A DNA stretch of 64,000 bases, taken from NCBI RefSeq assembly GCF_026155325.1, contig NZ_JAPFPW010000001.1, positions 1 through 64,000 of the forward strand, in the 5' to 3' direction. Position numbers and translations under genes: made by a program. Source of the stretch: Desulfobotulus pelophilus (GTDB taxonomy: Bacteria; Desulfobacterota; Desulfobacteria; Desulfobacterales; ASO4-4). Shown one piece after another: positions 1-64,000 of this stretch. Below the pieces are notes generated by a model. The model was not told the origin of the DNA. It made no database searches and was given only the letters and a program-made list of their open reading frames with translations. Position 1 is the stretch's first letter, and each line of letters opens with the position of its first letter.

Positions 1-1738
1 GCCTTCCGTAAAGGATACCCCCGCCCCTCCGGAAGATGCCTTTGATACGGGCAGTGACACCCTGAGTCAGGATGACATAGAAGCTCTTCTTTCCGGCGGT
101 GGCGGCAAGCCTTCCGTAAAGGATACCCCTGCCCCTCCGGAAGATGCCTTTGAGGCGGGTAGTAACACCCTGAGTCAGGATGACATTGAGGCTCTGCTTG
201 CCGGCGGCGGCGACAAACCTTCCGTAAAGGATACCCCCGCCCCTCCGGAAGATGCCTTTGAGGCGGGTAGTAACACCCTGAGTCAGGATGACATTGAGGC
301 TCTGCTTGCCGGTGGTGGAGAGGCATCTTCTCCTGTTTCTCAGGGTGACAACTCTCTTTCCGCAGACGGGGACAACCCGGATTTTGTGGGTCAGAATGAA
401 ATAGATGCCCTTCTATCGGACAGGGGGGAAGGAGCCCCTTCCTCCGTTTCGCCTTCGGAGGATTTTGATGGCGGAGAAGGCGGTCTCGGTGTTTCGCAGG
501 ATGAAATTGATCGTCTGCTGGGAATCACACCAGAGATAGCACCGAAAGGCCGTTCGGATTCGCTGTCAGAAAAAAGTGAGAGCCTGCCTCCCTATGAAAC
601 GGAGACAGGCTCTAATCTCATCAGTCAGGCCTATCTGGACGCCTTGCTGGAAGCAGAAAAAAGGGAGCAGGAAAAAGGGCCTGAGCCTCCTCCTGCCACG
701 GAACCAGTGTCGAAAAAGGAAAAACCGCAGGGCCTTGAGCCGTCGGAAGATGATTTTATTCTTCAGGATGATATCGACAAGCTGCTGGCGGGCGTGGACA
801 AGGAGGCAACGGGAGGCGACAGTCTGGAAAGCGACCCCCTGATTTCCCGTGAAGACATTGAAAATCTGCTGGAAGATGTGGAAACTGGCGGTGATGGTGA
901 TGGGGGAGGAGGTGAAGATGTTCTCGACCTCATTTCCCAGCAGGATCTGGAAAAACTCATGCAGGATGTGGGGGTGGAGGAAAAGGCCCCAGAGCGTGAA
1001 AATGTTGTAGAGCCGGTATTTGAGGAAGGTAAGGAAGTTCTCAGTCAGGAGGATCTGGATGCTCTTTTGCAGGATGTGGAGGGGTCTTCCGATGCCGATA
1101 TTTCTATGGATTTTTCGTTTCCGGGGAAATCCATAGAAGAAAGTGCTCCCTCTTCAGAGCCGGTCAAGCCTGCTCCTGCCGGATCCCTGCCGCCGGAGGA
1201 AGATCGTGTTGTTCTCATGCCTCCGGATGAGAACAACAGAAACAAGGGAAAAGCGGGGAAGAAATGGATCATGGCGTTGGCTGCCGGGCTTGCGGCCCTT
1301 ATAATAGCCGGTGGAGGGGGTGTGTGGCTGTTGAGATCCCCGGAGCTCCCTACCCCCGTTGGACCCATGGCAGAAGCACCGGTTCCCGTTGCTGCGGAGC
1401 AGGGCGAGGTGCGGGATGTCTTGTCTCCCCTTCCTTCCTTTATCTCCCTCGCCGTGCCTGGTTTTCTGGTGCCATCCTCTCCGGGAGTTGCCCATGCCGC
1501 TTATCTGGTGGCGGATCTGTCCGTTGATCTTGCTCCGGAAGCAGCCCGGCGTTTTGAAGCAGAGCCTGCCCGTTTCCGGGATGTGGTGTATCAATCATTG
1601 AAGAGGATTGTGGATGCATCCGCTAAAACAGAAATTACGGAAGAAAATTTGCAGAATGAACTGATGGATGCCCTCAATCAATCTTTTCGGGAGAGGGTGG
1701 TTCTGAGGGTGGTATTTACCCATTTTTCCATAGGCTGA
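1..1738 (+). CDS. FliL-like membrane protein with an array of FliM-type CheY-binding motifs (5' end missing)
   Basis: The frame is open from the first codon at position 2, so the gene starts outside the window. The acidic, low-complexity cytoplasmic part holds at least ten copies of a motif like [LIV]SQ(D/E)(E/D)I(D/E)xLL, starting at nt 62, 170, 278, 386, 491, 620, 758, 842, 932 and 1040. This is the motif at the FliM N-terminus that binds phospho-CheY. A basic stretch and one hydrophobic helix follow (about nt 1265-1336), then an outward domain ending in RVVLRVVFTHFSIG, which resembles the FliL C-terminus. FliL is an inner-membrane protein at the stator/motor interface. I infer a motor-associated protein that could gather CheY or imitate FliM. 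Neighbours downstream are flagellar. The GTG at 386 lies inside the repeat and is not a real start. The FliL assignment is by eye. Confidence 0.7.
   Translation, partial: PSVKDTPAPPEDAFDTGSDTLSQDDIEALLSGGGGKPSVKDTPAPPEDAFEAGSNTLSQDDIEALLAGGGDKPSVKDTPAPPEDAFEAGSNTLSQDDIEALLAGGGEASSPVSQGDNSLSADGDNPDFVGQNEIDALLSDRGEGAPSSVSPSEDFDGGEGGLGVSQDEIDRLLGITPEIAPKGRSDSLSEKSESLPPYETETGSNLISQAYLDALLEAEKREQEKGPEPPPATEPVSKKEKPQGLEPSEDDFILQDDIDKLLAGVDKEATGGDSLESDPLISREDIENLLEDVETGGDGDGGGGEDVLDLISQQDLEKLMQDVGVEEKAPERENVVEPVFEEGKEVLSQEDLDALLQDVEGSSDADISMDFSFPGKSIEESAPSSEPVKPAPAGSLPPEEDRVVLMPPDENNRNKGKAGKKWIMALAAGLAALIIAGGGGVWLLRSPELPTPVGPMAEAPVPVAAEQGEVRDVLSPLPSFISLAVPGFLVPSSPGVAHAAYLVADLSVDLAPEAARRFEAEPARFRDVVYQSLKRIVDASAKTEITEENLQNELMDALNQSFRERVVLRVVFTHFSIG
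2..319 (+). repeat. Three near-identical 108-bp tandem repeats in the coding sequence
   Basis: Units begin at 2, 110 and 218, each opening with CCTTCCGTAAAGGATACC. They encode 36 residues with one SQDDIEALL motif. The second and third units differ by only a few bases. The fourth motif, at 386, keeps the 108-bp register but is strongly diverged. Further copies may lie upstream of the window. Confidence 0.95.
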
Positions 1739-1813
1739 TCCGGCGGACAACCCCGCATGGTTCCGGTAGAAGGAAGCGGCAGCTCCCAGAATCCGGAATT
1801 ACAAGGAGGCAGC

Positions 1814-2122
1814 ATGACAACCATTCCCAATCTTAATATGGTGATTCAGCAGGGCGGGGCTGTGCGTGAGGCCCATAATCTCAAAGCTCAGCCCTATGAC
1901 AGTGCACAGGCGGCTCTGGCTGTTCAGCCGGAGCGGGAAGCCCGCCGTCGGGAAGAGGTGCAGCTTAGTGAAGAAGCTTCGCTGCGAGCCGGCAAAGACG
2001 GGAAGGACAGCAGGCGGGATGAGCAGGAGTCTTCCGGTAAAAAGAACCCGGAAGAACAGAAAAAAAAACAGGACGTGCAGCATTCCGATGGTGTGGGAAG
2101 TCTGTTTACTACCCGCGCGTGA
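1814..2122 (+). CDS. Small hydrophilic protein of unknown function in a flagellar operon
   Basis: The product is 102 residues. The start was chosen because ATG 1814 follows an ideal AAGGAGG at 1803-1809; an open frame extends further upstream without such a site. The N-terminus (MTTIPNLNMVIQQGG) is mildly hydrophobic. The rest is highly charged, rich in Glu, Lys, Arg and Gln, probably disordered or helical. I see no signal peptide or membrane helix and recognise no family. It lies 75 bp after the FliL-like gene and 22 bp before the DUF2802-like gene, so it is very likely co-transcribed with flagellar genes. Confidence 0.7.
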   Translation: MTTIPNLNMVIQQGGAVREAHNLKAQPYDSAQAALAVQPEREARRREEVQLSEEASLRAGKDGKDSRRDEQESSGKKNPEEQKKKQDVQHSDGVGSLFTTRA

Positions 2123-2144
2123 TCTTTTCTGGTGAGGGCTCTTT

Positions 2145-2618
2145 GTGGATACGCTTCTGTACTGGATTGCCATACCCATGGCAGCGAATATTCTGCTGAT
2201 TTTTTTTGTGGTCCTGAGTCTCAGGCGGTTGGCGAAACGGCTGGAGGAGAATGCGGTACATTCGGCTGTCAATCGTGTTCTGGCAACCCTCCGTCCTATG
2301 GTCAAGGAAGCGCAGGAGCTTTCCGTGGCCTTTGATGGTCAGCTGCGGGAAAAACAGAGGTTGATTCATAGCCTGAATGAAAACCTTGATCGTCGGATTA
2401 CGGCCCTGAACCTTCTTGTGAACCGTACGGAAGTAAGGTTGCAATCTCAAGAGAATCATCGTCATATACCGGAATCGGCAGATGTTCAGGAGACGGTTCT
2501 GGAGCTGGCCTCCCAGGGAAGAAGTGTGGAGCATATTGCCCGTGAGCTGGATGTGAGTCCTGGTGAGGTAAGCCTGATTCTTGACCTGAAACGTAAGCTG
2601 GATGCCCTTTCCGGCTAG
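2145..2618 (+). CDS. Membrane-anchored DUF2802/DUF6115-like protein
   Basis: The product is 157 residues from a GTG start (2145) with a weak ribosome-binding site. Residues about 5-25 form one membrane helix. A charged, coiled-coil-prone stretch follows (about 28-100). The C-terminus (about 115-150) has a compact helix-turn-helix-like pattern, ASQGRSVEHIARELDVSPGEV, as in DUF2802/DUF6115 proteins commonly found beside flagellar genes. Their molecular role is not established. The gene is in line with the FliK-like gene 8 bp downstream. The family assignment rests on pattern and context. Confidence 0.65.
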   Translation: MDTLLYWIAIPMAANILLIFFVVLSLRRLAKRLEENAVHSAVNRVLATLRPMVKEAQELSVAFDGQLREKQRLIHSLNENLDRRITALNLLVNRTEVRLQSQENHRHIPESADVQETVLELASQGRSVEHIARELDVSPGEVSLILDLKRKLDALSG

Positions 2619-2626
2619 ATGCAGGA

Positions 2627-3649
2627 ATGCTTGTGTCTTTTTCTGTTTCCCTATCATCCCTTACGGGCTTCCGTGAACAGAGCCGTCTGGAAAAACTGCT
2701 GCAGCCGGGAGCCCGCATCCGTGCAAGGGTCACCGCTGCTTTGGGTGATGGGAGAATCCGTCTGGCGTTTGGCGGGCAGAGTCTTTTGCTGCGGCCGGAA
2801 AAACCCCTTGCGGAAGGAACCCTGCTGGAACTGAGGGTGCACGCCACTCCCAAAGGTCCTGTTCTGGAAATTGTTACGGATGCCTCCCCATCTGAAAGAA
2901 TTGCATCCCCGTCTCAGCCAGCCCCTTCCTTTTCGTCTCAGAGTACGGGATCGTTTGGGCGTATGCTGCAGCTTCTGGCTTTTCTTGGCCAGCGCTCTGG
3001 CTCCGTGACCTCCGGAGGAGAAAGGATGTCCTTTCTTCTGCCTCGCATTCCTATGAACGCAGATCCATTGGAAATCCGGAATCTTTTGCGTGATCTGGTC
3101 AGACTGCTGTTCCATGACCCGGTCCCATCTCAGGGACTGCGCAGTGGCACGGTTGTCAGGGAGATGCCTTTTTTCTTTTCCCTTGAGACCCTGGCAGAAA
3201 AGGAAGGGGGGGTGGAAGGCCGTCAGCTGGTAGAGGAGTTTCGGGAGAGCCTGGCAAAGAATCTTGTGGAACAGAACAGAATCTATATTCCCCTTCCCCT
3301 TGGGCTGGATAGTCTGTTTCTTCTGGGCCGTTTTTATATGGATCTGGGAGATGGGGGAAGGGGTGAGACAGGTTCCCGCATACTTCGGGCTGGTTTGTCC
3401 CTCGATCTGGAAAGTCTTGGGCGCATACGGGCGGATGCGTTATTGCTTGGCAAGGATCTTCAGCTGGGCTTTGGTGCGGAAGCTCAGGATATTCTGGCTC
3501 TTTTTGAAAATGGTATGCCCGATCTGATGCAGAGGTTGCAGTCCCTTGGTTTTCATGTTCTTCCCGTTCGCTATCATGTGCTGGATGAGAGGGGGAAAGA
3601 AGAGGAAGAAGAAAGCAGGGCGCAGGGAGGATGCGGTATCATTGTTTGA
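2627..3649 (+). CDS. FliK-like flagellar hook-length control protein
   Basis: The product is 340 residues. The N-terminal region (about 20-90) has the pattern LxPGxxIxAxVTAxxxDGRIRLxxxGxxL...PLxxGTxLxLxV found at the start of FliK-type proteins. The C-terminal region (about 235-325) matches the FliK C-terminal domain style, with LSLDLESLGRIRADALL followed by a helix ending DLMQRLQSLGFHV. FliK measures hook length and switches export specificity at FlhB. The usual Pro/Gln-rich central linker is short. The last residues are a very acidic tail. Position within a flagellar operon supports the call. It could be a second FliK-type protein rather than the principal one. Confidence 0.6.
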   Translation: MLVSFSVSLSSLTGFREQSRLEKLLQPGARIRARVTAALGDGRIRLAFGGQSLLLRPEKPLAEGTLLELRVHATPKGPVLEIVTDASPSERIASPSQPAPSFSSQSTGSFGRMLQLLAFLGQRSGSVTSGGERMSFLLPRIPMNADPLEIRNLLRDLVRLLFHDPVPSQGLRSGTVVREMPFFFSLETLAEKEGGVEGRQLVEEFRESLAKNLVEQNRIYIPLPLGLDSLFLLGRFYMDLGDGGRGETGSRILRAGLSLDLESLGRIRADALLLGKDLQLGFGAEAQDILALFENGMPDLMQRLQSLGFHVLPVRYHVLDERGKEEEEESRAQGGCGIIV

Positions 3650-3784
3650 AAAAGTAAGCGGATACCAAACTGAAAAGTTCAATAAAAATAGAATAAACCG
3701 ATGGAAGGCTTCAAGGTTCTGAAAGAAGAATATCTAAGAGCTTCCAGCGCCATGAAGCCATCGATGGGATTCAGCATACGGGTG

Positions 3785-4108
3785 TTAACGACATGGGTTG
3801 CCGCACATTTGTAACTGATTTTGGTTGAAAGTGGTGCCATACCTTTGGCCGCTGGGGGTAATTCTTTGTTCTTTTACAACCTGATTGCCCTGGTATGTTC
3901 GGTGGGTCCAGGATCTCACTGTGTAAATTGGTCCTGTGGGTCCGCAGCTTATGGTAAAATCGGGGTCATATCGTTGGGCTCTTTCAAGGGTCCGCTTTGC
4001 TTCCTGTTGCAGGCACTGGTACGAAGCCGGGTTGGCCAGAGCGTTGAGTACAAGGACAGATAAAAATAAAAAAGCATAGAAAAGGGTAAGGGCAATTGTT
4101 TTTTGCAT
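3785..4108 (-). CDS. Small secreted Cys-containing protein, unknown function
   Basis: The product is 107 residues. It begins with a typical signal peptide (MQKTIALTLFYAFLFLSVLV, cleavage probably after NALA). The mature part is about 80 residues with four cysteines: one near its start, one in SCGPTGP, and two in the terminal MCGNPCR. This could allow two disulfides in the periplasm. A good GGAGG lies just upstream of the ATG. It points against its flagellar neighbours and looks like an independent gene. I recognise no family. Confidence 0.65.
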   Translation of the reverse strand: MQKTIALTLFYAFLFLSVLVLNALANPASYQCLQQEAKRTLERAQRYDPDFTISCGPTGPIYTVRSWTHRTYQGNQVVKEQRITPSGQRYGTTFNQNQLQMCGNPCR

Positions 4109-4226
4109 ACAACCTCCTCTCCGGGATTAAAAATATGGTTTCGTCTTGTATTCAGCCTGCATGAATGGGTGGAACCATGCAGAACAAGCTTTTAAAAAAA
4201 TCAATTTTATTCAGATAAATAAATAT

Positions 4227-4242
4227 AGCATCCATATAGCCA
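4227..4242 (-). promoter_or_regulatory. Weak sigma-54-like promoter before the small secreted protein
   Basis: On the minus strand the sequence reads TGGCTATATGGATGCT, which has GG and GC ten bases apart as sigma-54 needs. The bases between fit the consensus only partly. It is about 120 bp before the start codon at 4108. One such match could arise by chance. Confidence 0.25.
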
Positions 4243-4354
4243 TCAAGCAACGGCGTTGTTGTGATGATGGAGAAAGATGGCTGAGTTATATGAGCTGTTT
4301 AGGTCAAAGAGGTTTGTGGAGGGGCTGGGTGTAAAACAAGAAAAGTGAATTGAT

Positions 4355-4645
4355 ATGGATAAAAAATCACAATCCGGAAAGGAGTCCCGTCGCAAGGCTG
4401 TGGCTTTGCGGTATAAAGCTCTGGAGGACGCAGCCCCCAAGGTTCTGGCCAAGGGCAGAGGCAGCCTTGCGGAGAGAATTCTGGCACTGGCGGAAGAGTA
4501 CGGCATCCCCGTAAAGGAGGACAGGGATCTGGTGACTCTCTTGGAAAAGCTGGATGTGGGCAGAGAGATTCCGCCGGATCTGTATCAGGTTGTGGCAGAG
4601 CTCCTTGCCTTTGTTTACCGTACGGGAAACAATCACCGTAAATAA
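4355..4645 (+). CDS. Stand-alone FlhB C-terminal domain homologue (FlhX type)
   Basis: The product is 96 residues, the size of the cytoplasmic export-switch domain of FlhB/YscU without its membrane part. Visible family features are the AVALRYKALEDAAPKVLAKG segment, which corresponds to the part of FlhB after the cleavage site, then AEEYGIPVKED and the C-terminal helix IPPDLYQVVAELLAFVY. Such solo domains are called FlhX or FlhB2 and can partly replace the FlhB C-terminus. FlhB itself is not in the window. The ribosome-binding site is weak. Confidence 0.85.
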   Translation: MDKKSQSGKESRRKAVALRYKALEDAAPKVLAKGRGSLAERILALAEEYGIPVKEDRDLVTLLEKLDVGREIPPDLYQVVAELLAFVYRTGNNHRK

Positions 4646-4861
4646 TCGGGCCGGAAATTCTGGTTTTTTGTGTTGGATTGGCAGGAGACTGAAAGATTGC
4701 TGGCCTGTTTTTCCGTAAAAGAGCCTTGTTGGTGCACCCGGCATTTTTTTCCCTGTACCCGTCAAATTTTCTGAGGCTTTTGCGTCAATGATGTGGCGCA
4801 TAGATGCAGATGGCTTGAGCCATGGTTCCGGAACGCCCTCCCCGTGGGCTTCTTGGGGTTA

Positions 4862-4877
4862 TGGCATTTTTTTTGCT
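4862..4877 (+). promoter_or_regulatory. Sigma-54 promoter for the flgF operon
   Basis: TGGCATTTTTTTTGCT has the -24 GG and -12 GC exactly ten bases apart and fits TGGCAC-N5-TTGCW. Transcription would begin near 4888. That leaves a leader of about 20 bases containing the AAAGGAGG of flgF, so upstream in-frame codons cannot be the start. Confidence 0.75.
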
Positions 4878-4908
4878 TGGTTGGTGGGGAGGAATAAAGG
4901 AGGCAAGC

Positions 4909-5592
4909 ATGATTCTTCAAATGACAAGACCGGTACAGGGCGGGTTGCGCCAGGAGCGGCATTTTGAGAACACATCCAACCACCTCGCGAATGTGGATAC
5001 CCCCGGTTTCAAGAAAGATATCGTATCCTTTGACAGTGCTTTCAAAGCACAGCTGAACACGGACCTGAGCCAGGGGTCGGTTCGGGTAACGGGAAATGAT
5101 CTGGATTTTGCTCTGGAAGATGAGGGCTTTTTTGTCATCGAAACTCCCAGAGGCCTTCGGTATACCCGTAACGGTAACTTTACGGTGAACGCGGAAGGTT
5201 TTCTTGTCACCCAGCAGGGAGAGCCTGTGCTGGCAGGAGGCGTTCCCCTTGGCGTCGGAGACGGCAGGCTGTATGCCGACAGCCAGGGCAACATTTTCGT
5301 GGATGAGGAGCTGGTGGCCGCTCTGGACGTGGTGACCTTTGCCAATCTGGAAGATCTGGAAAAAGAGGGCCGCACTCAGTTCCGTTACAAAGGTGATGCG
5401 GAGGATGCCCTGCTGCCGGCGAATATACGCATGAAACAGGGGGCGCTGGAAATGGCCAATGTGGATGTTGTGGAAGAAATGAGTCACATGATTTCCATAC
5501 ACCGAATGTATGAAATTCAGCAGAAAATGATGATGACCATTGATGAGATGGATACCAAAGCCATTACGGAGCTGGGCCGTTCACCGGCGTGA
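4909..5592 (+). CDS. flgF: Flagellar proximal rod protein FlgF
   Basis: The product is 227 residues. The start at 4909 follows AAAGGAGG and lies just after a sigma-54 promoter. The N-terminal rod motif is present (NTSNHLANVDTPGFKKD, about residues 20-36). The middle section GNDLDFALEDEGFFVI is typical of FlgE/F/G proteins. The C-terminal helix (VVEEMSHMISIHRMYEIQQK) is the conserved D0 helix. FlgF forms part of the proximal rod in the periplasm. It is the first gene of flgF-flgG-flgA-flgH-flgI-flgJ. The length is usual. Confidence 0.93.
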   Translation: MILQMTRPVQGGLRQERHFENTSNHLANVDTPGFKKDIVSFDSAFKAQLNTDLSQGSVRVTGNDLDFALEDEGFFVIETPRGLRYTRNGNFTVNAEGFLVTQQGEPVLAGGVPLGVGDGRLYADSQGNIFVDEELVAALDVVTFANLEDLEKEGRTQFRYKGDAEDALLPANIRMKQGALEMANVDVVEEMSHMISIHRMYEIQQKMMMTIDEMDTKAITELGRSPA

Positions 5593-5640
5593 TGCGGTGC
5601 CAATGATGATTCAGGACAGGTACAGTGAGGGGAGGACTCC

Positions 5641-6423
5641 ATGATACGAGGTCTCTGGACGGCTGCTTCAGGAATGGTGGCCCAGCAGATGCAGACGGAT
5701 GTGGTGGCTAATAATCTGGCCAACACCAATACCACGGGTTTCAAAAAAAGCAGGGCCAATTTTCAGGATGTGATGTACCAGACCATGCTGGTGGCTGGCG
5801 CTATTACTCCCGGTGGAGGACAGATTCCTTCGGGTATTCAGGTAGGGCTTGGGGTTCGTCCTTCCAGTGTGCAGAAGATTTTTACGGAAGGGGATTATAC
5901 CCAGACGGGTAATGATCTGGATTTTGCCATAGAGGGCCGGGGTTTTTTTCAGGTGATGCATAATGGGGAACCCCTTTATACAAGGGCAGGGAATTTCACC
6001 AGGGATTCGGATGGTTTTATCACAACGCCTGCGGGAGACCGTCTGCAGCCGGAAATTGCCATTCCTCCGGAAACAATTCTGATCACCATGCAGTCCAACG
6101 GTATGCTCACCGCCCATGGGCCGGGAGAGGAAATTCTTTTGCAGGAACAGATAACTCTTTTCAATTTCATTAACCCTTCCGGACTTTTTGCCATGGGACA
6201 GAATCTGCTGCGGCCGACGGAAGGATCGGGAGAAGCCATTGAAGGCATACCTGGGGAAGATGGGCTGGGAACCCTTGCCAACAATTATCTGGAAATGTCC
6301 AATGTGAGTGTTGTGGAAGAAATGGTGGCCATGATTGTGGGGCAGCGCGCCTATGAGGCCAACTCCAAAAGTGTGCAGACGGCGGATACCATGCTGGGGC
6401 TGGCTAACGGTCTGAAGCGGTAG
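5641..6423 (+). CDS. flgG: Flagellar distal rod protein FlgG
   Basis: The product is 260 residues, the standard FlgG length. It starts MIRGLWTAASGM and contains ANNLANTNTTGFKKSRANFQDVMYQ, a FlgG hallmark. Next come GNDLDFAIEGRGFFQV and the C-terminal helix VVEEMVAMIVGQRAYEANSK. FlgG builds the distal rod that crosses the P and L rings. A GAGGGGAGGA ribosome-binding site precedes ATG 5641. It lies 48 bp after flgF in the same operon. Confidence 0.96.
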   Translation: MIRGLWTAASGMVAQQMQTDVVANNLANTNTTGFKKSRANFQDVMYQTMLVAGAITPGGGQIPSGIQVGLGVRPSSVQKIFTEGDYTQTGNDLDFAIEGRGFFQVMHNGEPLYTRAGNFTRDSDGFITTPAGDRLQPEIAIPPETILITMQSNGMLTAHGPGEEILLQEQITLFNFINPSGLFAMGQNLLRPTEGSGEAIEGIPGEDGLGTLANNYLEMSNVSVVEEMVAMIVGQRAYEANSKSVQTADTMLGLANGLKR

Positions 6424-6490
6424 CCGCAGGCTTTTGAAGAGAGAAGTGAAAGGCTGGCCTGACACATGCATCAGACTGGGAAGCGAAACC

Positions 6491-7420
6491 ATGGAACGAT
6501 TCAGGTGGCTATATATCATAGGGCTTATTCTGGTGCTGGGAACGGAAGGGGCTGGTGCCCCGGTGAGGGTGGTGCTGCCGGAGTCTGTATCGGTCAGGGG
6601 AGATGAAATTTTTCTGGGACAGGTTGCCCGGATTGATGGGACTTCTGATTTGGATGATTTTTCCCTTGGTCGCAGTCCCGGACCGGGAAGCAGCCTGAAC
6701 CTGCCGGGTAGCCGTATCCGTATCCGCATTCTTCAGCAATTTCCCGATGCAGAATGTGAGATCCCCGGGATTGTAAGGGTGGAACGTCAGGGCCAGCATA
6801 TTTCAGAAGAGCGGGTCCGTGTACTGGTGCATGAGGCCCTGCAGAAAGAAAACAGGGATGTTTCCGTGCGGATCCGGGATTTGCGCCTGGTGGGTCAGAA
6901 TGTTTTCGCTCTGGGCCGATTGACTCTGGGAAGACTGGAAACAACGGGAACGGGAAGCCGGGTCCGGGGACAGTTTCCTGTTTATGTGGATGGAAACAGT
7001 GCGGGTAATCTACGGTTTGTTGCGCAGATTGATCGCATGGGTACCGTTCTGGTGGCTACCAGAAATCTGGAGAAAGATGGCATGATTCGTCCGGAAGATT
7101 TGCGGCAGGAACGAAGGGACATTACGGGTTTGAGGGGGGATGTGCTCAGCCATCCGGATCAGGCTCTGGGAATGGCCCTTCGTCTCAGGGTGGGTGAAGG
7201 GGATGTGCTGCGTTCTGATCGGCTGATCCGCCCCCCTCTTGTGCGGCGGGGAGATCCGGTTCGCATGGTTGTGGAAAGTGATAACCTGAGGGTGCATACC
7301 TCCGGTCAGGCACTGCGGGACGGTGGACTCGGGGACCGCATTCCCGTGGAAAACCTTCGCACGGGTAAGGTGGTGCAGGGAGAAGTGATGGCCGCAGGGC
7401 GGGTGCGTTTGGCCTTTTAA
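6491..7420 (+). CDS. flgA: FlgA, chaperone for P-ring assembly
   Basis: The product is 309 residues. I chose ATG 6491 because a signal peptide starts there (MERFRWLYIIGLILVLG, cleavage near GAGA); the frame is open to a TTG at 6434 without a better site. The C-terminal half is SAF-like: VLVATRNLEKDGMIRPEDL, then GMALRLRVGEGDVLRSDRL, and the closing VESDNLRVHTSGQALRDG and GKVVQGEV typical of FlgA. The protein helps FlgI assemble in the periplasm. It lies between the rod genes and flgH/flgI as expected. Confidence 0.9.
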   Translation: MERFRWLYIIGLILVLGTEGAGAPVRVVLPESVSVRGDEIFLGQVARIDGTSDLDDFSLGRSPGPGSSLNLPGSRIRIRILQQFPDAECEIPGIVRVERQGQHISEERVRVLVHEALQKENRDVSVRIRDLRLVGQNVFALGRLTLGRLETTGTGSRVRGQFPVYVDGNSAGNLRFVAQIDRMGTVLVATRNLEKDGMIRPEDLRQERRDITGLRGDVLSHPDQALGMALRLRVGEGDVLRSDRLIRPPLVRRGDPVRMVVESDNLRVHTSGQALRDGGLGDRIPVENLRTGKVVQGEVMAAGRVRLAF

Positions 7421-7438
7421 GAATGCTGGAGGTGCAGG

Positions 7439-8134
7439 ATGGACAGAAAACGATGGCTGCTGACGGGAGTGGGTCTGGCTATGCTGGCCGGATGTGGTGG
7501 AAGTCCCCCTTCCCAGCAGGCTTCTCTGGCTCCCCATGCAAGGGGTGTGGAGGCACCGGCTGCTTTTTTTGGTGCCGTTCCTCCAGCAGAGGGATCTCTC
7601 TGGAGCGAATCCGGTGATATGCTGTTTACGGATCAGCGGGCCAGACGGGTTGGGGACACGGTGATTGTGGATATCGTGGAAAATGCTTCCTCTCAGGTGG
7701 CGGCCAATACCAAGCTGGAACGGGACAGTACCACAAGGGCTGGAATCCCCAATGCTTTTGGGCTGACCAATAATCTGGGTGGAAATATTGATCCGGCGCG
7801 GCTGTTTCAGGCCAATACCGTTACAGATTTTGACGGCTCAGGAAAAAGTGACCGCTCCGGACGGATTACCGCCTCCATTGGAGCCCGTGTGGTGCAGGTT
7901 TTGCCCAATGGCAATGTGATGGTTTACGGAAGCAGGGAACTCAGGGTGAATCATGAAACCCAGTATATAACGGTTTCAGGAGTGATCCGTCCTAAGGATA
8001 TCGGTTCAGACAACCGGGTGCAGTCTACGGTTCTTGCGGATGCCCGCATAGAATATTCAGGTCGTGGCGTGATTGCAGAGAAGCAGAAGCCCGGGTGGAT
8101 GACAAGGGTTATTGACAGGTACTGGCCTTTCTAG
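7439..8134 (+). CDS. flgH: Flagellar L-ring lipoprotein FlgH
   Basis: The product is 231 residues. It begins with a lipoprotein signal, with lipobox LAGC near residue 19. The family core is present: GDTVIVDIVENASSQVAANT, then IGARVVQVLPNGNVMVYGSRELRVN, and VSGVIRPKDIG. FlgH forms the outer-membrane L ring, so the cell has an outer membrane. It lies 18 bp after flgA with a GGAGG near its start. Length is normal. Confidence 0.95.
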   Translation: MDRKRWLLTGVGLAMLAGCGGSPPSQQASLAPHARGVEAPAAFFGAVPPAEGSLWSESGDMLFTDQRARRVGDTVIVDIVENASSQVAANTKLERDSTTRAGIPNAFGLTNNLGGNIDPARLFQANTVTDFDGSGKSDRSGRITASIGARVVQVLPNGNVMVYGSRELRVNHETQYITVSGVIRPKDIGSDNRVQSTVLADARIEYSGRGVIAEKQKPGWMTRVIDRYWPF

Positions 8135-8157
8135 GCTGGTCCATGCCGGAGGATGCC

Positions 8158-9267
8158 ATGGCAGGATGGAACGGAAATAAAAAGGGCTTGTATCTGGCTT
8201 TCTTTTTGGCAGCGGTACTGTGGGTACCGGCCCATGGTGCACGCCTGAAGGACATGGGTGCCTTTCAGGGCGTGCGGTCCAATCAGCTGGTTGGCTATGG
8301 CATTGTGGTGGGACTGGATGGGACGGGGGATAAAAACAGCCCGCTTACCACCCAGGCACTGGCCAGCATGATGGACCGCATGGGGATCAGTATAGACCGG
8401 AATCAGATCAATGTGAAAAACGTTGCGGCTGTTATGGTTACGGCTAATCTGCCTCCTTTTGCCCGTGTGGGCAACAGGCTGGATGTAAGTATTTCTTCCA
8501 TGGGGGATGCCAAAAGCCTCGGAGGTGGTACCCTGCTGCTGACTCCGCTGAAGGGGGTAGACGGTCATGTCTATGCCCTTGCTCAGGGAGCTTTGGCCCT
8601 TGGGGGGCATGGTGCAGGAGGGGCAGGGGGCGGGCAGACCAAAAACCATCTGCTGGCGGGCCGTATTGCAGGGGGGGGAACCGTGGAGAGGGAAATCCCT
8701 TTCCGGCTGGATGGTCGTTCCAGTCTGACCCTTTCTTTGTATCAGCCGGATTTTACAACGGCCATACGGGTAACGGAAGTGATCAACCGGGCATTGGGGG
8801 AGCCGCTGGCAAGGGCTCTGGATTCCGGGGCCATCGGTATCCGCGTACCGGAGCATCTGCAGAATTCCATCCCCATGTTCATTGCGGGGATTGAATCCCT
8901 TGAGGTGGATCCGGATATGCCGGCCCGCATTGTGGTGAATGAAAAGACAGGAACGGTGGTTATTGGTGAGAATGTGAGAATTTCCACGGTGGCTGTGGCC
9001 CACGGTAATCTGAGTATTTCCGTGAGGGAAATGGCAAGGGTGAGTCAGCCGGAAGCCTTTGGCGGAGGCGAAACCGTTGTGGTTCCGGAAACGGAAATTG
9101 AGGTGGATGAGGAAATGGCCAATGTCATGCTCATGGGGGGCGGTGCCACTATAGGCGAGCTGGTACGCGCGCTCAATGCCATTGGTGTGACCCCAAGGGA
9201 TATGATCAGTATTTTTCAGACCATCAAGGCAGCCGGTGCCCTGCAGGCGGATCTGGAGATTATGTAG
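8158..9267 (+). CDS. flgI: Flagellar P-ring protein FlgI
   Basis: The product is about 369 residues. ATG 8158 has GGAGG at good spacing; ATG 8143 is in frame upstream and possible. A signal peptide ends near VPAHGA. The mature protein opens with RLKDMGAFQGVRSNQLVGYG, the FlgI signature. It continues with GTGDKNSPLTTQALASMMDRMG, an AVMVTANLPPFARVG segment, and the C-terminal NAIGVTPRDMISIFQTIKAA. FlgI forms the periplasmic P ring around the rod. Confidence 0.96.
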   Translation: MAGWNGNKKGLYLAFFLAAVLWVPAHGARLKDMGAFQGVRSNQLVGYGIVVGLDGTGDKNSPLTTQALASMMDRMGISIDRNQINVKNVAAVMVTANLPPFARVGNRLDVSISSMGDAKSLGGGTLLLTPLKGVDGHVYALAQGALALGGHGAGGAGGGQTKNHLLAGRIAGGGTVEREIPFRLDGRSSLTLSLYQPDFTTAIRVTEVINRALGEPLARALDSGAIGIRVPEHLQNSIPMFIAGIESLEVDPDMPARIVVNEKTGTVVIGENVRISTVAVAHGNLSISVREMARVSQPEAFGGGETVVVPETEIEVDEEMANVMLMGGGATIGELVRALNAIGVTPRDMISIFQTIKAAGALQADLEIM

Positions 9268-9348
9268 GACCCTTAAAGACCGTAAAGACCTTAAAACTGT
9301 AGAGACGTAAGAATCGTAATGGATGTTCAAGCAGCAGGGAGATGTTCT

Positions 9349-9672
9349 ATGCGTCTGGATAGCGGTGTACAGATGGCAATGGTTTCGGAATCCAGAATAG
9401 CCGGGGACGTGAAGGCGGCGGCAAAGATTGCCGAAAAGGAAAGGCTGAAGGAGGCCTGTGCCGGTTTTGAGGCCATCATGCTTCAGACCATGATGAAGGC
9501 CATGCGGCAAACTTTGCCGGAAGGAGGCATTTTCAACCGCAGTCAGGCAGAAGAGATATGGGAGTCCCGCATGGATGAGGAATTGGCTGATCGTATTTCC
9601 AGAGGTCATAACAGCCCAGGATTGCGTGATTTTCTTTATCGTCAGCTGGCAAGGCCGGACTCGGAAGGGTGA
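9349..9672 (+). CDS. flgJ: FlgJ-type rod-binding protein, no muramidase domain
   Basis: The product is about 107 residues from ATG 9349, which has GGGAG upstream; ATG 9319 in the same frame is an alternative. It contains LKEACAGFEAIMLQTMMKAMR and the later helix DEELADRISRGH, matching the N-terminal rod-capping domain of FlgJ. The C-terminal peptidoglycan hydrolase found in gammaproteobacterial FlgJ is absent, as is common in this part of the tree. A separate hydrolase must open the wall. It closes the flgF-flgJ group. Confidence 0.85.
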   Translation: MRLDSGVQMAMVSESRIAGDVKAAAKIAEKERLKEACAGFEAIMLQTMMKAMRQTLPEGGIFNRSQAEEIWESRMDEELADRISRGHNSPGLRDFLYRQLARPDSEG

Positions 9673-9714
9673 TGGTCTTTTGATTGTGGAATGGTATTTG
9701 GCACCAGAAGATGG

Positions 9715-9730
9715 TGGCACATATTATGCA
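9715..9730 (+). promoter_or_regulatory. Sigma-54 promoter for flgN-flgK-flgL-csrA-fliW
   Basis: TGGCACATATTATGCA carries a perfect -24 element TGGCAC and a GC exactly ten bases after the GG; the -12 element is ATGCA instead of TTGCA. It lies in the 140-bp gap after flgJ, and transcription would start near 9741, about 70 bases before flgN. Confidence 0.7.
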
Positions 9731-9812
9731 AAAAAATTTATGCAAAGGGTCGGATGTGCCGATCTTTTGCATAGTTTTTTAGAAAGATCAAGAATCTGTA
9801 AGGAGGCACGGT

Positions 9813-10301
9813 ATGGGACTCAAGGAAGAGCTGATGGCCCTTTACCAGGAAAAAATTACCTGCTTTGAAGGTCTGCTCGATGTGCTGGACAGGGAAGCAG
9901 AGGTGTTGAAATCGGGTGATGTTACCCCTCTCTGGATTCTGGCCGAAGAAAAACAGGCCGCAGCCGCAGCCATTCTTGCTGTGCGGGAACGGATTATCCA
10001 GACCATGTCTCTGGCAGGCCGTACCATGGATGTGGATGGTATGCATTTTCAAACCGATCTCCTTGCGGGCCGCCTTTCTTTTGATGAAAAAAAGGTACTG
10101 GAGCCCTTTTTTCTTGCTGTGCATACCTTGCGGGAACAGGTGAAAAATACGGCAGACGCCAATCTGGGTTATGTTCGTCTCTGTCTGGATGTGGTGGGTG
10201 AAATGATGTCTGCTTTTATGCAGCCCCGGCAGCAGGCGGGTTATGACCGTAACCGCCGCATGGCAGGTGCCGCCAACGGGTATGTCAACCGGAGGGTCTG
10301 A
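9813..10301 (+). CDS. flgN: FlgN, export chaperone for FlgK and FlgL
   Basis: The product is 162 residues, nearly all helical. The N-terminal section LYQEKITCFEGLLDVLDREAEVL fits the FlgN family. AAGGAGG precedes ATG 9813. FlgN binds the C-terminal helices of FlgK and FlgL in the cytoplasm and delivers them to the export gate. It is immediately upstream of both clients, 2 bp from flgK. Here the clients are unusually large, while FlgN itself is of normal length. Confidence 0.85.
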   Translation: MGLKEELMALYQEKITCFEGLLDVLDREAEVLKSGDVTPLWILAEEKQAAAAAILAVRERIIQTMSLAGRTMDVDGMHFQTDLLAGRLSFDEKKVLEPFFLAVHTLREQVKNTADANLGYVRLCLDVVGEMMSAFMQPRQQAGYDRNRRMAGAANGYVNRRV

Positions 10302-10303
10302 CC

Positions 10304-13300
10304 ATGGCCGGAATTAACAGCACCATGAATATTGCAAGGCAGGGCCTTGCCGCCCAGCAGCTGGGGCTGAATGTGACGGGTCACAATATTGCCAATGTGA
10401 ACAATCCCTCCTTTTCCCGTCAGTCCGTACCTCAGGCAGCCAGTTCGCCCATTAACCAGTCCGGTTTTCTTTTGGGTACTGGCGTTGAAAGTCAGCAGGT
10501 CCGGCAGTCTGCGGATCAGTTGCTGGAGGACCGCATCACAACCCAGAAGTCGGCTTATTCCGCATCGGAAGCCTTCATGAGCTATATGAAAGTTCTGGCC
10601 GGGATGTTCAGCGAAAGTTCCGGGACCAGCATCAGTAAGCTTCTTCCGGATTTTTGGGACTCCTGGAACACCCTTGCCAATAATCCCGATGGCGCTGCGG
10701 AGCGCATGAATGTGTATGAAAACGGGGTGAAACTCAGTGAGCGCTTCAATATTATGGAAAGGGATCTCTGGCAGATGGAGCAGGATCTGCATACGGATAT
10801 TCAGAGCGGTGTACACAGGGTCAATCAGCTGACCGTTGAGATTGCCCGTCTGAACCAGTCCATCATGGGGCAGGAAAGTCAGAGAACTTCCAATGACAAC
10901 AGAGATCTCCGCAATGAAAAAATCAAAGAGCTTTCGGAAATTATTGATATCAAAAGCTTTGAGGATGAAAAGGGTGCGGTAACCATTACCACCGCAGGAG
11001 GTTTCCCTCTGGTTTCCGGTAATTCATCCTATGATCTGAAGTACGAATCCGGTCAGGTGAAGTGGGTTGCCTCGGACGGTGGAAGGGTGGACATCACGGA
11101 GCGCATACAGGGAGGAAAACTCGGGGGCTGGCTGGAAATGCGGGATGTGGAGATTCCCCGTTACCGGAGAGAAATGGACGCCCTGGCCAGAGAAACCATC
11201 TGGAATGTGAACAAAAGCCATAGCATGGGGGCCGGTTCCTACTACATGACCGAACCTCTGAAAGGGACTTATCAGCCCAGGGAAAGCAACTGGCTGGCCA
11301 CCCTTCCTTACGGAGAGCGTATCGATTATTCAAAGGATTTTGGTATGTGGGTGGAAAACAAGGGTACCATTCCCTCTTCCTATACCCAGACCGTTGTGGA
11401 TATGGGTGTTTCCACGGCTGCCACACAGAACTGGTCCGGTACGGGAGCTGCGGACAGTCGTTATGATTTTGAGGTGGTGCGCAGCGGTACCACGGGAGAA
11501 TCCCTCTGGCTGGCTGACGGGCAGAATCTGGGTACGGTACAGACGGCCGGTGATCCGGAAACGGCCCTGGCCCAGGCCATTCGACGACAGACTCTGACCA
11601 TCACCGATGGCAGCGGGAATGTGCAGACCCTTGAGATCGGCCACGGAGAAGGGATGATCGAACCTTCATCCGCCGCCATTGCGGCGGCCCTGAACGGGGT
11701 GGACGGTCTGCAGTCCTACAGTCTTTCCAATCAGCTGGAACTGGATATTGATTCCATTATGGGCAGTGCACATATGCAGGAACATGATGAGGTCATGTTT
11801 ACTCTGATAGCGGGCGATATCCGGGAAGAGGTGGTATTCCGGGTTGGGGAGGATGATGCGACCACACGCTCCAATTTTGATGCTGCCCTGAGGGCTGTTG
11901 TGGATCAGTCCGAGGATCTGAATCTGGAGTTCGACCCTTCCTCCGGTGCTACTGTGGCGGTTCTGAAGAGCGCGAAGGGTGATAATCTGGGTATTGCCGA
12001 TTTCCGGGTAGTGGATAATACCAGCATGTCACTGGATACTTTTGTGGAAGATGGAGGTGGATCCGGTCTGGCTTCCTTTACCCTTGGAGGGGTAGAAATC
12101 CGTTTTCATATAGATGAAAGTGATCAGGAAGCGACGGCAAAAAATCTGGAAGCGGCCCTGATGCGGGAAAAGACGGCTTTGCAGAGCCGTGGGATTTCAT
12201 GGGAGCGGAATGGCAATGCCGTAAACCTCTGGGGAAGCGGCGGCGCGGTGATGGATATTAGCGGCCTGAATACCCGCCTGGATGATGAAGCCAGTGCGGG
12301 AACCGGTGGCTTTACGGTGACAGGAGCTTCCGGAACCCTTGTGGATAATACGGACGCAGGCAGTGTTGCCCTGGTTGGGAATACCGTTTCCGGAGTGACG
12401 GTGGCTCCCGATGAGCAGGCTGCGGGTACCGTAACTCTGGGTGTGGATTCAGAAGCACTTGGCGGTGGCGGACCTGATTCAGCTATGAAAACCGCCACTT
12501 TCACCGTTTTTGCCGCACCGGGTATGGAAATCCGCAGCAGCGCGGATCCGGCCAGAGGCAGCCTGTTCAATGTCACGGCGGACAGCTCTGTGCCTGCGGC
12601 CAATGCCATCCTCACCTTGGGCGGGGACGGGGGCTTTACGGATTTTAATGTTGGGGATGTGGTTTCTTTTCAGGTGGATGGTGTGACCGTGACCTTCCCT
12701 GTCACGGCATCGGATGACCGCACGCTTGCCGGAGATCTGGAAACAGCCCTGTTGGGTGCCGGGCTGGATGCCTCTTTGTACCGCATTGCAGGATCGGGCA
12801 GCTCGGTTTCCATTCTGCGCAATGATGGGGAAAATATCCGCATTTCAGACTTTGAGGTTGCCGGTAACCCGGCTGCTAAACTTAGTGTGGTAACGGGCAG
12901 TGGTTTCGGACTGGAAGGGCCTTTTCAGTTGGTTCTTGACAATGCCAATCCCCATGCGGAGTCTGCTGTTTTCGGTACGGGTGCCGCCATGGAGTGGCGG
13001 GAATATGACAGTAATGGTGAGTTCACGGGCCGTTCGGGGCTGATTCCCATTCAGGATTCCGGTCCCTATGGGCTGAGTGGTACGGATCTTTCCTTTAATC
13101 TTGCCCCCGGAACACTTGTGGCGGGCAATACCTTCTCCATCAACACGGATGATGCAGGAAGGGCAGCTCCTCTGAATATGTCGCTGAAGGGTCGGGCCGG
13201 GAGCATCAATGACAGCTATATTTTTACCGTAAAACCCCCCGGTGGTGCCCTCGGAGAAGAAACGGTTACCCTTCAGTGGGAAAGTCGTTACGGCCATGGC

Positions 13301-14422
13301 GAGGTGGTGGTGGAGGTGGATGAACGCACAAAACCACCGATCTACGTAGAAGTGGATGGCATGCGTTTAGGTTTTGATTCCGGAATTCTTTTTAAAGATG
13401 ATATTTTTGTCATCGAAACGGATGCCAATGGTAATGGCACCCTGCTCAAAGGATCGGACTGGCACTGGACCACAGACAGCTTTGCTGCCCAGTTCAATCG
13501 ACAGGGTGAGGGCGTGACGGCCAGGGTACTGCATGACGGCAGTCTTGAATTTACCACGAAAACGCCCACCTTTGCCATCTCAGATCTAGGCTGCTCCGGT
13601 GTGAATGGTTTTTGTGATGTGAACACCCGTATAACCATACTGGATGCAACGGCCCTTCAGGAAGAAGCCCTTGATTTCGGACTGGAAAGGGATGAAGACG
13701 GCAAGTGGTCCATCCGCAATGATTATACCCGTGGCGTGGCAAGGCTTGTGCCCGAAGATGGTGATGATTCCGGCTTCGGCATAGACCTCAACGGTAACGG
13801 TCTTGCGGATATTCAGCTCAATTTTGATCAGCCCGTTACGGGTTCCGGTTATGTGGAGCTGGATATCCTGAAAAGAAAACCCGATCATTACGGCTTTGCC
13901 TTTTCCGGTGAAACAGCCCATGACAGCGGCCTGGCTGCGGCTCTGGGTGTGAACACCTTTTATACGGGTACGGATGCTGCCAGTATGAAGGTGAATGATG
14001 TGGTGAAGGAAACGGGGCTGATCAGTGCAGGCACCATAGATCCGGCAACGGGGAAGATTCGCCCCGGCGACGGCAGCACAGCCATTGCCATGGCCGATCT
14101 TCAGGGAAAGAGTATTCAGTTTGAAGAGTGGAGTTTTTCCCGCAGCGGCAAAGCCTTTGCCACCCAGACCGATGCCAGTCTGGAAGGCTATTATCAGAAA
14201 ATAGTAGGCAATATGGGAACCCGCTATCAGACAGAGCTTCGCTCCATGGAGTTTTACGGTACCATGCTCTACAATCTCGGCCAGCAGAGGGATTCCCTTT
14301 CCGCCGTGTCACTGGATGAGGAAATGGTGAACCTTATCAAGTATCAGCAGGCTTATACAGCAGCGGCCAAATTGATCACCGTTTCCGATGAAATGCTCAG
14401 CACCCTCGTCAATATGAGGTGA
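10304..14422 (+). CDS. flgK: Giant hook-filament junction protein FlgK (HAP1)
   Basis: The product is 1372 residues, against about 450-650 usually. The N-terminus is classical FlgK: STMNIARQGLAAQQLGLNVT, then GHNIANVNNPSFSRQ. The helical D1 region runs to about residue 330. The C-terminus returns to family sequence near residue 1194 (GFAFSGETAHDSGLAAALGV) and ends DEEMVNLIKYQQAYTAAAKL. Between these lie about 850 residues of Gly/Asp/Thr-rich, beta-type sequence in several modules, some with motifs such as FTLGGVEIRFHI and VSFQVDGVTVTFPV that look related to each other. Two cysteines (GCSGVNGFC) lie in the insert. FlgK joins hook and filament outside the cell. The insert probably forms extra surface domains. 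Confidence 0.93.
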   Translation: MAGINSTMNIARQGLAAQQLGLNVTGHNIANVNNPSFSRQSVPQAASSPINQSGFLLGTGVESQQVRQSADQLLEDRITTQKSAYSASEAFMSYMKVLAGMFSESSGTSISKLLPDFWDSWNTLANNPDGAAERMNVYENGVKLSERFNIMERDLWQMEQDLHTDIQSGVHRVNQLTVEIARLNQSIMGQESQRTSNDNRDLRNEKIKELSEIIDIKSFEDEKGAVTITTAGGFPLVSGNSSYDLKYESGQVKWVASDGGRVDITERIQGGKLGGWLEMRDVEIPRYRREMDALARETIWNVNKSHSMGAGSYYMTEPLKGTYQPRESNWLATLPYGERIDYSKDFGMWVENKGTIPSSYTQTVVDMGVSTAATQNWSGTGAADSRYDFEVVRSGTTGESLWLADGQNLGTVQTAGDPETALAQAIRRQTLTITDGSGNVQTLEIGHGEGMIEPSSAAIAAALNGVDGLQSYSLSNQLELDIDSIMGSAHMQEHDEVMFTLIAGDIREEVVFRVGEDDATTRSNFDAALRAVVDQSEDLNLEFDPSSGATVAVLKSAKGDNLGIADFRVVDNTSMSLDTFVEDGGGSGLASFTLGGVEIRFHIDESDQEATAKNLEAALMREKTALQSRGISWERNGNAVNLWGSGGAVMDISGLNTRLDDEASAGTGGFTVTGASGTLVDNTDAGSVALVGNTVSGVTVAPDEQAAGTVTLGVDSEALGGGGPDSAMKTATFTVFAAPGMEIRSSADPARGSLFNVTADSSVPAANAILTLGGDGGFTDFNVGDVVSFQVDGVTVTFPVTASDDRTLAGDLETALLGAGLDASLYRIAGSGSSVSILRNDGENIRISDFEVAGNPAAKLSVVTGSGFGLEGPFQLVLDNANPHAESAVFGTGAAMEWREYDSNGEFTGRSGLIPIQDSGPYGLSGTDLSFNLAPGTLVAGNTFSINTDDAGRAAPLNMSLKGRAGSINDSYIFTVKPPGGALGEETVTLQWESRYGHGEVVVEVDERTKPPIYVEVDGMRLGFDSGILFKDDIFVIETDANGNGTLLKGSDWHWTTDSFAAQFNRQGEGVTARVLHDGSLEFTTKTPTFAISDLGCSGVNGFCDVNTRITILDATALQEEALDFGLERDEDGKWSIRNDYTRGVARLVPEDGDDSGFGIDLNGNGLADIQLNFDQPVTGSGYVELDILKRKPDHYGFAFSGETAHDSGLAAALGVNTFYTGTDAASMKVNDVVKETGLISAGTIDPATGKIRPGDGSTAIAMADLQGKSIQFEEWSFSRSGKAFATQTDASLEGYYQKIVGNMGTRYQTELRSMEFYGTMLYNLGQQRDSLSAVSLDEEMVNLIKYQQAYTAAAKLITVSDEMLSTLVNMR

Positions 14423-14426
14423 TTCC

Positions 14427-17400
14427 ATGCGTGTACCCAATAAAATTCTTTTTGATACCTCCACCCACCGTCTCGGTAGCCAGAGCAGTGCCTATTACAA
14501 GGCCAATGAGGTGGTGACAACGGGCAAGCGGATTAATCATATTCATGATGATCCCATGGGGCTGGCTCAGGTCATGCGCCTGAATTCTTCCATTGCCGGT
14601 CTTGACCAGCTGGATAAGAATATGGATATGGGCAAAACGTGGCTGGATGCTTCGGATTCGGCCATGGACAGCATGAAGGAGCTGGTCATTGATGTCAATC
14701 TGGAGATCAGTCAGCTGGTCAGTTCCGCTGCCGGACCTCAGGAGAGAAATGATGCCATTGCCCGCATAGACGGAATGCTGCGGCAGATTGTGGATCTGGG
14801 TAATACCCAGGTGAACGGAAGCTATATTTTCGGGGGATCTCGTACGGATAAGCCTCCTTTTATCTACCATGACCGGGAGAATCCCCCTCGTGTCAGCTAT
14901 GAGGGCGATGATGAGGCCTTTCGTATCCGTACGGGAGATCAGAAATCCATGGAAGTGGGCAGGGATGGGTCAACCATTTTTTATATGGATTATCTGAAGG
15001 TGAATGAAACCAACCACAGTCTTGTTTTTCAGGAAGACAGGGGTCTGGGACCCGCCTATCGGAAAACCATGACCGTTGAAATTCCCCATGGTTCCTATAC
15101 GAAAGAGGAACTGGCCATGGAAGTGGAGAAGCAGATGAATGCGGCCTCCGCAGAAGATGGGTACGGGCTGAGTTATACCGTGCACTATGATAAGGAAACC
15201 AGCCGTTATGTCATCCGGGAAAAGGGGGCGGGTACGGACAGTTCTGTGCGTACGGAAATCCTCTGGAATACGGGCGGTAATCCCCGTGTGGAGAATGCCG
15301 CTGTAACCGGTTCCATTCCGCCGGAAAGCCTTACTGTGAACCTGAGAAATCCGGAACATCTCACCCTTGCCACCCAGGAGAATGAGCCCATGCGGCTTGT
15401 GTGGGACGGGAAGGACAGTTTTACCATTGAAAACAATCCGGGCTATGTTCTTCCCGGTAAGGTGAGCCCGGTGAACGGGAAAATTCTTTTGGACCTCAGC
15501 GACAATGGCCGCACGGATCTGGAAATAACGGTGGATATGGAAGGCATTCAGGCCGGAGACAGCATTGAGCTGAATCTGGTGCCTTTTACCGGTATGACCT
15601 CCATTGGCAGGGATATGGGCTTTTACGGCAGCAATACCAGTCTTCTGCCTCCGGTGAGCAGTACAACGCCACCCTATATCACAGCCATCGAAATTGGCGG
15701 AACCAATCAGAATATTGATTTCAGGGAAATCCATCCGGATGGCAGCTCCGTTGACCTTACAGCCAGTATAAGCCCTAAAAACTATGAAAGCATGGAAGAG
15801 CTGACCGCAGAGATCAAAAGGGCCATGGAAGAGGCTTCCCATGATGCGGGTCAGCTAGAAGTTCCTCCCCGTCCTGGCATTGAATATGCTGTCAGCTATG
15901 ATCCGGCCACCAGCCGTTTCATGATCCGTGAGGAGGGCAGTACCCTGCATAGCCTGGAACTTCTTTGGGAAACGGGAAGTTCCTCGCGGGTGAGCAGTGC
16001 GGGAGAAAGCCTTGGTTTTCATGTCAATGATATGGTTATAGAGTCTCCCGTGGGGGATGCTGCCGTGCTGTTTGATGTGACACCGGAAAATAACCGCATT
16101 AATTTTACGGAATCCTTTGTCAATGCCGATGGGGAAATGGAAACCAGAACCCTCACGGCCGTTATTCCTGCGGGAGCCTACACCAGCGTGGCCGATTTTG
16201 AGGATGCTGTCAGCCAAGCCATGACCGATACCTCCGAGATGCTGGGTAACGGCGTGATCTATGATCTCAGCTATGGTTATGATCCCATTACGGGAATGGG
16301 AGACAGGCGTTTTTCCATGGAAGTGGATGCTTCTTCCATGGTGCCGCCACCCGCTGATCCCTTTGCCATTGGTTTTCTTTGGGAAAGTGGCGGGGACAGC
16401 CACCGAAGCATGGGTGCCATGCTGGGTTATGACTCTCACGATGTTGAAATACCTTTTCCGGATACAACTCCCATCACGTACACGGCGGATGAGGATGCGG
16501 TTCTTTTTCGTATCACCAAGGAAAACCGGCATTTGGATTTCCAGGAAGTGGATGAAAGTGGCAACCCGGGCAAGGTGCTTTCCATTATACTACCGACAAA
16601 AGAATATACGGACCCCCATGAGCTGGCGGCGGATATGGAGGCAGGGCTGCGGGAGGCTTCCCCTTCCGGGTTGCCGTATGCCGTGGGCTATGACGAAATC
16701 AGTAATACTTTTTCCATCCGGGGCGGTACTCAGGAGGTGAGTGAGGTCCGTTTTCTGTGGAACAGCGGACCCAACGCCCACAGAAGTGTGGGGCAGACCC
16801 TGGGCTTTGATCCTGCTGCGGATACGGTGGCCGGATTTCCCATGAGTGATGACAAGGTGGTCCGGGTTGTGCTGGATCAGAATAATAATCGTCTGGACTT
16901 CAGAGAGGTCGTGGGAAAAGGGGAGCATCAGGAGTTCTGCGAGCTGACGGCTGTGGTGCCGGAAGGTGAATACACGGACATGCAGGATCTGGCAAAAGCT
17001 ATTGAAAAGGCAATGGAAAAGGAATCCCGTGACAAGGGATACGGTATCCGTTATGATGTCACTTACGATGAACAAACGGGAAAATTCGTCATCCGTGAGG
17101 AGGCGGATCGTCTGCATTCACTGGATCTTCTTTTTGAAAGCGGCCGGAATCGTTCCGCAGACAGTGGCGGTACGGGTACGAGCATGGCCGGGATTATCGG
17201 TTTTTCCGAAAAAGATATTTCCTTTACGCCCATGCAGAGCAACCGGGATGTGGAATGGAGCCTTTTTCGTGCCATGACCGACCTGATGGCTGACCTTGAG
17301 TCCAATGATGTGGAGGGGATGGAGCAGGGTATGCAACGGTTGGAAACATCCTTTCAGCATGTGAACTCCCTGCATGCGGATACGGGTATCCGCTTTAACC

Positions 17401-17585
17401 GTCTGGAGATTCAGCAGAGTATTCATAAGGATATGCGGCTCAGCATCAAAGACCACCGGTCTCACCTGGAAGATGCGGATATGATAGAGGCCATCATGAA
17501 TCTGCAGGCCCGTGAGCTGGGCTATCAGGCGGCCATGAGTTCCACATCCAAAATCATGAAAATGAGCATCATGGATTACATGTAA
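14427..17585 (+). CDS. flgL: Giant hook-filament junction protein FlgL (HAP3) with five internal repeats
   Basis: The product is 1052 residues, against about 300 usually. Residues 1-185 are ordinary FlgL (KANEVVTTGKRINHIHDDPM, NTQVNGSYIFGGSRTDKPPF). Residues about 935-1052 are the ordinary C-terminal D1/D0 helices. Between them are about five copies of a 100-130-residue domain, at roughly 190-287, 418-535, 545-678, 691-800 and 810-930. Each has the order N..LDFxE, LTAxIPxGxYT, a helix like ELAxxIxxAMEEAS, YxVSYDxxTxxFxIREE and LLWxSG, then a GF or GY (except the first). The gene is 4 bp after flgK. The repeats probably bulge from the junction to match the giant filament. Confidence 0.92.
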   Translation: MRVPNKILFDTSTHRLGSQSSAYYKANEVVTTGKRINHIHDDPMGLAQVMRLNSSIAGLDQLDKNMDMGKTWLDASDSAMDSMKELVIDVNLEISQLVSSAAGPQERNDAIARIDGMLRQIVDLGNTQVNGSYIFGGSRTDKPPFIYHDRENPPRVSYEGDDEAFRIRTGDQKSMEVGRDGSTIFYMDYLKVNETNHSLVFQEDRGLGPAYRKTMTVEIPHGSYTKEELAMEVEKQMNAASAEDGYGLSYTVHYDKETSRYVIREKGAGTDSSVRTEILWNTGGNPRVENAAVTGSIPPESLTVNLRNPEHLTLATQENEPMRLVWDGKDSFTIENNPGYVLPGKVSPVNGKILLDLSDNGRTDLEITVDMEGIQAGDSIELNLVPFTGMTSIGRDMGFYGSNTSLLPPVSSTTPPYITAIEIGGTNQNIDFREIHPDGSSVDLTASISPKNYESMEELTAEIKRAMEEASHDAGQLEVPPRPGIEYAVSYDPATSRFMIREEGSTLHSLELLWETGSSSRVSSAGESLGFHVNDMVIESPVGDAAVLFDVTPENNRINFTESFVNADGEMETRTLTAVIPAGAYTSVADFEDAVSQAMTDTSEMLGNGVIYDLSYGYDPITGMGDRRFSMEVDASSMVPPPADPFAIGFLWESGGDSHRSMGAMLGYDSHDVEIPFPDTTPITYTADEDAVLFRITKENRHLDFQEVDESGNPGKVLSIILPTKEYTDPHELAADMEAGLREASPSGLPYAVGYDEISNTFSIRGGTQEVSEVRFLWNSGPNAHRSVGQTLGFDPAADTVAGFPMSDDKVVRVVLDQNNNRLDFREVVGKGEHQEFCELTAVVPEGEYTDMQDLAKAIEKAMEKESRDKGYGIRYDVTYDEQTGKFVIREEADRLHSLDLLFESGRNRSADSGGTGTSMAGIIGFSEKDISFTPMQSNRDVEWSLFRAMTDLMADLESNDVEGMEQGMQRLETSFQHVNSLHADTGIRFNRLEIQQSIHKDMRLSIKDHRSHLEDADMIEAIMNLQARELGYQAAMSSTSKIMKMSIMDYM

Positions 17586-17597
17586 GAAAGGGCTGCC

Positions 17598-17840
17598 ATG
17601 CTGATTCTCACACGAAAATGCGGTGAGCAGATCCGAATAGGCAACGATATCCGGATTCAGGTTCTGGATATGGGTAAAGGCGTTGTCAAGCTGGGCATAG
17701 AAGCCCCAAAGAATATTGTGGTTCACAGGGAAGAGGTTTTCGAAAGGGTGAGGGAGACCAATCTGGCGGCTATGGAAGATGCCAGATCACGATCCATGGA
17801 TGCGGCGCTGCAGCTCTGGAGAGAGCGGAAGCAGGTATAA
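17598..17840 (+). CDS. csrA: CsrA, RNA-binding translational regulator
   Basis: The product is 80 residues. The CsrA core is intact: MLILTRKCGEQIRIG, then GVVKLGIEAPKNIVVHREEV. CsrA dimers bind GGA motifs in mRNA leaders, often over the ribosome-binding site. In Bacillus subtilis and others CsrA represses flagellin translation and is held off by FliW. Here it lies 12 bp after flgL and directly before fliW. The C-terminal tail after the core is about 20 residues, a usual size for species with FliW. Confidence 0.97.
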   Translation: MLILTRKCGEQIRIGNDIRIQVLDMGKGVVKLGIEAPKNIVVHREEVFERVRETNLAAMEDARSRSMDAALQLWRERKQV

Positions 17841-17868
17841 CTGGGACGGGATTTCTCACTGATGTACG

Positions 17869-17889
17869 CCCTCTCCCTCCGGGAAAGGG
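17869..17889. repeat. Short palindrome between csrA and fliW
   Basis: CCCTCTCCC and GGGAAAGGG form an imperfect stem around TCC. A stronger palindrome of the same style, CTCCCATCTCCC, lies at 33942-33968. The 153-bp gap between csrA and fliW is otherwise featureless. Confidence 0.4.
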
Positions 17890-17993
17890 TCCGGCACATA
17901 TAAAGCGGGTCCGTTTTATCCTGTGGATTATAGTAGCCTGTGTGCCGGGGTGAGGGCGGGAAGCTGTACCAACACATAAGCCTGGAGGAAACA

Positions 17994-18443
17994 ATGCAGA
18001 TTGAAACAGCAAAATTCGGTGTGATTGAGGTGGCAGATGATAAAATACTTCATCTGCCCTATGGTCTGGCGGGTTTTCCCGGAGAAGAACGATTTGTGAT
18101 TCTGGATAAGGAAGACTCCAGGCCTTTCTGCTGGCTGCAATGCGTGGATGTTCCGGACATTGCCCTTATGCTGATGGATCCCTGCCTTTTCAAACCGGAT
18201 TACAGTGTGGATCTGGTTCCGGTCCGGGAAGAAATGGGATGGACAGAAGAACCCGATGGGGATCTGCTTTTATACGTTGTGGTCCGCATGTATGCGGAAG
18301 AGGCCGAAAATCCGGCAAAAGAAGCCGCTCTTCGCCTGGTGGCGAATCTGGTCAGCCCCCTTCTTGTGAATGCAAAGAAAAGACAGGCTGTGCAGGTGGT
18401 GATGTATGACACCCACTATTCCTTTGAACATCCTGTTGTATGA
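17994..18443 (+). CDS. fliW: FliW, flagellar assembly factor and CsrA antagonist
   Basis: The product is 149 residues. ATG 17994 was chosen because it follows GGAGGAAACA. Family features include IETAKFGVIEV, ILHLPYGLAGFPGEERFVIL, the segment DIALMLMDPCLFKPDY and the C-terminal LVSPLLVNAKKRQAVQVV. FliW binds both flagellin and CsrA: when flagellin is exported, FliW is freed and sequesters CsrA, which relieves repression of flagellin. Its place beside csrA, with CsrA-type sites in the leader at 30402-30437, supports that circuit here. Confidence 0.95.
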   Translation: MQIETAKFGVIEVADDKILHLPYGLAGFPGEERFVILDKEDSRPFCWLQCVDVPDIALMLMDPCLFKPDYSVDLVPVREEMGWTEEPDGDLLLYVVVRMYAEEAENPAKEAALRLVANLVSPLLVNAKKRQAVQVVMYDTHYSFEHPVV

Positions 18444-18448
18444 GGGGG

Positions 18449-18484
18449 AAGGGTCTGTTATTCCATGACTGGATCAGACCCTTT
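18449..18484. terminator. Hairpin between convergent fliW and flaG, possibly a two-way terminator
   Basis: AAGGGTCTG at 18449-18457 pairs with CAGACCCTT at 18475-18483. It lies between the convergent ends and overlaps the flaG stop codon. T runs after the stem are short on both sides, so termination may be weak. Confidence 0.5.
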
Positions 18485-18851
18485 CACTCAGAAGGATTCC
18501 GGCAAGTTCGGCCATTTTTTCCCGTATGGTGACCAGCTCTTCCGGTGGAATCTGTTTGATGACTTCCTTGGTTTCCCTGTTGATGATGTTGACCATCAGC
18601 TCCTTGGTTTTTTCATTGATGGAAAAACCAAGGCTGGTTTTCAGTTCATCCATATACCGGTTCAGATCCCGGGTGGCCTTTTCCACATCTTCTTTGGCAG
18701 TGGGTTTTTCCCTGTTCGGGTCTGCCTTGTGGTGGGTATTTTCATGGCTGCTTTTGGGCTTGTTGTCCTGAATGATCTGGGCTTCAGAAACATTGCGGAT
18801 CTTTTGCATCTCGCCGGTCGGCCTGATTCCCTGGCTTGCGGATATGTCCAT
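18474..18851 (-). CDS. flaG: FlaG family protein
   Basis: The product is 125 residues from ATG 18851, preceded by AAGGGGG. The N-terminal half is polar and probably disordered. The C-terminal half has the FlaG pattern: a DELKTSLGFSINEKTKELMV helix/strand, then RETKEVIKQIPPEELVTIRE. FlaG proteins affect filament length and are usually encoded beside fliD. Here it is last in the fliD-fliS-fliT-flaG run. Confidence 0.85.
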   Translation of the reverse strand: MDISASQGIRPTGEMQKIRNVSEAQIIQDNKPKSSHENTHHKADPNREKPTAKEDVEKATRDLNRYMDELKTSLGFSINEKTKELMVNIINRETKEVIKQIPPEELVTIREKMAELAGILLSERV

Positions 18852-18873
18852 GGGATCCCCCTTTTTTGGCTGC

Positions 18874-19269
18874 CTAGCCCGAAAGCCGGACCAGAGTTTT
18901 TGCTTTGAAGCCTGAACCGTATCCGGCCATGGCATGCTGTCCTTTTTTCATTTCCCGGAGTTGCCGGGAGACGTCTTCTTTTCGTTTCTGTATTTTTTCT
19001 GTGATAAGCGTATCCGTTTCCAGCAGGCTGCCGATTCTTTGCTTGCAGGCCGTTGCCATTTCTTCTTTTACTTCGTCGCTAAAGGCTGCATTCTGCATCT
19101 GTCGCAGAAGATGACGCAACTCCTGCTCCAGGGCGGCAAAGTTTCTGGAGCGTTCAAAGTTCATGGATTCCATGTCCGTTTCCGGCTTTGTTAGCTCTTC
19201 AAGGTGCTGTTCCTGCATCTCTGTGTATCTGTTGAATAAATTCAGCAGGTTTTCGGGTAAAAAATCCAT
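18874..19269 (-). CDS. FliT-like flagellar export chaperone
   Basis: The product is 131 residues, almost all helical and highly charged. It starts MDFLPENLLNLFNRYTEMQ, with helices such as FAALEQELRHLLRQMQNAAF and a Lys-rich C-terminus. Size, helical makeup and place directly after fliS fit FliT, the chaperone for FliD, though the sequence is too divergent for me to see firm family residues. GAGGAGG precedes the start. It lies 9 bp after fliS and 22 bp before flaG. Confidence 0.55.
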   Translation of the reverse strand: MDFLPENLLNLFNRYTEMQEQHLEELTKPETDMESMNFERSRNFAALEQELRHLLRQMQNAAFSDEVKEEMATACKQRIGSLLETDTLITEKIQKRKEDVSRQLREMKKGQHAMAGYGSGFKAKTLVRLSG

Positions 19270-19278
19270 ACCCTCCTC

Positions 19279-19866
19279 CTATGCGGTAAAATTTCGTCCG
19301 TAATTCCGTATGGCCTGTCCTTTGCCGCCATAGCCCTGCCCTGTGGCTGCCGCCGCCGGTTGTGCCGGAGGGTATCCGGGTGAGGGCTGCGGAACAGAGG
19401 ATGGGCTGGTAGCCCTTTCTTTCGGGGGTATTTCCGGCTTTGCCGTTGCATGTGGGTTCAGTGTTGTTTTCACGGCATCGGTTTCTGTGGCCGGAAGGGC
19501 CATCACTTCTTCCGCCCATATTTTACGTAACTGGGCGATGTATCGTTCTGTCTGTTCAATGGGTTTCACGCTATTGGTGATGGAGGCGGTGGGTAGTTCG
19601 GCCAGAATGCTGGTGTACAGCCCCCGGAGGAACTCCGTGGCATCGTCGTTCATGGCGGGATTCAGAGAATTCTGAAGCTCGCTGATGATGGCAATGGCCC
19701 GGCCCAGATTTTCACCCCGTTTCTGAGGGTTGTTTTCAAGGGCTCCTTCCCTTGCCCCTTTCAGGAAACGCAGGGCTCCATCGTACAGCATGAGAATGAG
19801 ACGTCTGGGATCCATGCCTTCAAAATGGTTGCTCTGGTAGGTTTTGTATGCGGTTGCTGCGCTCAT
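19279..19866 (-). CDS. fliS: FliS, flagellin export chaperone, with a long Pro-rich tail
   Basis: The product is 195 residues from ATG 19866, which follows GGAGGGAG. Residues 1-130 are FliS: AYKTYQSNHFEGMDPRRLIL, MLYDGALRFLKGAREGALEN, and a helix beginning LGRAIAIISELQNSLN. FliS binds the flagellin C-terminus and stops it polymerising in the cytoplasm. The last 60 or so residues are an extra low-complexity tail rich in Pro, Ala, Thr and Gln, ending in Gly- and Arg-containing sequence. Ordinary FliS is about 125-140 residues. The clients here are two giant flagellins, so the tail may matter. Confidence 0.92.
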   Translation of the reverse strand: MSAATAYKTYQSNHFEGMDPRRLILMLYDGALRFLKGAREGALENNPQKRGENLGRAIAIISELQNSLNPAMNDDATEFLRGLYTSILAELPTASITNSVKPIEQTERYIAQLRKIWAEEVMALPATETDAVKTTLNPHATAKPEIPPKERATSPSSVPQPSPGYPPAQPAAAATGQGYGGKGQAIRNYGRNFTA

Positions 19867-19902
19867 AAACTCCCTCCTGACATAGCTCAGGGTTGGCTGC
19901 AT

Positions 19903-21609
19903 TTATTTTCTATTATTGTTCTGGGCGTTGGTAAAGGAATCGAACATGCTCTTCATGAAATCGGCCTGACTGTTGAGGGAGCTGATAGCCTTGTCCAGCC
20001 TTATGAACTCATGGGTCATAATCTCATATTTACGGTCCAGTCTTGCGGTGGCACTCTCTATACTTTTTTCCATTCTTTCCGCCCGCTGTTCCATGGTGTT
20101 TTTTTCCAGGGAAAGGGGGCCGGTGTCGGATGTCATCTGAGTGAGGCGCTCATTGAACATATCACCGAAGCCCTGCTGACTCTTTTCTTTGTCTCCTATG
20201 AAAAAGGACCTGACGCCCTCGGGATCCGATGCCATGACTTCATCCAGTTTCTTTTCATCAAAATGCATGCGACCGGAGCTGTCCATGGTAAGTCCCAGAT
20301 CGGCCAGTGTGGTGACACTGCCCTTTCCCATGGGCTGGGAGACAAGATTTCTCAGCTGGCTCTGTACATTTTTTACGGATGAGACATTGTAGAGCAGTCC
20401 TTCATCTTCATTTTCCGGTTCACGCACCATGTGGCGGGCAAGATCTTCGGAGAACTTTACAAGATCTTCCATCATCTTGACAATGTCATCTTTTACCTCA
20501 TCGTGATCCGGCCGTATGGATATGGTTGTTTTTCCTTCACTTTCCAGATTTAGGGTAAGGCCTGCAATCACATCCTCCAGACCTTTGTCGCTGTTGCGCT
20601 GGTAGTGGATGCCGTTAACCGTGAATTTCGCATTCAGAGATTCTTCATCCCCACCCTGCACTTCATCCATGATGCCGGCAAAGTTGGGGCTTAAAAAAAT
20701 ACGGTTGGCTTCCCCGGTTTCTCTTGCGGTCAGGGTGAATCGATAGGGATCTTTGGAGCTTCCGTCATTGATAATGGACGCATCCATCCCATGTTTTTCC
20801 GCCTGTTCATTGATAGCATTCACCATGCCCTGATAGCTGCTTCCCGGAGGTATGCGCACATAAAGGGGCTCGTTTTCATCGCCCATTTTGAAAGAAAAGG
20901 TGATGTCTGATTTGAGAAAACTGAGATCCGGTCCTTCTTCCGTTCCCTCAATGATGATGTTTTGATGAACGGTTTCATCCGGATCGGCGGGCTGAATGTA
21001 GAGATAGCTGTCTCCGGAAGGGGCTGTGGCCAGGGATGCCCTCATAAGGGGCTTGCCGTTTTCATCCAGATTGCCGGGAGCATTGTTGATGGCCTCTGCT
21101 ACTTCATTCAGGGTGGCCCCGGCGGGAATCTCCACGCTTATTTTTTCTTCCCGGCTTCCGAAGGTGAGATGAACGGTGGTTGCTTCTTCCAGCGCTATGC
21201 TGTCTCCGGAAAGGAGCCCGGTTTTGGGATGGTCATAGAAGGTGGCCGATGGATCGGAAAAGCCCCCACTGCTTTGCCATGTGCTTTTTTTGGCCAGAGA
21301 ATGCACATCAAGGGTATGACTGCCTTCGGCAATGCCGCTGGATGCGGTGGCCGTTGCCACATCGTCTTTGCCTGACGTGACTTTGCGGTTCAGGAAGGAG
21401 GATTCCAGGGACAGGGTACGGGCGGAAGCCCGTATACCCATGAGGCTGGCATTGAGGGTATCCAGAGTACGCGCCTGGCTTTTCAGAAGAAGCTTCTGAT
21501 CTTTTTGCCTGTTGATGGGGGTTTCATCGATGGAGCGCAGATCTTCCAGCATCTGCTGCAGTTCGAGGCCGGATCCCAGTCCGACGGTGCTGATGGTTCC
21601 CAGTGCCAT
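19903..21609 (-). CDS. fliD: Filament cap protein FliD (HAP2)
   Basis: The product is 568 residues, within the upper normal range. The N-terminus is ISTVGLGSGLELQQMLEDLR, typical of FliD. A middle section contains FlgIN-like stretches (YRFTLTARETGEANRIFL). The C-terminal domain has VQSQLRNLVSQPMG, TLADLGLTMDSSGRMHFDE and the final coiled-coil helices. FliD caps the growing filament and guides flagellin folding. AAGGAGG precedes ATG 21609. Unlike FlgK, FlgL and the flagellins, FliD is not enlarged. Confidence 0.95.
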   Translation of the reverse strand: MALGTISTVGLGSGLELQQMLEDLRSIDETPINRQKDQKLLLKSQARTLDTLNASLMGIRASARTLSLESSFLNRKVTSGKDDVATATASSGIAEGSHTLDVHSLAKKSTWQSSGGFSDPSATFYDHPKTGLLSGDSIALEEATTVHLTFGSREEKISVEIPAGATLNEVAEAINNAPGNLDENGKPLMRASLATAPSGDSYLYIQPADPDETVHQNIIIEGTEEGPDLSFLKSDITFSFKMGDENEPLYVRIPPGSSYQGMVNAINEQAEKHGMDASIINDGSSKDPYRFTLTARETGEANRIFLSPNFAGIMDEVQGGDEESLNAKFTVNGIHYQRNSDKGLEDVIAGLTLNLESEGKTTISIRPDHDEVKDDIVKMMEDLVKFSEDLARHMVREPENEDEGLLYNVSSVKNVQSQLRNLVSQPMGKGSVTTLADLGLTMDSSGRMHFDEKKLDEVMASDPEGVRSFFIGDKEKSQQGFGDMFNERLTQMTSDTGPLSLEKNTMEQRAERMEKSIESATARLDRKYEIMTHEFIRLDKAISSLNSQADFMKSMFDSFTNAQNNNRK

Positions 21610-21679
21610 GGTGTCCTCCTTATGCGGGGAAGCATGCCCCCACTTCCGGTTCAGGGCAGCTGTTGACTTTCTGATTTAT

Positions 21680-21707
21680 CTATCGGTCTGTTTCTTTGAA
21701 AACCTTA
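21680..21707 (-). promoter_or_regulatory. Sigma-28-like promoter before fliD
   Basis: On the minus strand TAAG and ACCGATAG are separated by 16 bases, close to the sigma-28 pattern TAAA-N15-GCCGATAA (three mismatches overall). It lies about 75 bp before the fliD start and after the upstream flagellin terminator, so fliD-fliS-fliT-flaG can be read separately. Confidence 0.5.
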
Positions 21708-21753
21708 AGGTATTTGCAAAAAAATATCCATTCCATACCGGTACTCCGGAATG

Positions 21754-21784
21754 AAAAAGCGGTCTTCCATGGGGGGAAGGCCGC
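21754..21784 (-). terminator. Intrinsic terminator of the 1266-aa flagellin gene
   Basis: On the minus strand GCGGCCTTCC pairs with GGAAGACCGC (one G-U pair) around a short loop, followed by TTTTT. It lies about 40 bp after the stop codon. Confidence 0.8.
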
Positions 21785-21825
21785 CTCTTCGGGCTGCACG
21801 ATGCAACCCCTCCTGCCCGGAGAGA

Positions 21826-24800
21826 TTACTGCAACAGACTCATGACATTCTGGGAGCTGGCATTGGCCTGGGCCATGGCAAAGGTACCTGCCTGCATGAG
21901 CACCTGCATTTTGGTGAAGTTGGCGGATTCATCGGCAAAGTCCACATCCCGGATGGTGGATTCGGCAGCATTCACATTCACTCTGGTGGTGGAGATATTG
22001 GCTATGGTGGAGGCCAGCTGATTCTGCACGGAACCGAGGTCTGCCCGGATTCTGTCCAGGTCCTTCAGGGCCGCATCGGCAACGGCAATGGCCTTTTGGG
22101 CGTTTTCCTGATTGAGTACATTGATTTGGGAAAGCCGTACCATTTCCGTATCTCCTATTTCGGCCTCGGCCGTTCCGGAGATGGCGTTGTTGGGGGCCAG
22201 CTCGGACCCGGCTTTGAGTATGGAGCCGCTCTGCAGGGTCATGTTATTGGGAATTTCCGTGTCTTCTCCCAGGATGATCTCCTGGGTCAGGATGGTTCCG
22301 GCCCTGTAAAAATTGCCTGCCGCATCCGTCATGTCCGCCGTGAGCACCGTATTTTCGGCTATGGTGCTGCCTGCGGTCAGTATGCTGCCAGCCCGGACAA
22401 AAAGATCCGCATCCCTTGCAACCACCTCGTCATGTTTCAGGGTAATGGTGCCGCCGATGGTGGACCCGCTGGAAAGGAGGCTTCGGCTGGCCATGACCGA
22501 ACCTTCGGCAAGGACGAAGTCATCTTCAATGGCAAGGTTTCGGGTGAGCACCGCATTCCCGCCAATGGTGGAGCCTGCGGCAGCCTTGAAAGCACTTCCC
22601 GTAAGAAGGGTGGATCCCTCCTTAATGGTGGCATCCTGTTCGAGAATGATATTGTCAAGGATATGAACCTTGGCGCCAATAACAGAGCCTGCGGTAAGCC
22701 GGGTATCGTTTTCAAATTCAGAACCTGTTTGTGCCACCATGTCCTGATCCAGCCGCATGGCAAACTCCAGTTTAATCTCCGCACCTATACGACTGCCCGT
22801 TTCCATGCGGGACCCCTGAGCGATGAGGGAGTCTCCTTTCAGAACCATTTCTTTTTCAAGGATGCTGACACCTGCGGTCGTGATTTCCACATCCAGCCTG
22901 CTGTCTGTCTGGAGGCGGGAGCCTGCGGTTACCATGGAGCCTGCCTGAAGGCTCATGTTGTTATCTATGGTGGCAGACCCGGATACGATAATATCCGTAT
23001 CTACCCTGGAACCGGCTGTGAGTACGGTTTTCTGACCGGCCGTGGAGGAAAGGGTGGAGCCTGCCTTCAGGGTCATGGTCTGGCTGATATCTGCGGTGTT
23101 GGCGAGGGTGATATCCGCATGGAGGGTGGAACCTTCCTTCAGGATACTGTTGGCAGCCAGGCGGGACCCTTGGGTGAGTTCCATGTCCGTTACAAGGAGG
23201 GCATTGGCGTGGGTCTCCACGCCTACGGAAAGAACGGATCCCCGGGCTACGGTGCTTTCATTCGCAAGTTGGGATCCTGCTTCCAGTACCATGGAATTGG
23301 TAAGGGGGGCGGAGGTGATACTGGCTGTTATGGCAGCACCAATGCTGGAACCCATGCCCAGTGTGGAACCATCATCAATGGTTGAACCGATTCCGAGAAC
23401 GAGGATGCCTCCGTCATTCAGAGTTGCTGCCCCCGTAAGGGCCGCAGTGGAGCCCGTGGGGGTTCCCCCTTCGGCTTCCACCAGCTGTCGCAGGGTGGCT
23501 GTCCCGTTGCCCGTTACGGGGGGCGCAATGGGCATGGCCTGACCCTTGGCAGGAACCGTATCCCAGGAAAGAAGGCTGCCTGCGTTGAGAGTTCCTGTGA
23601 TATTCGTGCTGATATCCGTGGTGACCACAGCCGGAGACAGGGTGATATCCGCACCGAGGGTGCTGTTGGCACCGATAACGCTGCCTGCAACGATAATGGA
23701 GCCTGGTGCCAGGGTGCTTTCCTGTACGGTGGCCTGCATCCCCGTGATCTGAATGTTGGCACCAAAGACCGAATCTTTGGCAATGGTGGAGCCCGCCACA
23801 ATGGTGGAACCCATTTTGAGGAGGCTGTCTTCGCCCGATGTGGCCTGGGTGGCCGCATTTACCGTGCAGTCCCCTCCCAGTTTGCTTCCGGCGGCAATAA
23901 TCGATCCCTGACCCAGTTTGCTCCCCTTGGCTATGGTGCTGTCCACTATGGTTTTACTGTAGGGAGGAGGAGTAGGATCCTGCAGGGTGATGGTTCCTCC
24001 CAGCAGGGTGTTTTTTCCGATCACAGATCCCGATGCCAGTTCCGATCCTGCTGTAATGACGGTTTCTTTGCTGGTATAGCCCGTATTGGCATCAAGGGTT
24101 ACGGGGCCTCCCAGGGTGGAATCCGGGGCGATGATGCTGCCTGATTCCAGCCGTGACCCCTGTGTGAGGTAGGAGTCTCCGTTGGTCCGCTGGGAATCTT
24201 CGGCCAGAACGGCCCGTCCACCCAGCGTGGAGTTTGCGGCTATAATACTGCCTGTGGCCAGAATGGAGTTTATGGCAAGGCGGCTGGGAGATGTGGTGGG
24301 TTCTGTCTTGGCAATGCGGGTACGGGCACCCAGTTCAGACCCTGCCGCAAGAAAAGAATTGGCTGCCAGAACGGAGCCTGCCTTGAAGTGGGATTCTTTG
24401 CTTGTGTGGATGTTATCTTTGATCAGGGTATGGGTGATTTCCTGCCCCGTAGTGAATCCCGCACCCAGCTCACTGTTCACAGCCAGAACGGAGCCTTCCT
24501 TCAGCAGGGCTTCCATGCTTGTCCGATCCGAATTTCCCTCAATTTCGATGGGTCTTTCAAAGGAAACCGCGTCACCGCCACCCACATTGTGTACTATGAT
24601 TTCCGATGCGCTCATCTGGGTAAGCTGAATATATCCCACAGTGCTCATGTTCGTGCCCCGGAAAACAGCTTCGGTCTGTTCTCCGGCGGTAACGCCAATG
24701 GCACGGCCATCATTGGAGGTAAGGGTGAGCTGCCCGCTGGTATTGATGGATGCCACCACCCCGTGCTGGGAACTCTTTTGATTGATGGATTTCACCAGGG

Positions 24801-25626
24801 CGTAGTCGCTGTCATTGGTCTTCACATCGACAGCACCGATGGTGACACCATTGATGGCAAAGTCATGATCCGTGGTTCCGGCCGCCAGACTGAGTTCCGT
24901 TGTGGAGGATACAAAGGCCGTTGCGGAAATGCCTAAGACATCGCTTAAGCGGTTCATGGAATCGGCCACGGCCCCCATGCTGTTTTCCCGGCTGTTGTTG
25001 TATTGTACCTCCACGGTTTCCAGATCAAAGGTCTGATCCGTAATGTTGGAGTAAATGGCCAGATCCACGGTGCCGGGCTGATCATCCTTCAGGGTCATGC
25101 GGCTGACGGTTGTGTGGCCGATTTTATTGGACTGGGAAGCGGGAACGGAAATATTGACCGTTTCTCCTGAGTAGGCACCTACCTGAAATTTTTTATTGGT
25201 AAAGGCTCCGGAGAGGAGTTTCTGGTTGTTAAAAGAGGTGTTTTTGGCAATGGCATCCAGATTTTCCAGCAGCCTGTCAATGTCGGACTGGATGGCGGCA
25301 CGGGATTCCGTGGTCTGACCGTCCTGGGCGGCCTGAATGGATTTTTCCTTGATGGTATTGACAATGCTGATGGATTCTTCCAGAGCCGCATCGGCTGTCT
25401 GTACTATATTGATGCCGTCACTGGCATTCCGGATGGCCTGCCCCAGGCTCAGGTGCTGGGATCTCAGGGAGTCGGCTATGGTCATGCCGGAGGCATCATC
25501 GGCGGCTCTGTTGATGCGCATGCCCGAAGACAGCCGTTCAAGGGAGGTGGAAAGGTGGCCGTCGGTCCGGGTAAGGTGTCTGTGTGCACTCAGTGATGAG
25601 ATATTGGTGTTGATGCGAAAGCCCAT
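21826..25626 (-). CDS. Giant flagellin (1266 aa) with hexapeptide-repeat beta-helix insert
   Basis: The start is ATG 25626 (MGFRINTNISSLSAHRHLTR), preceded by AAAGGGGG. Residues 1-170 and about 1168-1266 are ordinary flagellin D0/D1 ends, including LERLSSGMRINRAADDASGM and the terminal ASSQNVMSLLQ. Residues about 180-345 include a flagellin IN motif (AINGVTIGAVDV, LTLTSNDGRAIGV). Residues about 371-1145 are six-residue repeats, for example IGKNTLLGGTIT and IGANSTLGADIT. Ordinary flagellins are about 270-550 residues. A single Cys lies in LGGDCTV. The protein should form filament with a large outer domain. It is a close paralogue of the gene at 26554-30396 but has its own promoter and terminator. 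Confidence 0.93.
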   Translation of the reverse strand: MGFRINTNISSLSAHRHLTRTDGHLSTSLERLSSGMRINRAADDASGMTIADSLRSQHLSLGQAIRNASDGINIVQTADAALEESISIVNTIKEKSIQAAQDGQTTESRAAIQSDIDRLLENLDAIAKNTSFNNQKLLSGAFTNKKFQVGAYSGETVNISVPASQSNKIGHTTVSRMTLKDDQPGTVDLAIYSNITDQTFDLETVEVQYNNSRENSMGAVADSMNRLSDVLGISATAFVSSTTELSLAAGTTDHDFAINGVTIGAVDVKTNDSDYALVKSINQKSSQHGVVASINTSGQLTLTSNDGRAIGVTAGEQTEAVFRGTNMSTVGYIQLTQMSASEIIVHNVGGGDAVSFERPIEIEGNSDRTSMEALLKEGSVLAVNSELGAGFTTGQEITHTLIKDNIHTSKESHFKAGSVLAANSFLAAGSELGARTRIAKTEPTTSPSRLAINSILATGSIIAANSTLGGRAVLAEDSQRTNGDSYLTQGSRLESGSIIAPDSTLGGPVTLDANTGYTSKETVITAGSELASGSVIGKNTLLGGTITLQDPTPPPYSKTIVDSTIAKGSKLGQGSIIAAGSKLGGDCTVNAATQATSGEDSLLKMGSTIVAGSTIAKDSVFGANIQITGMQATVQESTLAPGSIIVAGSVIGANSTLGADITLSPAVVTTDISTNITGTLNAGSLLSWDTVPAKGQAMPIAPPVTGNGTATLRQLVEAEGGTPTGSTAALTGAATLNDGGILVLGIGSTIDDGSTLGMGSSIGAAITASITSAPLTNSMVLEAGSQLANESTVARGSVLSVGVETHANALLVTDMELTQGSRLAANSILKEGSTLHADITLANTADISQTMTLKAGSTLSSTAGQKTVLTAGSRVDTDIIVSGSATIDNNMSLQAGSMVTAGSRLQTDSRLDVEITTAGVSILEKEMVLKGDSLIAQGSRMETGSRIGAEIKLEFAMRLDQDMVAQTGSEFENDTRLTAGSVIGAKVHILDNIILEQDATIKEGSTLLTGSAFKAAAGSTIGGNAVLTRNLAIEDDFVLAEGSVMASRSLLSSGSTIGGTITLKHDEVVARDADLFVRAGSILTAGSTIAENTVLTADMTDAAGNFYRAGTILTQEIILGEDTEIPNNMTLQSGSILKAGSELAPNNAISGTAEAEIGDTEMVRLSQINVLNQENAQKAIAVADAALKDLDRIRADLGSVQNQLASTIANISTTRVNVNAAESTIRDVDFADESANFTKMQVLMQAGTFAMAQANASSQNVMSLLQ
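22192..24516 (-). repeat. Hexapeptide-repeat array in the 1266-aa flagellin
   Basis: This codes for residues about 371-1145. The repeating pattern is [LIV]-[GA]-x-x-[ST]-x, the signature of left-handed parallel beta-helices, with the motif GS recurring every six residues. Longer units of about 36 residues are visible, each with several GSxL steps, then LGGxxTL and a linker. Confidence 0.8.
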
Positions 25627-25719
25627 GGTTTTTCCCCCTTTGGCGGATAAATCTTCGGTCCTGTTGCCCGAGGGTACGGGTACCACTCTGGCCTGGCGTG
25701 TATTCCTGCTGATGTGACT

Positions 25720-25735
25720 AGCAAGAAAGATGCCA
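25720..25735 (-). promoter_or_regulatory. Sigma-54 promoter of the 1266-aa flagellin gene
   Basis: On the minus strand TGGCATCTTTCTTGCT fits TGGCAC-N5-TTGCW with GG and GC exactly ten bases apart. Transcription would begin near 25709, giving a leader of about 83 bases. I see no ANGGA motif in a hairpin loop in that leader. Confidence 0.8.
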
Positions 25736-25897
25736 TTGTTTTTCTTGTCTTTTTATTGTTGAATTTCATGTATTTATATAGGTGTCTTTTGCGTTTTTTC
25801 TGTTCGGGGGAAAGGTATGGCTGGTAGCTCTGGCAGAAGGTGGGCAAAATATTCCGGTTTTGGCAGGCAAAAAAAGATGCGAAACTCCCGGTAGCCA

Positions 25898-25936
25898 TAA
25901 AAAAGCCCCTGCCGCCCTTGGCGGTTCGGGGCTTTG
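25898..25936 (-). terminator. Intrinsic terminator of the small gene between the flagellins
   Basis: On the minus strand AAAGCCCC and GGGGCTTT enclose an inner pairing of ACCGCC with GGCGGC, followed by a run of T. It lies 40 bp after the stop codon at 25976. The 349-bp gap 25627-25975 holds this terminator and the flagellin promoter and nothing else that I can see. Confidence 0.85.
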
Positions 25937-25975
25937 ATCCGTTCCGGTTGCGGAAGGGGTGCTGGTGTCGGGTAT

Positions 25976-26266
25976 TCAGCCTTCCAGAAGCTGCATTACC
26001 CTTTCATAGCTAATGGGTTTGTGAGCGGAGGCAAGGCCTTCTGCTTTGGAAAATCCTGCAATTTTTGCCATATTGGCATCTTCTTCCCCAAGACGTACTG
26101 GCAGCATGGCAGCCGGTGCAGCCATGCTGCTTCGGGAAAGGCTGGTTTTATCCTGAAGGACATGGTTTTCCTGAACAGGAGCTTCAGCGGCAGATTTTGC
26201 CGGTGCGGTATTTCTGGTGTTGTGTACGGGAGGGGGGATCTGGCTGCTGGATATCGGGATGCTCAT
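25976..26266 (-). CDS. Small unknown protein between the two flagellin genes
   Basis: The product is 96 residues. ATG 26266 has GAAGGAGG at good spacing, a sigma-54 promoter (26348-26363) and its own terminator, so it is a real, separately transcribed gene. The first 60 residues are low-complexity and rich in Pro, Ala and Ser, probably disordered. The C-terminus looks helical (ISYERVMQLLEG). The segment QDKTSLSRSS faintly recalls the DxVxLS motif of the anti-sigma factor FlgM, and no other FlgM candidate is in the window. That link is weak. I do not assign a function. Confidence 0.65.
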   Translation of the reverse strand: MSIPISSSQIPPPVHNTRNTAPAKSAAEAPVQENHVLQDKTSLSRSSMAAPAAMLPVRLGEEDANMAKIAGFSKAEGLASAHKPISYERVMQLLEG

Positions 26267-26347
26267 GGTATGCCTCCTTCTGGCTCATGGAAAAATTGCT
26301 CTGTGACAGGGTTTCTCCCTGTGTTTTGTTTTTCTGTAAAAAAATAA

Positions 26348-26363
26348 AGCAATATCAATGCCA
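26348..26363 (-). promoter_or_regulatory. Sigma-54 promoter of the small gene between the flagellins
   Basis: On the minus strand TGGCATTGATATTGCT fits TGGCAC-N5-TTGCW with correct ten-base GG-GC spacing. Its predicted start is about 70 bases before the ATG at 26266. Confidence 0.75.
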
Positions 26364-26493
26364 GATTGAAGGGTGGGCTATAACGAAGCCTGCCCTGTTG
26401 TGGGCAACCACGGGGGGCCTACACAAAAACCCATGGCGGAATAAATTATATGGGAAACCTTCTGTTGGCAATGAGCCGATGATTTTATGATGC

Positions 26494-26525
26494 AAAAAAC
26501 CCCCCTCCGGCAGGAGGGGGGTTTT
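26494..26525 (-). terminator. Intrinsic terminator of the 1280-aa flagellin gene
   Basis: CCCCCCTCC and GGAGGGGGG form a perfect nine-pair stem with a four-base loop. On the minus strand it is followed by TTTTTT. It lies about 30 bp after the stop codon. Confidence 0.92.
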
Positions 26526-26553
26526 AAGGTTAAGGGTTAATCAGGGTTAAGAC

Positions 26554-29500
26554 TTACTGGAGCAGGCTCATGACATTCTGGGAGCTGGCGTTGGCCTGGG
26601 CCATGGCAAAGGTGCCTGCCTGCATCAGAACCTGCATCTTGGTGAAGTTGGAAGATTCTTCCGCAAAGTCCACGTCACGGATGGTGGATTCGGCGGCCAT
26701 TACGTTCACCCGGGTGGTGGAGACGTTGGCAATGGTGGAGGTCAGCTGGTTCTGTACGGAACCAAGGTCTGCCCGGATCTTATCCAGATCCTTCAGTGCC
26801 GCGTCTGCCACAGCGATGGACTTCTGAGCGCCTTCCTGGGTGAGAACATTCACCTGAGAGAGCCGCAGCATTTCCGTTTCACCGAGCTGGGCCGTGGCCG
26901 AATCGGAGCTGGCGTTGTTGGCCGCCAGTGTGGAACCTGCCTTGATCTGAGAACCACCCTGCAGGGTCATGTCCTGTGTAAGGGTGAGATCTTCAGCCAG
27001 GGTGATGGCCTGGGTGAGTACGGTCCCTGCGGTGTGCAGGTTCCCCGTTGAGTCGGTCACGTCCATGGTGAGCAGGGTGTTGACCCCAAGGGAAGATCCG
27101 GCCTTGAGGGTACTGCCTGCTGCCACCAGAAGATCCGTTTCCTGAGACACGGTTTCATCGTTTCTCAGGGTAATGGTGCCGCCGATGGTGGAGCCGTTGG
27201 CAAGCACCGTATTGTTGGCCATCACAGAACCCTTGGCAAGGGTGAAGTCGGCGGTGATGGCAAGGTCTGTGGCCAGATCTGCCCGGCCGCCGATGGTGGA
27301 GCCAGCTTCCGCTTTGAATGCATTGCTGGTGATCAGGGTGGAGCCTTCTTTAACGGCCGCATCCTGGGTAAGGGTCATGTTGTTGCGGGTGGTGACATCC
27401 GCACCGATCACAGAGCCTGCGGCAAGGCGGGTGTCGCCTTTGAAGATACTGCCCGCGTTGGCTGTCATGTCCTGATCCAGACGCATGTCGTTTTTGAGGG
27501 TGATCTTGGCACCCACATTGGAGCCTGTCTCAAGGCGGGATTCGGCGGCTATCTTTGAATCACCTTTGAGGGTCATGTTCTTTTCAAGAACGGTGGTGGT
27601 GCCTCCTTTGATGGTAAGGGTCTGGTCAATACGGCTGTCTGTGTTCAGGACGGAGTCTGCTTTCAGCATGGAGCCAGCCTGCAGGGTCATATCTGCCGTT
27701 GTGGTTGTCGTACCGGAAACGGTGATGTCTGCATTGATTCTGGAGCCCTGTTCCAGAACTGTTTTTTGGCCGGCCTTGGAGAACAGGGTGGAGCCAGCAT
27801 TGAGGGTCATTGTGGTCTTGACCTCAAGTTCGGCGCCAAGGGTTATGGCTGCATCAATTCTGGATCCTTCCTTGAGTACACTGGTGTCAGCAATTTTGGA
27901 GCCCTGGGTGAGGGTCATATCTGTATCCAGATTAAGCGTTTCACCCGCAGCAACGAAAGCGTTCACAGAAAGGGTTGAACCTCTGGCAATCTCGCTTCCA
28001 TTTTCCAGCGTGGATCCGGATTGCAGGACCATATCGTTATTGATGTCATCCATATCACCGTCCAAGGTGATTTGGCCACCCACCTGAGAACCGGCTTTCA
28101 GTTCGGAGCCTTCATGGATCTCTGACCCTATGCCCAACATGAGAATGCCGCCGTCATTGAGATCGAGAGTTTCGGTTGCGGCAACTGTCAGATCGCCTGT
28201 AATGCTTTTGCCCTGTGCCTCAATGAGTTGTTTCAGTGTCAGGTTGCCATCGCCGGTAAGGGCTGTGGTGGCTGCGTCACCAAAGCCTGTAAGGGTTCCT
28301 GAGCCTATGGCCTGACCTGCAGCCAGCACGGTGTCCTGGCTGAGCACGCTGGCTGAAGCCAGCGTACCTGTTATATTGAAGCTCTGGTCTGAGGTTGTTG
28401 TGGTGCCACTGACGGTGGCCGTTCCTCCGAGCACCGTATTGGCACCGATCACGCTGCCTGATGCAAGTACAGAACCACGGGCAATGGTGCTTTCTTCTGT
28501 CATTTCGACAGCGCCTGAGATAGCCACATTGCCACCAAAGGTGGATCCTGCGGCTATGAGGGTGCCTGTTGCAAGGCTGGACCCCTGCTTTGCCAAGCCT
28601 CCCTTATCCCCGATGGCCGTTGTGGTTGCACCCAGTGTGGCATCCCCGCCCAGCTTCGTGTCGGCTGCGATGATGGAACTGGAGCCTATTTTGCTGTTGG
28701 CGGTAATCACGCTGTCCGTCGTGGTCTGGCTGTAAGGTGCGGATGCGAGGGTTACCTGACCGCCCAGTACGGTATCCTTGCCAATGACGGAGCCCGATGT
28801 GAGCTTGGAACCTGTGGTGATATGGGCTTCTTTGCTTGTGAAGCCTGTGTCGCCGGTGATTTGGACATTGCCACCCAGGGTGGAGTCTGCCGCAATAATG
28901 GTTCCTTCTTCCAGCCGGGAGCCTGCCATAAGGAGGGAATCTCCGTTGGTGCTTTCGGTTTCAGTTTTTACGGTGGCCCTGCCGCCCAGAGTGGAGTTGG
29001 CCGCAATCTCGGAATCCGCCTTGATGACAGAATCTTTGGCAAGGGTGCTGGCCTGGGTGGTGGCCTGGGTCTCATCAATGCGTACCTGGCCACCCATGAC
29101 GGAGCCTGCACCCAGCACGGAGTTGGCCACAATCACGGAGCCTTCCGTCAGAAGACTTTCTTGACTGGTGTTGATGCTGCTGTTTTTAACGTTTGCTCCG
29201 GTGATGGTTTGACCTGTGGTGAAACCAGCGGCCAGCTCACTGTTCTGGGCCAGAACAGAGCCTTCCTTGAGGGTGGATTCCAAGGTGGTGGTGCCGGAGT
29301 TACCCTGAATCTGGATATTATTTTCAAAGGCAACGGCATCCCCGCCGCCCACATTGTTGATAATGATTTCCGAAGAAGTCATCTGGGTGAGCTGGATGTG
29401 GCCCACGGTGCTCATGTCTGTGCCGCGGAGTACGGTTTCCGTACCCTCGCCGCCCGTATCCACCTTAATGGCCCGGCCATCCGTGGAGGTGAGGGTGAGC

Positions 29501-30396
29501 TTTCCTTCGGTGTCCTTTGAGGCAAATACGCCATGTTCGGCGGTTTTCTGGTTGATGGCCCTGACGAGAGCACCGTTGGCATCGTTATTCTGTACGTCTA
29601 CGGCGCCAATACGGGTACCGTTGATGAAAAAATCATTGTCCGTACGGCCTTCGGCCACGCTGAGATCCGTGGTGGAAGAAACAAAGGCTGTGGCGGAAAT
29701 TCCTAGTACGTCACTGAGCATATTGATGGAGTCTGCCACGGCACCCATGCCGTTTTCCCGGTCATTGTTGTACTTCACATCAATGGCTTCCATGTTGAAG
29801 GTCTGGTCCAGGGTGTTGGAGTAGATGGCCAGATCCACGGTGCCGGGAGCATTGTCCTTCAGGGTGAGGCTGCTGGTGGTGGTATGCCCGATTTTGCTGG
29901 ACTGGGAAGCGCCGATGGAGATGTTCACGGTCTCGCCGGAGTAGGCGCCTACCTGGAACTGCTTGTTGGTGAAGTTACCGGAAAGGAGCTTCTGATTGTT
30001 GAAAGATGTGTTTTTGGCAATGGTGTCCAGGTTTTCAAGGAGTTTGTCGATGTCTGCCTGGATGGCGGCCCTGGATTCGGACGTCTGGCCGTCCTGGGCG
30101 GCCTGAATGGATTTTTCCTTGATGGTGTTGACGATGTTGATGGATTCTTCCAGTGCCGCATCCGCCGTCTGTACGATGTTGATGCCGTCGTTGGCATTTC
30201 GAATGGCCTGACCAAGGCCCATGTGCTGGGACCTGAGAGAGTCGGCAATGGTCATGCCGGAGGCATCGTCCGATGCACGGTTGATACGCATGCCCGAGGA
30301 AAGACGTTCCAGTGATGTGGATATTTTTCCGTCGGTGGCACCAAGATTTTTGTGGGCATTGAGTGCTGCCACGTTGGTATTAATTCGAAGACCCAT
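26554..30396 (-). CDS. Giant flagellin (1280 aa) with hexapeptide-repeat beta-helix insert
   Basis: The start is ATG 30396 (MGLRINTNVAALNAHKNLGA) with a strong AAGGAGGG. Residues 1-170 and about 1182-1280 are ordinary flagellin D0/D1 ends. An IN-type motif lies at about 255-312 (FFINGTRIGAVDVQNND, LTLTSTDGRAIKV). Residues about 371-1160 are hexapeptide repeats such as IGANTVLGGTATV and IAADSTLGGNVQI. There is no cysteine. The leader has a sigma-28-like promoter and two CsrA-type sites, so this copy looks like the flagellin under FliW-CsrA control. The paralogue at 21826-25626 is alike throughout, with near-identical ends. The Ser/Thr-rich insert may be a target for the pseudaminic acid made by the genes upstream. 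Confidence 0.95.
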   Translation of the reverse strand: MGLRINTNVAALNAHKNLGATDGKISTSLERLSSGMRINRASDDASGMTIADSLRSQHMGLGQAIRNANDGINIVQTADAALEESINIVNTIKEKSIQAAQDGQTSESRAAIQADIDKLLENLDTIAKNTSFNNQKLLSGNFTNKQFQVGAYSGETVNISIGASQSSKIGHTTTSSLTLKDNAPGTVDLAIYSNTLDQTFNMEAIDVKYNNDRENGMGAVADSINMLSDVLGISATAFVSSTTDLSVAEGRTDNDFFINGTRIGAVDVQNNDANGALVRAINQKTAEHGVFASKDTEGKLTLTSTDGRAIKVDTGGEGTETVLRGTDMSTVGHIQLTQMTSSEIIINNVGGGDAVAFENNIQIQGNSGTTTLESTLKEGSVLAQNSELAAGFTTGQTITGANVKNSSINTSQESLLTEGSVIVANSVLGAGSVMGGQVRIDETQATTQASTLAKDSVIKADSEIAANSTLGGRATVKTETESTNGDSLLMAGSRLEEGTIIAADSTLGGNVQITGDTGFTSKEAHITTGSKLTSGSVIGKDTVLGGQVTLASAPYSQTTTDSVITANSKIGSSSIIAADTKLGGDATLGATTTAIGDKGGLAKQGSSLATGTLIAAGSTFGGNVAISGAVEMTEESTIARGSVLASGSVIGANTVLGGTATVSGTTTTSDQSFNITGTLASASVLSQDTVLAAGQAIGSGTLTGFGDAATTALTGDGNLTLKQLIEAQGKSITGDLTVAATETLDLNDGGILMLGIGSEIHEGSELKAGSQVGGQITLDGDMDDINNDMVLQSGSTLENGSEIARGSTLSVNAFVAAGETLNLDTDMTLTQGSKIADTSVLKEGSRIDAAITLGAELEVKTTMTLNAGSTLFSKAGQKTVLEQGSRINADITVSGTTTTTADMTLQAGSMLKADSVLNTDSRIDQTLTIKGGTTTVLEKNMTLKGDSKIAAESRLETGSNVGAKITLKNDMRLDQDMTANAGSIFKGDTRLAAGSVIGADVTTRNNMTLTQDAAVKEGSTLITSNAFKAEAGSTIGGRADLATDLAITADFTLAKGSVMANNTVLANGSTIGGTITLRNDETVSQETDLLVAAGSTLKAGSSLGVNTLLTMDVTDSTGNLHTAGTVLTQAITLAEDLTLTQDMTLQGGSQIKAGSTLAANNASSDSATAQLGETEMLRLSQVNVLTQEGAQKSIAVADAALKDLDKIRADLGSVQNQLTSTIANVSTTRVNVMAAESTIRDVDFAEESSNFTKMQVLMQAGTFAMAQANASSQNVMSLLQ
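26917..29286 (-). repeat. Hexapeptide-repeat array in the 1280-aa flagellin
   Basis: This codes for residues about 371-1160. Steps of six residues follow [LIV]-[GA]-x-x-[ST]-x. Many blocks share the order xxTLxxGSxL, xxGSxIGG, xITL, then a D..L.QDMTL linker, about 36 residues per block. It aligns with the array of the other flagellin block by block. Confidence 0.8.
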
Positions 30397-30401
30397 GGTT
30401 C

Positions 30402-30437
30402 CCTCCTTGTGGTTGAGTGGGGCGCGTCCATGCGCCC
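30402..30437 (-). promoter_or_regulatory. Two CsrA-type binding sites in the leader of the 1280-aa flagellin gene
   Basis: On the transcript, a perfect six-pair stem GGGCGC/GCGCCC (30420-30437) carries the loop AUGGAC, which contains the CsrA core ANGGA in the loop as preferred. A second site, CAAGGAGG (30402-30409), matches CANGGANG exactly and is the ribosome-binding site itself. This two-site arrangement is like the CsrA-controlled hag leader of Bacillus subtilis. csrA and fliW lie 12 kb away in the same window. Confidence 0.65.
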
Positions 30438-30458
30438 GGTTTGGTTGCTCTGATAGGC

Positions 30459-30486
30459 TTTTCGGAGGGAGACGGTAAATTCTTTA
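30459..30486 (-). promoter_or_regulatory. Sigma-28-like promoter of the 1280-aa flagellin gene
   Basis: On the minus strand TAAA and TCCGAAAA are separated by 16 bases, against the pattern TAAA-N15-GCCGATAA. Six of eight -10 bases agree. Transcription would start near 30452, giving a leader of about 55 bases that includes both CsrA-type sites. Confidence 0.5.
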
Positions 30487-30508
30487 ATGTTTTTTTGATG
30501 TTTCTTCG

Positions 30509-33500
30509 TCAGGCTTTTTTATTCTGACGAAGATTATCCTGGGCCGAAAGGGCCATGCTGTGATCCGGGTTTAGCTCCAGAACCAGATCATAGGCTTTGA
30601 GTGCCTGCTCTTTTTTTCCCATGGCTTCTAAGGTCTTTGCATAATTATAAAATGCATCAGGATAAAGGGGCTGAAAGGCCAGCACTTTTTCAAAATGACC
30701 TGCGGCAGCTTCATACTCCCCCCGGTTGAATGCGAGCACACCCAGATTGGTAAGGGCGGATGTCATTTCAGGGTCTGCACGGAGGGCATTCGAATAGGTT
30801 GCTTCTGCCTCACGGAAGTATCCGTTTTCCTGAAGAAGGAGGCCGAGATGATAATGGGCAAGACTGTGGTCGGGTGTAAGGGACAGGGCTGTTCGGAAAC
30901 ATTGCTCCGCATCCTGCATGCGGCCGGTGCGATGGCAGGCGCAGCCAAAGAGATTCCAGAAGTCTGCATCATTATTTTGGGTGTGCTGCAGGGGAATGAG
31001 TAGCTGGAGGGCTTCTTCTGGTTTTTCTTTGGCCATGAGCTGTTCCGCTTCTTTCCGTATGCCCGCCTCTGGGGCTTGTGCAGGCTTTTCCAGAAGCTCT
31101 TTATAGATGGTAAGATGATGTCTCGCCTGATCAATATCTCCGTGGCGTAAAAAAATCTGTCCTGTTTTTAAATGCAAAGGAGCATGCAGGGGCAGAAGTG
31201 CCAGACCTTTACCGTAAGCTTCCAGAGCACTAGCATCCTCGCCGTTTGCTTCCAGCCTGTCACCAATGCTTTCCCAGTGTACGGCCATCTCCGCATCCAG
31301 ATCTGTGGCAGCCTGAAGGTGCTGCAGGCCTGCAGTAAAATATTCAAGGCTGAAGCAGAGGTGCATGAGCTTGATGTGACGGGGGGCGGTTTCTTCTTTT
31401 GTCTGGGCAAGTTCCAGAAGAACACGGGCCTTTTCCGGCTGTCTGTCTTTTTCTTCCTTCTCTGCCCTTATTTCCAGGAATGTGGCAAAATCCGAAGGGG
31501 GCAGGAGATTTTGGATCATCGGGTTATCGGAAAGCCAGTCTTCCCATAGGGTAAGGAGGGCTGGTCCCTGCTCCAGCCTCTGCTGCAGGCTGTGCAGCAT
31601 CCTGCGGAAAAGGCGTTGTAAAAGAAGCGTCAGTCCGTAATGATCTGGAGCCATGGCAAGCCCTTTCTGCAGCATGCGCAGGCTTACCCTGATGTTGGCT
31701 GATGTTCTGAGTGCGGCAAAGTCCGTATAGGTATCCCCCCACTTTTTTCTGAATTTATCCACTTCTTTTTGCAGGGGGGGGGGATGGATTTTGGAAAAAA
31801 AACCATTGGCCTTTTCATAATCCATGTATGTGGCAGCAATTTTTCCCCGTATCAGGAGTACCTCATCCATATTTTTTTCTTCATCTGACAGTTGGCTGAT
31901 CACTTTACGGGCCGAAGCCAGATCGTCCGTTTCATGGAAAAACCGCAGTGCCTCCAGAAGAGAAAGATTTTTTTCCGGATGGAAAGCGGGATTTTTTTCC
32001 ATGGACTGGATGGCACTTTCCACACCGGATTTCATAAGAGACAGGCTGTTCATTCTGACCCGGCTGATTTCGTTGAGTCTTTCAAGGCTGAGGCGGAGCC
32101 ACTGGAGGTAAGGACCGTTTTCCGCAAGGCGGTCAATTTCCATGAGCATACGCTCGCTGGTTCGCAGGCCTTCCAGGGTAATATCATCCATAAGAGCCCA
32201 TATTTTTTCCCGGTCTGCCTGTTTATGGGCTTTGTCTGCTGCCTCAATGGCCCGGTGCAGGGGGGAGGGGAGGGTGGTGAGGGATGGATATTGTTTGCCT
32301 GCGTGTATCAATTTATCCACACCCTGCAGTGCCGAGTTTCCTTCTTTTTGGCAAACCCTCAGAACCTTTTCCAGTTTTTGAATGCTTTTCAGGGTGGCTC
32401 TCAACGCCTTTTCAGTGGCTTCTGGTGCGTGTTTCCAGGGTACATGCTGGCTGGACTGGTTGATGATGGTCTCTGCGGAGACTTCTTTTGTGCAGAAGGC
32501 AGGGAGAATATCTTGTAAAGGCATGACTTCCGTGCCTTCAATGACAGCACCGGGCAGCGTGGCATTGATATAGTGGCCCGGATTGGCTTTGATCATTTGT
32601 TCAAAAAATACTTTAAAGTCGTAAAAACCCCTGTTTGTAAAGGCGGGTATACCGTTATTGGTTTGAATATTCACCCTGTCCTCTATTTTGCCGGATTCAT
32701 CAAAGGAAAGAACCGTACTTTGCACATGGGTGTTTTTGCCCATGGGATAGCAGAGGTCCTGCCCCAGCAGCACAATGGGTGAACAGCCCAGGGAAATGGC
32801 CGCAATCATGTTCATGTGGGCAACGGTTCCGGCACCGCCGTTTTCCATACTCCCGCCCATGAGGTGGTTGATCCAGCGCTCCAGATTGGCTGTGCTGAAG
32901 GCCCAGAATATTTCTTTAAAGGGAAACTGACAGGGTACTTTTCGTGTGACAAAAGGCATGGAGATGAGATTAACCCGATTCTCAAAAAAAGGGGCTGCAG
33001 GCGCTATTTTTTCATAGGTGAGCTCCTGATAATCAAGAGAGGTAACAAAATCAGGGACAATATTGTTGGAGGCAAGGGCAGGCAGAACCGTATCCACGGC
33101 AAAGAGGACGGCACGGCCCTGAAACTTTTTTAAGGTGTCCAGCTCCTGGGTTAAGGAAGGCCCACCGGCTATGAGGATGGCCGGTACTCCCTGAAAGGCG
33201 TTGGCCAGCTCCTGCAGAAGGCGGTTTTTTTGAATAAGGGGCAGGATACTCATACGGTTTTTAAAAAAGGTGCTGCCATGGAGCATGAGGGTGCTGCCGC
33301 TCACATTTAGCTGGTTGAGGCGTTTGTAAATATCCTGACGCAGGTTTTCGTACCCATCCGGATCCATCTGAAGGGAGGGCTGGTGGGGAAGGATGAAGGC
33401 ATTTTCCAGTTTTAAAATACGGTTGGCCGGGCTTATGGCCTCTGCCATATCCTCTGGATCCGTAAGAAAAATATGGACTCTTTTATCCTTGAGAAGCAGG

Positions 33501-33844
33501 GACAGATCTTTTTGGCAGAGGGCCTGAAGAAAAACTTCCGGATGGCGCTCAAAAATAAAAAAATGAGCGATGCCGGGTCTCTGTTCCACGAGCCTGCTGG
33601 CGCCGTGCCCAAGACCCATTCCAAGGAGTATGACTGCGCCGCTTTGCTGTGGGGTCACGGTGTTAAAGTGACTGTGGCATTCGTTACCCGGGTTTTGGAC
33701 ATCATGCATCCATATGTTTTTGAACCTAAAGTTTTCCGGATGCTCAGAACTTACAGGAAAGGGGGTAAGGCCCTTTAAATGAGGAAGCAGGTGGGGGTGG
33801 TATTGTTCCACCAGAGCCATATTGGATGCAAAAAAGGATGTCAC
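30509..33844 (-). CDS. Maf motility accessory factor fused to C-terminal TPRs
   Basis: The product is 1111 residues from GTG 33844, preceded by CGGGAGG. Residues about 60-470 are a Maf/DUF115 (MptE-like) domain: VILLGMGLGHGASRLVE, PAILIAGGPSLTQELDTL, ALASNNIVPDFVTSLDYQE and SPIVLLGQDLCYP. Maf proteins transfer pseudaminic or legionaminic acid to flagellin Ser/Thr in the cytoplasm before export. A long helical region follows. Residues about 955-1105 are four clear TPR units (for example HYHLGLLLQENGYFREAEAT). Many Maf proteins are about 600-700 residues and lack these. The stop codon sits in a hairpin (30504-30532) with no T run. The next gene downstream is the 1280-aa flagellin, the likely substrate. 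Confidence 0.88.
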   Translation of the reverse strand: MTSFFASNMALVEQYHPHLLPHLKGLTPFPVSSEHPENFRFKNIWMHDVQNPGNECHSHFNTVTPQQSGAVILLGMGLGHGASRLVEQRPGIAHFFIFERHPEVFLQALCQKDLSLLLKDKRVHIFLTDPEDMAEAISPANRILKLENAFILPHQPSLQMDPDGYENLRQDIYKRLNQLNVSGSTLMLHGSTFFKNRMSILPLIQKNRLLQELANAFQGVPAILIAGGPSLTQELDTLKKFQGRAVLFAVDTVLPALASNNIVPDFVTSLDYQELTYEKIAPAAPFFENRVNLISMPFVTRKVPCQFPFKEIFWAFSTANLERWINHLMGGSMENGGAGTVAHMNMIAAISLGCSPIVLLGQDLCYPMGKNTHVQSTVLSFDESGKIEDRVNIQTNNGIPAFTNRGFYDFKVFFEQMIKANPGHYINATLPGAVIEGTEVMPLQDILPAFCTKEVSAETIINQSSQHVPWKHAPEATEKALRATLKSIQKLEKVLRVCQKEGNSALQGVDKLIHAGKQYPSLTTLPSPLHRAIEAADKAHKQADREKIWALMDDITLEGLRTSERMLMEIDRLAENGPYLQWLRLSLERLNEISRVRMNSLSLMKSGVESAIQSMEKNPAFHPEKNLSLLEALRFFHETDDLASARKVISQLSDEEKNMDEVLLIRGKIAATYMDYEKANGFFSKIHPPPLQKEVDKFRKKWGDTYTDFAALRTSANIRVSLRMLQKGLAMAPDHYGLTLLLQRLFRRMLHSLQQRLEQGPALLTLWEDWLSDNPMIQNLLPPSDFATFLEIRAEKEEKDRQPEKARVLLELAQTKEETAPRHIKLMHLCFSLEYFTAGLQHLQAATDLDAEMAVHWESIGDRLEANGEDASALEAYGKGLALLPLHAPLHLKTGQIFLRHGDIDQARHHLTIYKELLEKPAQAPEAGIRKEAEQLMAKEKPEEALQLLIPLQHTQNNDADFWNLFGCACHRTGRMQDAEQCFRTALSLTPDHSLAHYHLGLLLQENGYFREAEATYSNALRADPEMTSALTNLGVLAFNRGEYEAAAGHFEKVLAFQPLYPDAFYNYAKTLEAMGKKEQALKAYDLVLELNPDHSMALSAQDNLRQNKKA

Positions 33845-33941
33845 GGAAAACCTCCCGTTGGATGTTGGGTGATTTCATGAAATAAGAATACCTTGCGTCA
33901 CTCTCTCGGCCTGAGACATGGTCGGAGTCAGGGACCTGATG

Positions 33942-33968
33942 CTCCCATCTCCCTCTGGGAGATGGGAG
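33942..33968. repeat. Perfect palindrome between pseI and maf
   Basis: CTCCCATCTCCC and GGGAGATGGGAG form a twelve-pair stem around TCT. There is no T run on either strand, so it is not an ordinary terminator. It may stabilise mRNA ends or be a dispersed intergenic repeat; a weaker relative lies at 17869-17889. The rest of the 169-bp gap shows nothing. Confidence 0.6.
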
Positions 33969-34013
33969 GAGTGAGGGGGCTTTTCCCGGGTAATTTACAT
34001 CCAGGAAATGCTT

Positions 34014-35069
34014 TTAGATGTCAATGTCTTCCCAGGCTGCGGGAGTTCCCCTGCCTACGGATTTTTTGAGTCTTTTGCCGAGAAGGGTATCCAGATGTTT
34101 ACAGGCAAGGCCGTAGCCCGGGCGGATGCTTCTTACACTTTCCTCATCCAAAATCTTTCCGGCCTTCATATCCTTTATATAGTAGAGGGATCTTCGGAAT
34201 AGAACATTGGCCCGTTCACAGGATTTTCGGCCGTAATCCACTTTTCCAAGAGCCTGCCAGACGGTTTTTGCATCCCGGCAGAGGGCTTCGAGCTGGGGCG
34301 GTTCCAGGGAAAAGCTGTCATCTGGCCCCCCGCCTTTTTTGTCAAGGGTAAAATGCTTTTCGATGATGGCGGCGCCTAAAGCCACGCTGGCAATGGCTGT
34401 TGCGTTGTCCAGGGTGTGATCGGAAAGCCCTGTGACTTTGCCGAAGCGGGTCATCATGTCAGGGATTGTTTTCAGGTTGTAATCTTCGGGAGGTGCCGGG
34501 TAGCCGCTGACACAGTGGAGAAGGGCAAGCTCCGTGCAGCCTGCATCTTCAGCAGCCTGAACAGCTTCGGCGATTTCCTCCATGTCCGCCATGCCAGTGG
34601 AAAGGATCAAGGGTTTTTTGGTGGAAGCGGCATAGCGGATCAGGGCAAGATCCACGGCTTCAAAGGAGGCTATTTTATAGGCCGGAGCGTTTAAATCTTC
34701 CAGAAGATCCACGGCGGTTCTGTCAAAGGGGGTGCTGAAAATGGTGATGTCCAGCTCCTTGGCCCGGTCAAAGAGGGGAGTGTGCCAGTCCCAGGGCATG
34801 TGGGCCCACTGATAAAGTTCATACAGGGTTTTTCCGTCCCAGAGGCCCCCTTTAATCTGAAAGTCTTCGCTGTTGCAATTGAGGGTGAGGGTGTCTGGCG
34901 TATAGGTCTGGAGTTTCACCGCATCCGCACCGCACTTTTTGGCGGTTTCCAGAATGGTGATCGCCCTTTTCAGGCTGCCGTTATGGTTGGCGGAAAGTTC
35001 GGCAACGATATAGGGAGGCGCATTGGAGGCGATGCGTCTGCCCTGTATGCTGATGGATGGAAGGGTCAT
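34014..35069 (-). CDS. pseI: Pseudaminic acid synthase PseI
   Basis: The product is 351 residues, the usual length. The NeuB domain (about 20-265) shows YIVAELSANHNGSLKRAITI, DAVKLQTYTPDTLTL, IFSTPFDRTAVDLLE, the GLSDHT motif, and IEKHFTLDKKGGGPDDSFSL. A SAF antifreeze-like domain closes it (RRSLYYIKDMKAGKIL). The enzyme condenses phosphoenolpyruvate with the 6-deoxy-altrose sugar to make pseudaminic acid. Its start overlaps the formyltransferase stop by ATGA, which indicates translational coupling. Confidence 0.93.
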   Translation of the reverse strand: MTLPSISIQGRRIASNAPPYIVAELSANHNGSLKRAITILETAKKCGADAVKLQTYTPDTLTLNCNSEDFQIKGGLWDGKTLYELYQWAHMPWDWHTPLFDRAKELDITIFSTPFDRTAVDLLEDLNAPAYKIASFEAVDLALIRYAASTKKPLILSTGMADMEEIAEAVQAAEDAGCTELALLHCVSGYPAPPEDYNLKTIPDMMTRFGKVTGLSDHTLDNATAIASVALGAAIIEKHFTLDKKGGGPDDSFSLEPPQLEALCRDAKTVWQALGKVDYGRKSCERANVLFRRSLYYIKDMKAGKILDEESVRSIRPGYGLACKHLDTLLGKRLKKSVGRGTPAAWEDIDI

Positions 35070-35671
35070 GGGCCTGTCCTTTCATGGGAGTAGAGACTTT
35101 CAACAAGAGATGCAGAGGTCTCCCAGCCCTGAGGAAGACGGTGGAAAAGGGATTCTTTGTCGATGAGCCTGTGAAAACTTCCCTGTCCCTGCTGCTTCTG
35201 GCCTTTAATCTGACCTGTTTTGATTTTATCCCAGTTTTCCATGAAAAGCCTTTGGATTTCATGGTGGAGCTTTTCATAGCTTGAGGCAAGGGTTTCTTTC
35301 TGGGGATCAAAGAAGACTTCTTTTTGGAGAAGAATATCTCCCGTATCAAGTCCTGAATCAAGCCGGTGAATGGAAACGCCTTTCGGGGTTTTTTCAGCAA
35401 AGCTCCAGAAATTGGGATCGGCACCCCTGTTCCATGGCAGCAGGGAAATATGAAGATTGATGGCTTGATCTGGCAGAAGATCCAGAATATTTTTTTTAAG
35501 AATATGACGGTATCCGTAGGAAATCAGGAAATCAATATGCTTATTTACAATGAAGCCAGTATCGATTTTTTCTGTGGTTGAGAGGATATTTTCTCCCTGA
35601 TTCTTAAGCCAGATGAGAAGGGGAGAATCCGGAGGGCCTAAGAAAAGAATGTTGTCGGGAGAGGAAGTCAT
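35066..35671 (-). CDS. Formyltransferase-family enzyme inside the pse operon
   Basis: The product is 201 residues. Formyltransferase hallmarks are FLISYGYRHILKKNILDLLP, AINLHISLLPWNRGADPNFW and HRLDSGLDTGDILLQ. The Asn/His/Asp catalytic trio of the fold is represented by N, H and D in these motifs. Such enzymes use 10-formyltetrahydrofolate to formylate a sugar amine. It overlaps both neighbours by ATGA, between pseG and pseI, where a PseH N-acetyltransferase would be expected; I find no PseH in the window. It may formylate the C4 amine of the altrose intermediate. The reaction is inferred. Confidence 0.82.
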   Translation of the reverse strand: MTSSPDNILFLGPPDSPLLIWLKNQGENILSTTEKIDTGFIVNKHIDFLISYGYRHILKKNILDLLPDQAINLHISLLPWNRGADPNFWSFAEKTPKGVSIHRLDSGLDTGDILLQKEVFFDPQKETLASSYEKLHHEIQRLFMENWDKIKTGQIKGQKQQGQGSFHRLIDKESLFHRLPQGWETSASLVESLYSHERTGP

Positions 35672-36774
35672 TTTGTACCCCTATGGGGTTCGGTAAAAAA
35701 ATGCCGTACAACCCTGTCTGTGCCTTTTTCATCAGTGAGGCATTGGCTTTTCACTGATATTGCCTGCAGCGATAAAGGATTTTTTTTGATCCTCTCAAGG
35801 AGCAGGGGGAGTTCAAAAAGGCCTCTTTCTATGTTTTCAAAAATCCATGCCGCTTCATGTTGTTTCAGATGGTTTGCGATGGTTTTCTGGTTTTCTGCAA
35901 GAAAGAAGAGGATGGAAGGAAGCCCCATGCAGCAGAACTCCCAGGCCGTGCTGCCCGTAGCACCGATGGCCAGATCATTTTGGGCCATGAGTTCGGCCAT
36001 GGACGGGGTGTCGATGTGCATCTGTACCGAGCAGGGAAAAGAATCCAGCTGTTGCCGGACGGTTTCCAGATGAGGGGCTTTACTCCCCAGCACAATATCC
36101 ACTTCCAGTTCTTTGATGAAGGGCAAGGAGCGGAGCGTATTCAGGATGCGTCCTGTGGCATTGCCCATATCCATGCCGCCCATGGTGATGAGGATGCGTC
36201 GGAGAGTGGTGTGGATACGCCTTTTCAGGCTTTCCGGGCGCATCCGGATGAATTCATCCCGTAAAAGGAGATGGTCTGTGCCCAGGAGCAGGATGCAATG
36301 GGGAGGCACGAGATCTTGATAATCTTGACTTTTCGGTTTTCTGCCGGAATCGAGAAGGATGTCACAGTCGTGGCATCTGTCAGCCAGATCATCCAGCACA
36401 AAAATTTTTCCCGTACAGGGCCGGATCTCTTTTTCCCAGCGGATGTCGAGGCCGTAATGATCCACAACTACCCAGTGCGGTTGTATTTTTTTTAAAAAAG
36501 AATGACACTGCGTTGCATCCGCTTTCCACGATCCTCCAAGCCAGTGGCCGTGAACAGAATCGGCTGTTTTCGGGTTCTGTTCTTCCATAACAAGGGGGAA
36601 CACCGGGAATCCCAATGCATGGATTTTATCCATAAGATGGCCTGTGTGGTCCTTGCAGAGAAAATAGCAGTCCGCACCTCTGGCTTTCAGGGCAGAGGCA
36701 AGGGTCAGGCAGCGCATGACATGGCCTGTTCCTATCTCTACCGATGCATCTGTTCTGAAAACTATGTGTGTCAT
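35668..36774 (-). CDS. pseG: PseG, UDP-sugar hydrolase of pseudaminic acid synthesis
   Basis: The product is 368 residues. It has the glycosyltransferase-B-like fold seen in PseG: FRTDASVEIGTGHVMRCLTL near the start with the catalytic His region, VVDHYGLDIRWEK, ILITMGGMDMGNATGRIL, and ATGSTAWEFCCMGLPSI. PseG removes UDP from the 2,4-diamino sugar before the PseI step. It overlaps both neighbours by ATGA. Confidence 0.92.
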   Translation of the reverse strand: MTHIVFRTDASVEIGTGHVMRCLTLASALKARGADCYFLCKDHTGHLMDKIHALGFPVFPLVMEEQNPKTADSVHGHWLGGSWKADATQCHSFLKKIQPHWVVVDHYGLDIRWEKEIRPCTGKIFVLDDLADRCHDCDILLDSGRKPKSQDYQDLVPPHCILLLGTDHLLLRDEFIRMRPESLKRRIHTTLRRILITMGGMDMGNATGRILNTLRSLPFIKELEVDIVLGSKAPHLETVRQQLDSFPCSVQMHIDTPSMAELMAQNDLAIGATGSTAWEFCCMGLPSILFFLAENQKTIANHLKQHEAAWIFENIERGLFELPLLLERIKKNPLSLQAISVKSQCLTDEKGTDRVVRHFFTEPHRGTK

Positions 36775-37406
36775 ATCTCTTTTGCCATAAGGAACCAGCT
36801 CAGGTCGTCCTGTGGGAAGGCAGGGTCTCTGTGGTACTGGAAACCATAGTCAACCAGAGTGGTGGTGGGATATGCTGTAAGTATTTCTCCTGCGAAATCT
36901 CTTTTGAAAAGTTTGTCTTGGAAGCCCCTGTAGTCAACAGCAGCGGGGGTTGGGTTATAATACTCAATAATGCAGATATATTGAGAAGAAAGGGTAAAGA
37001 GTTTTTCATAAACCAGAGGCAGTTTGTCCGGATGGATGTGTATGAGCACGCCCTTTGTAAAAACAAAATCAAAGTTCGGGAACTCTGTCGCATTCAGATC
37101 CAGAATAGACCCGTGGTATGCTTTTCCCGTACATTTTTCTTCTAAGGACTTGAAGGCTCTTTCGTTCAGTTCCAGAGCAGATGTATTTTTTCCGGGGCAG
37201 AGCAGGTTGATGGCGTCAATATTGAGGCCGATGTTGGCGCCGACTTCCAAAAAACTGTTTACGCCTTTTGTGGCAGCAATAATTTTTGAGAAAAGGTGGA
37301 TGTTGGAGGCAAGAAGCTGGGGTGTCCGGTTTCTTTCAATGTATTCTGTGCCAAAGGAACCAGCCCAGAAATCTTCCTGCTCCGTCTGATATTTTTTATG
37401 GGTCAT
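36771..37406 (-). CDS. Pseudaminic-acid-biosynthesis-associated methyltransferase
   Basis: The product is 211 residues from ATG 37406 (MTHKKYQTEQEDFWAGSFGT); the open frame runs further upstream but there is no family sequence there. An AdoMet-binding Rossmann pattern begins at VNSFLEVGANIGLNIDAI, followed by YHGSILDL and FDFVFTKGVLIHIHPDKLP. This matches the methylase family that recurs in pse operons. It may O- or N-methylate the sugar or a precursor; the substrate is unknown. It overlaps pseG by ATGA. Confidence 0.85.
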   Translation of the reverse strand: MTHKKYQTEQEDFWAGSFGTEYIERNRTPQLLASNIHLFSKIIAATKGVNSFLEVGANIGLNIDAINLLCPGKNTSALELNERAFKSLEEKCTGKAYHGSILDLNATEFPNFDFVFTKGVLIHIHPDKLPLVYEKLFTLSSQYICIIEYYNPTPAAVDYRGFQDKLFKRDFAGEILTAYPTTTLVDYGFQYHRDPAFPQDDLSWFLMAKEI

Positions 37407-37431
37407 TTGTTTTCCTGTCTGAACAAAGCTG

Positions 37432-38154
37432 TTAACTGGCATGATAGCTTGATTTCGCCTGTTTCTGTTCCATTTGCAGGGTCTTGTAAAGATATTCCGC
37501 CCTTTGCCAGTCTTCTTCCGTATCAATATCCTGAACCAGATGACGGGGCAGCAGCACGGGCAGGGCGTCGTCAGTATATAATTTCGGATGTTCCATGAAT
37601 TTTCTGCAGTCAAACCAGTAGAATTGTCCTGCATCATGAAAGGCTTCGGGAAGATCGTTGGAACGGGTCAGTTCGTGCTCCGGCCAGAACATGGCAAGAT
37701 GTCCATCTTTTGTTAGGCGGAGAGCGCGGAAAACAGACGCGGCATAGTCTGTGACGGAAAATACGGAAGAAACTTTGCTGGCTGTAATGATTTCATAGCC
37801 TTTTTTAATGAAGCAGGGCTGAATCAGAGGGGCTGTGGCATAGATGCAGCACGCATAATCCGGAACGGTGGTTTTCTTTTCCAGCCACTGAAGACAGTGC
37901 TGCAGCACGGGTGCTGTGGGTGTATGATCGCCGGAGAGTTCAGCCGGGCGTACAAAAGGCGTTTCCGCGCCATATTGACGGGCTGTGGTTGCAATTTCGG
38001 GAGAGTCGGTTGAAACGATAATGTGATCGAAAAGTCCTGAATGGATGGCCGCCTCAATGCTGTGGGCAATCATGGGCTTTCCGGCAAAGGGACGGATATT
38101 TTTACCAGGGATGCGCTTGCTCCCACCTCTTGCAGGGATGATGGCGATGGTCAT
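37432..38154 (-). CDS. pseF: PseF, CMP-pseudaminic acid synthetase
   Basis: The product is 240 residues. ATG 38154 was chosen because the family begins at AIIPARGGSKRIPGKNI. It has KPMIAHSIEAAIHSGLFDHI, VSTDSPEIA, and the later LVQDIDTEEDWQRAE. The enzyme activates pseudaminic acid with CTP, which gives the donor used by Maf. It lies 62 bp after pseB. Confidence 0.93.
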   Translation of the reverse strand: MTIAIIPARGGSKRIPGKNIRPFAGKPMIAHSIEAAIHSGLFDHIIVSTDSPEIATTARQYGAETPFVRPAELSGDHTPTAPVLQHCLQWLEKKTTVPDYACCIYATAPLIQPCFIKKGYEIITASKVSSVFSVTDYAASVFRALRLTKDGHLAMFWPEHELTRSNDLPEAFHDAGQFYWFDCRKFMEHPKLYTDDALPVLLPRHLVQDIDTEEDWQRAEYLYKTLQMEQKQAKSSYHAS

Positions 38155-38216
38155 TTTTTCCCTCTGGGACTGTTCCTGGTGCATTGCCAGGGTAAATAAA
38201 GATGTGAACATGCGGG

Positions 38217-39245
<1,029 letters not shown>

Positions 39246-39265
39246 TTAGTGTTGGTGTTTGTTTT

Positions 39266-39281
39266 TGCAAAACAGGGGCCA
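39266..39281 (-). promoter_or_regulatory. Sigma-54-like promoter of the pseB operon
   Basis: On the minus strand TGGCCCCTGTTTTGCA differs from TGGCAC-N5-TTGCA by one base and has exact GG-GC spacing. Predicted start is about 26 bases before pseB. This would tie sugar synthesis to flagellar expression. Confidence 0.65.
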
Positions 39282-39353
39282 TGTTGGCCTTTTAGTTAAA
39301 AAGTAGTATTCGGGAAACGGGTTTCAGATTATTTGGGTAAGCATGACCGGATT

Positions 39354-39766
39354 TTATGCTCTGCTTTTTATCAGCACTGTTTTCATTAGATTCAGATAGG
39401 CAGGAAGCCTCTCGTAAATCAGGTGGAATTGTTCGTCAGTATAAATATGGCTCAATCGGTTTTTGTCGTTGACCATTTCAAGGAGGCTTTCGTACGGAAT
39501 TACATCGGTGTAACCCGTCAGGTAGAGAAGTTTTAAGGTCATTTTGGGGACAGGGCTTCCAGCCCATGGATGTCGTACAGAAATTTTTTGGCCGTTTTCC
39601 AGAAAAGCTCCGTGCAGGCCTCAAATTTTTGTATCTGTCCGCTTGTAAGGGTGTCTTGCTCAATGGAGCTGAATGGTGAAAGGCAAATGGCCAGCGCCTT
39701 TTCAAAGGTGTCTATGGTCTGTTTCCGTTTCAGAAGTTTTTGTTCATATGCTCCGGAAGATTCCAT
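39354..39766 (-). pseudogene. HEPN/HI0074-type substrate-binding protein, split by a frameshift
   Basis: Two consecutive frames, 39766-39539 (75 codons plus stop) and 39542-39354 (62 codons plus stop), together make one protein of the usual 130-140 residues. The first half has LTSGQIQKFEACTELFWKTA; the second continues LLYLTGYTDVIPYESLLEMV and NDKNRLSHIYTDEQF, the RxxxxH motif of the HEPN fold. They meet at CCCCAAAATGACC, where stop and start overlap as ATGA. The cause may be a one-base change, a sequencing error, or true translational coupling of two half proteins. The partner MNT gene overlaps the 5' end. Confidence 0.65.
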
Positions 39767-40032
39767 ATCATGATTTCTTTCATGGCTTCATTTTTGAAAT
39801 GGGTGTCTGTGCGGGTAAAGTCCACAAGATCTACTTCAAGGGGTATGATGGAATCCTCAATGGCATTGCGGATTCCATGGAGCAGAGAAGCGGGCAGCTT
39901 CCCGTGGGAAAGAAAACCAATATCCACATCGGCCCGGCTGCCATGTCTGCCGGAAACCCTCGAACCAAAGAGAAAAACCATAACCTCCTTACGGTTGATT
40001 CTGGAAAGGATGATGTTTTTCAGCAGGTTCAT
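39730..40032 (-). CDS. MNT-type minimal nucleotidyltransferase (HI0073-like)
   Basis: The product is about 100 residues from ATG 40032, with AGGA upstream; the frame is open to an ATG at 40125, but that extension has no family likeness. The nucleotidyltransferase signature is clear: VMVFLFGSRVSGRHGSRADVDIGFL (GSRxxG then DxD), with the later acidic residue in PLEVDLVDF. MNT proteins pair with HEPN partners as toxin-antitoxin modules in which MNT modifies HEPN. Here the HEPN gene is split. The pair lies between pseC and pseB. Confidence 0.8.
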   Translation of the reverse strand: MNLLKNIILSRINRKEVMVFLFGSRVSGRHGSRADVDIGFLSHGKLPASLLHGIRNAIEDSIIPLEVDLVDFTRTDTHFKNEAMKEIMIWNLPEHMNKNF

Positions 40033-40211
40033 GTATTTTTCCTGATGCCTGGAAGGGGAGCTTTCAGCATGCAGGGTTGGTGAAAAGGAGGCGGATGCCA
40101 GTATGGAGAGTTTGTTTTCTTTCATGGCAGGGATCTTACCTCAAAGTTATTGATATTGCGATTCCCCTTTGAAAAGTACCATAGTAATGAGATAAATACT
40201 GTTACTCTCTT

Positions 40212-40308
40212 GAGAGCTTGTCCGAAAACCAATTTTGATAGCCAGCGGCACGTGATATACCATATGCTATCTGTGATATTGTCCGGGCAGGTTTTTTCGG
40301 ACAGCCTC
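40212..40308. mobile_element. Possible MITE, about 97 bp
   Basis: The left end GAGAGCTTGTCCGAAAACC and the right end GAGGCTGTCCGAAAAAACC (read inward on the other strand) are imperfect inverted repeats of 19 bases. Between them are about 60 noncoding bases. Ends of the GTCCGAAAA type are common in insertion sequences. No transposase is present. Confidence 0.45.
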
Positions 40309-40508
40309 TATCCATAGGTTTTTATCATAAAAAAGGTTTTATCCATGTAGTCATGGTGTTCTGAACACATGACTTCAAAGCTCCGGATACCAATGGTACG
40401 TTTTTTTATTGGATGGCCCCTTTTTTTGACGGTCTGCCTGAAAAGCAAGTTTTTGTCTTTCCAATTGCCCACCAGATTACCACGATCATCCACTCATGCG
40501 AACCGTAG

Positions 40509-40579
40509 GCCAGAAAAATTGGGCGGTCAGATTTTGTGCTTGCCAGCGGGCCTCCCTGAAGGGTGACCTTACAAGCAGG
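40509..40579. repeat. Dispersed noncoding repeat, copy 1
   Basis: Aligns by eye with 47243-47314 at roughly three quarters identity, with an identical core GCTTGCCAGCGGGC. Bases further on (TGTCTGCCCGTATC, near 40612) recur near 49178 in another gap. Confidence 0.5.
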
Positions 40580-40828
40580 TATGTGAACACTTCTCGCAGG
40601 AGCAGGCCTTGTGTCTGCCCGTATCAACGTATCCGATCCCACCATGACCTGCCCATCTTCCCCGCCGATGCGCGTCAGGGAAAAGGTGCCGTAATTATTT
40701 TCTTTGTTCATGGGGCCAGCGGTCTTGAAGAATTTCTGTCTGCGGCCTCTTCTTTTCCTGTTTACCGGTGTCTGTCTGTTCAGCTCCGCATGATCCGGAG
40801 ATCCCTGGATGTGGATTGTCTGGAGTAT

Positions 40829-42019
40829 TCATGGAGTCTGTTTCAGGATACGGGCAAGGACATTCACCACCCTGTTTTGGTCCGTTTCATGGAGATCCGG
40901 GAAAAGCGGCAGGGTAATGGCTTCCTGGTAATAGCGCTCCGCTTCGGGAAACAGTCCTTCCCGAAAGCCCATGGCTCTGTAGCAGGGCTGGGTGTGCACC
41001 GGAATATAGTGAAGGTTGACGCCTATTCCTTCTTTTCGTAAGGCTTCGAATACGTCCTTGCGGGTTTTTGTGATCCGCTCTCTCTGCAGGCGGATGACAT
41101 AGAGGTGCCATGCGGAGTCACAGTCCCCATGGCAGAAGGGGAGGCGGAGGGGAAGGTGTGACAGCAGATTGTCGTAGCGCTGACGGAGCATGCGGCGTTT
41201 GGCCACAAAGGCATCCAGCCTGTCCAGTTGGCGGATGCCTAAGGCTGCCTGTATTTCCGTCATGCGGTAGTTGAAGCCAAGGGCAATCTGCTGATAATAC
41301 CAGGGGCCGTCCGGAGGCTGCGTCATCTCCTTTTCATCCCTTGTGATTCCATGGCTGCGGAGAAGGGCCATCCTCTCCGCCAGATCCTGATGGTTGGTCA
41401 GGGCCATACCTCCTTCCGCCGTGGTGATGATTTTTACGGGATGGAAACTGAAGATGGTGATGTCACTGAAGCGGCAGTTGCCAACGGTTTCTTTTCTGTA
41501 GGAAGCGCCGGTGGCATGGGCGGCATCTTCTATGATGAAAAAACCGTATTGAAGGGACAGCTGATGAATGGCAGCCATGTCGCATGGTTGGCCGCAGAAG
41601 TGGACAGGCACTACGATTTTAGGCAGCTGGTTTTCTTTCTCCGCTTTTTCCAGTTTGGTTGCCAGTGCCTTTGGGCAGAGATTCCAGGTTGCGGGGTCAA
41701 TGTCCACAAAATCGACGGAAGCACCGCAGTAAAGGGCGCAGTTGGCTGAAGCCACAAAAGTGATGGGGCTGGTCCAGAGGGTGTCGCCCGGGCCAAGGCC
41801 CAGGGCGAGGCAGGCAAGGTGAAGGGCGGAAGTGGCGCTGTTAACGGCAACGCCATGGGCTGCGCCGCATACAGTGGCCATGGCATGTTCAAACTCCGGA
41901 ACCTTTGGTCCCTGGGTCAGGAAGTCGGAATGCAGTACATCCAGTACGGCCTCCACATCTTCTTTGCATATATTCTGTTTACCATAGGGAATTGTGGAAA
42001 GGGGAGAGGGTGGCGTCAT
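40829..42019 (-). CDS. pseC: PseC, PLP-dependent aminotransferase of pseudaminic acid synthesis
   Basis: The product is 396 residues. ATG 42019 has AAGGA upstream and starts just before the family motif IPYGKQNICKEDVEAVLDVL. The PLP lysine lies in FSFHPVKIITTAEGG. Other DegT-family features are AVNSATSALHLACLALGLGP, TSPITFVASANCALYCGA and IIEDAAHATGASY. PseC converts the 4-keto sugar made by PseB into the 4-amino sugar. It is on the same strand as pseB but separated by about 1.6 kb of toxin-antitoxin and repeat sequence. It probably has its own promoter. Confidence 0.93.
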   Translation of the reverse strand: MTPPSPLSTIPYGKQNICKEDVEAVLDVLHSDFLTQGPKVPEFEHAMATVCGAAHGVAVNSATSALHLACLALGLGPGDTLWTSPITFVASANCALYCGASVDFVDIDPATWNLCPKALATKLEKAEKENQLPKIVVPVHFCGQPCDMAAIHQLSLQYGFFIIEDAAHATGASYRKETVGNCRFSDITIFSFHPVKIITTAEGGMALTNHQDLAERMALLRSHGITRDEKEMTQPPDGPWYYQQIALGFNYRMTEIQAALGIRQLDRLDAFVAKRRMLRQRYDNLLSHLPLRLPFCHGDCDSAWHLYVIRLQRERITKTRKDVFEALRKEGIGVNLHYIPVHTQPCYRAMGFREGLFPEAERYYQEAITLPLFPDLHETDQNRVVNVLARILKQTP

Positions 42020-42323
42020 GGTAAATATCCTTATTGTTTTCGTAAGGTAGAAAGTCTTGCACCAAAGGAAGCCATGGACAAGTATTTTTTTTGATGGCAG
42101 GCGTACTGCCCTCACGGAGGCCTTCGCCCATGATGCAGGAGGGTCTCCGCAAGATCCAGGGCCGGGACAGAGGTAGCAATGGATGGCCTGACCAGTGGGC
42201 TAGGCGATCCAAAAAGGAACAGCTGGCAGTTTTTTGTTGGTCACGGGTAAAAAGGGGCGTAAAAACAGGGGGAGGTATGGAGTCTGTCTGGTGTGTCCCG
42301 AAAAAACTTTGGAAAGGTTTACA
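42020..42323. other. Gap between divergent pseC and trkA
   Basis: This 304-bp stretch must hold the promoters of pseC and trkA. I cannot point to a convincing -35/-10 or -24/-12 pair. On the pseC strand TGGCTTCCTTTGGTGCA resembles sigma-54 but its GG-GC spacing is eleven instead of ten. Confidence 0.5.
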
Positions 42324-43688
42324 TTGAAAATTGTCATTATCGGAGCCGGTGAAGTTGGCTACCATGTTGCCCGCAGGCTGGCCCTGGAACATAAGGATGT
42401 GGTGGTTGTGGACAGGGATGGTGCCGCCCTGCGCAGGGTCTCCGATTCTCTGGATGTGCAGGTGGTTCGGGGAGAGGGAGGTTCTCCGCTGGTGCTGCAG
42501 GAAGCGGGTATCCGTGAGGCAGAAATTCTGCTGGCGGTGACGGATTCCGATGAGGTGAATCTTGTGGCCTGTCTGGTAACGGACATGCTGTCACCCAATA
42601 CGCGCAAGCTGGTACGGATTCGTAATGCGGATTTCGATGCCTGCCATTCGCTCCTGCGGGAAGGGGCTCCGCACATTGAGAGCGTTATTAACCCGGAAAT
42701 AGAGGCGGTCCGAACCATTGAACGTTTGATCCGTCTTCCCGGAGCGGTGGAAGCGGGGGAGCTCGTGGGGGGACTTGTGCAGTTTGTGGGTATCCGGCTG
42801 GATGAAGGTTCATCCATGGACGGGATGCCGCTTCCTGAGCTGCCAAAATATCTGGGTTCAGCAAAAGTACTGGTGGCGGCGGTGCTCCGGGATGAGAAGC
42901 TGATTATTCCTTCGGGTAAAGACTTCCTTAAGGCTGGAGACCTGGTTTACCTTGTGAGCGGAAAAAAACATCTTTTGCAGGTGATGGAGGCTTTTGGAAA
43001 GGCATCAAAACCTGTCCGGAGAGTCCTGATTGTCGGAGGGGGCAGGCTGGGTCTCCGGCTGGCGGCCAGTCTTGAAAAAGATCATTATCAGGTCAAGATT
43101 ATAGAGCGCAGGTCGGATCGCTGCCGGGAGTTGGCAGCAAGGCTTGAGAAGGCGGTGATTCTCCATGGAGACGGGTCGGACCAGAGCCTTCTTGCGGAAG
43201 AGAATGTGCGGGGGGTGGACGTGATGGTTACACTGACGGGAGATGAGCAGACCAACATTCTTGTTTCTCTGCTGGCCCGGAAAATGGGAGTGGGGGCTGC
43301 CATTACCCGTCTTACCCGTTTTGCCTACTTTCCTCTGATGTCCTCTATCGGTGTCCACCAGATAGTCAGTCCCAGGCTTTCTGCCATAGATTCCATACTG
43401 CAGCATATCCGGCGTGGTAAGGTTCTTTCCACTCTGTCCATACAGGGGGAGCAGGCCGAGGTGATGGAGGCCGTGGCCCTTCCCACTTCCGATATTGTGG
43501 GAAGGCCCCTGAGCCAGTTGTCTTTTCCCAAAGGTGCACTGGTAATCACAATTATCCGAGGGGATGAAATCATTATTCCTTCCGGTGATTCAGTGATTGC
43601 CCCCGATGACAGGGTTGTTATTTTTGCCAGAAGGAAGTCCGTTCCAAAAGTTGAAAAAGCCCTTACGGTGAAGCTTGAGTATTTTTAG
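42324..43688 (+). CDS. trkA: TrkA, Trk potassium uptake regulatory subunit
   Basis: The product is 454 residues from TTG 42324, chosen because the family begins at KIVIIGAGEVGYHVARRLAL and GGAAAGG lies upstream. There are two RCK halves: the first with the GAGEVG nucleotide loop and VVVVDRD acidic end; the second from about residue 230 with VLIVGGGRLGLRLAASLEKD. Each is followed by a TrkA-C domain. The protein binds NAD(H)/ATP and gates TrkH on the inner membrane face. trkH follows 63 bp downstream. Confidence 0.93.
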   Translation: MKIVIIGAGEVGYHVARRLALEHKDVVVVDRDGAALRRVSDSLDVQVVRGEGGSPLVLQEAGIREAEILLAVTDSDEVNLVACLVTDMLSPNTRKLVRIRNADFDACHSLLREGAPHIESVINPEIEAVRTIERLIRLPGAVEAGELVGGLVQFVGIRLDEGSSMDGMPLPELPKYLGSAKVLVAAVLRDEKLIIPSGKDFLKAGDLVYLVSGKKHLLQVMEAFGKASKPVRRVLIVGGGRLGLRLAASLEKDHYQVKIIERRSDRCRELAARLEKAVILHGDGSDQSLLAEENVRGVDVMVTLTGDEQTNILVSLLARKMGVGAAITRLTRFAYFPLMSSIGVHQIVSPRLSAIDSILQHIRRGKVLSTLSIQGEQAEVMEAVALPTSDIVGRPLSQLSFPKGALVITIIRGDEIIIPSGDSVIAPDDRVVIFARRKSVPKVEKALTVKLEYF

Positions 43689-43751
43689 AAAGGAGCGTCC
43701 GTCTGATGGTGGGGTTACCAGGAGCTGTGAAACTGTAAGCAGGGAGAGGGC

Positions 43752-45200
43752 ATGAACTGGCGTATCATAGGACAGATGACGGGGGTGTTGATAGCGGCTC
43801 TGGGGTGTTCCATGGCCTTGCCTCTGGTCTGGTCCCTGATCTGTGCAGACGGCAGCAGTCGCGCCTTTGCTCTGTCCATGGCTTTGTGCGGGGTTGTGGG
43901 CGGGCTGCTTTTCTTCCCATTGCGAAAACCGTTGGGGGAAGGTTTTTCCCAGAAAGAAGGGATGGCCATTGTGGGGCTGGGCTGGATGGCTGTGGGGCTT
44001 TTTGGTGCCTTCCCCTTTTTTTTCTCGGGTTTTTTCTGGGGTTTTACGGATGCGGTTTTTGAATCCGTATCGGGTTTTACCACAACAGGAGCCTCCGTTC
44101 TGGAAGACATTGAGTCCCTTCCACAGGGGCTTTTGTTGTGGCGCAGCCAGATTCAGTGGATTGGTGGTATGGGAATCATTCTTTTTTCCATTGCCATTCT
44201 GCCCTTTTTGGGAGTGGGCGGAATGCAGCTCTATAAGGCTGAGGTGCCAAGCCCCGTTCCGGATAAGCTCAAGCCCCGGATTCAGGAAACGGCAAAAATT
44301 CTGTGGAAGGTTTATCTTTTCTTTTCCCTTTTGCTTTTTTTTCTGCTTCTCGCCGGTGGCATGGGCGGATTTGACAGCCTCTGCCACACCTTCACTACTA
44401 TGCCAACGGGTGGTTTTTCTACAAAGAATCTTTCCATTGCCCACTTCGACAGTCTCTATATAGAAGTGGTGATCATGGCTTTTATGGTGTTGGCAGGTAT
44501 CAACTTCACCCTGCATTTTCAATTTTTACGGAGGGGCGGTTTCTCTTATTTCAACGATGCGGAGTGCCGTTTTTTTCTTGTGCTGCTTCTGGCTATCATG
44601 GTTGGTGTTTTCTGGATTCTTTGGGGGGCTACCTATGAAAGTCCGGGAGAAAGTCTTCGTTACGGAGCTTTTCAGGTGATTTCCATTGTGACCACCACAG
44701 GTTTTGCCACGGCGGATTATGTTCTCTGGGCACCGGCCGCTCAGCTGATACTTCTCTTTGCCATGTTCACGGGGGCCTGCGCCGGATCCACATCCGGTGG
44801 TATGAAAACGGTGCGCCTGATGATCTGCGGGAAGTATGGATACAAGGAGCTTTTTTTTCTGGTGCATCCAAGGGCCGTGCGGGAAGTAAAGCTGGGCGGC
44901 AGAGTGGTGCCCGGAGGGGTGATTCATGGTGTATTGGGTTTTATGGCCCTTTACCTTGGGGTGTATGTGGCGGGTTCCCTTCTGCTGGCTGCTCAGGGTA
45001 CGGATGCGGTAACGGCTCTGACAGCGGCCGCATCCGCCCTTGGTAATGTGGGGCCCGGTTTCGGAGGGGTGGGACCTGCGGAAAATTATGCGGGTATCCC
45101 CCAGGCGGGTAAGTGGGTTCTTTCCTGGCTAATGTTGATGGGGCGTCTTGAAATTTATACCCTGATTATTTTTCTGGTACCCGAATTCTGGCGGAATTAA
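43752..45200 (+). CDS. trkH: TrkH, potassium uptake channel subunit
   Basis: The product is 482 residues with about ten to twelve membrane helices. The four pore loops show the selectivity-filter glycines: SGFTTTGASVLED, FTTMPTGGFSTKN, SIVTTTGFATADY and ALGNVGPGFGGVG. A GSTSGGMKTVR segment lies before the third and fourth repeat link, as in TrkH. It takes up K+ with TrkA, encoded just upstream. Length is normal. Confidence 0.95.
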   Translation: MNWRIIGQMTGVLIAALGCSMALPLVWSLICADGSSRAFALSMALCGVVGGLLFFPLRKPLGEGFSQKEGMAIVGLGWMAVGLFGAFPFFFSGFFWGFTDAVFESVSGFTTTGASVLEDIESLPQGLLLWRSQIQWIGGMGIILFSIAILPFLGVGGMQLYKAEVPSPVPDKLKPRIQETAKILWKVYLFFSLLLFFLLLAGGMGGFDSLCHTFTTMPTGGFSTKNLSIAHFDSLYIEVVIMAFMVLAGINFTLHFQFLRRGGFSYFNDAECRFFLVLLLAIMVGVFWILWGATYESPGESLRYGAFQVISIVTTTGFATADYVLWAPAAQLILLFAMFTGACAGSTSGGMKTVRLMICGKYGYKELFFLVHPRAVREVKLGGRVVPGGVIHGVLGFMALYLGVYVAGSLLLAAQGTDAVTALTAAASALGNVGPGFGGVGPAENYAGIPQAGKWVLSWLMLMGRLEIYTLIIFLVPEFWRN

Positions 45201-45295
45201 AGATTGGCTGAAACCTGTTATCGTTTGAAAAGGCTGTATTTTCAGGTATTGATGGAGCATGTGGTAAAAAAAAACAAGCCTGTGTTTTTTTTGTG

Positions 45296-45324
45296 TTGAC
45301 ACATGGTGGCATCACGGGTAGATA
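45296..45324 (+). promoter_or_regulatory. Sigma-70 promoter of the tRNA pair
   Basis: TTGACA (45296-45301) and TAGATA (45319-45324) are 17 bases apart. The predicted start is about 18 bases before tRNA-Lys. Confidence 0.75.
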
Positions 45325-45348
45325 AGCACTCGTTTTTGACGGTTGCAA

Positions 45349-45424
45349 GGGTCGTTAACTCAGTCGGTAGAGTATCTGCCTTTTAAGCAGAGAGTCGTTG
45401 GTTCGAATCCAACACGACCCACCA
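45349..45424 (+). tRNA. tRNA-Lys (anticodon TTT)
   Basis: The 76 bases fold as a cloverleaf. The acceptor GGGTCGT pairs with ACGACCC. The anticodon stem CTGCC/GGCAG-type arm encloses TTT in CTTTTAA. The T-loop is GGTTCGAATCC, and CCA is encoded. Confidence 0.97.
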
Positions 45425-45431
45425 CCCATAA

Positions 45432-45509
45432 GTCCCCATCGTCTAGCCCGGTCCAGGACACCGGCCTTTCACGCCGGCGACAGGGGTTCGAATCCCCTTG
45501 GGGACGCCA
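45432..45509 (+). tRNA. tRNA-Glu (anticodon TTC)
   Basis: The 78 bases fold as a cloverleaf. The acceptor GTCCCCA pairs with TGGGGAC. The anticodon stem CCGGC/GCCGG encloses CTTTCAC with TTC as anticodon. The T-loop is GGTTCGAATCC, and CCA is encoded. It is 7 bases after tRNA-Lys, so both come from one transcript. Confidence 0.97.
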
Positions 45510-45520
45510 TATGTAAGAAA

Positions 45521-45556
45521 AAAGGGGTTACCTCGAAAAGGTAGCTCCTTTTTTTT
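45521..45556 (+). terminator. Intrinsic terminator of the tRNA pair
   Basis: AGGGGTTACCT pairs with AGGTAGCTCCT (two wobble pairs), followed by a run of eight T. Confidence 0.85.
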
Positions 45557-45660
45557 ATGTTTGATTTTTGAAGCGGTTGGTCTCACCATGGATGGAAGGG
45601 TTCAGGCGGGCTTTCATCGTTCCGCATCTTTCGGGATATATCAATATAAGGAATGGAAAT

Positions 45661-47073
45661 ATGAAACCAGTGGTTGCCCTTGTGGGCCGTCCCAATGTGG
45701 GAAAATCCACCCTGTTCAATCGAATGACCCGTAGCCGTGATGCCATTGTGGATGATATGGCCGGTGTGACAAGGGATCGTCATTTTGGTGAAGCCATGTG
45801 GGAAGGCCGGCCTTTTGTTCTGGTGGATACGGGTGGGTTTCTTTCCAATGATGCGGATTCTTTTGCTGCCCACATCCGGGCACAGGTGGAGATGGCTCTG
45901 GAGGACGCGGACCATGTGGTGCTGGTTCTCGATGGTAAAAGCGGGGTTTCTTATTACGACAGGGATCTTGTTGATCTTTTGCGGGCAAAGGGGAAACCGT
46001 TTTTCTGTATAGTCAATAAAATTGACGGGGAGCGCCATGAGATTGCTCTTACTGATTTTTATGCCTTAGGAATTGAAGAGCCCTTTCCTGTTTCCGCTGA
46101 GCATGGGTATGGTTTTTCGGATTTTATGGACGCCCTTACGGAAGACATGCCACTGGAAGATGAGGGGAATGACGGGCAGCCTGAAGGCCCCATCCGGGTG
46201 GCGGTGGTGGGAAGGCCCAATGCGGGTAAGTCTTCTCTGATTAACCGTCTTCTGGGAGAAGAGCGCATGGTGGTCAGTGAAGTGGCCGGAACCACCCGTG
46301 ATTCCGTGGATTCTCTGGTGGAGTATGGAGGAAAAACCTACCTTTTTGTGGATACGGCAGGTATCCGGAGAAAGGGAAAGGTTACCCATCGGGTTGAAAA
46401 ATATTCCGTAATTAAAGCTTTGCAAAGCCTGGAGCGATGCGACGTGGCCCTGGTACTGCTGGATGCCTCCGAGGGGGTCACGGATCAGGATGTCCGGGTG
46501 GCGGGTTATGCCAGCGACCGGGGTTGTGGCTGCATTTTTGTATGCAATAAGTGGGATTTGATGCCACCGGAAAAAAAAGATGTGAAGCGCATGAAAGAAG
46601 AGCTTGCCATGGAGGCGAAATTTTTAGGGTATGCTCCTGTGCTGACCATTTCCGCCCTTACGGGTCAACGGGTGATCAAGCTGTTTCCAATGATAGATAA
46701 GGTATATGAGCAGTATATTTCGAGGGTCGGAACCAGCCATCTCAACCGGATTATTGAAGACGCCACGGCACGGACAGAGCCCTCGCTTCACAACGGTAAG
46801 CGTATTAAGTTTTACTTTGCCTCACAGGTACGAACCTCGCCTCCTACCTTTGCTCTCGTAACCAACTATCCCGATGCTATTCATTTTTCGTATAAAAGAT
46901 ACCTGGTTAACCAGATTCGCGAGGCATTGGGTCTGGATATGACGCCCATCCGGATTAAATTTCAGGAGCGCAGCGGTCGAACGGATTACAGTGATAAAAG
47001 ATCAAAGCCTTCGCCGGAGCTTCTTCGTAAGCTACAGGCAAAAAGGCGGAGCCGTAAGCGCAGGAACCGCTAG
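45661..47073 (+). CDS. der: Der (EngA), double GTPase for 50S ribosome assembly
   Basis: The product is 470 residues. ATG 45661 was chosen because the first G1 loop follows at once (VALVGRPNVGKSTLFNRM). The first G domain has DTGG and NKID; the second begins at RVAVVGRPNAGKSSLINRLL with DTAGIRRKGKV and NKWD. A KH-like C-terminal domain (about 385-450) and a basic tail (KRRSRKRRNR) follow. Der helps late 50S subunit maturation. A weak terminator may follow at 47089. Confidence 0.97.
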   Translation: MKPVVALVGRPNVGKSTLFNRMTRSRDAIVDDMAGVTRDRHFGEAMWEGRPFVLVDTGGFLSNDADSFAAHIRAQVEMALEDADHVVLVLDGKSGVSYYDRDLVDLLRAKGKPFFCIVNKIDGERHEIALTDFYALGIEEPFPVSAEHGYGFSDFMDALTEDMPLEDEGNDGQPEGPIRVAVVGRPNAGKSSLINRLLGEERMVVSEVAGTTRDSVDSLVEYGGKTYLFVDTAGIRRKGKVTHRVEKYSVIKALQSLERCDVALVLLDASEGVTDQDVRVAGYASDRGCGCIFVCNKWDLMPPEKKDVKRMKEELAMEAKFLGYAPVLTISALTGQRVIKLFPMIDKVYEQYISRVGTSHLNRIIEDATARTEPSLHNGKRIKFYFASQVRTSPPTFALVTNYPDAIHFSYKRYLVNQIREALGLDMTPIRIKFQERSGRTDYSDKRSKPSPELLRKLQAKRRSRKRRNR

Positions 47074-47088
47074 GCAGATCCCGTGATT

Positions 47089-47127
47089 GCCGGAGTTGGC
47101 TTTTCTCCGGCTTGCTTCTTTCTTTCT
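47089..47127 (+). terminator. Probable terminator after der
   Basis: GCCGGAG and CTCCGGC form a seven-pair stem, followed by a T/C-rich stretch (TTGCTTCTTTCTTTC). The T run is interrupted. Confidence 0.5.
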
Positions 47128-47242
47128 GGCAAGCCCGTCCTGTTATGGTTTGGGCCTGTCAGGGGTGCCGTATAAGGGCCTGTTGGCTTTTCTGCTGATT
47201 CAAATCATAATCTGATTGCCACGACTTTCAGTCATGTCTTGC

Positions 47243-47314
47243 GCCAGAATAATGACATGCCCAGATCTTGCGCTTGCCAGCGGGCACCCGTAAAGGGTGG
47301 CCCTGTAAAGCAGG
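47243..47314. repeat. Dispersed noncoding repeat, copy 2
   Basis: Same orientation and core (GCTTGCCAGCGGGC) as 40509-40579. The surrounding 400-bp gap between der and rarA holds the der terminator and this repeat; I see no gene in it. Confidence 0.5.
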
Positions 47315-47479
47315 GAGTAAAAATACCCGCTAGGCACCATGGTCAGACAACAGCCGGGTCCGTAAGCTGTGGCTGAGCCCGTGTAGCAATGAGAAATCAT
47401 AATGGCTGAACAGGCGTGCTTATCCCGTTGTCAGCCAGTGTGTTGCATTCCGGTTTGCTGAAAGGTGAAGGGTTGCTGT

Positions 47480-48823
47480 ATGGAAGATCTTTTTGCCCGG
47501 GACAGCATGGCTGATCCGGAAAAGCCCCTTGCAGAAAGAATGCGTCCGGATTCTCTGGAAGATGTGGCTGGTCAGGATCATCTTCTTTCGGAAGGATCGG
47601 TGCTGCGCCGTGCCGTGCAGGAGGACCGGCTTTTTTCCATGATTCTCTGGGGGCCTCCTGGCTGCGGTAAAACAACCCTTGCCAGGATACTGGCCAAGGA
47701 GACCCGTAAGGGTTTTGTTCAGATTTCTGCCGTATTTTCCGGAGTGCAGGAGGTCCGTAAGATTATAGAAGAAGCCCGGACCCGAAGACGTATGCAGGGC
47801 AGGGGAACCCTTCTTTTTGTGGATGAGATTCACCGGTTTAATAAGGCTCAGCAGGATGCGTTTCTGCAGCATGTGGAAGAGGGGCTGATCACTCTCATTG
47901 GTGCCACCACGGAAAACCCATCTTTTGAGGTTATTGCTGCTCTGCTTTCCCGCTGCAGGGTGCTGGTGCTGCATCCCGTATCGGGAGATGCCTGTGTTAC
48001 TGTGCTGAGACGGGCTCTTGCAGATGGAGAAAGGGGGCTGGGCAGGCTGGGTGTTGCCGCTGCGGACAGTGAACTTGCCCTTTTGGCGGAGATGGCGGAC
48101 GGCGATATGCGGGCGGCTCTGTCCGGTCTGGAGATGGCGGTGTTTCACTGCCTCGGCGATGGAAGCCGCAGGGAGAGAGTGGTTACAAAGGAAGATGTGG
48201 CGGCTGTATTTGGAGATCGGGTCCTGCGCCATGATAAAGCCGGAGATTCCCATTTTAACCTGATTTCCGCTTTTCATAAAAGTATGCGGGGCAGTGATCC
48301 GGATGGAGCCCTGTATTGGCTTTTCCGGATGCTGGAAGCCGGAGAGGACCCCCTTTATCTGGCACGGCGTATGGTTCGTTTTGCCTCGGAAGATGTGGGT
48401 ATGGCCGATCCGGGGGCACTGGCACTGGCCCTTTCCGCTCTGGAATCCTATCGTTTCCTGGGTTCTCCGGAGGGCGAAGGTGCCCTGGCTCAGGCAGCCG
48501 TCTATCTGGCCACAGCACCCAAGAGCAATGCTGTCTATATGGCGCAGAAGGCCGTGGTCGCCCGTATCAGGGAAACGGGCGCACCGCCTGTCCCCTTGCA
48601 CATTCGCAATGCTCCCACCCGCCTGATGGCGGATCTGGGCTATGGCAGGGAGTACCGGTATGCCCACGATTTTACGGATGCCTATGTACCTCAGGAATAT
48701 CTCCCCGAAGATCTGCTGCAGGACAGATACTATCATCCTACGGACCGTGGCTATGAAAAACTGGTAGGCCAGCGTATGGATGGCTGGCGCAGAATCCGGG
48801 AAGCTGCCCGTAAGAAGTCGTAG
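47480..48823 (+). CDS. rarA: RarA (MgsA), replication-associated AAA+ ATPase
   Basis: The product is about 447 residues from ATG 47480; a GTG at 47465 is in frame. Family sequence starts at PLAERMRPDSLEDVAGQDHL. The Walker A is GPPGCGKTTLA; the Walker B region is LLFVDEIHRFNKAQQDAFL; sensor 1 is IGATTENPSFEV. The C-terminal region (HKSMRGSDPDGALYWLFRML, RFASEDVGMADP, APKSNAVY) is the RarA tetramerisation domain. It acts at stalled replication forks. No gene context informs it further. Confidence 0.95.
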   Translation: MEDLFARDSMADPEKPLAERMRPDSLEDVAGQDHLLSEGSVLRRAVQEDRLFSMILWGPPGCGKTTLARILAKETRKGFVQISAVFSGVQEVRKIIEEARTRRRMQGRGTLLFVDEIHRFNKAQQDAFLQHVEEGLITLIGATTENPSFEVIAALLSRCRVLVLHPVSGDACVTVLRRALADGERGLGRLGVAAADSELALLAEMADGDMRAALSGLEMAVFHCLGDGSRRERVVTKEDVAAVFGDRVLRHDKAGDSHFNLISAFHKSMRGSDPDGALYWLFRMLEAGEDPLYLARRMVRFASEDVGMADPGALALALSALESYRFLGSPEGEGALAQAAVYLATAPKSNAVYMAQKAVVARIRETGAPPVPLHIRNAPTRLMADLGYGREYRYAHDFTDAYVPQEYLPEDLLQDRYYHPTDRGYEKLVGQRMDGWRRIREAARKKS

Positions 48824-49204
48824 GAATTTGTCTGTTGCTTAATGGTTGATGACTCTGTGTTTGTTCCTGTTTTTGATTCTCGTATCTGTCGGATAAGTAT
48901 ACGGGCACCCAGGCTGCTTGCCCGTGACGCAATTTTATTCTTAGGGCTTCTTGCCCTGTGCTGAATCGGCAAAACTTGTCGGCACAGGCAGGTTGATCTT
49001 TTGTATTGGTATATAGGCTTGGGGTCGCTGCCCTTTGTGCCGATTGCGGACAGTTGCCGATTCTTTAGGCACAGGCCTGCGAAGCTCTTATCCGAAACGA
49101 TGGCAACGTCACTTGCGAGCAGCCGGGGTGCCCCTGCAAGTCAGGGCTGTCAAAAAGCCTTCGCAGGGAGGTTTTGCGTCTGCCCGTATCCAGTTCCGCT
49201 TTCA
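48824..49204. other. Gap between convergent rarA and the NRDE gene
   Basis: About 380 bp without a convincing gene. The part from about 49150 (CTTCGCAGGGAGG, TCTGCCCGTATC) resembles bases near 40590-40630, so it may be a third, decayed copy of the dispersed repeat. The section 48895-48990 has several GGGC/GCCC inverted words. Confidence 0.4.
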
Positions 49205-49978
49205 TTATGGTCTGACACCGGACTGACCCGTAAAGCGGACCCTCCCCGTTTCCCTTCCCCTTTCATCCCAGCTGATTTCCGTGAAAAAAAATTCTCCGCT
49301 GCGGTGTACCCTCAGCACCGTGCTGCTCCTTGTGCCGTAAAGCTTATTCACAATGAAAAGGGGGGCCAGAATTCTTTCCCACTCAGGTCCCATGCCCGTA
49401 TCTGGCAGATCCCTGTCTTTTGGTATGGAGCGGTCCTGCAGCAGAAGAAAAAAATCTTCTTCCCCGGCCCCCTTGCTAAGGGCCTGATCCAGCATGTCAC
49501 ATCCCCTTGTCACCTTGGGCCACGGGGTGTCCAGCAGATGATTGGAAAGGCCGTGCATGCCGGAAGGAATCACAAGGCTCTTTTCTGTCTGGTTGCTGTA
49601 ATAAAAAAGTTTTTCTGGGGTGCCGCAGATCAGGTTGAATCCGTTGAAGGCAGCGCCTTCCTCTTTCAGCTTTTTCAGAAAAGAATCCGTATCTTCAGCG
49701 GACCCAAGGGCCTGTTCCACGATATGGCCCCTCGAGGGGGCAGGGTTTTTTTTGAGAAAAGGATCCCTGAAATTGGTGAGGGCGGCAAAATAAAGGGGCT
49801 TCGGTACAATGCCCATCCATGTTCCTCCCTCCTGGAGATCCCTGCCCGCAAGAAAAGGGGGGGTTGTTTTCCAGTAATGGGCGGGTTCTGTGGGGCGTTT
49901 GTGAAACTCATCACGGTTGGCTGTTACAATCAGGGGCCAGTCGGGGTGGTGCTGCACTGCAAAGAGAATGAGGCACAT
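49205..49978 (-). CDS. NRDE (TANGO2) family protein
   Basis: The product is 257 residues. ATG 49978 gives the family N-terminus MCLILFAVQHHPDWPLIVTA followed by NRDE, the name-giving motif. Cys2 would be the N-terminal nucleophile if this is an Ntn-type hydrolase. Other family features are FLAGRDLQEGGTWMGI, AALTNFRDP, GFNLICG and GLSNHLLDTPWPKV, with a final STVLRV strand. Function in bacteria is not settled; eukaryotic TANGO2 is linked to haem and lipid handling. It stands alone, convergent with rarA. Confidence 0.9.
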   Translation of the reverse strand: MCLILFAVQHHPDWPLIVTANRDEFHKRPTEPAHYWKTTPPFLAGRDLQEGGTWMGIVPKPLYFAALTNFRDPFLKKNPAPSRGHIVEQALGSAEDTDSFLKKLKEEGAAFNGFNLICGTPEKLFYYSNQTEKSLVIPSGMHGLSNHLLDTPWPKVTRGCDMLDQALSKGAGEEDFFLLLQDRSIPKDRDLPDTGMGPEWERILAPLFIVNKLYGTRSSTVLRVHRSGEFFFTEISWDERGRETGRVRFTGQSGVRP

Positions 49979-50180
49979 GGGTTTTCTTTTTCCTTTGGAA
50001 TCCTCTGTCATTCGGGATGGCAGGGCTTTTTATGGTTTAGCTGCAACGCCGTTTTTTGTCTGCTTGCTTTGTTCACCTGATTATTGACTTTCCCGCAGTA
50101 TCCGGTTAGCGTTTCTCAGAACTCGGGGAAAAATGCAACCATGGTGCGGGGGCACTCGTCATCGTAAGGAGGATAAAGGC

Positions 50181-51470
50181 ATGAAAGAAGTTGTCATTGT
50201 CAGCGGATCCAGGACGGCAGTCGGTGCTTTTGGTGGTGTTCTCAAAGACGTTTCCGGCGTGGAGCTGGGAGCCACGGTCATGAAGGAAGTGATGAAAAAG
50301 GCAGGGCTGCGTCCCCAGCCCAGCGCGGGTATGGAGTCATATTGCCCGGATAAGCTCAAGGGTCTTGGCCGTATTGAGCTGGAAGCGGGTGGCTATGATT
50401 ATGACGAGGCTCTCAGACCCGTTGCCATTGATGAAGTGATTATGGGAAATGTGCTGCAGGCTGGTCAGGGCCAGAATCCGGCCCGTCAGTCCATGATTCG
50501 TGCAGGGTTATCCAAGGAGACTCCTGCTTTTACGGTGAACAAGGTGTGTGGGTCCGGGCTGAAGGCCATTGCTCTGGGTGCCCAGGCCATCATGACCGGC
50601 GATGCGGAAGTGGTGCTGGCCGGCGGACAGGAAAGCATGAGCAATACGCCCATGGCCCTGCTCAAGGCCCGCTGGGGACATCGAATGGAGCTGACCGGCG
50701 TGGGTCCTGTGCATGACCTGATGGTGTATGATGGTCTTTACGAGATTTTTTATGGGTATCACATGGGGCTTACGGCAGAAAATATTGTTGAAAAGTATGG
50801 TATTTCCCGTGAAGATCAGGACAAGGTAGCGGTTCTCAGCCATGCCAGGGCTATGGAAGCCATTAAAAACGGTACCTTCAAGCAGGAAATTGTCCCTGTG
50901 GTGATCAAAGGCCGCAAGGGGGATACTGTTGTGGATACGGATGAGCGGCCCATGGAAACCAGCATGGAAAAGATGGCGAAAATGAAACCCGCTTTCAAAA
51001 AAGATGGCTCTGTCACCGCAGGCAATGCTTCCGGTATCAATGATGGTGCTGCCGCTGTTTTGATGATGACGGCAGACAAGGCGAAGGAGCTGGGTCTTAC
51101 TCCCATCCTTAAAATTAAGGGTTTTGCTTCCGGCGGTATGGATCCGGCCTTCATGGGTCTGGGACCCGTTCCGGCCATCCGGAAACTTCTTGCACGCACC
51201 GGTATGAAGATGGGCGATATGGATATGATTGAGCTCAATGAGGCCTTTGCCGGTCAGGCCATTGGCTGCATGATGGAGCTGGGAATCGACTTTGAAAAAC
51301 CCAATGAGCTGGGTTCCGGTATTTCCATTGGTCACCCCATCGGAGCCACAGGAGCACGGCAGATGGTAACGGGCATGTATCATATGCAGCGCAAGGATTA
51401 TGGCACGGGCATTATTTCCATGTGTATTGGTGGCGGTATGGGTATGGCCATGATCGTGGAGCGTGTGTAG
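50181..51470 (+). CDS. Acetyl-CoA C-acetyltransferase (thiolase II)
   Basis: The product is 429 residues from ATG 50181, with AAGGAGG upstream. Catalytic residues are in place: Cys in NKVCGSGLKAI, His in GHPIGATGARQ, and Cys in CIGGGMGMAM. The start VVIVSGSRTAVGAFGG is typical. It is about 35 residues longer than usual because of an insertion after residue 40 (with ESYCPDKLKGLGRIELEAGG) before AIDEVIMGNVLQAGQGQNPA. It joins two acetyl-CoA or cleaves acetoacetyl-CoA, for fatty-acid or butyrate-type metabolism. It is a single gene with its own terminator. Confidence 0.93.
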   Translation: MKEVVIVSGSRTAVGAFGGVLKDVSGVELGATVMKEVMKKAGLRPQPSAGMESYCPDKLKGLGRIELEAGGYDYDEALRPVAIDEVIMGNVLQAGQGQNPARQSMIRAGLSKETPAFTVNKVCGSGLKAIALGAQAIMTGDAEVVLAGGQESMSNTPMALLKARWGHRMELTGVGPVHDLMVYDGLYEIFYGYHMGLTAENIVEKYGISREDQDKVAVLSHARAMEAIKNGTFKQEIVPVVIKGRKGDTVVDTDERPMETSMEKMAKMKPAFKKDGSVTAGNASGINDGAAAVLMMTADKAKELGLTPILKIKGFASGGMDPAFMGLGPVPAIRKLLARTGMKMGDMDMIELNEAFAGQAIGCMMELGIDFEKPNELGSGISIGHPIGATGARQMVTGMYHMQRKDYGTGIISMCIGGGMGMAMIVERV

Positions 51471-51543
51471 CTTATGAGCTTTCTGCGGATGGCTCTTGTA
51501 TAGGGAATTGGTTGTAACGATTTCCAGCGGTGTTTGCCTGAGA

Positions 51544-51580
51544 GGTCGCAGTCGTCTTCGGACGGTTGCGGCCTTTTTTT
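51544..51580 (+). terminator. Intrinsic terminator of the thiolase gene
   Basis: GGTCGCA..CGTC pairs with GACG..TGCGGCC around a TTCG tetraloop, followed by TTTTTTT. The rest of the 308-bp gap before gyrA shows no gene. Confidence 0.92.
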
Positions 51581-51778
51581 ATGGGAGGCCTGAAAAAGGG
51601 TCGCAGGGTTTTCGGAAGGATGGTATGATAGCATGTTTGCGCCGATACTTTATCAATGCGGGGGCATACAGGAACCGCTGGAGGCGTGAGGGGTACATAA
51701 GAAAAATTCATAAAAAGAGGGCTGCCACGGATTTTGATCCGAGGAAATGTGCTCTCCCAGGGAAAGCAGGATGTGTCC

Positions 51779-54262
51779 ATGACCGATACAGAGTTGCGTA
51801 CGGAAATCAGCATCGAGCGTGAGATGCGGCAGTCCTACCTTGAATACGCCATGAGCGTGATTATTGGGCGGGCCTTGCCGGATGTGCGTGATGGTCTCAA
51901 GCCGGTACATCGGCGTGTGCTTTTTGCCATGCGGGAACTCAAAAATGACTGGAACCGGCCTTATAAAAAATCTGCCCGTATCGTGGGTGATGTGATTGGT
52001 AAATACCATCCCCATGGTGATGCAGCTGTTTATGACACCATTGTGCGTATGGCCCAGGACTTTGCCATGCGTTACCGGCTGGTGGACGGGCAGGGAAACT
52101 TCGGCTCCATTGATGGCGACTCTCCGGCGGCCATGCGTTATACGGAAATTCGTATGCAGCGGCTTGCTCAGGAGATGCTGGCGGATCTGGATAAGGATAC
52201 CGTTGACTTTGTTGCCAACTATGATGAATCTCTTGAAGAACCCATGGTGTTGCCCACCCGTTTTCCAGCCCTGCTGGTGAATGGATCTTCGGGAATAGCC
52301 GTGGGTATGGCTACCAATATACCTCCCCATAACCTGCGGGAGGTAGCCGATGCCATCATTGCACTGATTGAGAATCCGGCAATTGATGTCACAGAACTGC
52401 TCTCCATTCTCCCGGGGCCGGATTTTCCCACAGGCGGGGTGATTTACGGCAAATCCGGTATTGTGGAAGCTTATAGGACTGGCAGGGGTATTATCCGTGT
52501 CCGTGCCCTGCTGGATCTGGAAACCGATCCGAAATCCGGAATGGAAACCCTGGTGGTGAAAGAACTTCCCTATCAGGTGAACAAGGCCCGTCTGGTAGAA
52601 AAAATAGCCGAGCTGATTCGTGACAAGCAGCTGGAGGGTGTCCGCTACGTGAGGGATGAATCCGACAGGGATGGCCTGCGTGTTGCCATCGGTTTGAAAA
52701 AGGACGCCATGCATGAGGTCGTGTCCAATCTGCTCTTCAAACATACCCAGCTGCAGAACAGTTTTGGCATCATTTTCCTTGCGGTGGTTAACAACCGGCC
52801 TGAGCTTCTGACCTTAAAAGAGATTCTGACTCACTTCATTCGTCACAGAAAAGAAGTGATTATTCGCCGGACCCGTTTTGATCTGAAAAAAGCCCAGGCG
52901 CGGGCCCATATTCTGGAAGGGCTCAAAATAGCGCTGGATAATATTGATGAAGTGGTGGCCCTGATCCGTAAATCCGCATCTCCTGTGGAGGCCAAGGAAG
53001 GCCTGATGGGCCGTTTCGGGCTTTCCATGTTACAGGCCCAGGCCATTCTGGATATGCGGTTGCAGCGGCTCACCGGGCTGGAACGGGATCGTATTCTGGA
53101 AGAGTATGGTGCCGTTCTGAAAGATATCGCCTGGTTTAAGGAAATTTTAGGCAGCGAAGCCATCGTCATGGATCTTATCAAGGAAGAGCTGATCAGCCTG
53201 AAGGAAGAGTTCGGTGACAACCGCCGTACGGAAATTGTGGAGTCCACCCGCGAGATCGGCATGGAAGATCTTATTGTCGAGGAAGACATGGTGGTCACCC
53301 TTACCCGCAGCGGTTATATCAAGCGCAATCCCATCACTCTCTATCAGAGTCAGCGTCGTGGAGGCCGTGGGAAAACGGCCATGACCACCCGTGATGAAGA
53401 TTTTGTCACCAAGCTTTTTGTGGCTTCCACCCATCATACCTTCCTTTTTTTCACCAACCTCGGCAAAGTCTACTGGTCCAAGGTCTGGGAGCTCCCCCAG
53501 GGAGGAAGAACCAGCCGTGGCAAGGCCATTGTAAACTTTCTGAATCTGGCTCCTGATGAAAGGCTCAGTACGGTGCTGGCAGTTCCTGATTTTGAGGAGG
53601 GGCGATTTATTATTATGGCCACCCGGCAGGGACTTATGAAAAAAACGGACCTGATGGCCTACTCCAGACCTCGGGCCGGAGGTATCATTGCCATTGATCT
53701 GGTGGAGGGAGATGCGCTCATTGCCGCACGGATTACCGATGGTAGTCAGGATGTACTCCTGAGTTCTGCGGGAGGTCAGACCATCCGTTTTGCTGAATCC
53801 GATGTCCGGCCTATGGGCAGGGTTTCCCGCGGAGTGCGGGGACTTCGCATGGAAGAAGATGATCATATTGTGGGTATGGAAGTGACAGGGCATGGCAGCG
53901 CACTTTTCACGGCCACGGAAAACGGTTATGGGAAGCGGACGGATATCGATGCTTTCCCCATGCAGCGCCGTGGTGGTAAAGGCGTTATCGGCATTCGTAC
54001 CGACGGGCGTAACGGCAGGGTTGTGGCCATGGTACTGACGGATGAAGCCGATGACGTGATGCTGGTGTCGGACAAGGGACGTCTGATACGGATGTCGGCC
54101 TGTAGCATTTCTGTTATCGGACGCGCTACCCAGGGCGTTCGCCTGATTCAGCTGGAAGAGGGAGAAAGACTGATTGATGCTGCCCGTCTGGATGAAGATA
54201 CCCGCAGCGAAGACGGAGAAGATGAAAATGAGGGTGTCTGTGAGCCGCAGGATTTCGAGTGA
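51779..54262 (+). CDS. gyrA: DNA gyrase subunit A
   Basis: The product is 827 residues. ATG 51779 ([20 protein letters not shown]) follows AGGA. The breakage-reunion domain has [18 protein letters not shown] and the catalytic Tyr in [11 protein letters not shown]. The sequence [20 protein letters not shown] has Ala where Escherichia coli has Ser83 and keeps the Asp87 equivalent. The C-terminal beta-pinwheel begins near residue 505 with the GyrA box QRRGGRGK, which marks gyrase rather than topoisomerase IV. With GyrB it supercoils DNA. gpsA follows 54 bp downstream. Confidence 0.97.
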
Positions 54263-54316
54263 AAGTTCCGAAGCAGACGAATTGTAACGCTTAAGACAGT
54301 TTGTAAGGGTGGATGG

Positions 54317-55351
54317 ATGCCGCACAGGGACGTTGAAAAATTTCAGATTGGTGTTCTGGGTGCCGGCAGCTGGGGGACAGCTCTCTCCATGCTGCTGGCT
54401 GACAAGGGATACTCCGTAACTCTCTGGGCATATGAGGCGGAAGTGGCCCGTGAAATTGTGGAATACCGGGAAAACAGGAGCTATCTGCCTGGAATTGCTT
54501 TACCGGATACCCTTACGGCAACAGCAGACATGTCTCTTGCCGTAAGGGAAAAGGACATGGTTTTATTTGTGGTGCCTTCCCATGTGATGAGAGAAACCGC
54601 CAGAAATGTTTCCCGGGAGATAGCAAGGGAAACGCTTCTGGTGACGGCTTCCAAAGGCATAGAAAATGTTACCCACCGAACCATGACGGGTATTCTGAAG
54701 GAAGAAATGATTCATATTCCCGAAGAACAGCTTGTCGTACTTTCCGGGCCCAGTTTTGCCCGCGAAGTTGGGGAAAAAAGGCCTACGGTGGTAACGGTGG
54801 CTTCCTGCAGCAGCGATATTGCCCGGAGGGTTCAGGAAATATTTGCCGGGCCTGCTTTCCGAGTTTATACCACAGAAGATGTCATGGGTGTGGAAGTTGG
54901 CGGTGCCATGAAAAATGTTATTGCCATTGCAGCAGGGGTGGTGGATGGCATGGAGCTGGGGCTGAATACACGAGCTGCCCTGATTACCCGGGGGCTGGCA
55001 GAGATCAGGAGGCTGGGGGTTGCCATGGGAGCCAGCCATCATACTTTTTCCGGTCTTTCCGGCGTGGGAGACCTCATGTTGACCTGTACAGGCTCGTTGA
55101 GCCGGAATCATACCGTAGGCCAGCTGCTGGGTCAGGGGAAAACGCTGGATGCCATTCTGAAAGAAATGCGGATGGTGGCGGAAGGCGTAAAGTCTGCCCG
55201 CTCTGTGTATAATCTTTCTGCAAAGCTGGGTGTGGAGCTTCCCATCTGCAATGAAGTGTACCGTGTACTGTACGAAGGTACGACACCCCGTGAAGCTGTG
55301 GATCGTTTGATGAACCGGACGTTAAAACAGGAATTCCATGACCTGATGTGA
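54317..55351 (+). CDS. gpsA: Glycerol-3-phosphate dehydrogenase [NAD(P)+]
   Basis: The product is 344 residues. The dinucleotide-binding loop is IGVLGAGSWGTALSMLLADK. The catalytic Lys lies in EVGGAMKNVIAIAAGV. VLSGPSFAREVG, SGVGDLMLTCTGSLSRN and EGVKSARSVYNLS are further family motifs. It reduces dihydroxyacetone phosphate to sn-glycerol 3-phosphate for phospholipid synthesis. A GGTGG precedes ATG 54317. radC follows closely. Confidence 0.96.
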   Translation: MPHRDVEKFQIGVLGAGSWGTALSMLLADKGYSVTLWAYEAEVAREIVEYRENRSYLPGIALPDTLTATADMSLAVREKDMVLFVVPSHVMRETARNVSREIARETLLVTASKGIENVTHRTMTGILKEEMIHIPEEQLVVLSGPSFAREVGEKRPTVVTVASCSSDIARRVQEIFAGPAFRVYTTEDVMGVEVGGAMKNVIAIAAGVVDGMELGLNTRAALITRGLAEIRRLGVAMGASHHTFSGLSGVGDLMLTCTGSLSRNHTVGQLLGQGKTLDAILKEMRMVAEGVKSARSVYNLSAKLGVELPICNEVYRVLYEGTTPREAVDRLMNRTLKQEFHDLM

Positions 55352-55417
55352 GTTCCGTTGAAGGGCCTGATCTGCCAGAGGCTTTCAAGGGCCTACGGTT
55401 TCCGGAAGGACAAATCC

Positions 55418-56164
55418 ATGGATGAGAAACCCACGCAGGATGGTCACAGAAAACGCTTGCGGCAACGTTTCCGCGAATCGGGGCTGGATGGGTTTGGAGA
55501 TCATGAAGTTTTGGAACTGCTGCTGACTCTTGCCACTCCCAGAAAAGACTGCAAGCCTGTTGCCTGGGAACTTATGAGACGATTCAAAACCCTTCCCGCC
55601 GTATTTGAGGCGAGTTTTGCAGAGCTTTGCGAAGTCACCGGGATGGGAGAAACCAATGGCATTCCCATAAAACTGGTCAAGGCTGCAGCAGATCGCTTTT
55701 TAAAACAGCGGGCGCTCGGCCAGAAAATACTCTTGGGAACACCCCAGGCCGTTCTGGACTATCTGTACCATGAATTGCGGGAAAGCAGCAGAGAAGCCTT
55801 TATGGTTCTGTACCTGGATGTTAAAAACCGGCTTCTTGAGACAGAAACCCTTTTTACGGGAAGCCTTTCCGCAAGTCCCGTTTATCCGAGGGAAGTTTTG
55901 CGCGCTGTTCTGGCACATCAGGCCGCTTCTGTTATTTTTGTGCATAACCATCCTTCCGGCGATATATCGCCATCGAGGGAGGATTACGCCATCACAAGAC
56001 GTCTGGTACAGGCTCTTGCACCGGTGAATGTGCGGGTGCATGAGCACTTGATTATAGGAAGAAACGCCTATTACAGTTTTGCCGAGCATGGCGTAATAGA
56101 TACTCTGCATCAGGAGATCAGGGATGCAGAATCCCGGTTTATGGGAGAATGGGCAGGAAAGTGA
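55418..56164 (+). CDS. radC: RadC-family JAB/MPN protein
   Basis: The product is 248 residues from ATG 55418, with GGAAGGA upstream. An N-terminal helix-hairpin-helix UPF0758 region contains GFGDHEVLELLLTLATPRKD. The metalloprotease-like JAB motif is VIFVHNHPSGDISPSREDYA, with preceding Glu in the core. C-terminal VHEHLIIGRNAYYSFAEHG is typical. Despite the name, a DNA-repair role is not proven. The last 16 bases overlap the next gene. Confidence 0.93.
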   Translation: MDEKPTQDGHRKRLRQRFRESGLDGFGDHEVLELLLTLATPRKDCKPVAWELMRRFKTLPAVFEASFAELCEVTGMGETNGIPIKLVKAAADRFLKQRALGQKILLGTPQAVLDYLYHELRESSREAFMVLYLDVKNRLLETETLFTGSLSASPVYPREVLRAVLAHQAASVIFVHNHPSGDISPSREDYAITRRLVQALAPVNVRVHEHLIIGRNAYYSFAEHGVIDTLHQEIRDAESRFMGEWAGK

Positions 56165-56427
56165 TTGCGGAAGGGCCTGTAAAGCAAAAAGCATGTTATG
56201 GCTGTCTGAACAGGGTTTTTCCCAAGGGACCGGAAGGCCTGCGGGAAAGTCCGGAAGAATGTCTGGCCTGTGAAGAAAAAACAGCCTGCCTGCGGGCCGC
56301 CCTTGATGGAGCCGAAGGCTGGAAGGCGGAAGAGGAAAAGGTAAACAGAGCCTATGCAGCAGGGCACCTTGGTTTTCTGGGCCGGTGGTCAAGGCGCAAG
56401 TCCTTGAATCAGAAGAAGGGAAAATAG
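56149..56427 (+). CDS. Small Cys-rich protein, possibly zinc-binding
   Basis: The product is 92 residues. It starts inside the end of radC, with GGGAGA before ATG 56149, which suggests translational coupling. Cysteines are spaced CYGC, then CLAC and a further C six residues on (EECLACEEKTACL), enough for one metal site. The rest is charged and helical. I recognise no named family. Coupling to radC and pgk gives no clear hint of function. Confidence 0.6.
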   Translation: MGRKVIAEGPVKQKACYGCLNRVFPKGPEGLRESPEECLACEEKTACLRAALDGAEGWKAEEEKVNRAYAAGHLGFLGRWSRRKSLNQKKGK

Positions 56428-56479
56428 CCGTATTGTCGGCATGGAGCATGGCAACCTACGATAAAAAGGGAGACGGGCT

Positions 56480-57658
56480 GTGAAAGGGATCATGGATCTG
56501 CCACTGGCGGGTAAGCGGGTGCTGATACGCGTTGATTTTAATGTACCCATGGATAAGGAAGGGAACATCAGCGATGATACCCGCATCCGCAGGGGGTTAG
56601 AAAGTATCCGTTTTGCTGCGGACTCCGGTGCTCGGGTCATTGTGGCTTCCCACCTTGGCCGACCCAAAGGGCAGGTGGTGCCAGGCCTGAGCCTGAAAAA
56701 ATGTGCCGATCACCTTTCCGGTCTTTTGCAGAAACAAGTACTGATGGCGGACGCCTGCATCGGAGCTGCTGTCAGCGATACCGTAGCCTCCATGGCGTCA
56801 GGAGAGATCCTGATGCTGGAGAACCTTCGTTTTTATCCGGAAGAGCAGGCGGATGATCAGAATTTTGCCCGGGAGCTGGCGGAACTCTGTGATGTCTATA
56901 TCAATAATGCCTTTGCAGTCTGCCACCGGAAACACGCCTCTGTTCATGCCATATGTGGTTTTGTCAAGGAAAAGGCGGCAGGGCATCTGCTCATGGATGA
57001 GCTCAGGTATTTTGATTCGGCCATGGGAGCGCCCGCCCGTCCTCTGGTGGCCATTGTGGGGGGAGCCAAAATTTCCAGCAAACTGAAAGCCCTGAAAAAC
57101 CTTCTCCATCGTGTGGATAAGGTGCTGATTGGCGGTGCCATGGCCAACACGTTTCTGAAAGCTTCGGGGCTTTCTGTGGGAGAGTCATTGGTTGAGGACG
57201 ATATGCTGGAAACGGCAAAGTCTGTCATGGCGGAGTCTGCAAAGCGGGGGGTGCGTTTCTATCTGCCTGTAGACGCCGTGGTGGCCAGAGAAATCACAGA
57301 AAATGCCGTTGGCATGGTGGTCCCCGTACAGGAAATTCCAGAAGGCTGGAAGGTAGCCGATTGTGGTCCGGCGACGGTACGGCTTTATGCCGCCGCCCTT
57401 GCCAATGCCAAAACGGTGGTATGGAACGGACCCATGGGTGTGTTTGAGCTGGAAGCCTTCAGCGGCGGGACCATGGGGCTGGCCCGGCACGTGGCGGCCT
57501 GCCATGGACTGACCATTGTGGGCGGCGGGGACACGGATACGGCTATTCATAAAGCGGGTGTTGCCGAGGCCATGGGCTACATTTCCACAGGGGGAGGGGC
57601 CTTCCTGAAGCTGCTGGAGGGAGAATCCCTGCCTGCGGTGAATGCTCTGGAACAATGA
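56480..57658 (+). CDS. pgk: Phosphoglycerate kinase
   Basis: The product is 392 residues from GTG 56480; ATG 56492 (MDLPLAGKRV) is an alternative start. Substrate-binding residues are in RVLIRVDFNVPMD and ASHLGRPKGQ. Other motifs are NLRFYPEEQ, NNAFAVCHRKHASV, VAIVGGAKISSKL, WNGPMGVFELEAF and VGGGDTDTAIHKAG. It converts 1,3-bisphosphoglycerate and ADP to 3-phosphoglycerate and ATP. Length is normal. Confidence 0.97.
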   Translation: MKGIMDLPLAGKRVLIRVDFNVPMDKEGNISDDTRIRRGLESIRFAADSGARVIVASHLGRPKGQVVPGLSLKKCADHLSGLLQKQVLMADACIGAAVSDTVASMASGEILMLENLRFYPEEQADDQNFARELAELCDVYINNAFAVCHRKHASVHAICGFVKEKAAGHLLMDELRYFDSAMGAPARPLVAIVGGAKISSKLKALKNLLHRVDKVLIGGAMANTFLKASGLSVGESLVEDDMLETAKSVMAESAKRGVRFYLPVDAVVAREITENAVGMVVPVQEIPEGWKVADCGPATVRLYAAALANAKTVVWNGPMGVFELEAFSGGTMGLARHVAACHGLTIVGGGDTDTAIHKAGVAEAMGYISTGGGAFLKLLEGESLPAVNALEQ

Positions 57659-57826
57659 GCCCGGGAAATGACGGTGCTTGTTTTATAAAAAATATTTTAT
57701 GAAAGCAGCGTCCTGTGGTAGTTGTTTATTTTGTTCTCCGGTGGAATTTGAGATAAAAGGGCCAAAAGATAAGGGTTATGTGTATGGGTAACTGTTTTTT
57801 AGAAGGATGACAGGGAGGAGAATGGC

Positions 57827-58888
57827 TTGAGCTTCTGGACTTATCGGGAACATCTGAGCATGGCGAACCGGCTTCGCAGGTCGTATTATGAGTTGCTGAG
57901 GGATCAGCTGGATTATCAGATTATTCAGTATGCCCTTGTGGATTCCTATGCCAATTTCAAGGCGAGAAAGGTTCCCTATCCCTTTGTAGAGCGCCGTGAG
58001 CTGAAGCCGAAAGCCCGGATTCCCAGCCTTGAGTATGATGCCCAGAATGCTTTTCTGGTAATTTTTGTGGAAGACACCATCCCCGCCATCCATAAAAAAT
58101 ATATCCGTTTTTTTGATGATAACAAAACGACAAAGGTGAATCTTCTCCGTACGAAAACCCTGTCCCTTGCCAATGAATTTGACCGGAGTCAGAAGTATGT
58201 TGAATCTGCTCAGTTTATGGATGTGCTGAGGGAGCTTCTTCCCGTTGACTATGCTCTTCTGGTTCAGCGGGATCCCATGAGCAGGGGGCGTGACCGCTTC
58301 AGTCTTTCCCATTTTCATGTGCGTATTGACTGGCCCATTGCCGATGCCGCAGAGGACATGGCGCGCAGGCTCCGATATATTTCCAAGGATTTATATGAGA
58401 AAGGAGACAAATACGCAGAAGATGTTCAGAAAAAGTTTTTTGAATACTATGCCCAGCCCGTAATGGCTGGAGGACGAAGGACAGCAGCCATTGTGGCGGC
58501 TCAGTATCTGCGCAGACTTCCCTGTATTTCTACGGTATATGCCGGGAGCAGTGAGTCCCGTTCTCTGATCCGGCTTTCTGAACGGGGAGTGAGTAAATCC
58601 ACCCTTGTGCGGTTTTCCGATGAGGAAACCCGCACCCTTGCGGATGAAAATCATATGTCCGTATCCACTTTCCGGAAGCATTATGCCGTTGCAAGGGAAG
58701 GGAAAAATTCGGTATTTGTCCTGCAGGTTCTCTATTCCCGTACCCAGCATGCCAAGCCTCCTGAGGACGGAAAGCTCCGGGAAATCAATCCGGATCCGTA
58801 TTGGGTTACGGTGGGATCCCAGCGTATTCTGCCCATGGTGGATGCCTGGATGTACCCCCCCCTGCCTGTGAACCTGATTTATGCGTAA
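57827..58888 (+). CDS. Protein of unknown function, 353 aa
   Basis: The start is TTG 57827 with a strong GGGAGGAG. The product is soluble, with no signal peptide or membrane helix. It opens SFWTYREHLSMANRLRRSYY. The middle has alpha/beta-type strands such as NAFLVIFVEDTIPAIHKKYI and YALLVQRDPMSRGRDRFSL. There are a few His residues (HFHVRIDWPIAD) but no catalytic motif I know. I recognise no family. Its 3' end overlaps the convergent argA-like gene by 10 bases. Confidence 0.7.
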   Translation: MSFWTYREHLSMANRLRRSYYELLRDQLDYQIIQYALVDSYANFKARKVPYPFVERRELKPKARIPSLEYDAQNAFLVIFVEDTIPAIHKKYIRFFDDNKTTKVNLLRTKTLSLANEFDRSQKYVESAQFMDVLRELLPVDYALLVQRDPMSRGRDRFSLSHFHVRIDWPIADAAEDMARRLRYISKDLYEKGDKYAEDVQKKFFEYYAQPVMAGGRRTAAIVAAQYLRRLPCISTVYAGSSESRSLIRLSERGVSKSTLVRFSDEETRTLADENHMSVSTFRKHYAVAREGKNSVFVLQVLYSRTQHAKPPEDGKLREINPDPYWVTVGSQRILPMVDAWMYPPLPVNLIYA

Positions 58889-59343
58889 TGGAGCTCCCGC
58901 ATCATGGCAATTTCATCGCAATCGGGAAACTTGACGCAATGGACGCAGTCGGACCAGATTTTTAGTGGCAGGTCGGCTCTGTCAATACGTTTGAAATCCA
59001 GTTTCTCAAAGAAGACGGGCTGGTATGTCAGGGTAAAGAGCTGGGTGATGCCAAAGCTCCGGGCCTCCTCCACCAGAGTTTCCACCAGTTTTTTCCCCAT
59101 GCCTTTGCGCTGATGGGTTTCGTCCACAGCAAGGGAACGGATTTCTGCCAGATCTTCCCAGCAGAACTGCAGGGCACAGCAACCCGCCACAGCACCGGTT
59201 TCCGGTGAAAGATAGACCACAAAATCCCGAACATGGTCGTAGAGTGCACTCAGCGGCCGGGGTATCATTTCTCCCCTGTTACCGAAAAGCTGCAGTAACC
59301 GGTATATGGACTGAATATCTTTCACTGTGGCATGCCGGATCAT
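58879..59343 (-). CDS. GNAT acetyltransferase, short ArgA type
   Basis: The product is 154 residues with GGGAGAAC before ATG 59343. The GNAT core is IRSLAVDETHQRKGMGKKLV, the acetyl-CoA loop (Q/R-x-x-G-x-G). It ends with the signature of short N-acetylglutamate synthases, LPLKIWSDCVHCVKFPDCDE. It would acetylate glutamate as the first step of arginine synthesis, using only the acetyltransferase domain. No other arg gene is present nearby. Confidence 0.85.
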   Translation of the reverse strand: MIRHATVKDIQSIYRLLQLFGNRGEMIPRPLSALYDHVRDFVVYLSPETGAVAGCCALQFCWEDLAEIRSLAVDETHQRKGMGKKLVETLVEEARSFGITQLFTLTYQPVFFEKLDFKRIDRADLPLKIWSDCVHCVKFPDCDEIAMMRELHYA

Positions 59344-59433
59344 TCTCTGTTCTCCCTGAGGATAAAAAGTTTAAAAAAAATCCTTTACGTCTTTTTGCTC
59401 AGTGCGGCAAGCCTAATGTTACAGAGGTGTCGT

Positions 59434-61317
59434 TCAGGATGGTCTGCGCAAGAGCACCGGGCTGCCTGTTTCCGGGATGTGGCGTTTCAGACCTGGAGGT
59501 ATGGAAAAATATTCCGGTCGGGTCGAGGGGCCTGTTTCAACCATAATATCTCTCCATATGGGAAGGGCCGTTCGAGCACCGGTTTCCATATGACCAAGGG
59601 TGGAGTTATCATCACAGCCTGTCCATACACCCATGGCCATGGCCGGAGAAAAACCAACGAAAAGTCCATCTCTGTAATTGTCCGTACTGCCGGTTTTACC
59701 GCCCAGGGCCCGATCCGCTGCCTGTGCACGGCGGCCTGTTCCCTCATGAATAACTGCCTGAAGCATATCGGTCATAATGGCCGCACTCTCCTGGTCCATA
59801 ACAGCACGGCTTTCCCGTGGAGATGAATACATATGCCTGCCATTGCTGTCTTCAACGCGGATGATGCGCCAGGGGCGGTGTAACATGCCTCCGGAAGGGA
59901 AGACGGCATAGGCGCGGGTAAGCTCCTCAAGGGTCACCTCCGAGGTCCCGAGAGCAAGGGAAAGATTGGGTTGTAGAGGACTGTCTATGCCGATTCTATG
60001 GGCGAAACGGACGGCTTCTTCCGGCCCGATCTGGTCGATGAGCCGTATGGCAGGGATATTGCGGGAAAGGGCCAGTGAGGTTCGCAGAGTTATATCGCCC
60101 ATGAAAGTACGGGAGAAATTCCTTGGTGCCCATGTGCGGCCCCGACTCTGGGAAAAGATCACAGGGGTGTCACTGATGATCTGGGTTTGCTCCGCACCTT
60201 TCTCTATGGCGAGGGCAAAAATCAGTGGTTTGAAAGCGGATCCGGGCTGCCTTCTGGCCTGCAAAGCCCTGTCAAAGGGGCTGCGTCCATAGTCTCTGCC
60301 GCCTACGTGGGCAAGGATGGCTCCCGTATGGACATCGATGGCGAGAACCGCGCACTGCGGCTGTGCCTGATTCCCCTGTTTCTGCATTCGTGCATCCAGC
60401 GAGGCCATATGTACCTCAACAGCTTTTTCAGCAGCTGTCTGTACACGGCTGTCGAGGCTGGTATGAACCGTGAGTCCGGATCGGTACAGGTTGTCCGGTC
60501 CTACTACTTCTTCCAGTTCCGACCGTACCTGTTCGAGAAACCATGGCGCACGACGACTGGAAGGATGGGGGGTACTCACAAGTTGCAGTGATTCTGATAA
60601 AGCCCCATGAAGCTCTTCAGGGCTTATAATCTCCGTTGCCTGCATCTGGCGAAGCACCATATTACGGCGTGCCATTGCCCTCTCAGGATTGGCAATGGGG
60701 GAATATCGGGAGGGTGCTTTCGGCAGGCCTGCAAGCAGGGCAGATTCCCCCAGAGTGAGGTCTTTTGCATTTTTTCCAAAATACCGCCGGGCGGCAGCTT
60801 CCACCCCATAGGTCCCACTGCCCAGATAGATCTGGTTCAGGTAGAGGGTCAGTATTTCTTCTTTTGTGTAACGTCGTTCAATCTGAAGGGCCAGAAAAGC
60901 TTCGCGGACTTTTCTGGTCAGATTTTTGTCCGGTGAAAGAAAGAGGGTTTTGGCCAGTTGCTGGGTGAGTGTACTGGCACCCTCGGCATAGCCTCTGGAC
61001 TGAAGGTTTCTGATGACAGCCCGGAGAATTCCTTTGGGATCAATTCCGTGGTGGGAGTAAAAGTTTCTGTCTTCCGTGGCAATAAGGGCCTGTTTCAGCG
61101 CTTCCGGTATCTGGTTCGATGCTACGGGCAGACGGTTTTCAGCATAAAACTGGGCAAGGAGGACCCCATCGCTGGAATAAACCCGGGTTACAGCAGAGGG
61201 CTGATAGCCTTCCAGTATACTGATCTGGGGAAGGTCCCGCATCAGGCCAATGGTAAGCCCTAGTGCCATGCCGACAAAAAGCCCGGGTATGCACCAGAGC
61301 AGCAGGGTTCGTTTCAT
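59434..61317 (-). CDS. Class A penicillin-binding protein (PBP1A type)
   Basis: The product is 627 residues with AAGGAAACC before ATG 61317. One N-terminal membrane helix (about 5-27) anchors it. The glycosyltransferase-51 domain has ALIATEDRNFYSHHGIDPKG (catalytic Glu), GASTLTQQLAKTLFL and RKVREAFLALQIERRYTKEE. The transpeptidase domain has the Ser motif GSAFKP and the KTG box in GGKTGSTDNYRDG. It polymerises and cross-links peptidoglycan. The length is on the short side for class A. Confidence 0.95.
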   Translation of the reverse strand: MKRTLLLWCIPGLFVGMALGLTIGLMRDLPQISILEGYQPSAVTRVYSSDGVLLAQFYAENRLPVASNQIPEALKQALIATEDRNFYSHHGIDPKGILRAVIRNLQSRGYAEGASTLTQQLAKTLFLSPDKNLTRKVREAFLALQIERRYTKEEILTLYLNQIYLGSGTYGVEAAARRYFGKNAKDLTLGESALLAGLPKAPSRYSPIANPERAMARRNMVLRQMQATEIISPEELHGALSESLQLVSTPHPSSRRAPWFLEQVRSELEEVVGPDNLYRSGLTVHTSLDSRVQTAAEKAVEVHMASLDARMQKQGNQAQPQCAVLAIDVHTGAILAHVGGRDYGRSPFDRALQARRQPGSAFKPLIFALAIEKGAEQTQIISDTPVIFSQSRGRTWAPRNFSRTFMGDITLRTSLALSRNIPAIRLIDQIGPEEAVRFAHRIGIDSPLQPNLSLALGTSEVTLEELTRAYAVFPSGGMLHRPWRIIRVEDSNGRHMYSSPRESRAVMDQESAAIMTDMLQAVIHEGTGRRAQAADRALGGKTGSTDNYRDGLFVGFSPAMAMGVWTGCDDNSTLGHMETGARTALPIWRDIMVETGPSTRPEYFSIPPGLKRHIPETGSPVLLRRPS

Positions 61318-61333
61318 GTGGTTTCCTTGTCAA

Positions 61334-61372
61334 TAAAAATGGACCTGGGCAGAAAAGTGCCGCGAGGTCCAT
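61334..61372 (-). terminator. Intrinsic terminator of the HEAT-repeat receiver gene
   Basis: ATGGACCT (61339-61346) and AGGTCCAT (61365-61372) form an eight-pair stem; on the minus strand a short T run follows. It separates this gene from the PBP gene. Confidence 0.65.
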
Positions 61373-61396
61373 GGCGTCAATGGGCAGTAAGATCTA

Positions 61397-63058
61397 TCAG
61401 GTCAGTTTCTGTATACTGGCTGCAAGGTCCGCATCATCAAAGGGCTTATGCATGACCATGGAAATGCCTATCCCTTTCATGCTTTCCGTATCAATGCGTG
61501 CATTGGGCTGGCCCGAATGCTGTCCCACAAAGTCGCTTTGGGTGGTAATCATGATGATGGGGAGTTCTGTTTCGGGGTAGCGGCGTCTCAGCTCTTTGGT
61601 CAGCTGAATACCGTTGATATCTGGCATGTTGAGATCAGTGATAAGAAGATCAGGTTTTTCCTGAAGGGCGGCTTCAATGGCCCGGGACGGGAAGTCGAAC
61701 AGAAGAGGTGTATGGCCCATGGCATGCAGCTTGCTCTTGTAGATACGCAGCATCATTTTGGAGTCATCCACAACAAAGATTCTAAGACCCCTTGCCTCTT
61801 TCTCGGGCGGAACAGCTGCCATGATTTTCTGGGCCAGGTCGTCCAGTCCCTGACCTTGGATCAGTGTAAGATAATGGGTACGGGTGTCCGGATGGGCAGT
61901 GGATGCGAGATGCATGACTGCCATGGAACTGAAGGTCTCTTCACGGATAAGGTTTTCAAAGGCTTTATCTGCACCGGCATCAATGAGGGTGGCCACAACC
62001 TGACGTGCGCTTTCATCCTTTGCGGCAATCATGTTCTTAAGACCTGCGGTCAGAATGGGTGAAAGATTTTTATCCACGGCACGGGCTGCTGCCAGACGAA
62101 CCTGTTCTTCAGGATCTTCAAGCCCCGTAGCCAGGCTTATGGCTGCTTTAGCAGCAGGCAGCCGTTCCATGGCTTCGTAGGCAGCAAAGCGCACGTTGGC
62201 ATTGTCCGGCTTACGGTAAAGAATTTTCTGAATGGCTGGAATGGCGCTTTTATCACCGATATTACCGAGAACGTTAAGGGTGTGGACCAGGGCATCATCA
62301 TCGGTTTCCTTGAGATTCTCCACCACCACGGGTACGGCTTTGGGACCGATGGCAACGAGTTTATCGATGGTCCAGTTGCGAACATCCACATAGTGGGAGT
62401 TGAGCAGTGCGGTGAGGCGTTCCAGTGCGGTCTGGTCCTGAATTTCTCCCAGTGCTTCAATGATCAACTGGTCCGTTCGGTTGTTGCCCCGTATGGCTTC
62501 GGACAGAAGGTGTATGGCCGTAGGGCCGCCTATCTGAGCCAGTGCAAAAATGGCTTCCTGTTTGAGTTCCTCATCACCGTAGAAAATAAAGTCTGCGATG
62601 GCGCGGATGCAGGTTTGAGAGGCCATGAGGCTCAAAGCCTTAATGGTTTCCCTGAGAAAATCCGGGTTTGATTTTTGGGAAAGAAAACCGGATAGCAAGG
62701 GAATACTTTCTTTAACCTGCAACTCGCCTGCAATACGAATCAGCGGAAGACGCCTGTCCAGGCTTTCAGCCCGCAGCTCCTGCACCAGCAGATCCTGACA
62801 GGCGCAGGATTTGTCGAGCAGAAGGTCGTAAAGACGGTTTTTGACACTTGCATCGTTTATGGGCAGCTCCAGCATATAGCAGAGAACGGGGTGTACCACC
62901 CGGTCTTCAGCTTTGCTGATTTCATACAGGGTGCGAATCTGACTTTTTGCTTCAATTCTGGGAAGAAACTGGAGCAGAGCTCTGGCTTTGACCATATCTT
63001 TGCCTGAGATGCAGAACTTCAGCTCATCAATGAACTCAGAAATGCTGATTTTGGTCAT
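61397..63058 (-). CDS. HEAT-repeat protein with C-terminal response-regulator receiver domain
   Basis: The product is 553 residues. Residues about 90-400 are HEAT/PBS-lyase-type helical repeats, such as ELKQEAIFALAQIGGPTAI, DQLIIEALGEIQDQTALERL and ALVHTLNVLGNIGDKSAI. Residues about 430-553 are a CheY-like receiver: LRIFVVDDSKMMLRIYKSKL with the acidic pair, the phospho-acceptor Asp in DLLITDLNMPDINGI, the Thr/Ser site in IIMITTQS, and Lys in VMHKPF. It lacks an output domain, so the HEAT part is probably the effector or scaffold. GGAGATAAAAT precedes ATG 63058. It lies 41 bp after cheR, so it is probably chemotaxis-related. Confidence 0.88.
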   Translation of the reverse strand: MTKISISEFIDELKFCISGKDMVKARALLQFLPRIEAKSQIRTLYEISKAEDRVVHPVLCYMLELPINDASVKNRLYDLLLDKSCACQDLLVQELRAESLDRRLPLIRIAGELQVKESIPLLSGFLSQKSNPDFLRETIKALSLMASQTCIRAIADFIFYGDEELKQEAIFALAQIGGPTAIHLLSEAIRGNNRTDQLIIEALGEIQDQTALERLTALLNSHYVDVRNWTIDKLVAIGPKAVPVVVENLKETDDDALVHTLNVLGNIGDKSAIPAIQKILYRKPDNANVRFAAYEAMERLPAAKAAISLATGLEDPEEQVRLAAARAVDKNLSPILTAGLKNMIAAKDESARQVVATLIDAGADKAFENLIREETFSSMAVMHLASTAHPDTRTHYLTLIQGQGLDDLAQKIMAAVPPEKEARGLRIFVVDDSKMMLRIYKSKLHAMGHTPLLFDFPSRAIEAALQEKPDLLITDLNMPDINGIQLTKELRRRYPETELPIIMITTQSDFVGQHSGQPNARIDTESMKGIGISMVMHKPFDDADLAASIQKLT

Positions 63059-63099
63059 ATTTTATCTCCGGCGGAAGAGGTGAAGGCATTGAAAGGCTG

Positions 63100-63951
63100 C
63101 TATGGCTGTCCTCTGAACTGGTAAAATACGGAGTTCAGGTATTTTTTAGGTTCAAAAAGTGCTGTTTCATTGCTTAGGGATTCTGTGGAACCGATGAGAA
63201 GATAACCATCTGTTTCCAGTACGCCCGCAATTTTCTGGTACAGGAGTTTGCGGTCCTGAGGGCTGAAGTAAATGGCTACATTCCGACAGAAGATAATATC
63301 AAATTTTCCAAATCCGGTAAAAGGTCTCATGAGGTTCATTTTACGAAAGGAGGCCATGGCCCGGATTTCATCTTTGATGCGCCAATGTTCACCGTCCCGG
63401 TTGAAATATTTCTGCAGTCTTTGCGGCGTAAGACCACGGGCTGCTTCGAATTTATTATAGCGACCATAGCTGGCCTGGGCAACGGCAGCATCGGATATAT
63501 CCGTTCCCACAAGGTGGATATCATAATCCTTCAGGTTCAGTCCCAGTTCTTTCAATACCATGGCTATGGAATAGATTTCCTGACCTGTGGAGCTGGCGGC
63601 GCTCCAGACTCGGATCGGAGTTCTGCCTCCGAATTTTTTTCCGGCCCGACTCCGTTTGTCAATGAGGTCCGGAATAATCTTGTGCTGAAGCAGATCAAAG
63701 GGGTGCTTATCCCGGAAAAAATAAGTCTCGTTTGTCGAAATGGCATCGATGACATTTTTTTCAAGGGTTTTTTGAAAATCCCTCTGAATTTTCTGGTAAA
63801 GATCCGTAAAGGTTTTACACCCTTGTTCTTCCAGAAGGGGGTGCAGGCGAGTTTCCACCAGATACTCTTTTCCCGGGGCAAGGGCAATGCCGGATATCTC
63901 GAGGATATATTTTGAAAAGAGGGTAAATTCTTGGGGAGTTATTTTAATCAT
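63100..63951 (-). CDS. cheR: CheR, chemotaxis receptor methyltransferase
   Basis: The product is 283 residues. The N-terminal helical domain includes ISTNETYFFRDKHPFDLLQH, where the Arg and Phe belong to the CheR core. AdoMet binding is seen at RVWSAASSTGQEIYSIAMVL and LVGTDISDAAVAQASYGRY. The end has FDIIFCRNVAIYFSPQDRKL and YLLIGSTESL. CheR methylates glutamates on chemoreceptors with AdoMet. It is directly upstream of the receiver/HEAT gene. No pentapeptide-binding beta insertion stands out. Confidence 0.93.
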   Translation of the reverse strand: MIKITPQEFTLFSKYILEISGIALAPGKEYLVETRLHPLLEEQGCKTFTDLYQKIQRDFQKTLEKNVIDAISTNETYFFRDKHPFDLLQHKIIPDLIDKRSRAGKKFGGRTPIRVWSAASSTGQEIYSIAMVLKELGLNLKDYDIHLVGTDISDAAVAQASYGRYNKFEAARGLTPQRLQKYFNRDGEHWRIKDEIRAMASFRKMNLMRPFTGFGKFDIIFCRNVAIYFSPQDRKLLYQKIAGVLETDGYLLIGSTESLSNETALFEPKKYLNSVFYQFRGQP

Positions 63952-63964
63952 GGGCCACCGGAGT

Positions 63965-64000
63965 TTAAGGGCGAACGGTTTTTAGAATAGCCGAAGCAAT
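63965..64000 (-). CDS. Possible C-terminal end of a gene running past the window edge
   Basis: On the minus strand the frame ending in TAA at 63965-63967 reads IASAILKTVRP and continues out of the window. The stop lies 13 bases before cheR, as expected for an upstream operon gene. Eleven residues are not enough to name it. Confidence 0.3.
   Translation of the reverse strand: MASAILKTVRP

Follow-up and report, generated by a model that had tools for sequence, protein, structure and literature searches.

CheY acts at the C-ring of the flagellar motor, and the usual FliL protein has a short cytoplasmic N-terminus. CheY is a known ligand of motifs of the FliM N-terminal type (PMC9126983, PMC6946799), the FliM motif being given as LSQxEIDxLL (PMC5677366), and in Caulobacter FliM the I-D pair was required both for CheY-driven reversals and for the binding of CleA (PMC5677366). 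FlhG is described as a protein that also docks on the FliM N-terminus (reviewed in PMC12826062), and the FliL of other motors as forming decameric rings or arcs around the stators (PMC9195833, PMC12222027). No earlier description of a FliL bearing an array of such motifs appeared among the top literature matches listed, most subscription papers lying outside the coverage of that search.

The DNA analysed here, referred to as the window, is the stretch of 64,000 nucleotides that begins at base 1 of contig C1 in the draft genome of Desulfobotulus pelophilus (3.66 Mb, 86 contigs). Because the window starts with the first base of the contig, the gene found at positions 2–1738 of the forward strand runs off the contig on its 5′ side, and the 3′ part that remains encodes 578 amino acids. 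The product is a paralogue of FliL, hereafter FliL2. The contig break falls inside a tandem repeat (positions 1–318; 108-bp unit, 2.9 copies, 92% matches) that carries one motif per unit, and the first part of the gene was found at the end of contig C7, where 181 amino acids starting with MAEKDGKND include four motif-like stretches, two of which were recognised under the loose pattern. The ends of C1 and C7 have 11 bases in common, inside the 108-bp repeat, so that further repeats may have been lost between the two contigs; taken together, both parts hold at least 12 loose motifs, or at least 14 when two looser ones are counted.

The first-pass annotation had reported, in this one frame, ten motifs of the form [LIV]SQxx[IL][DE]xLL, a single membrane helix and an outward FliL-like domain. 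Ten motifs were indeed recovered under the loose pattern, but only six of them fit the exact form. In order along the forward strand, these motifs are LSQDDIEALL three times (62–91, 170–199 and 278–307), VGQNEIDALL (386–415), VSQDEIDRLL (491–520), ISQAYLDALL (620–649), ILQDDIDKLL (758–787), ISREDIENLL (842–871), ISQQDLEKLM (932–961) and LSQEDLDALL (1040–1069), in which the first four are spaced by 36 residues and the fourth, seventh, eighth and ninth depart from the exact form. Between the array and the membrane helix, a second conserved short stretch, DRVVLMPPDE (1202–1231, forward strand), was observed. In A1, an alignment of 14 relatives that was used as a profile, the L of this stretch is invariant over the 14 rows and the V is kept in at least 90%, the family pattern being about D-x-V-I-L-E(-x-P-D-E). 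A tail stretch that is perhaps its counterpart, Q-K-V-E-L-D-L-D-D-A-P-F-L, was also seen in the FliL of family f106 (loci L212 and L213).

The second stretch is followed by the basic sequence RNKGKAGKK (1238–1264, forward strand), which, by the positive-inside rule for membrane topology, points to a cytoplasmic location of the side that carries the array. The single membrane helix comes next (1268–1324, forward strand), recognised as a hydropathy peak at residues 423–441 and placed at residues 423–438 in the AF2 model, and it precedes the FliL domain (residues 497–576; 1490–1729, forward strand), which has a stomatin/SPFH-like fold and would be periplasmic. When the ORF was modelled with AF2 (7 rows), confidence in the tail was low, mostly below 50 and up to 77 at the motifs; every one of the ten motifs formed a short helix, and no further helix was predicted, at low confidence, ahead of the membrane helix. 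The observation of the array, the membrane helix and the FliL domain in the same frame was confirmed, and this architecture is certain.

The membership of FliL2 in the FliL family is well supported. The window protein reached 25.8 bits against the Pfam model PF03748 (FliL), over the cut-off of 24.6, so the C-terminus that had been proposed as FliL-like does behave as such in profile searches; nine of the 14 rows of A1, the window among them, matched the Pfam FliL model at E 0.01. When the A1 profile was compared with PDB chains, the FliL structures 9hmf (1.9e-9) and 7sgn (3.8e-5) were retrieved. The AF2 model of a C-terminal construct (eight rows) showed block means of 83–94 pLDDT from construct residue 81 onward. 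With the FliL-domain model, Foldseek placed FliL 7sgn and 6ahq on top, with a best E of only 1.4e-3, and VIA-align gave Z 10.6 for 7sgn (rmsd 3.4 over 95 residues) and Z 10.6 for 6ahq, with prohibitin (Z 9.9) and other SPFH proteins near behind FliL. Another FliL-domain match, of 31.5 bits, was noticed on other contig (G000:C2:354222-354527), inside a 290-aa lipoprotein-like ORF. A FliM fusion or a truncated FliM was ruled out, since neither the FliM middle domain nor FliMN_C (SpoA) is present in FliL2; the FliM of the same genome is a separate gene with both domains.

An origin of the array from chance or composition was likewise ruled out by shuffles and by background ORFs. In 5,000 shuffles of the first 420 residues, loose motifs occurred with a mean of 0.0012 and a maximum of 1, versus the 10 observed. 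For background, nine stretches of the same genome supplied 54,350 residues of other ORFs, in which a slightly widened pattern of the exact type had no match. These background ORFs were of at least 100 aa and chosen mechanically, a procedure that dropped the C7 start of FliL2 in favour of a longer frame overlapping it. A search of the own genome with an array query found FliL2 alone as an array gene, although with low sensitivity, since the C7 start was missed. Among viral sequences, 11 stretches fit a pattern, and none of them was a relative.

Relatives were found in 14 of 58 genomes by a first protein search, and the A1 profile matched 123 of the 291 genomes of the sulfate-reducing order Desulfobacterales, ordinary short FliL included. 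From the better-scoring matches, 75 FliL2 genes of 75 genomes, the window's own excluded, were examined, FliL2 being recognised by its place after fliA or, in shorter loci, by its long frame. The architecture described in the first pass recurred in these related genomes: 54 of the 75 genes presented 2–17 loose motifs (median 6, 371 in total), a proportion that is no unbiased frequency because the genes were drawn from better-scoring matches, while two had one motif (one of them cut by a contig end) and 19 had none, which indicates that the array is dispensable for the basic role of FliL2. The arrays span 16 family labels, and in the two other genomes of the window's genus the FliL2 gene is unbroken, with 17 motifs in one and 14 in the other. 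In all 54 array genes, every motif lies upstream of the membrane helix and none downstream, within tails of about 120–770 residues preceding the helix, on its N-terminal and probably cytoplasmic side, in agreement with the earlier proposal of a multi-motif tail. One array gene is split over two frames (G231), and another array lies partly in a separate upstream frame (G195). Tails with tandem repeats of other kinds, SGNELDE, ITGHELDE and ISQKELDDLI, were seen in the FliL2 of L099, L101 and L102 (families f4 and f22), and these repeats may have arisen from the array by degeneration or conversion.

The genes that follow FliL2 are also recurrent. In the window, they encode a 107-aa protein with no Pfam match over cut-off (1799–2122, forward strand), a relative of which comes directly behind FliL2 in 24 of 46 loci, and a DUF6115-like protein, with DUF2802 below cut-off (2145–2618, forward strand); in all 46 loci, a DUF2802/DUF6115-like gene occupies one of the two positions immediately downstream of FliL2. 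Farther along the window, a stand-alone FlhB C-terminal homologue of 96 aa, FlhX-like, was recognised at 4355–4645 (Pfam Bac_export_2), and an FlhX-like gene also occurs downstream of FliL2 in many loci. In seven loci, where both were in view, a short FliL additional to FliL2 was found upstream, near fliM; in the own genome, the 175-aa protein encoded before fliM matched neither Pfam nor NCBIfam models at E 0.01 and is a "FliL" by position only. A same-genus genome carries a second FliL2 fragment of 118 aa, with no array (L022; G002 contig C2, 1–9000), which lies near the contig end, with the 107-aa neighbour present and one in-frame stop.

The motif consensus was derived from 333 aligned instances in 54 array ORFs, the window included and two of the ORFs coming from one gene, and was found to be [ILV]SQDDIDxLL. 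The columns +5 and +6, both of which are constrained by the search pattern itself, showed I at 0.87 and D at 0.83, and at the pattern-free positions before this I-D pair, D reached 0.68 and then 0.87 (+4). After the core, N/S/Q and then G/A were found, and the core was distinct against flanks that were mainly, and merely, acidic. The literature form of the FliM motif, LSQxEIDxLL, had no match in the 54 array ORFs, [LIV]SQxEIDxLL had five, one of them in the window, and [LIV][ST]QxDIDxLL had 159, in 47 of the 54. Positions 2–25 of the NCBIfam FliY profile matched one window repeat at E 4.5e-5, and positions 1–22 of the NCBIfam FliM profile matched the window protein weakly (E 0.67), both far under the whole-protein cut-off; the N-terminus of the FliY profile matched a repeat in three of the five array proteins scanned (window, L020 and L029).

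FliM itself was found in 29 of the 30 genomes queried, and the 28 readable N-termini (from 27 array genomes and the single-motif G079) all presented L-[ST]-Q-x-E-V-D-[SN]-L-L-x-G, with E-V-D at +4 to +6. Thus, the FliM of the same genomes has E and V at +4 and +5, versus D (0.87) and I (0.87) in the array motifs, and the two are related but distinct consensus sequences within the same genomes. This mismatch weakens the simple claim that FliL2 copies the CheY site of FliM, although the I-D pair required in Caulobacter is common in the arrays. LSQxEIDxLL is not strictly kept by FliM here either, V replacing I in 28 of 28.

The preferred reading, held tentatively and with a probability of about 0.45, is that FliL2 bears a multivalent tail that docks CheY, probably as CheY-P, or a receiver similar to CheY, at the stator ring. 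The periplasmic domain would most likely join a FliL ring or arc around the stator units, and, since FliL surrounds the stators in this way elsewhere, the tail would, given similar behaviour of FliL2, lie close to them. The acidic, disordered cytoplasmic tail would present its array of short amphipathic helices of the FliM-N type, on which the receiver may be held multivalently, and the docked signal might be concentrated or buffered beside the C-ring or might act on the stators. We infer in this way the membrane topology of FliL2, its ring membership, its partner and its effect. In favour of CheY docking, we counted the FliL domain, the FliY profile match, the arrays in 54 of 75 genes, the I-D pair, the motif helices of the model, and the presence in the own genome of five CheA-type matches and of a CheY, which adjoins CheX and has the CheY homologue 3gwg as best solved match (3.7e-29). 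Against it were counted the consensus mismatch, the 19 of 75 FliL2 without motif, the multi-motif stretches in proteins without FliL domain, and the relation to CheA. CheA was present in 43 of 46 array genomes versus 17 of 19 array-less genomes, with no association between array and CheA in this set, and one array genome that is 97% complete (G173) has no CheA; G229 (two motifs) is counted here as an array genome, whereas G035 and G079 (one motif each), G065, G160 and G232, all five with CheA, are omitted. The interpretation offered in the first pass, of an inner-membrane protein linked to the stators and displaying CheY-binding sites, is in this manner partly supported, and the proposed role of CheY is plausible.

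It is unlikely, although several observations would fit, that the motifs dock some other partner that accepts the FliM N-terminus, such as a Cle-type c-di-GMP-binding CheY-like protein or the receiver of a non-flagellar chemosensory system. The array consensus is unlike the FliM of the same genomes, several che clusters are found in the own genome, and Cle proteins use the same FliM motif (PMC5677366). Moreover, arrays of a similar kind were observed in proteins devoid of a FliL domain, one of them a DUF3999 protein. A six-motif query found arrays in six of the 394 genomes of the phylum, the own genome and G069 included, the four others being outside the order and having proteins without FliL; this query misses known in-order arrays (e.g., G022) and so undercounts, and the true spread is probably larger. 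The proteins comprise one of 644 aa (L126, G648) that combines a membrane helix with Ig/cadherin-like domains, one of 129 aa that is almost nothing but four motifs (L127, G383), two array proteins of 430 and 405 aa (L128 and L129, in G307 and G403), whose flanking genes we take to be valS- and nfo-like, and the DUF3999 protein (L130, G069), which has a membrane helix and whose motifs are degenerate. Their motifs include LGQDDLDALL, LSQDDLNELL and LDQSDIDSLL, and no FliL domain was detected by Pfam in L126–L130. The FliL domain and the operon place of FliL2 nevertheless both indicate the flagellar motor.

FlhG as the partner is a serious alternative, even if its probability is low. The FliL2 gene is placed within the flagellar operon, in a position that presumably matches the place of cheY-cheZ in the polar-flagella operons of gammaproteobacteria, and flhG lies two genes upstream: the order flhG-fliA-FliL2 was found in 46 of the 47 loci that showed both flhG and FliL2, a count that leaves out four repeat loci of the same contigs, and in the exception (L072) no fliA was recognised. 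FlhG is a MinD-like ATPase controlling how many flagella are built and where. It binds the FliM N-terminus (PMC12826062), and an array docking it could allow FliL2 to sequester FlhG or to report finished, stator-bearing motors to it. However, the same gene order accompanies array-less FliL2 (e.g., L080 and L089) and is therefore no pointer to the array, and such a role offers no obvious reason for as many as 17 copies.

It is also rather improbable that the tail serves chiefly as an acidic spacer or entropic brush, or that it tethers stators to one another by weak self-association, with helices that would be no CheY sites. The array tails are strongly acidic, with a mean net charge of −0.30 per residue, the motif number varies within the genus (17 vs 14), and the array-less FliL2 of the order mostly have, by eye, acidic extensions without motif. 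In other orders of the phylum, FliL profile matches were found in 146 genomes, from which the 25 best loci and 20 with long frames were taken (two repeats, leaving 43 distinct FliL genes); none of the 43 genes examined had an array, one had a single loose motif, and most of 18 long FliL proteins of these orders presented, also by eye, an acidic extension without motif. Since many long FliL of other orders have the acidic extension and lack the array, the acidic tail is more widespread than the array. A spacer would hardly account for S/T-Q-D-D-I-D-x-L-L being kept in 333 instances while the stretches between them diverge. Finally, an assembly artefact, to which the contig end inside the repeat could point, has a negligible probability as the cause of the array and was rejected given the unbroken 17- and 14-motif genes of two same-genus genomes and the arrays in 54 of 75 FliL2, and it was accepted as the cause of the truncation of the gene.

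A motor contains some tens of FliM subunits. If FliL2 docks CheY or a similar receiver at the stator ring, the numbers reported for Campylobacter (4 FliL per stator, 17 stators), multiplied by 14 motifs per FliL2, would give about 950 sites, an antenna far above the FliM subunit number. The array suggests that the motors of Desulfobacterales may hold a signalling protein at the stators. The fuller proposal, that in this order the chemotaxis signal is received at the stator ring besides the switch, with CheY-P being stored or concentrated there or tuning stator recruitment and torque, is rather doubtful. In any of these forms, chemotaxis, FlhG or c-di-GMP signalling would gain a physical route to the torque generator from a conserved FliL paralogue that carries as many as 17 FliM-like docking helices. 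The array is also an instance of short motifs having been added, within one order, to a FliL with an acidic tail that is more widespread in the phylum.

Compared with described systems, FliL2 resembles FliL in having one membrane helix followed by a stomatin/SPFH-like domain and in being encoded in the flagellar operon, its closest solved folds being H. pylori FliL and the FliL of 6ahq/6ahp; it differs in that the membrane helix lies near the C-terminus, behind a tail with 2–17 motifs. With the N-terminal motif of FliM and FliY (EIDAL, LSQxEIDxLL), it shares the core [ILV]-S/T-Q-x-x-I-D-x-L-L and the short helix of the model, whereas its motifs occur in many copies, in a membrane protein devoid of FliM/FliN domains, with D and not E before I-D, and the FliM of the organism retains its own single motif. 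The interaction between FlhG and the FliM N-terminus (PMC12826062) offers the case of another docking protein on that site, whose gene lies near FliL2, although it controls the placement and number of flagella and involves one motif per FliM. The Cle proteins of Caulobacter, CheY-like and c-di-GMP-dependent, are receivers that use the FliM N-terminal motif to act on the motor (PMC5677366); there the ligand has been multiplied, whereas in FliL2 it is the docking site that has been multiplied.
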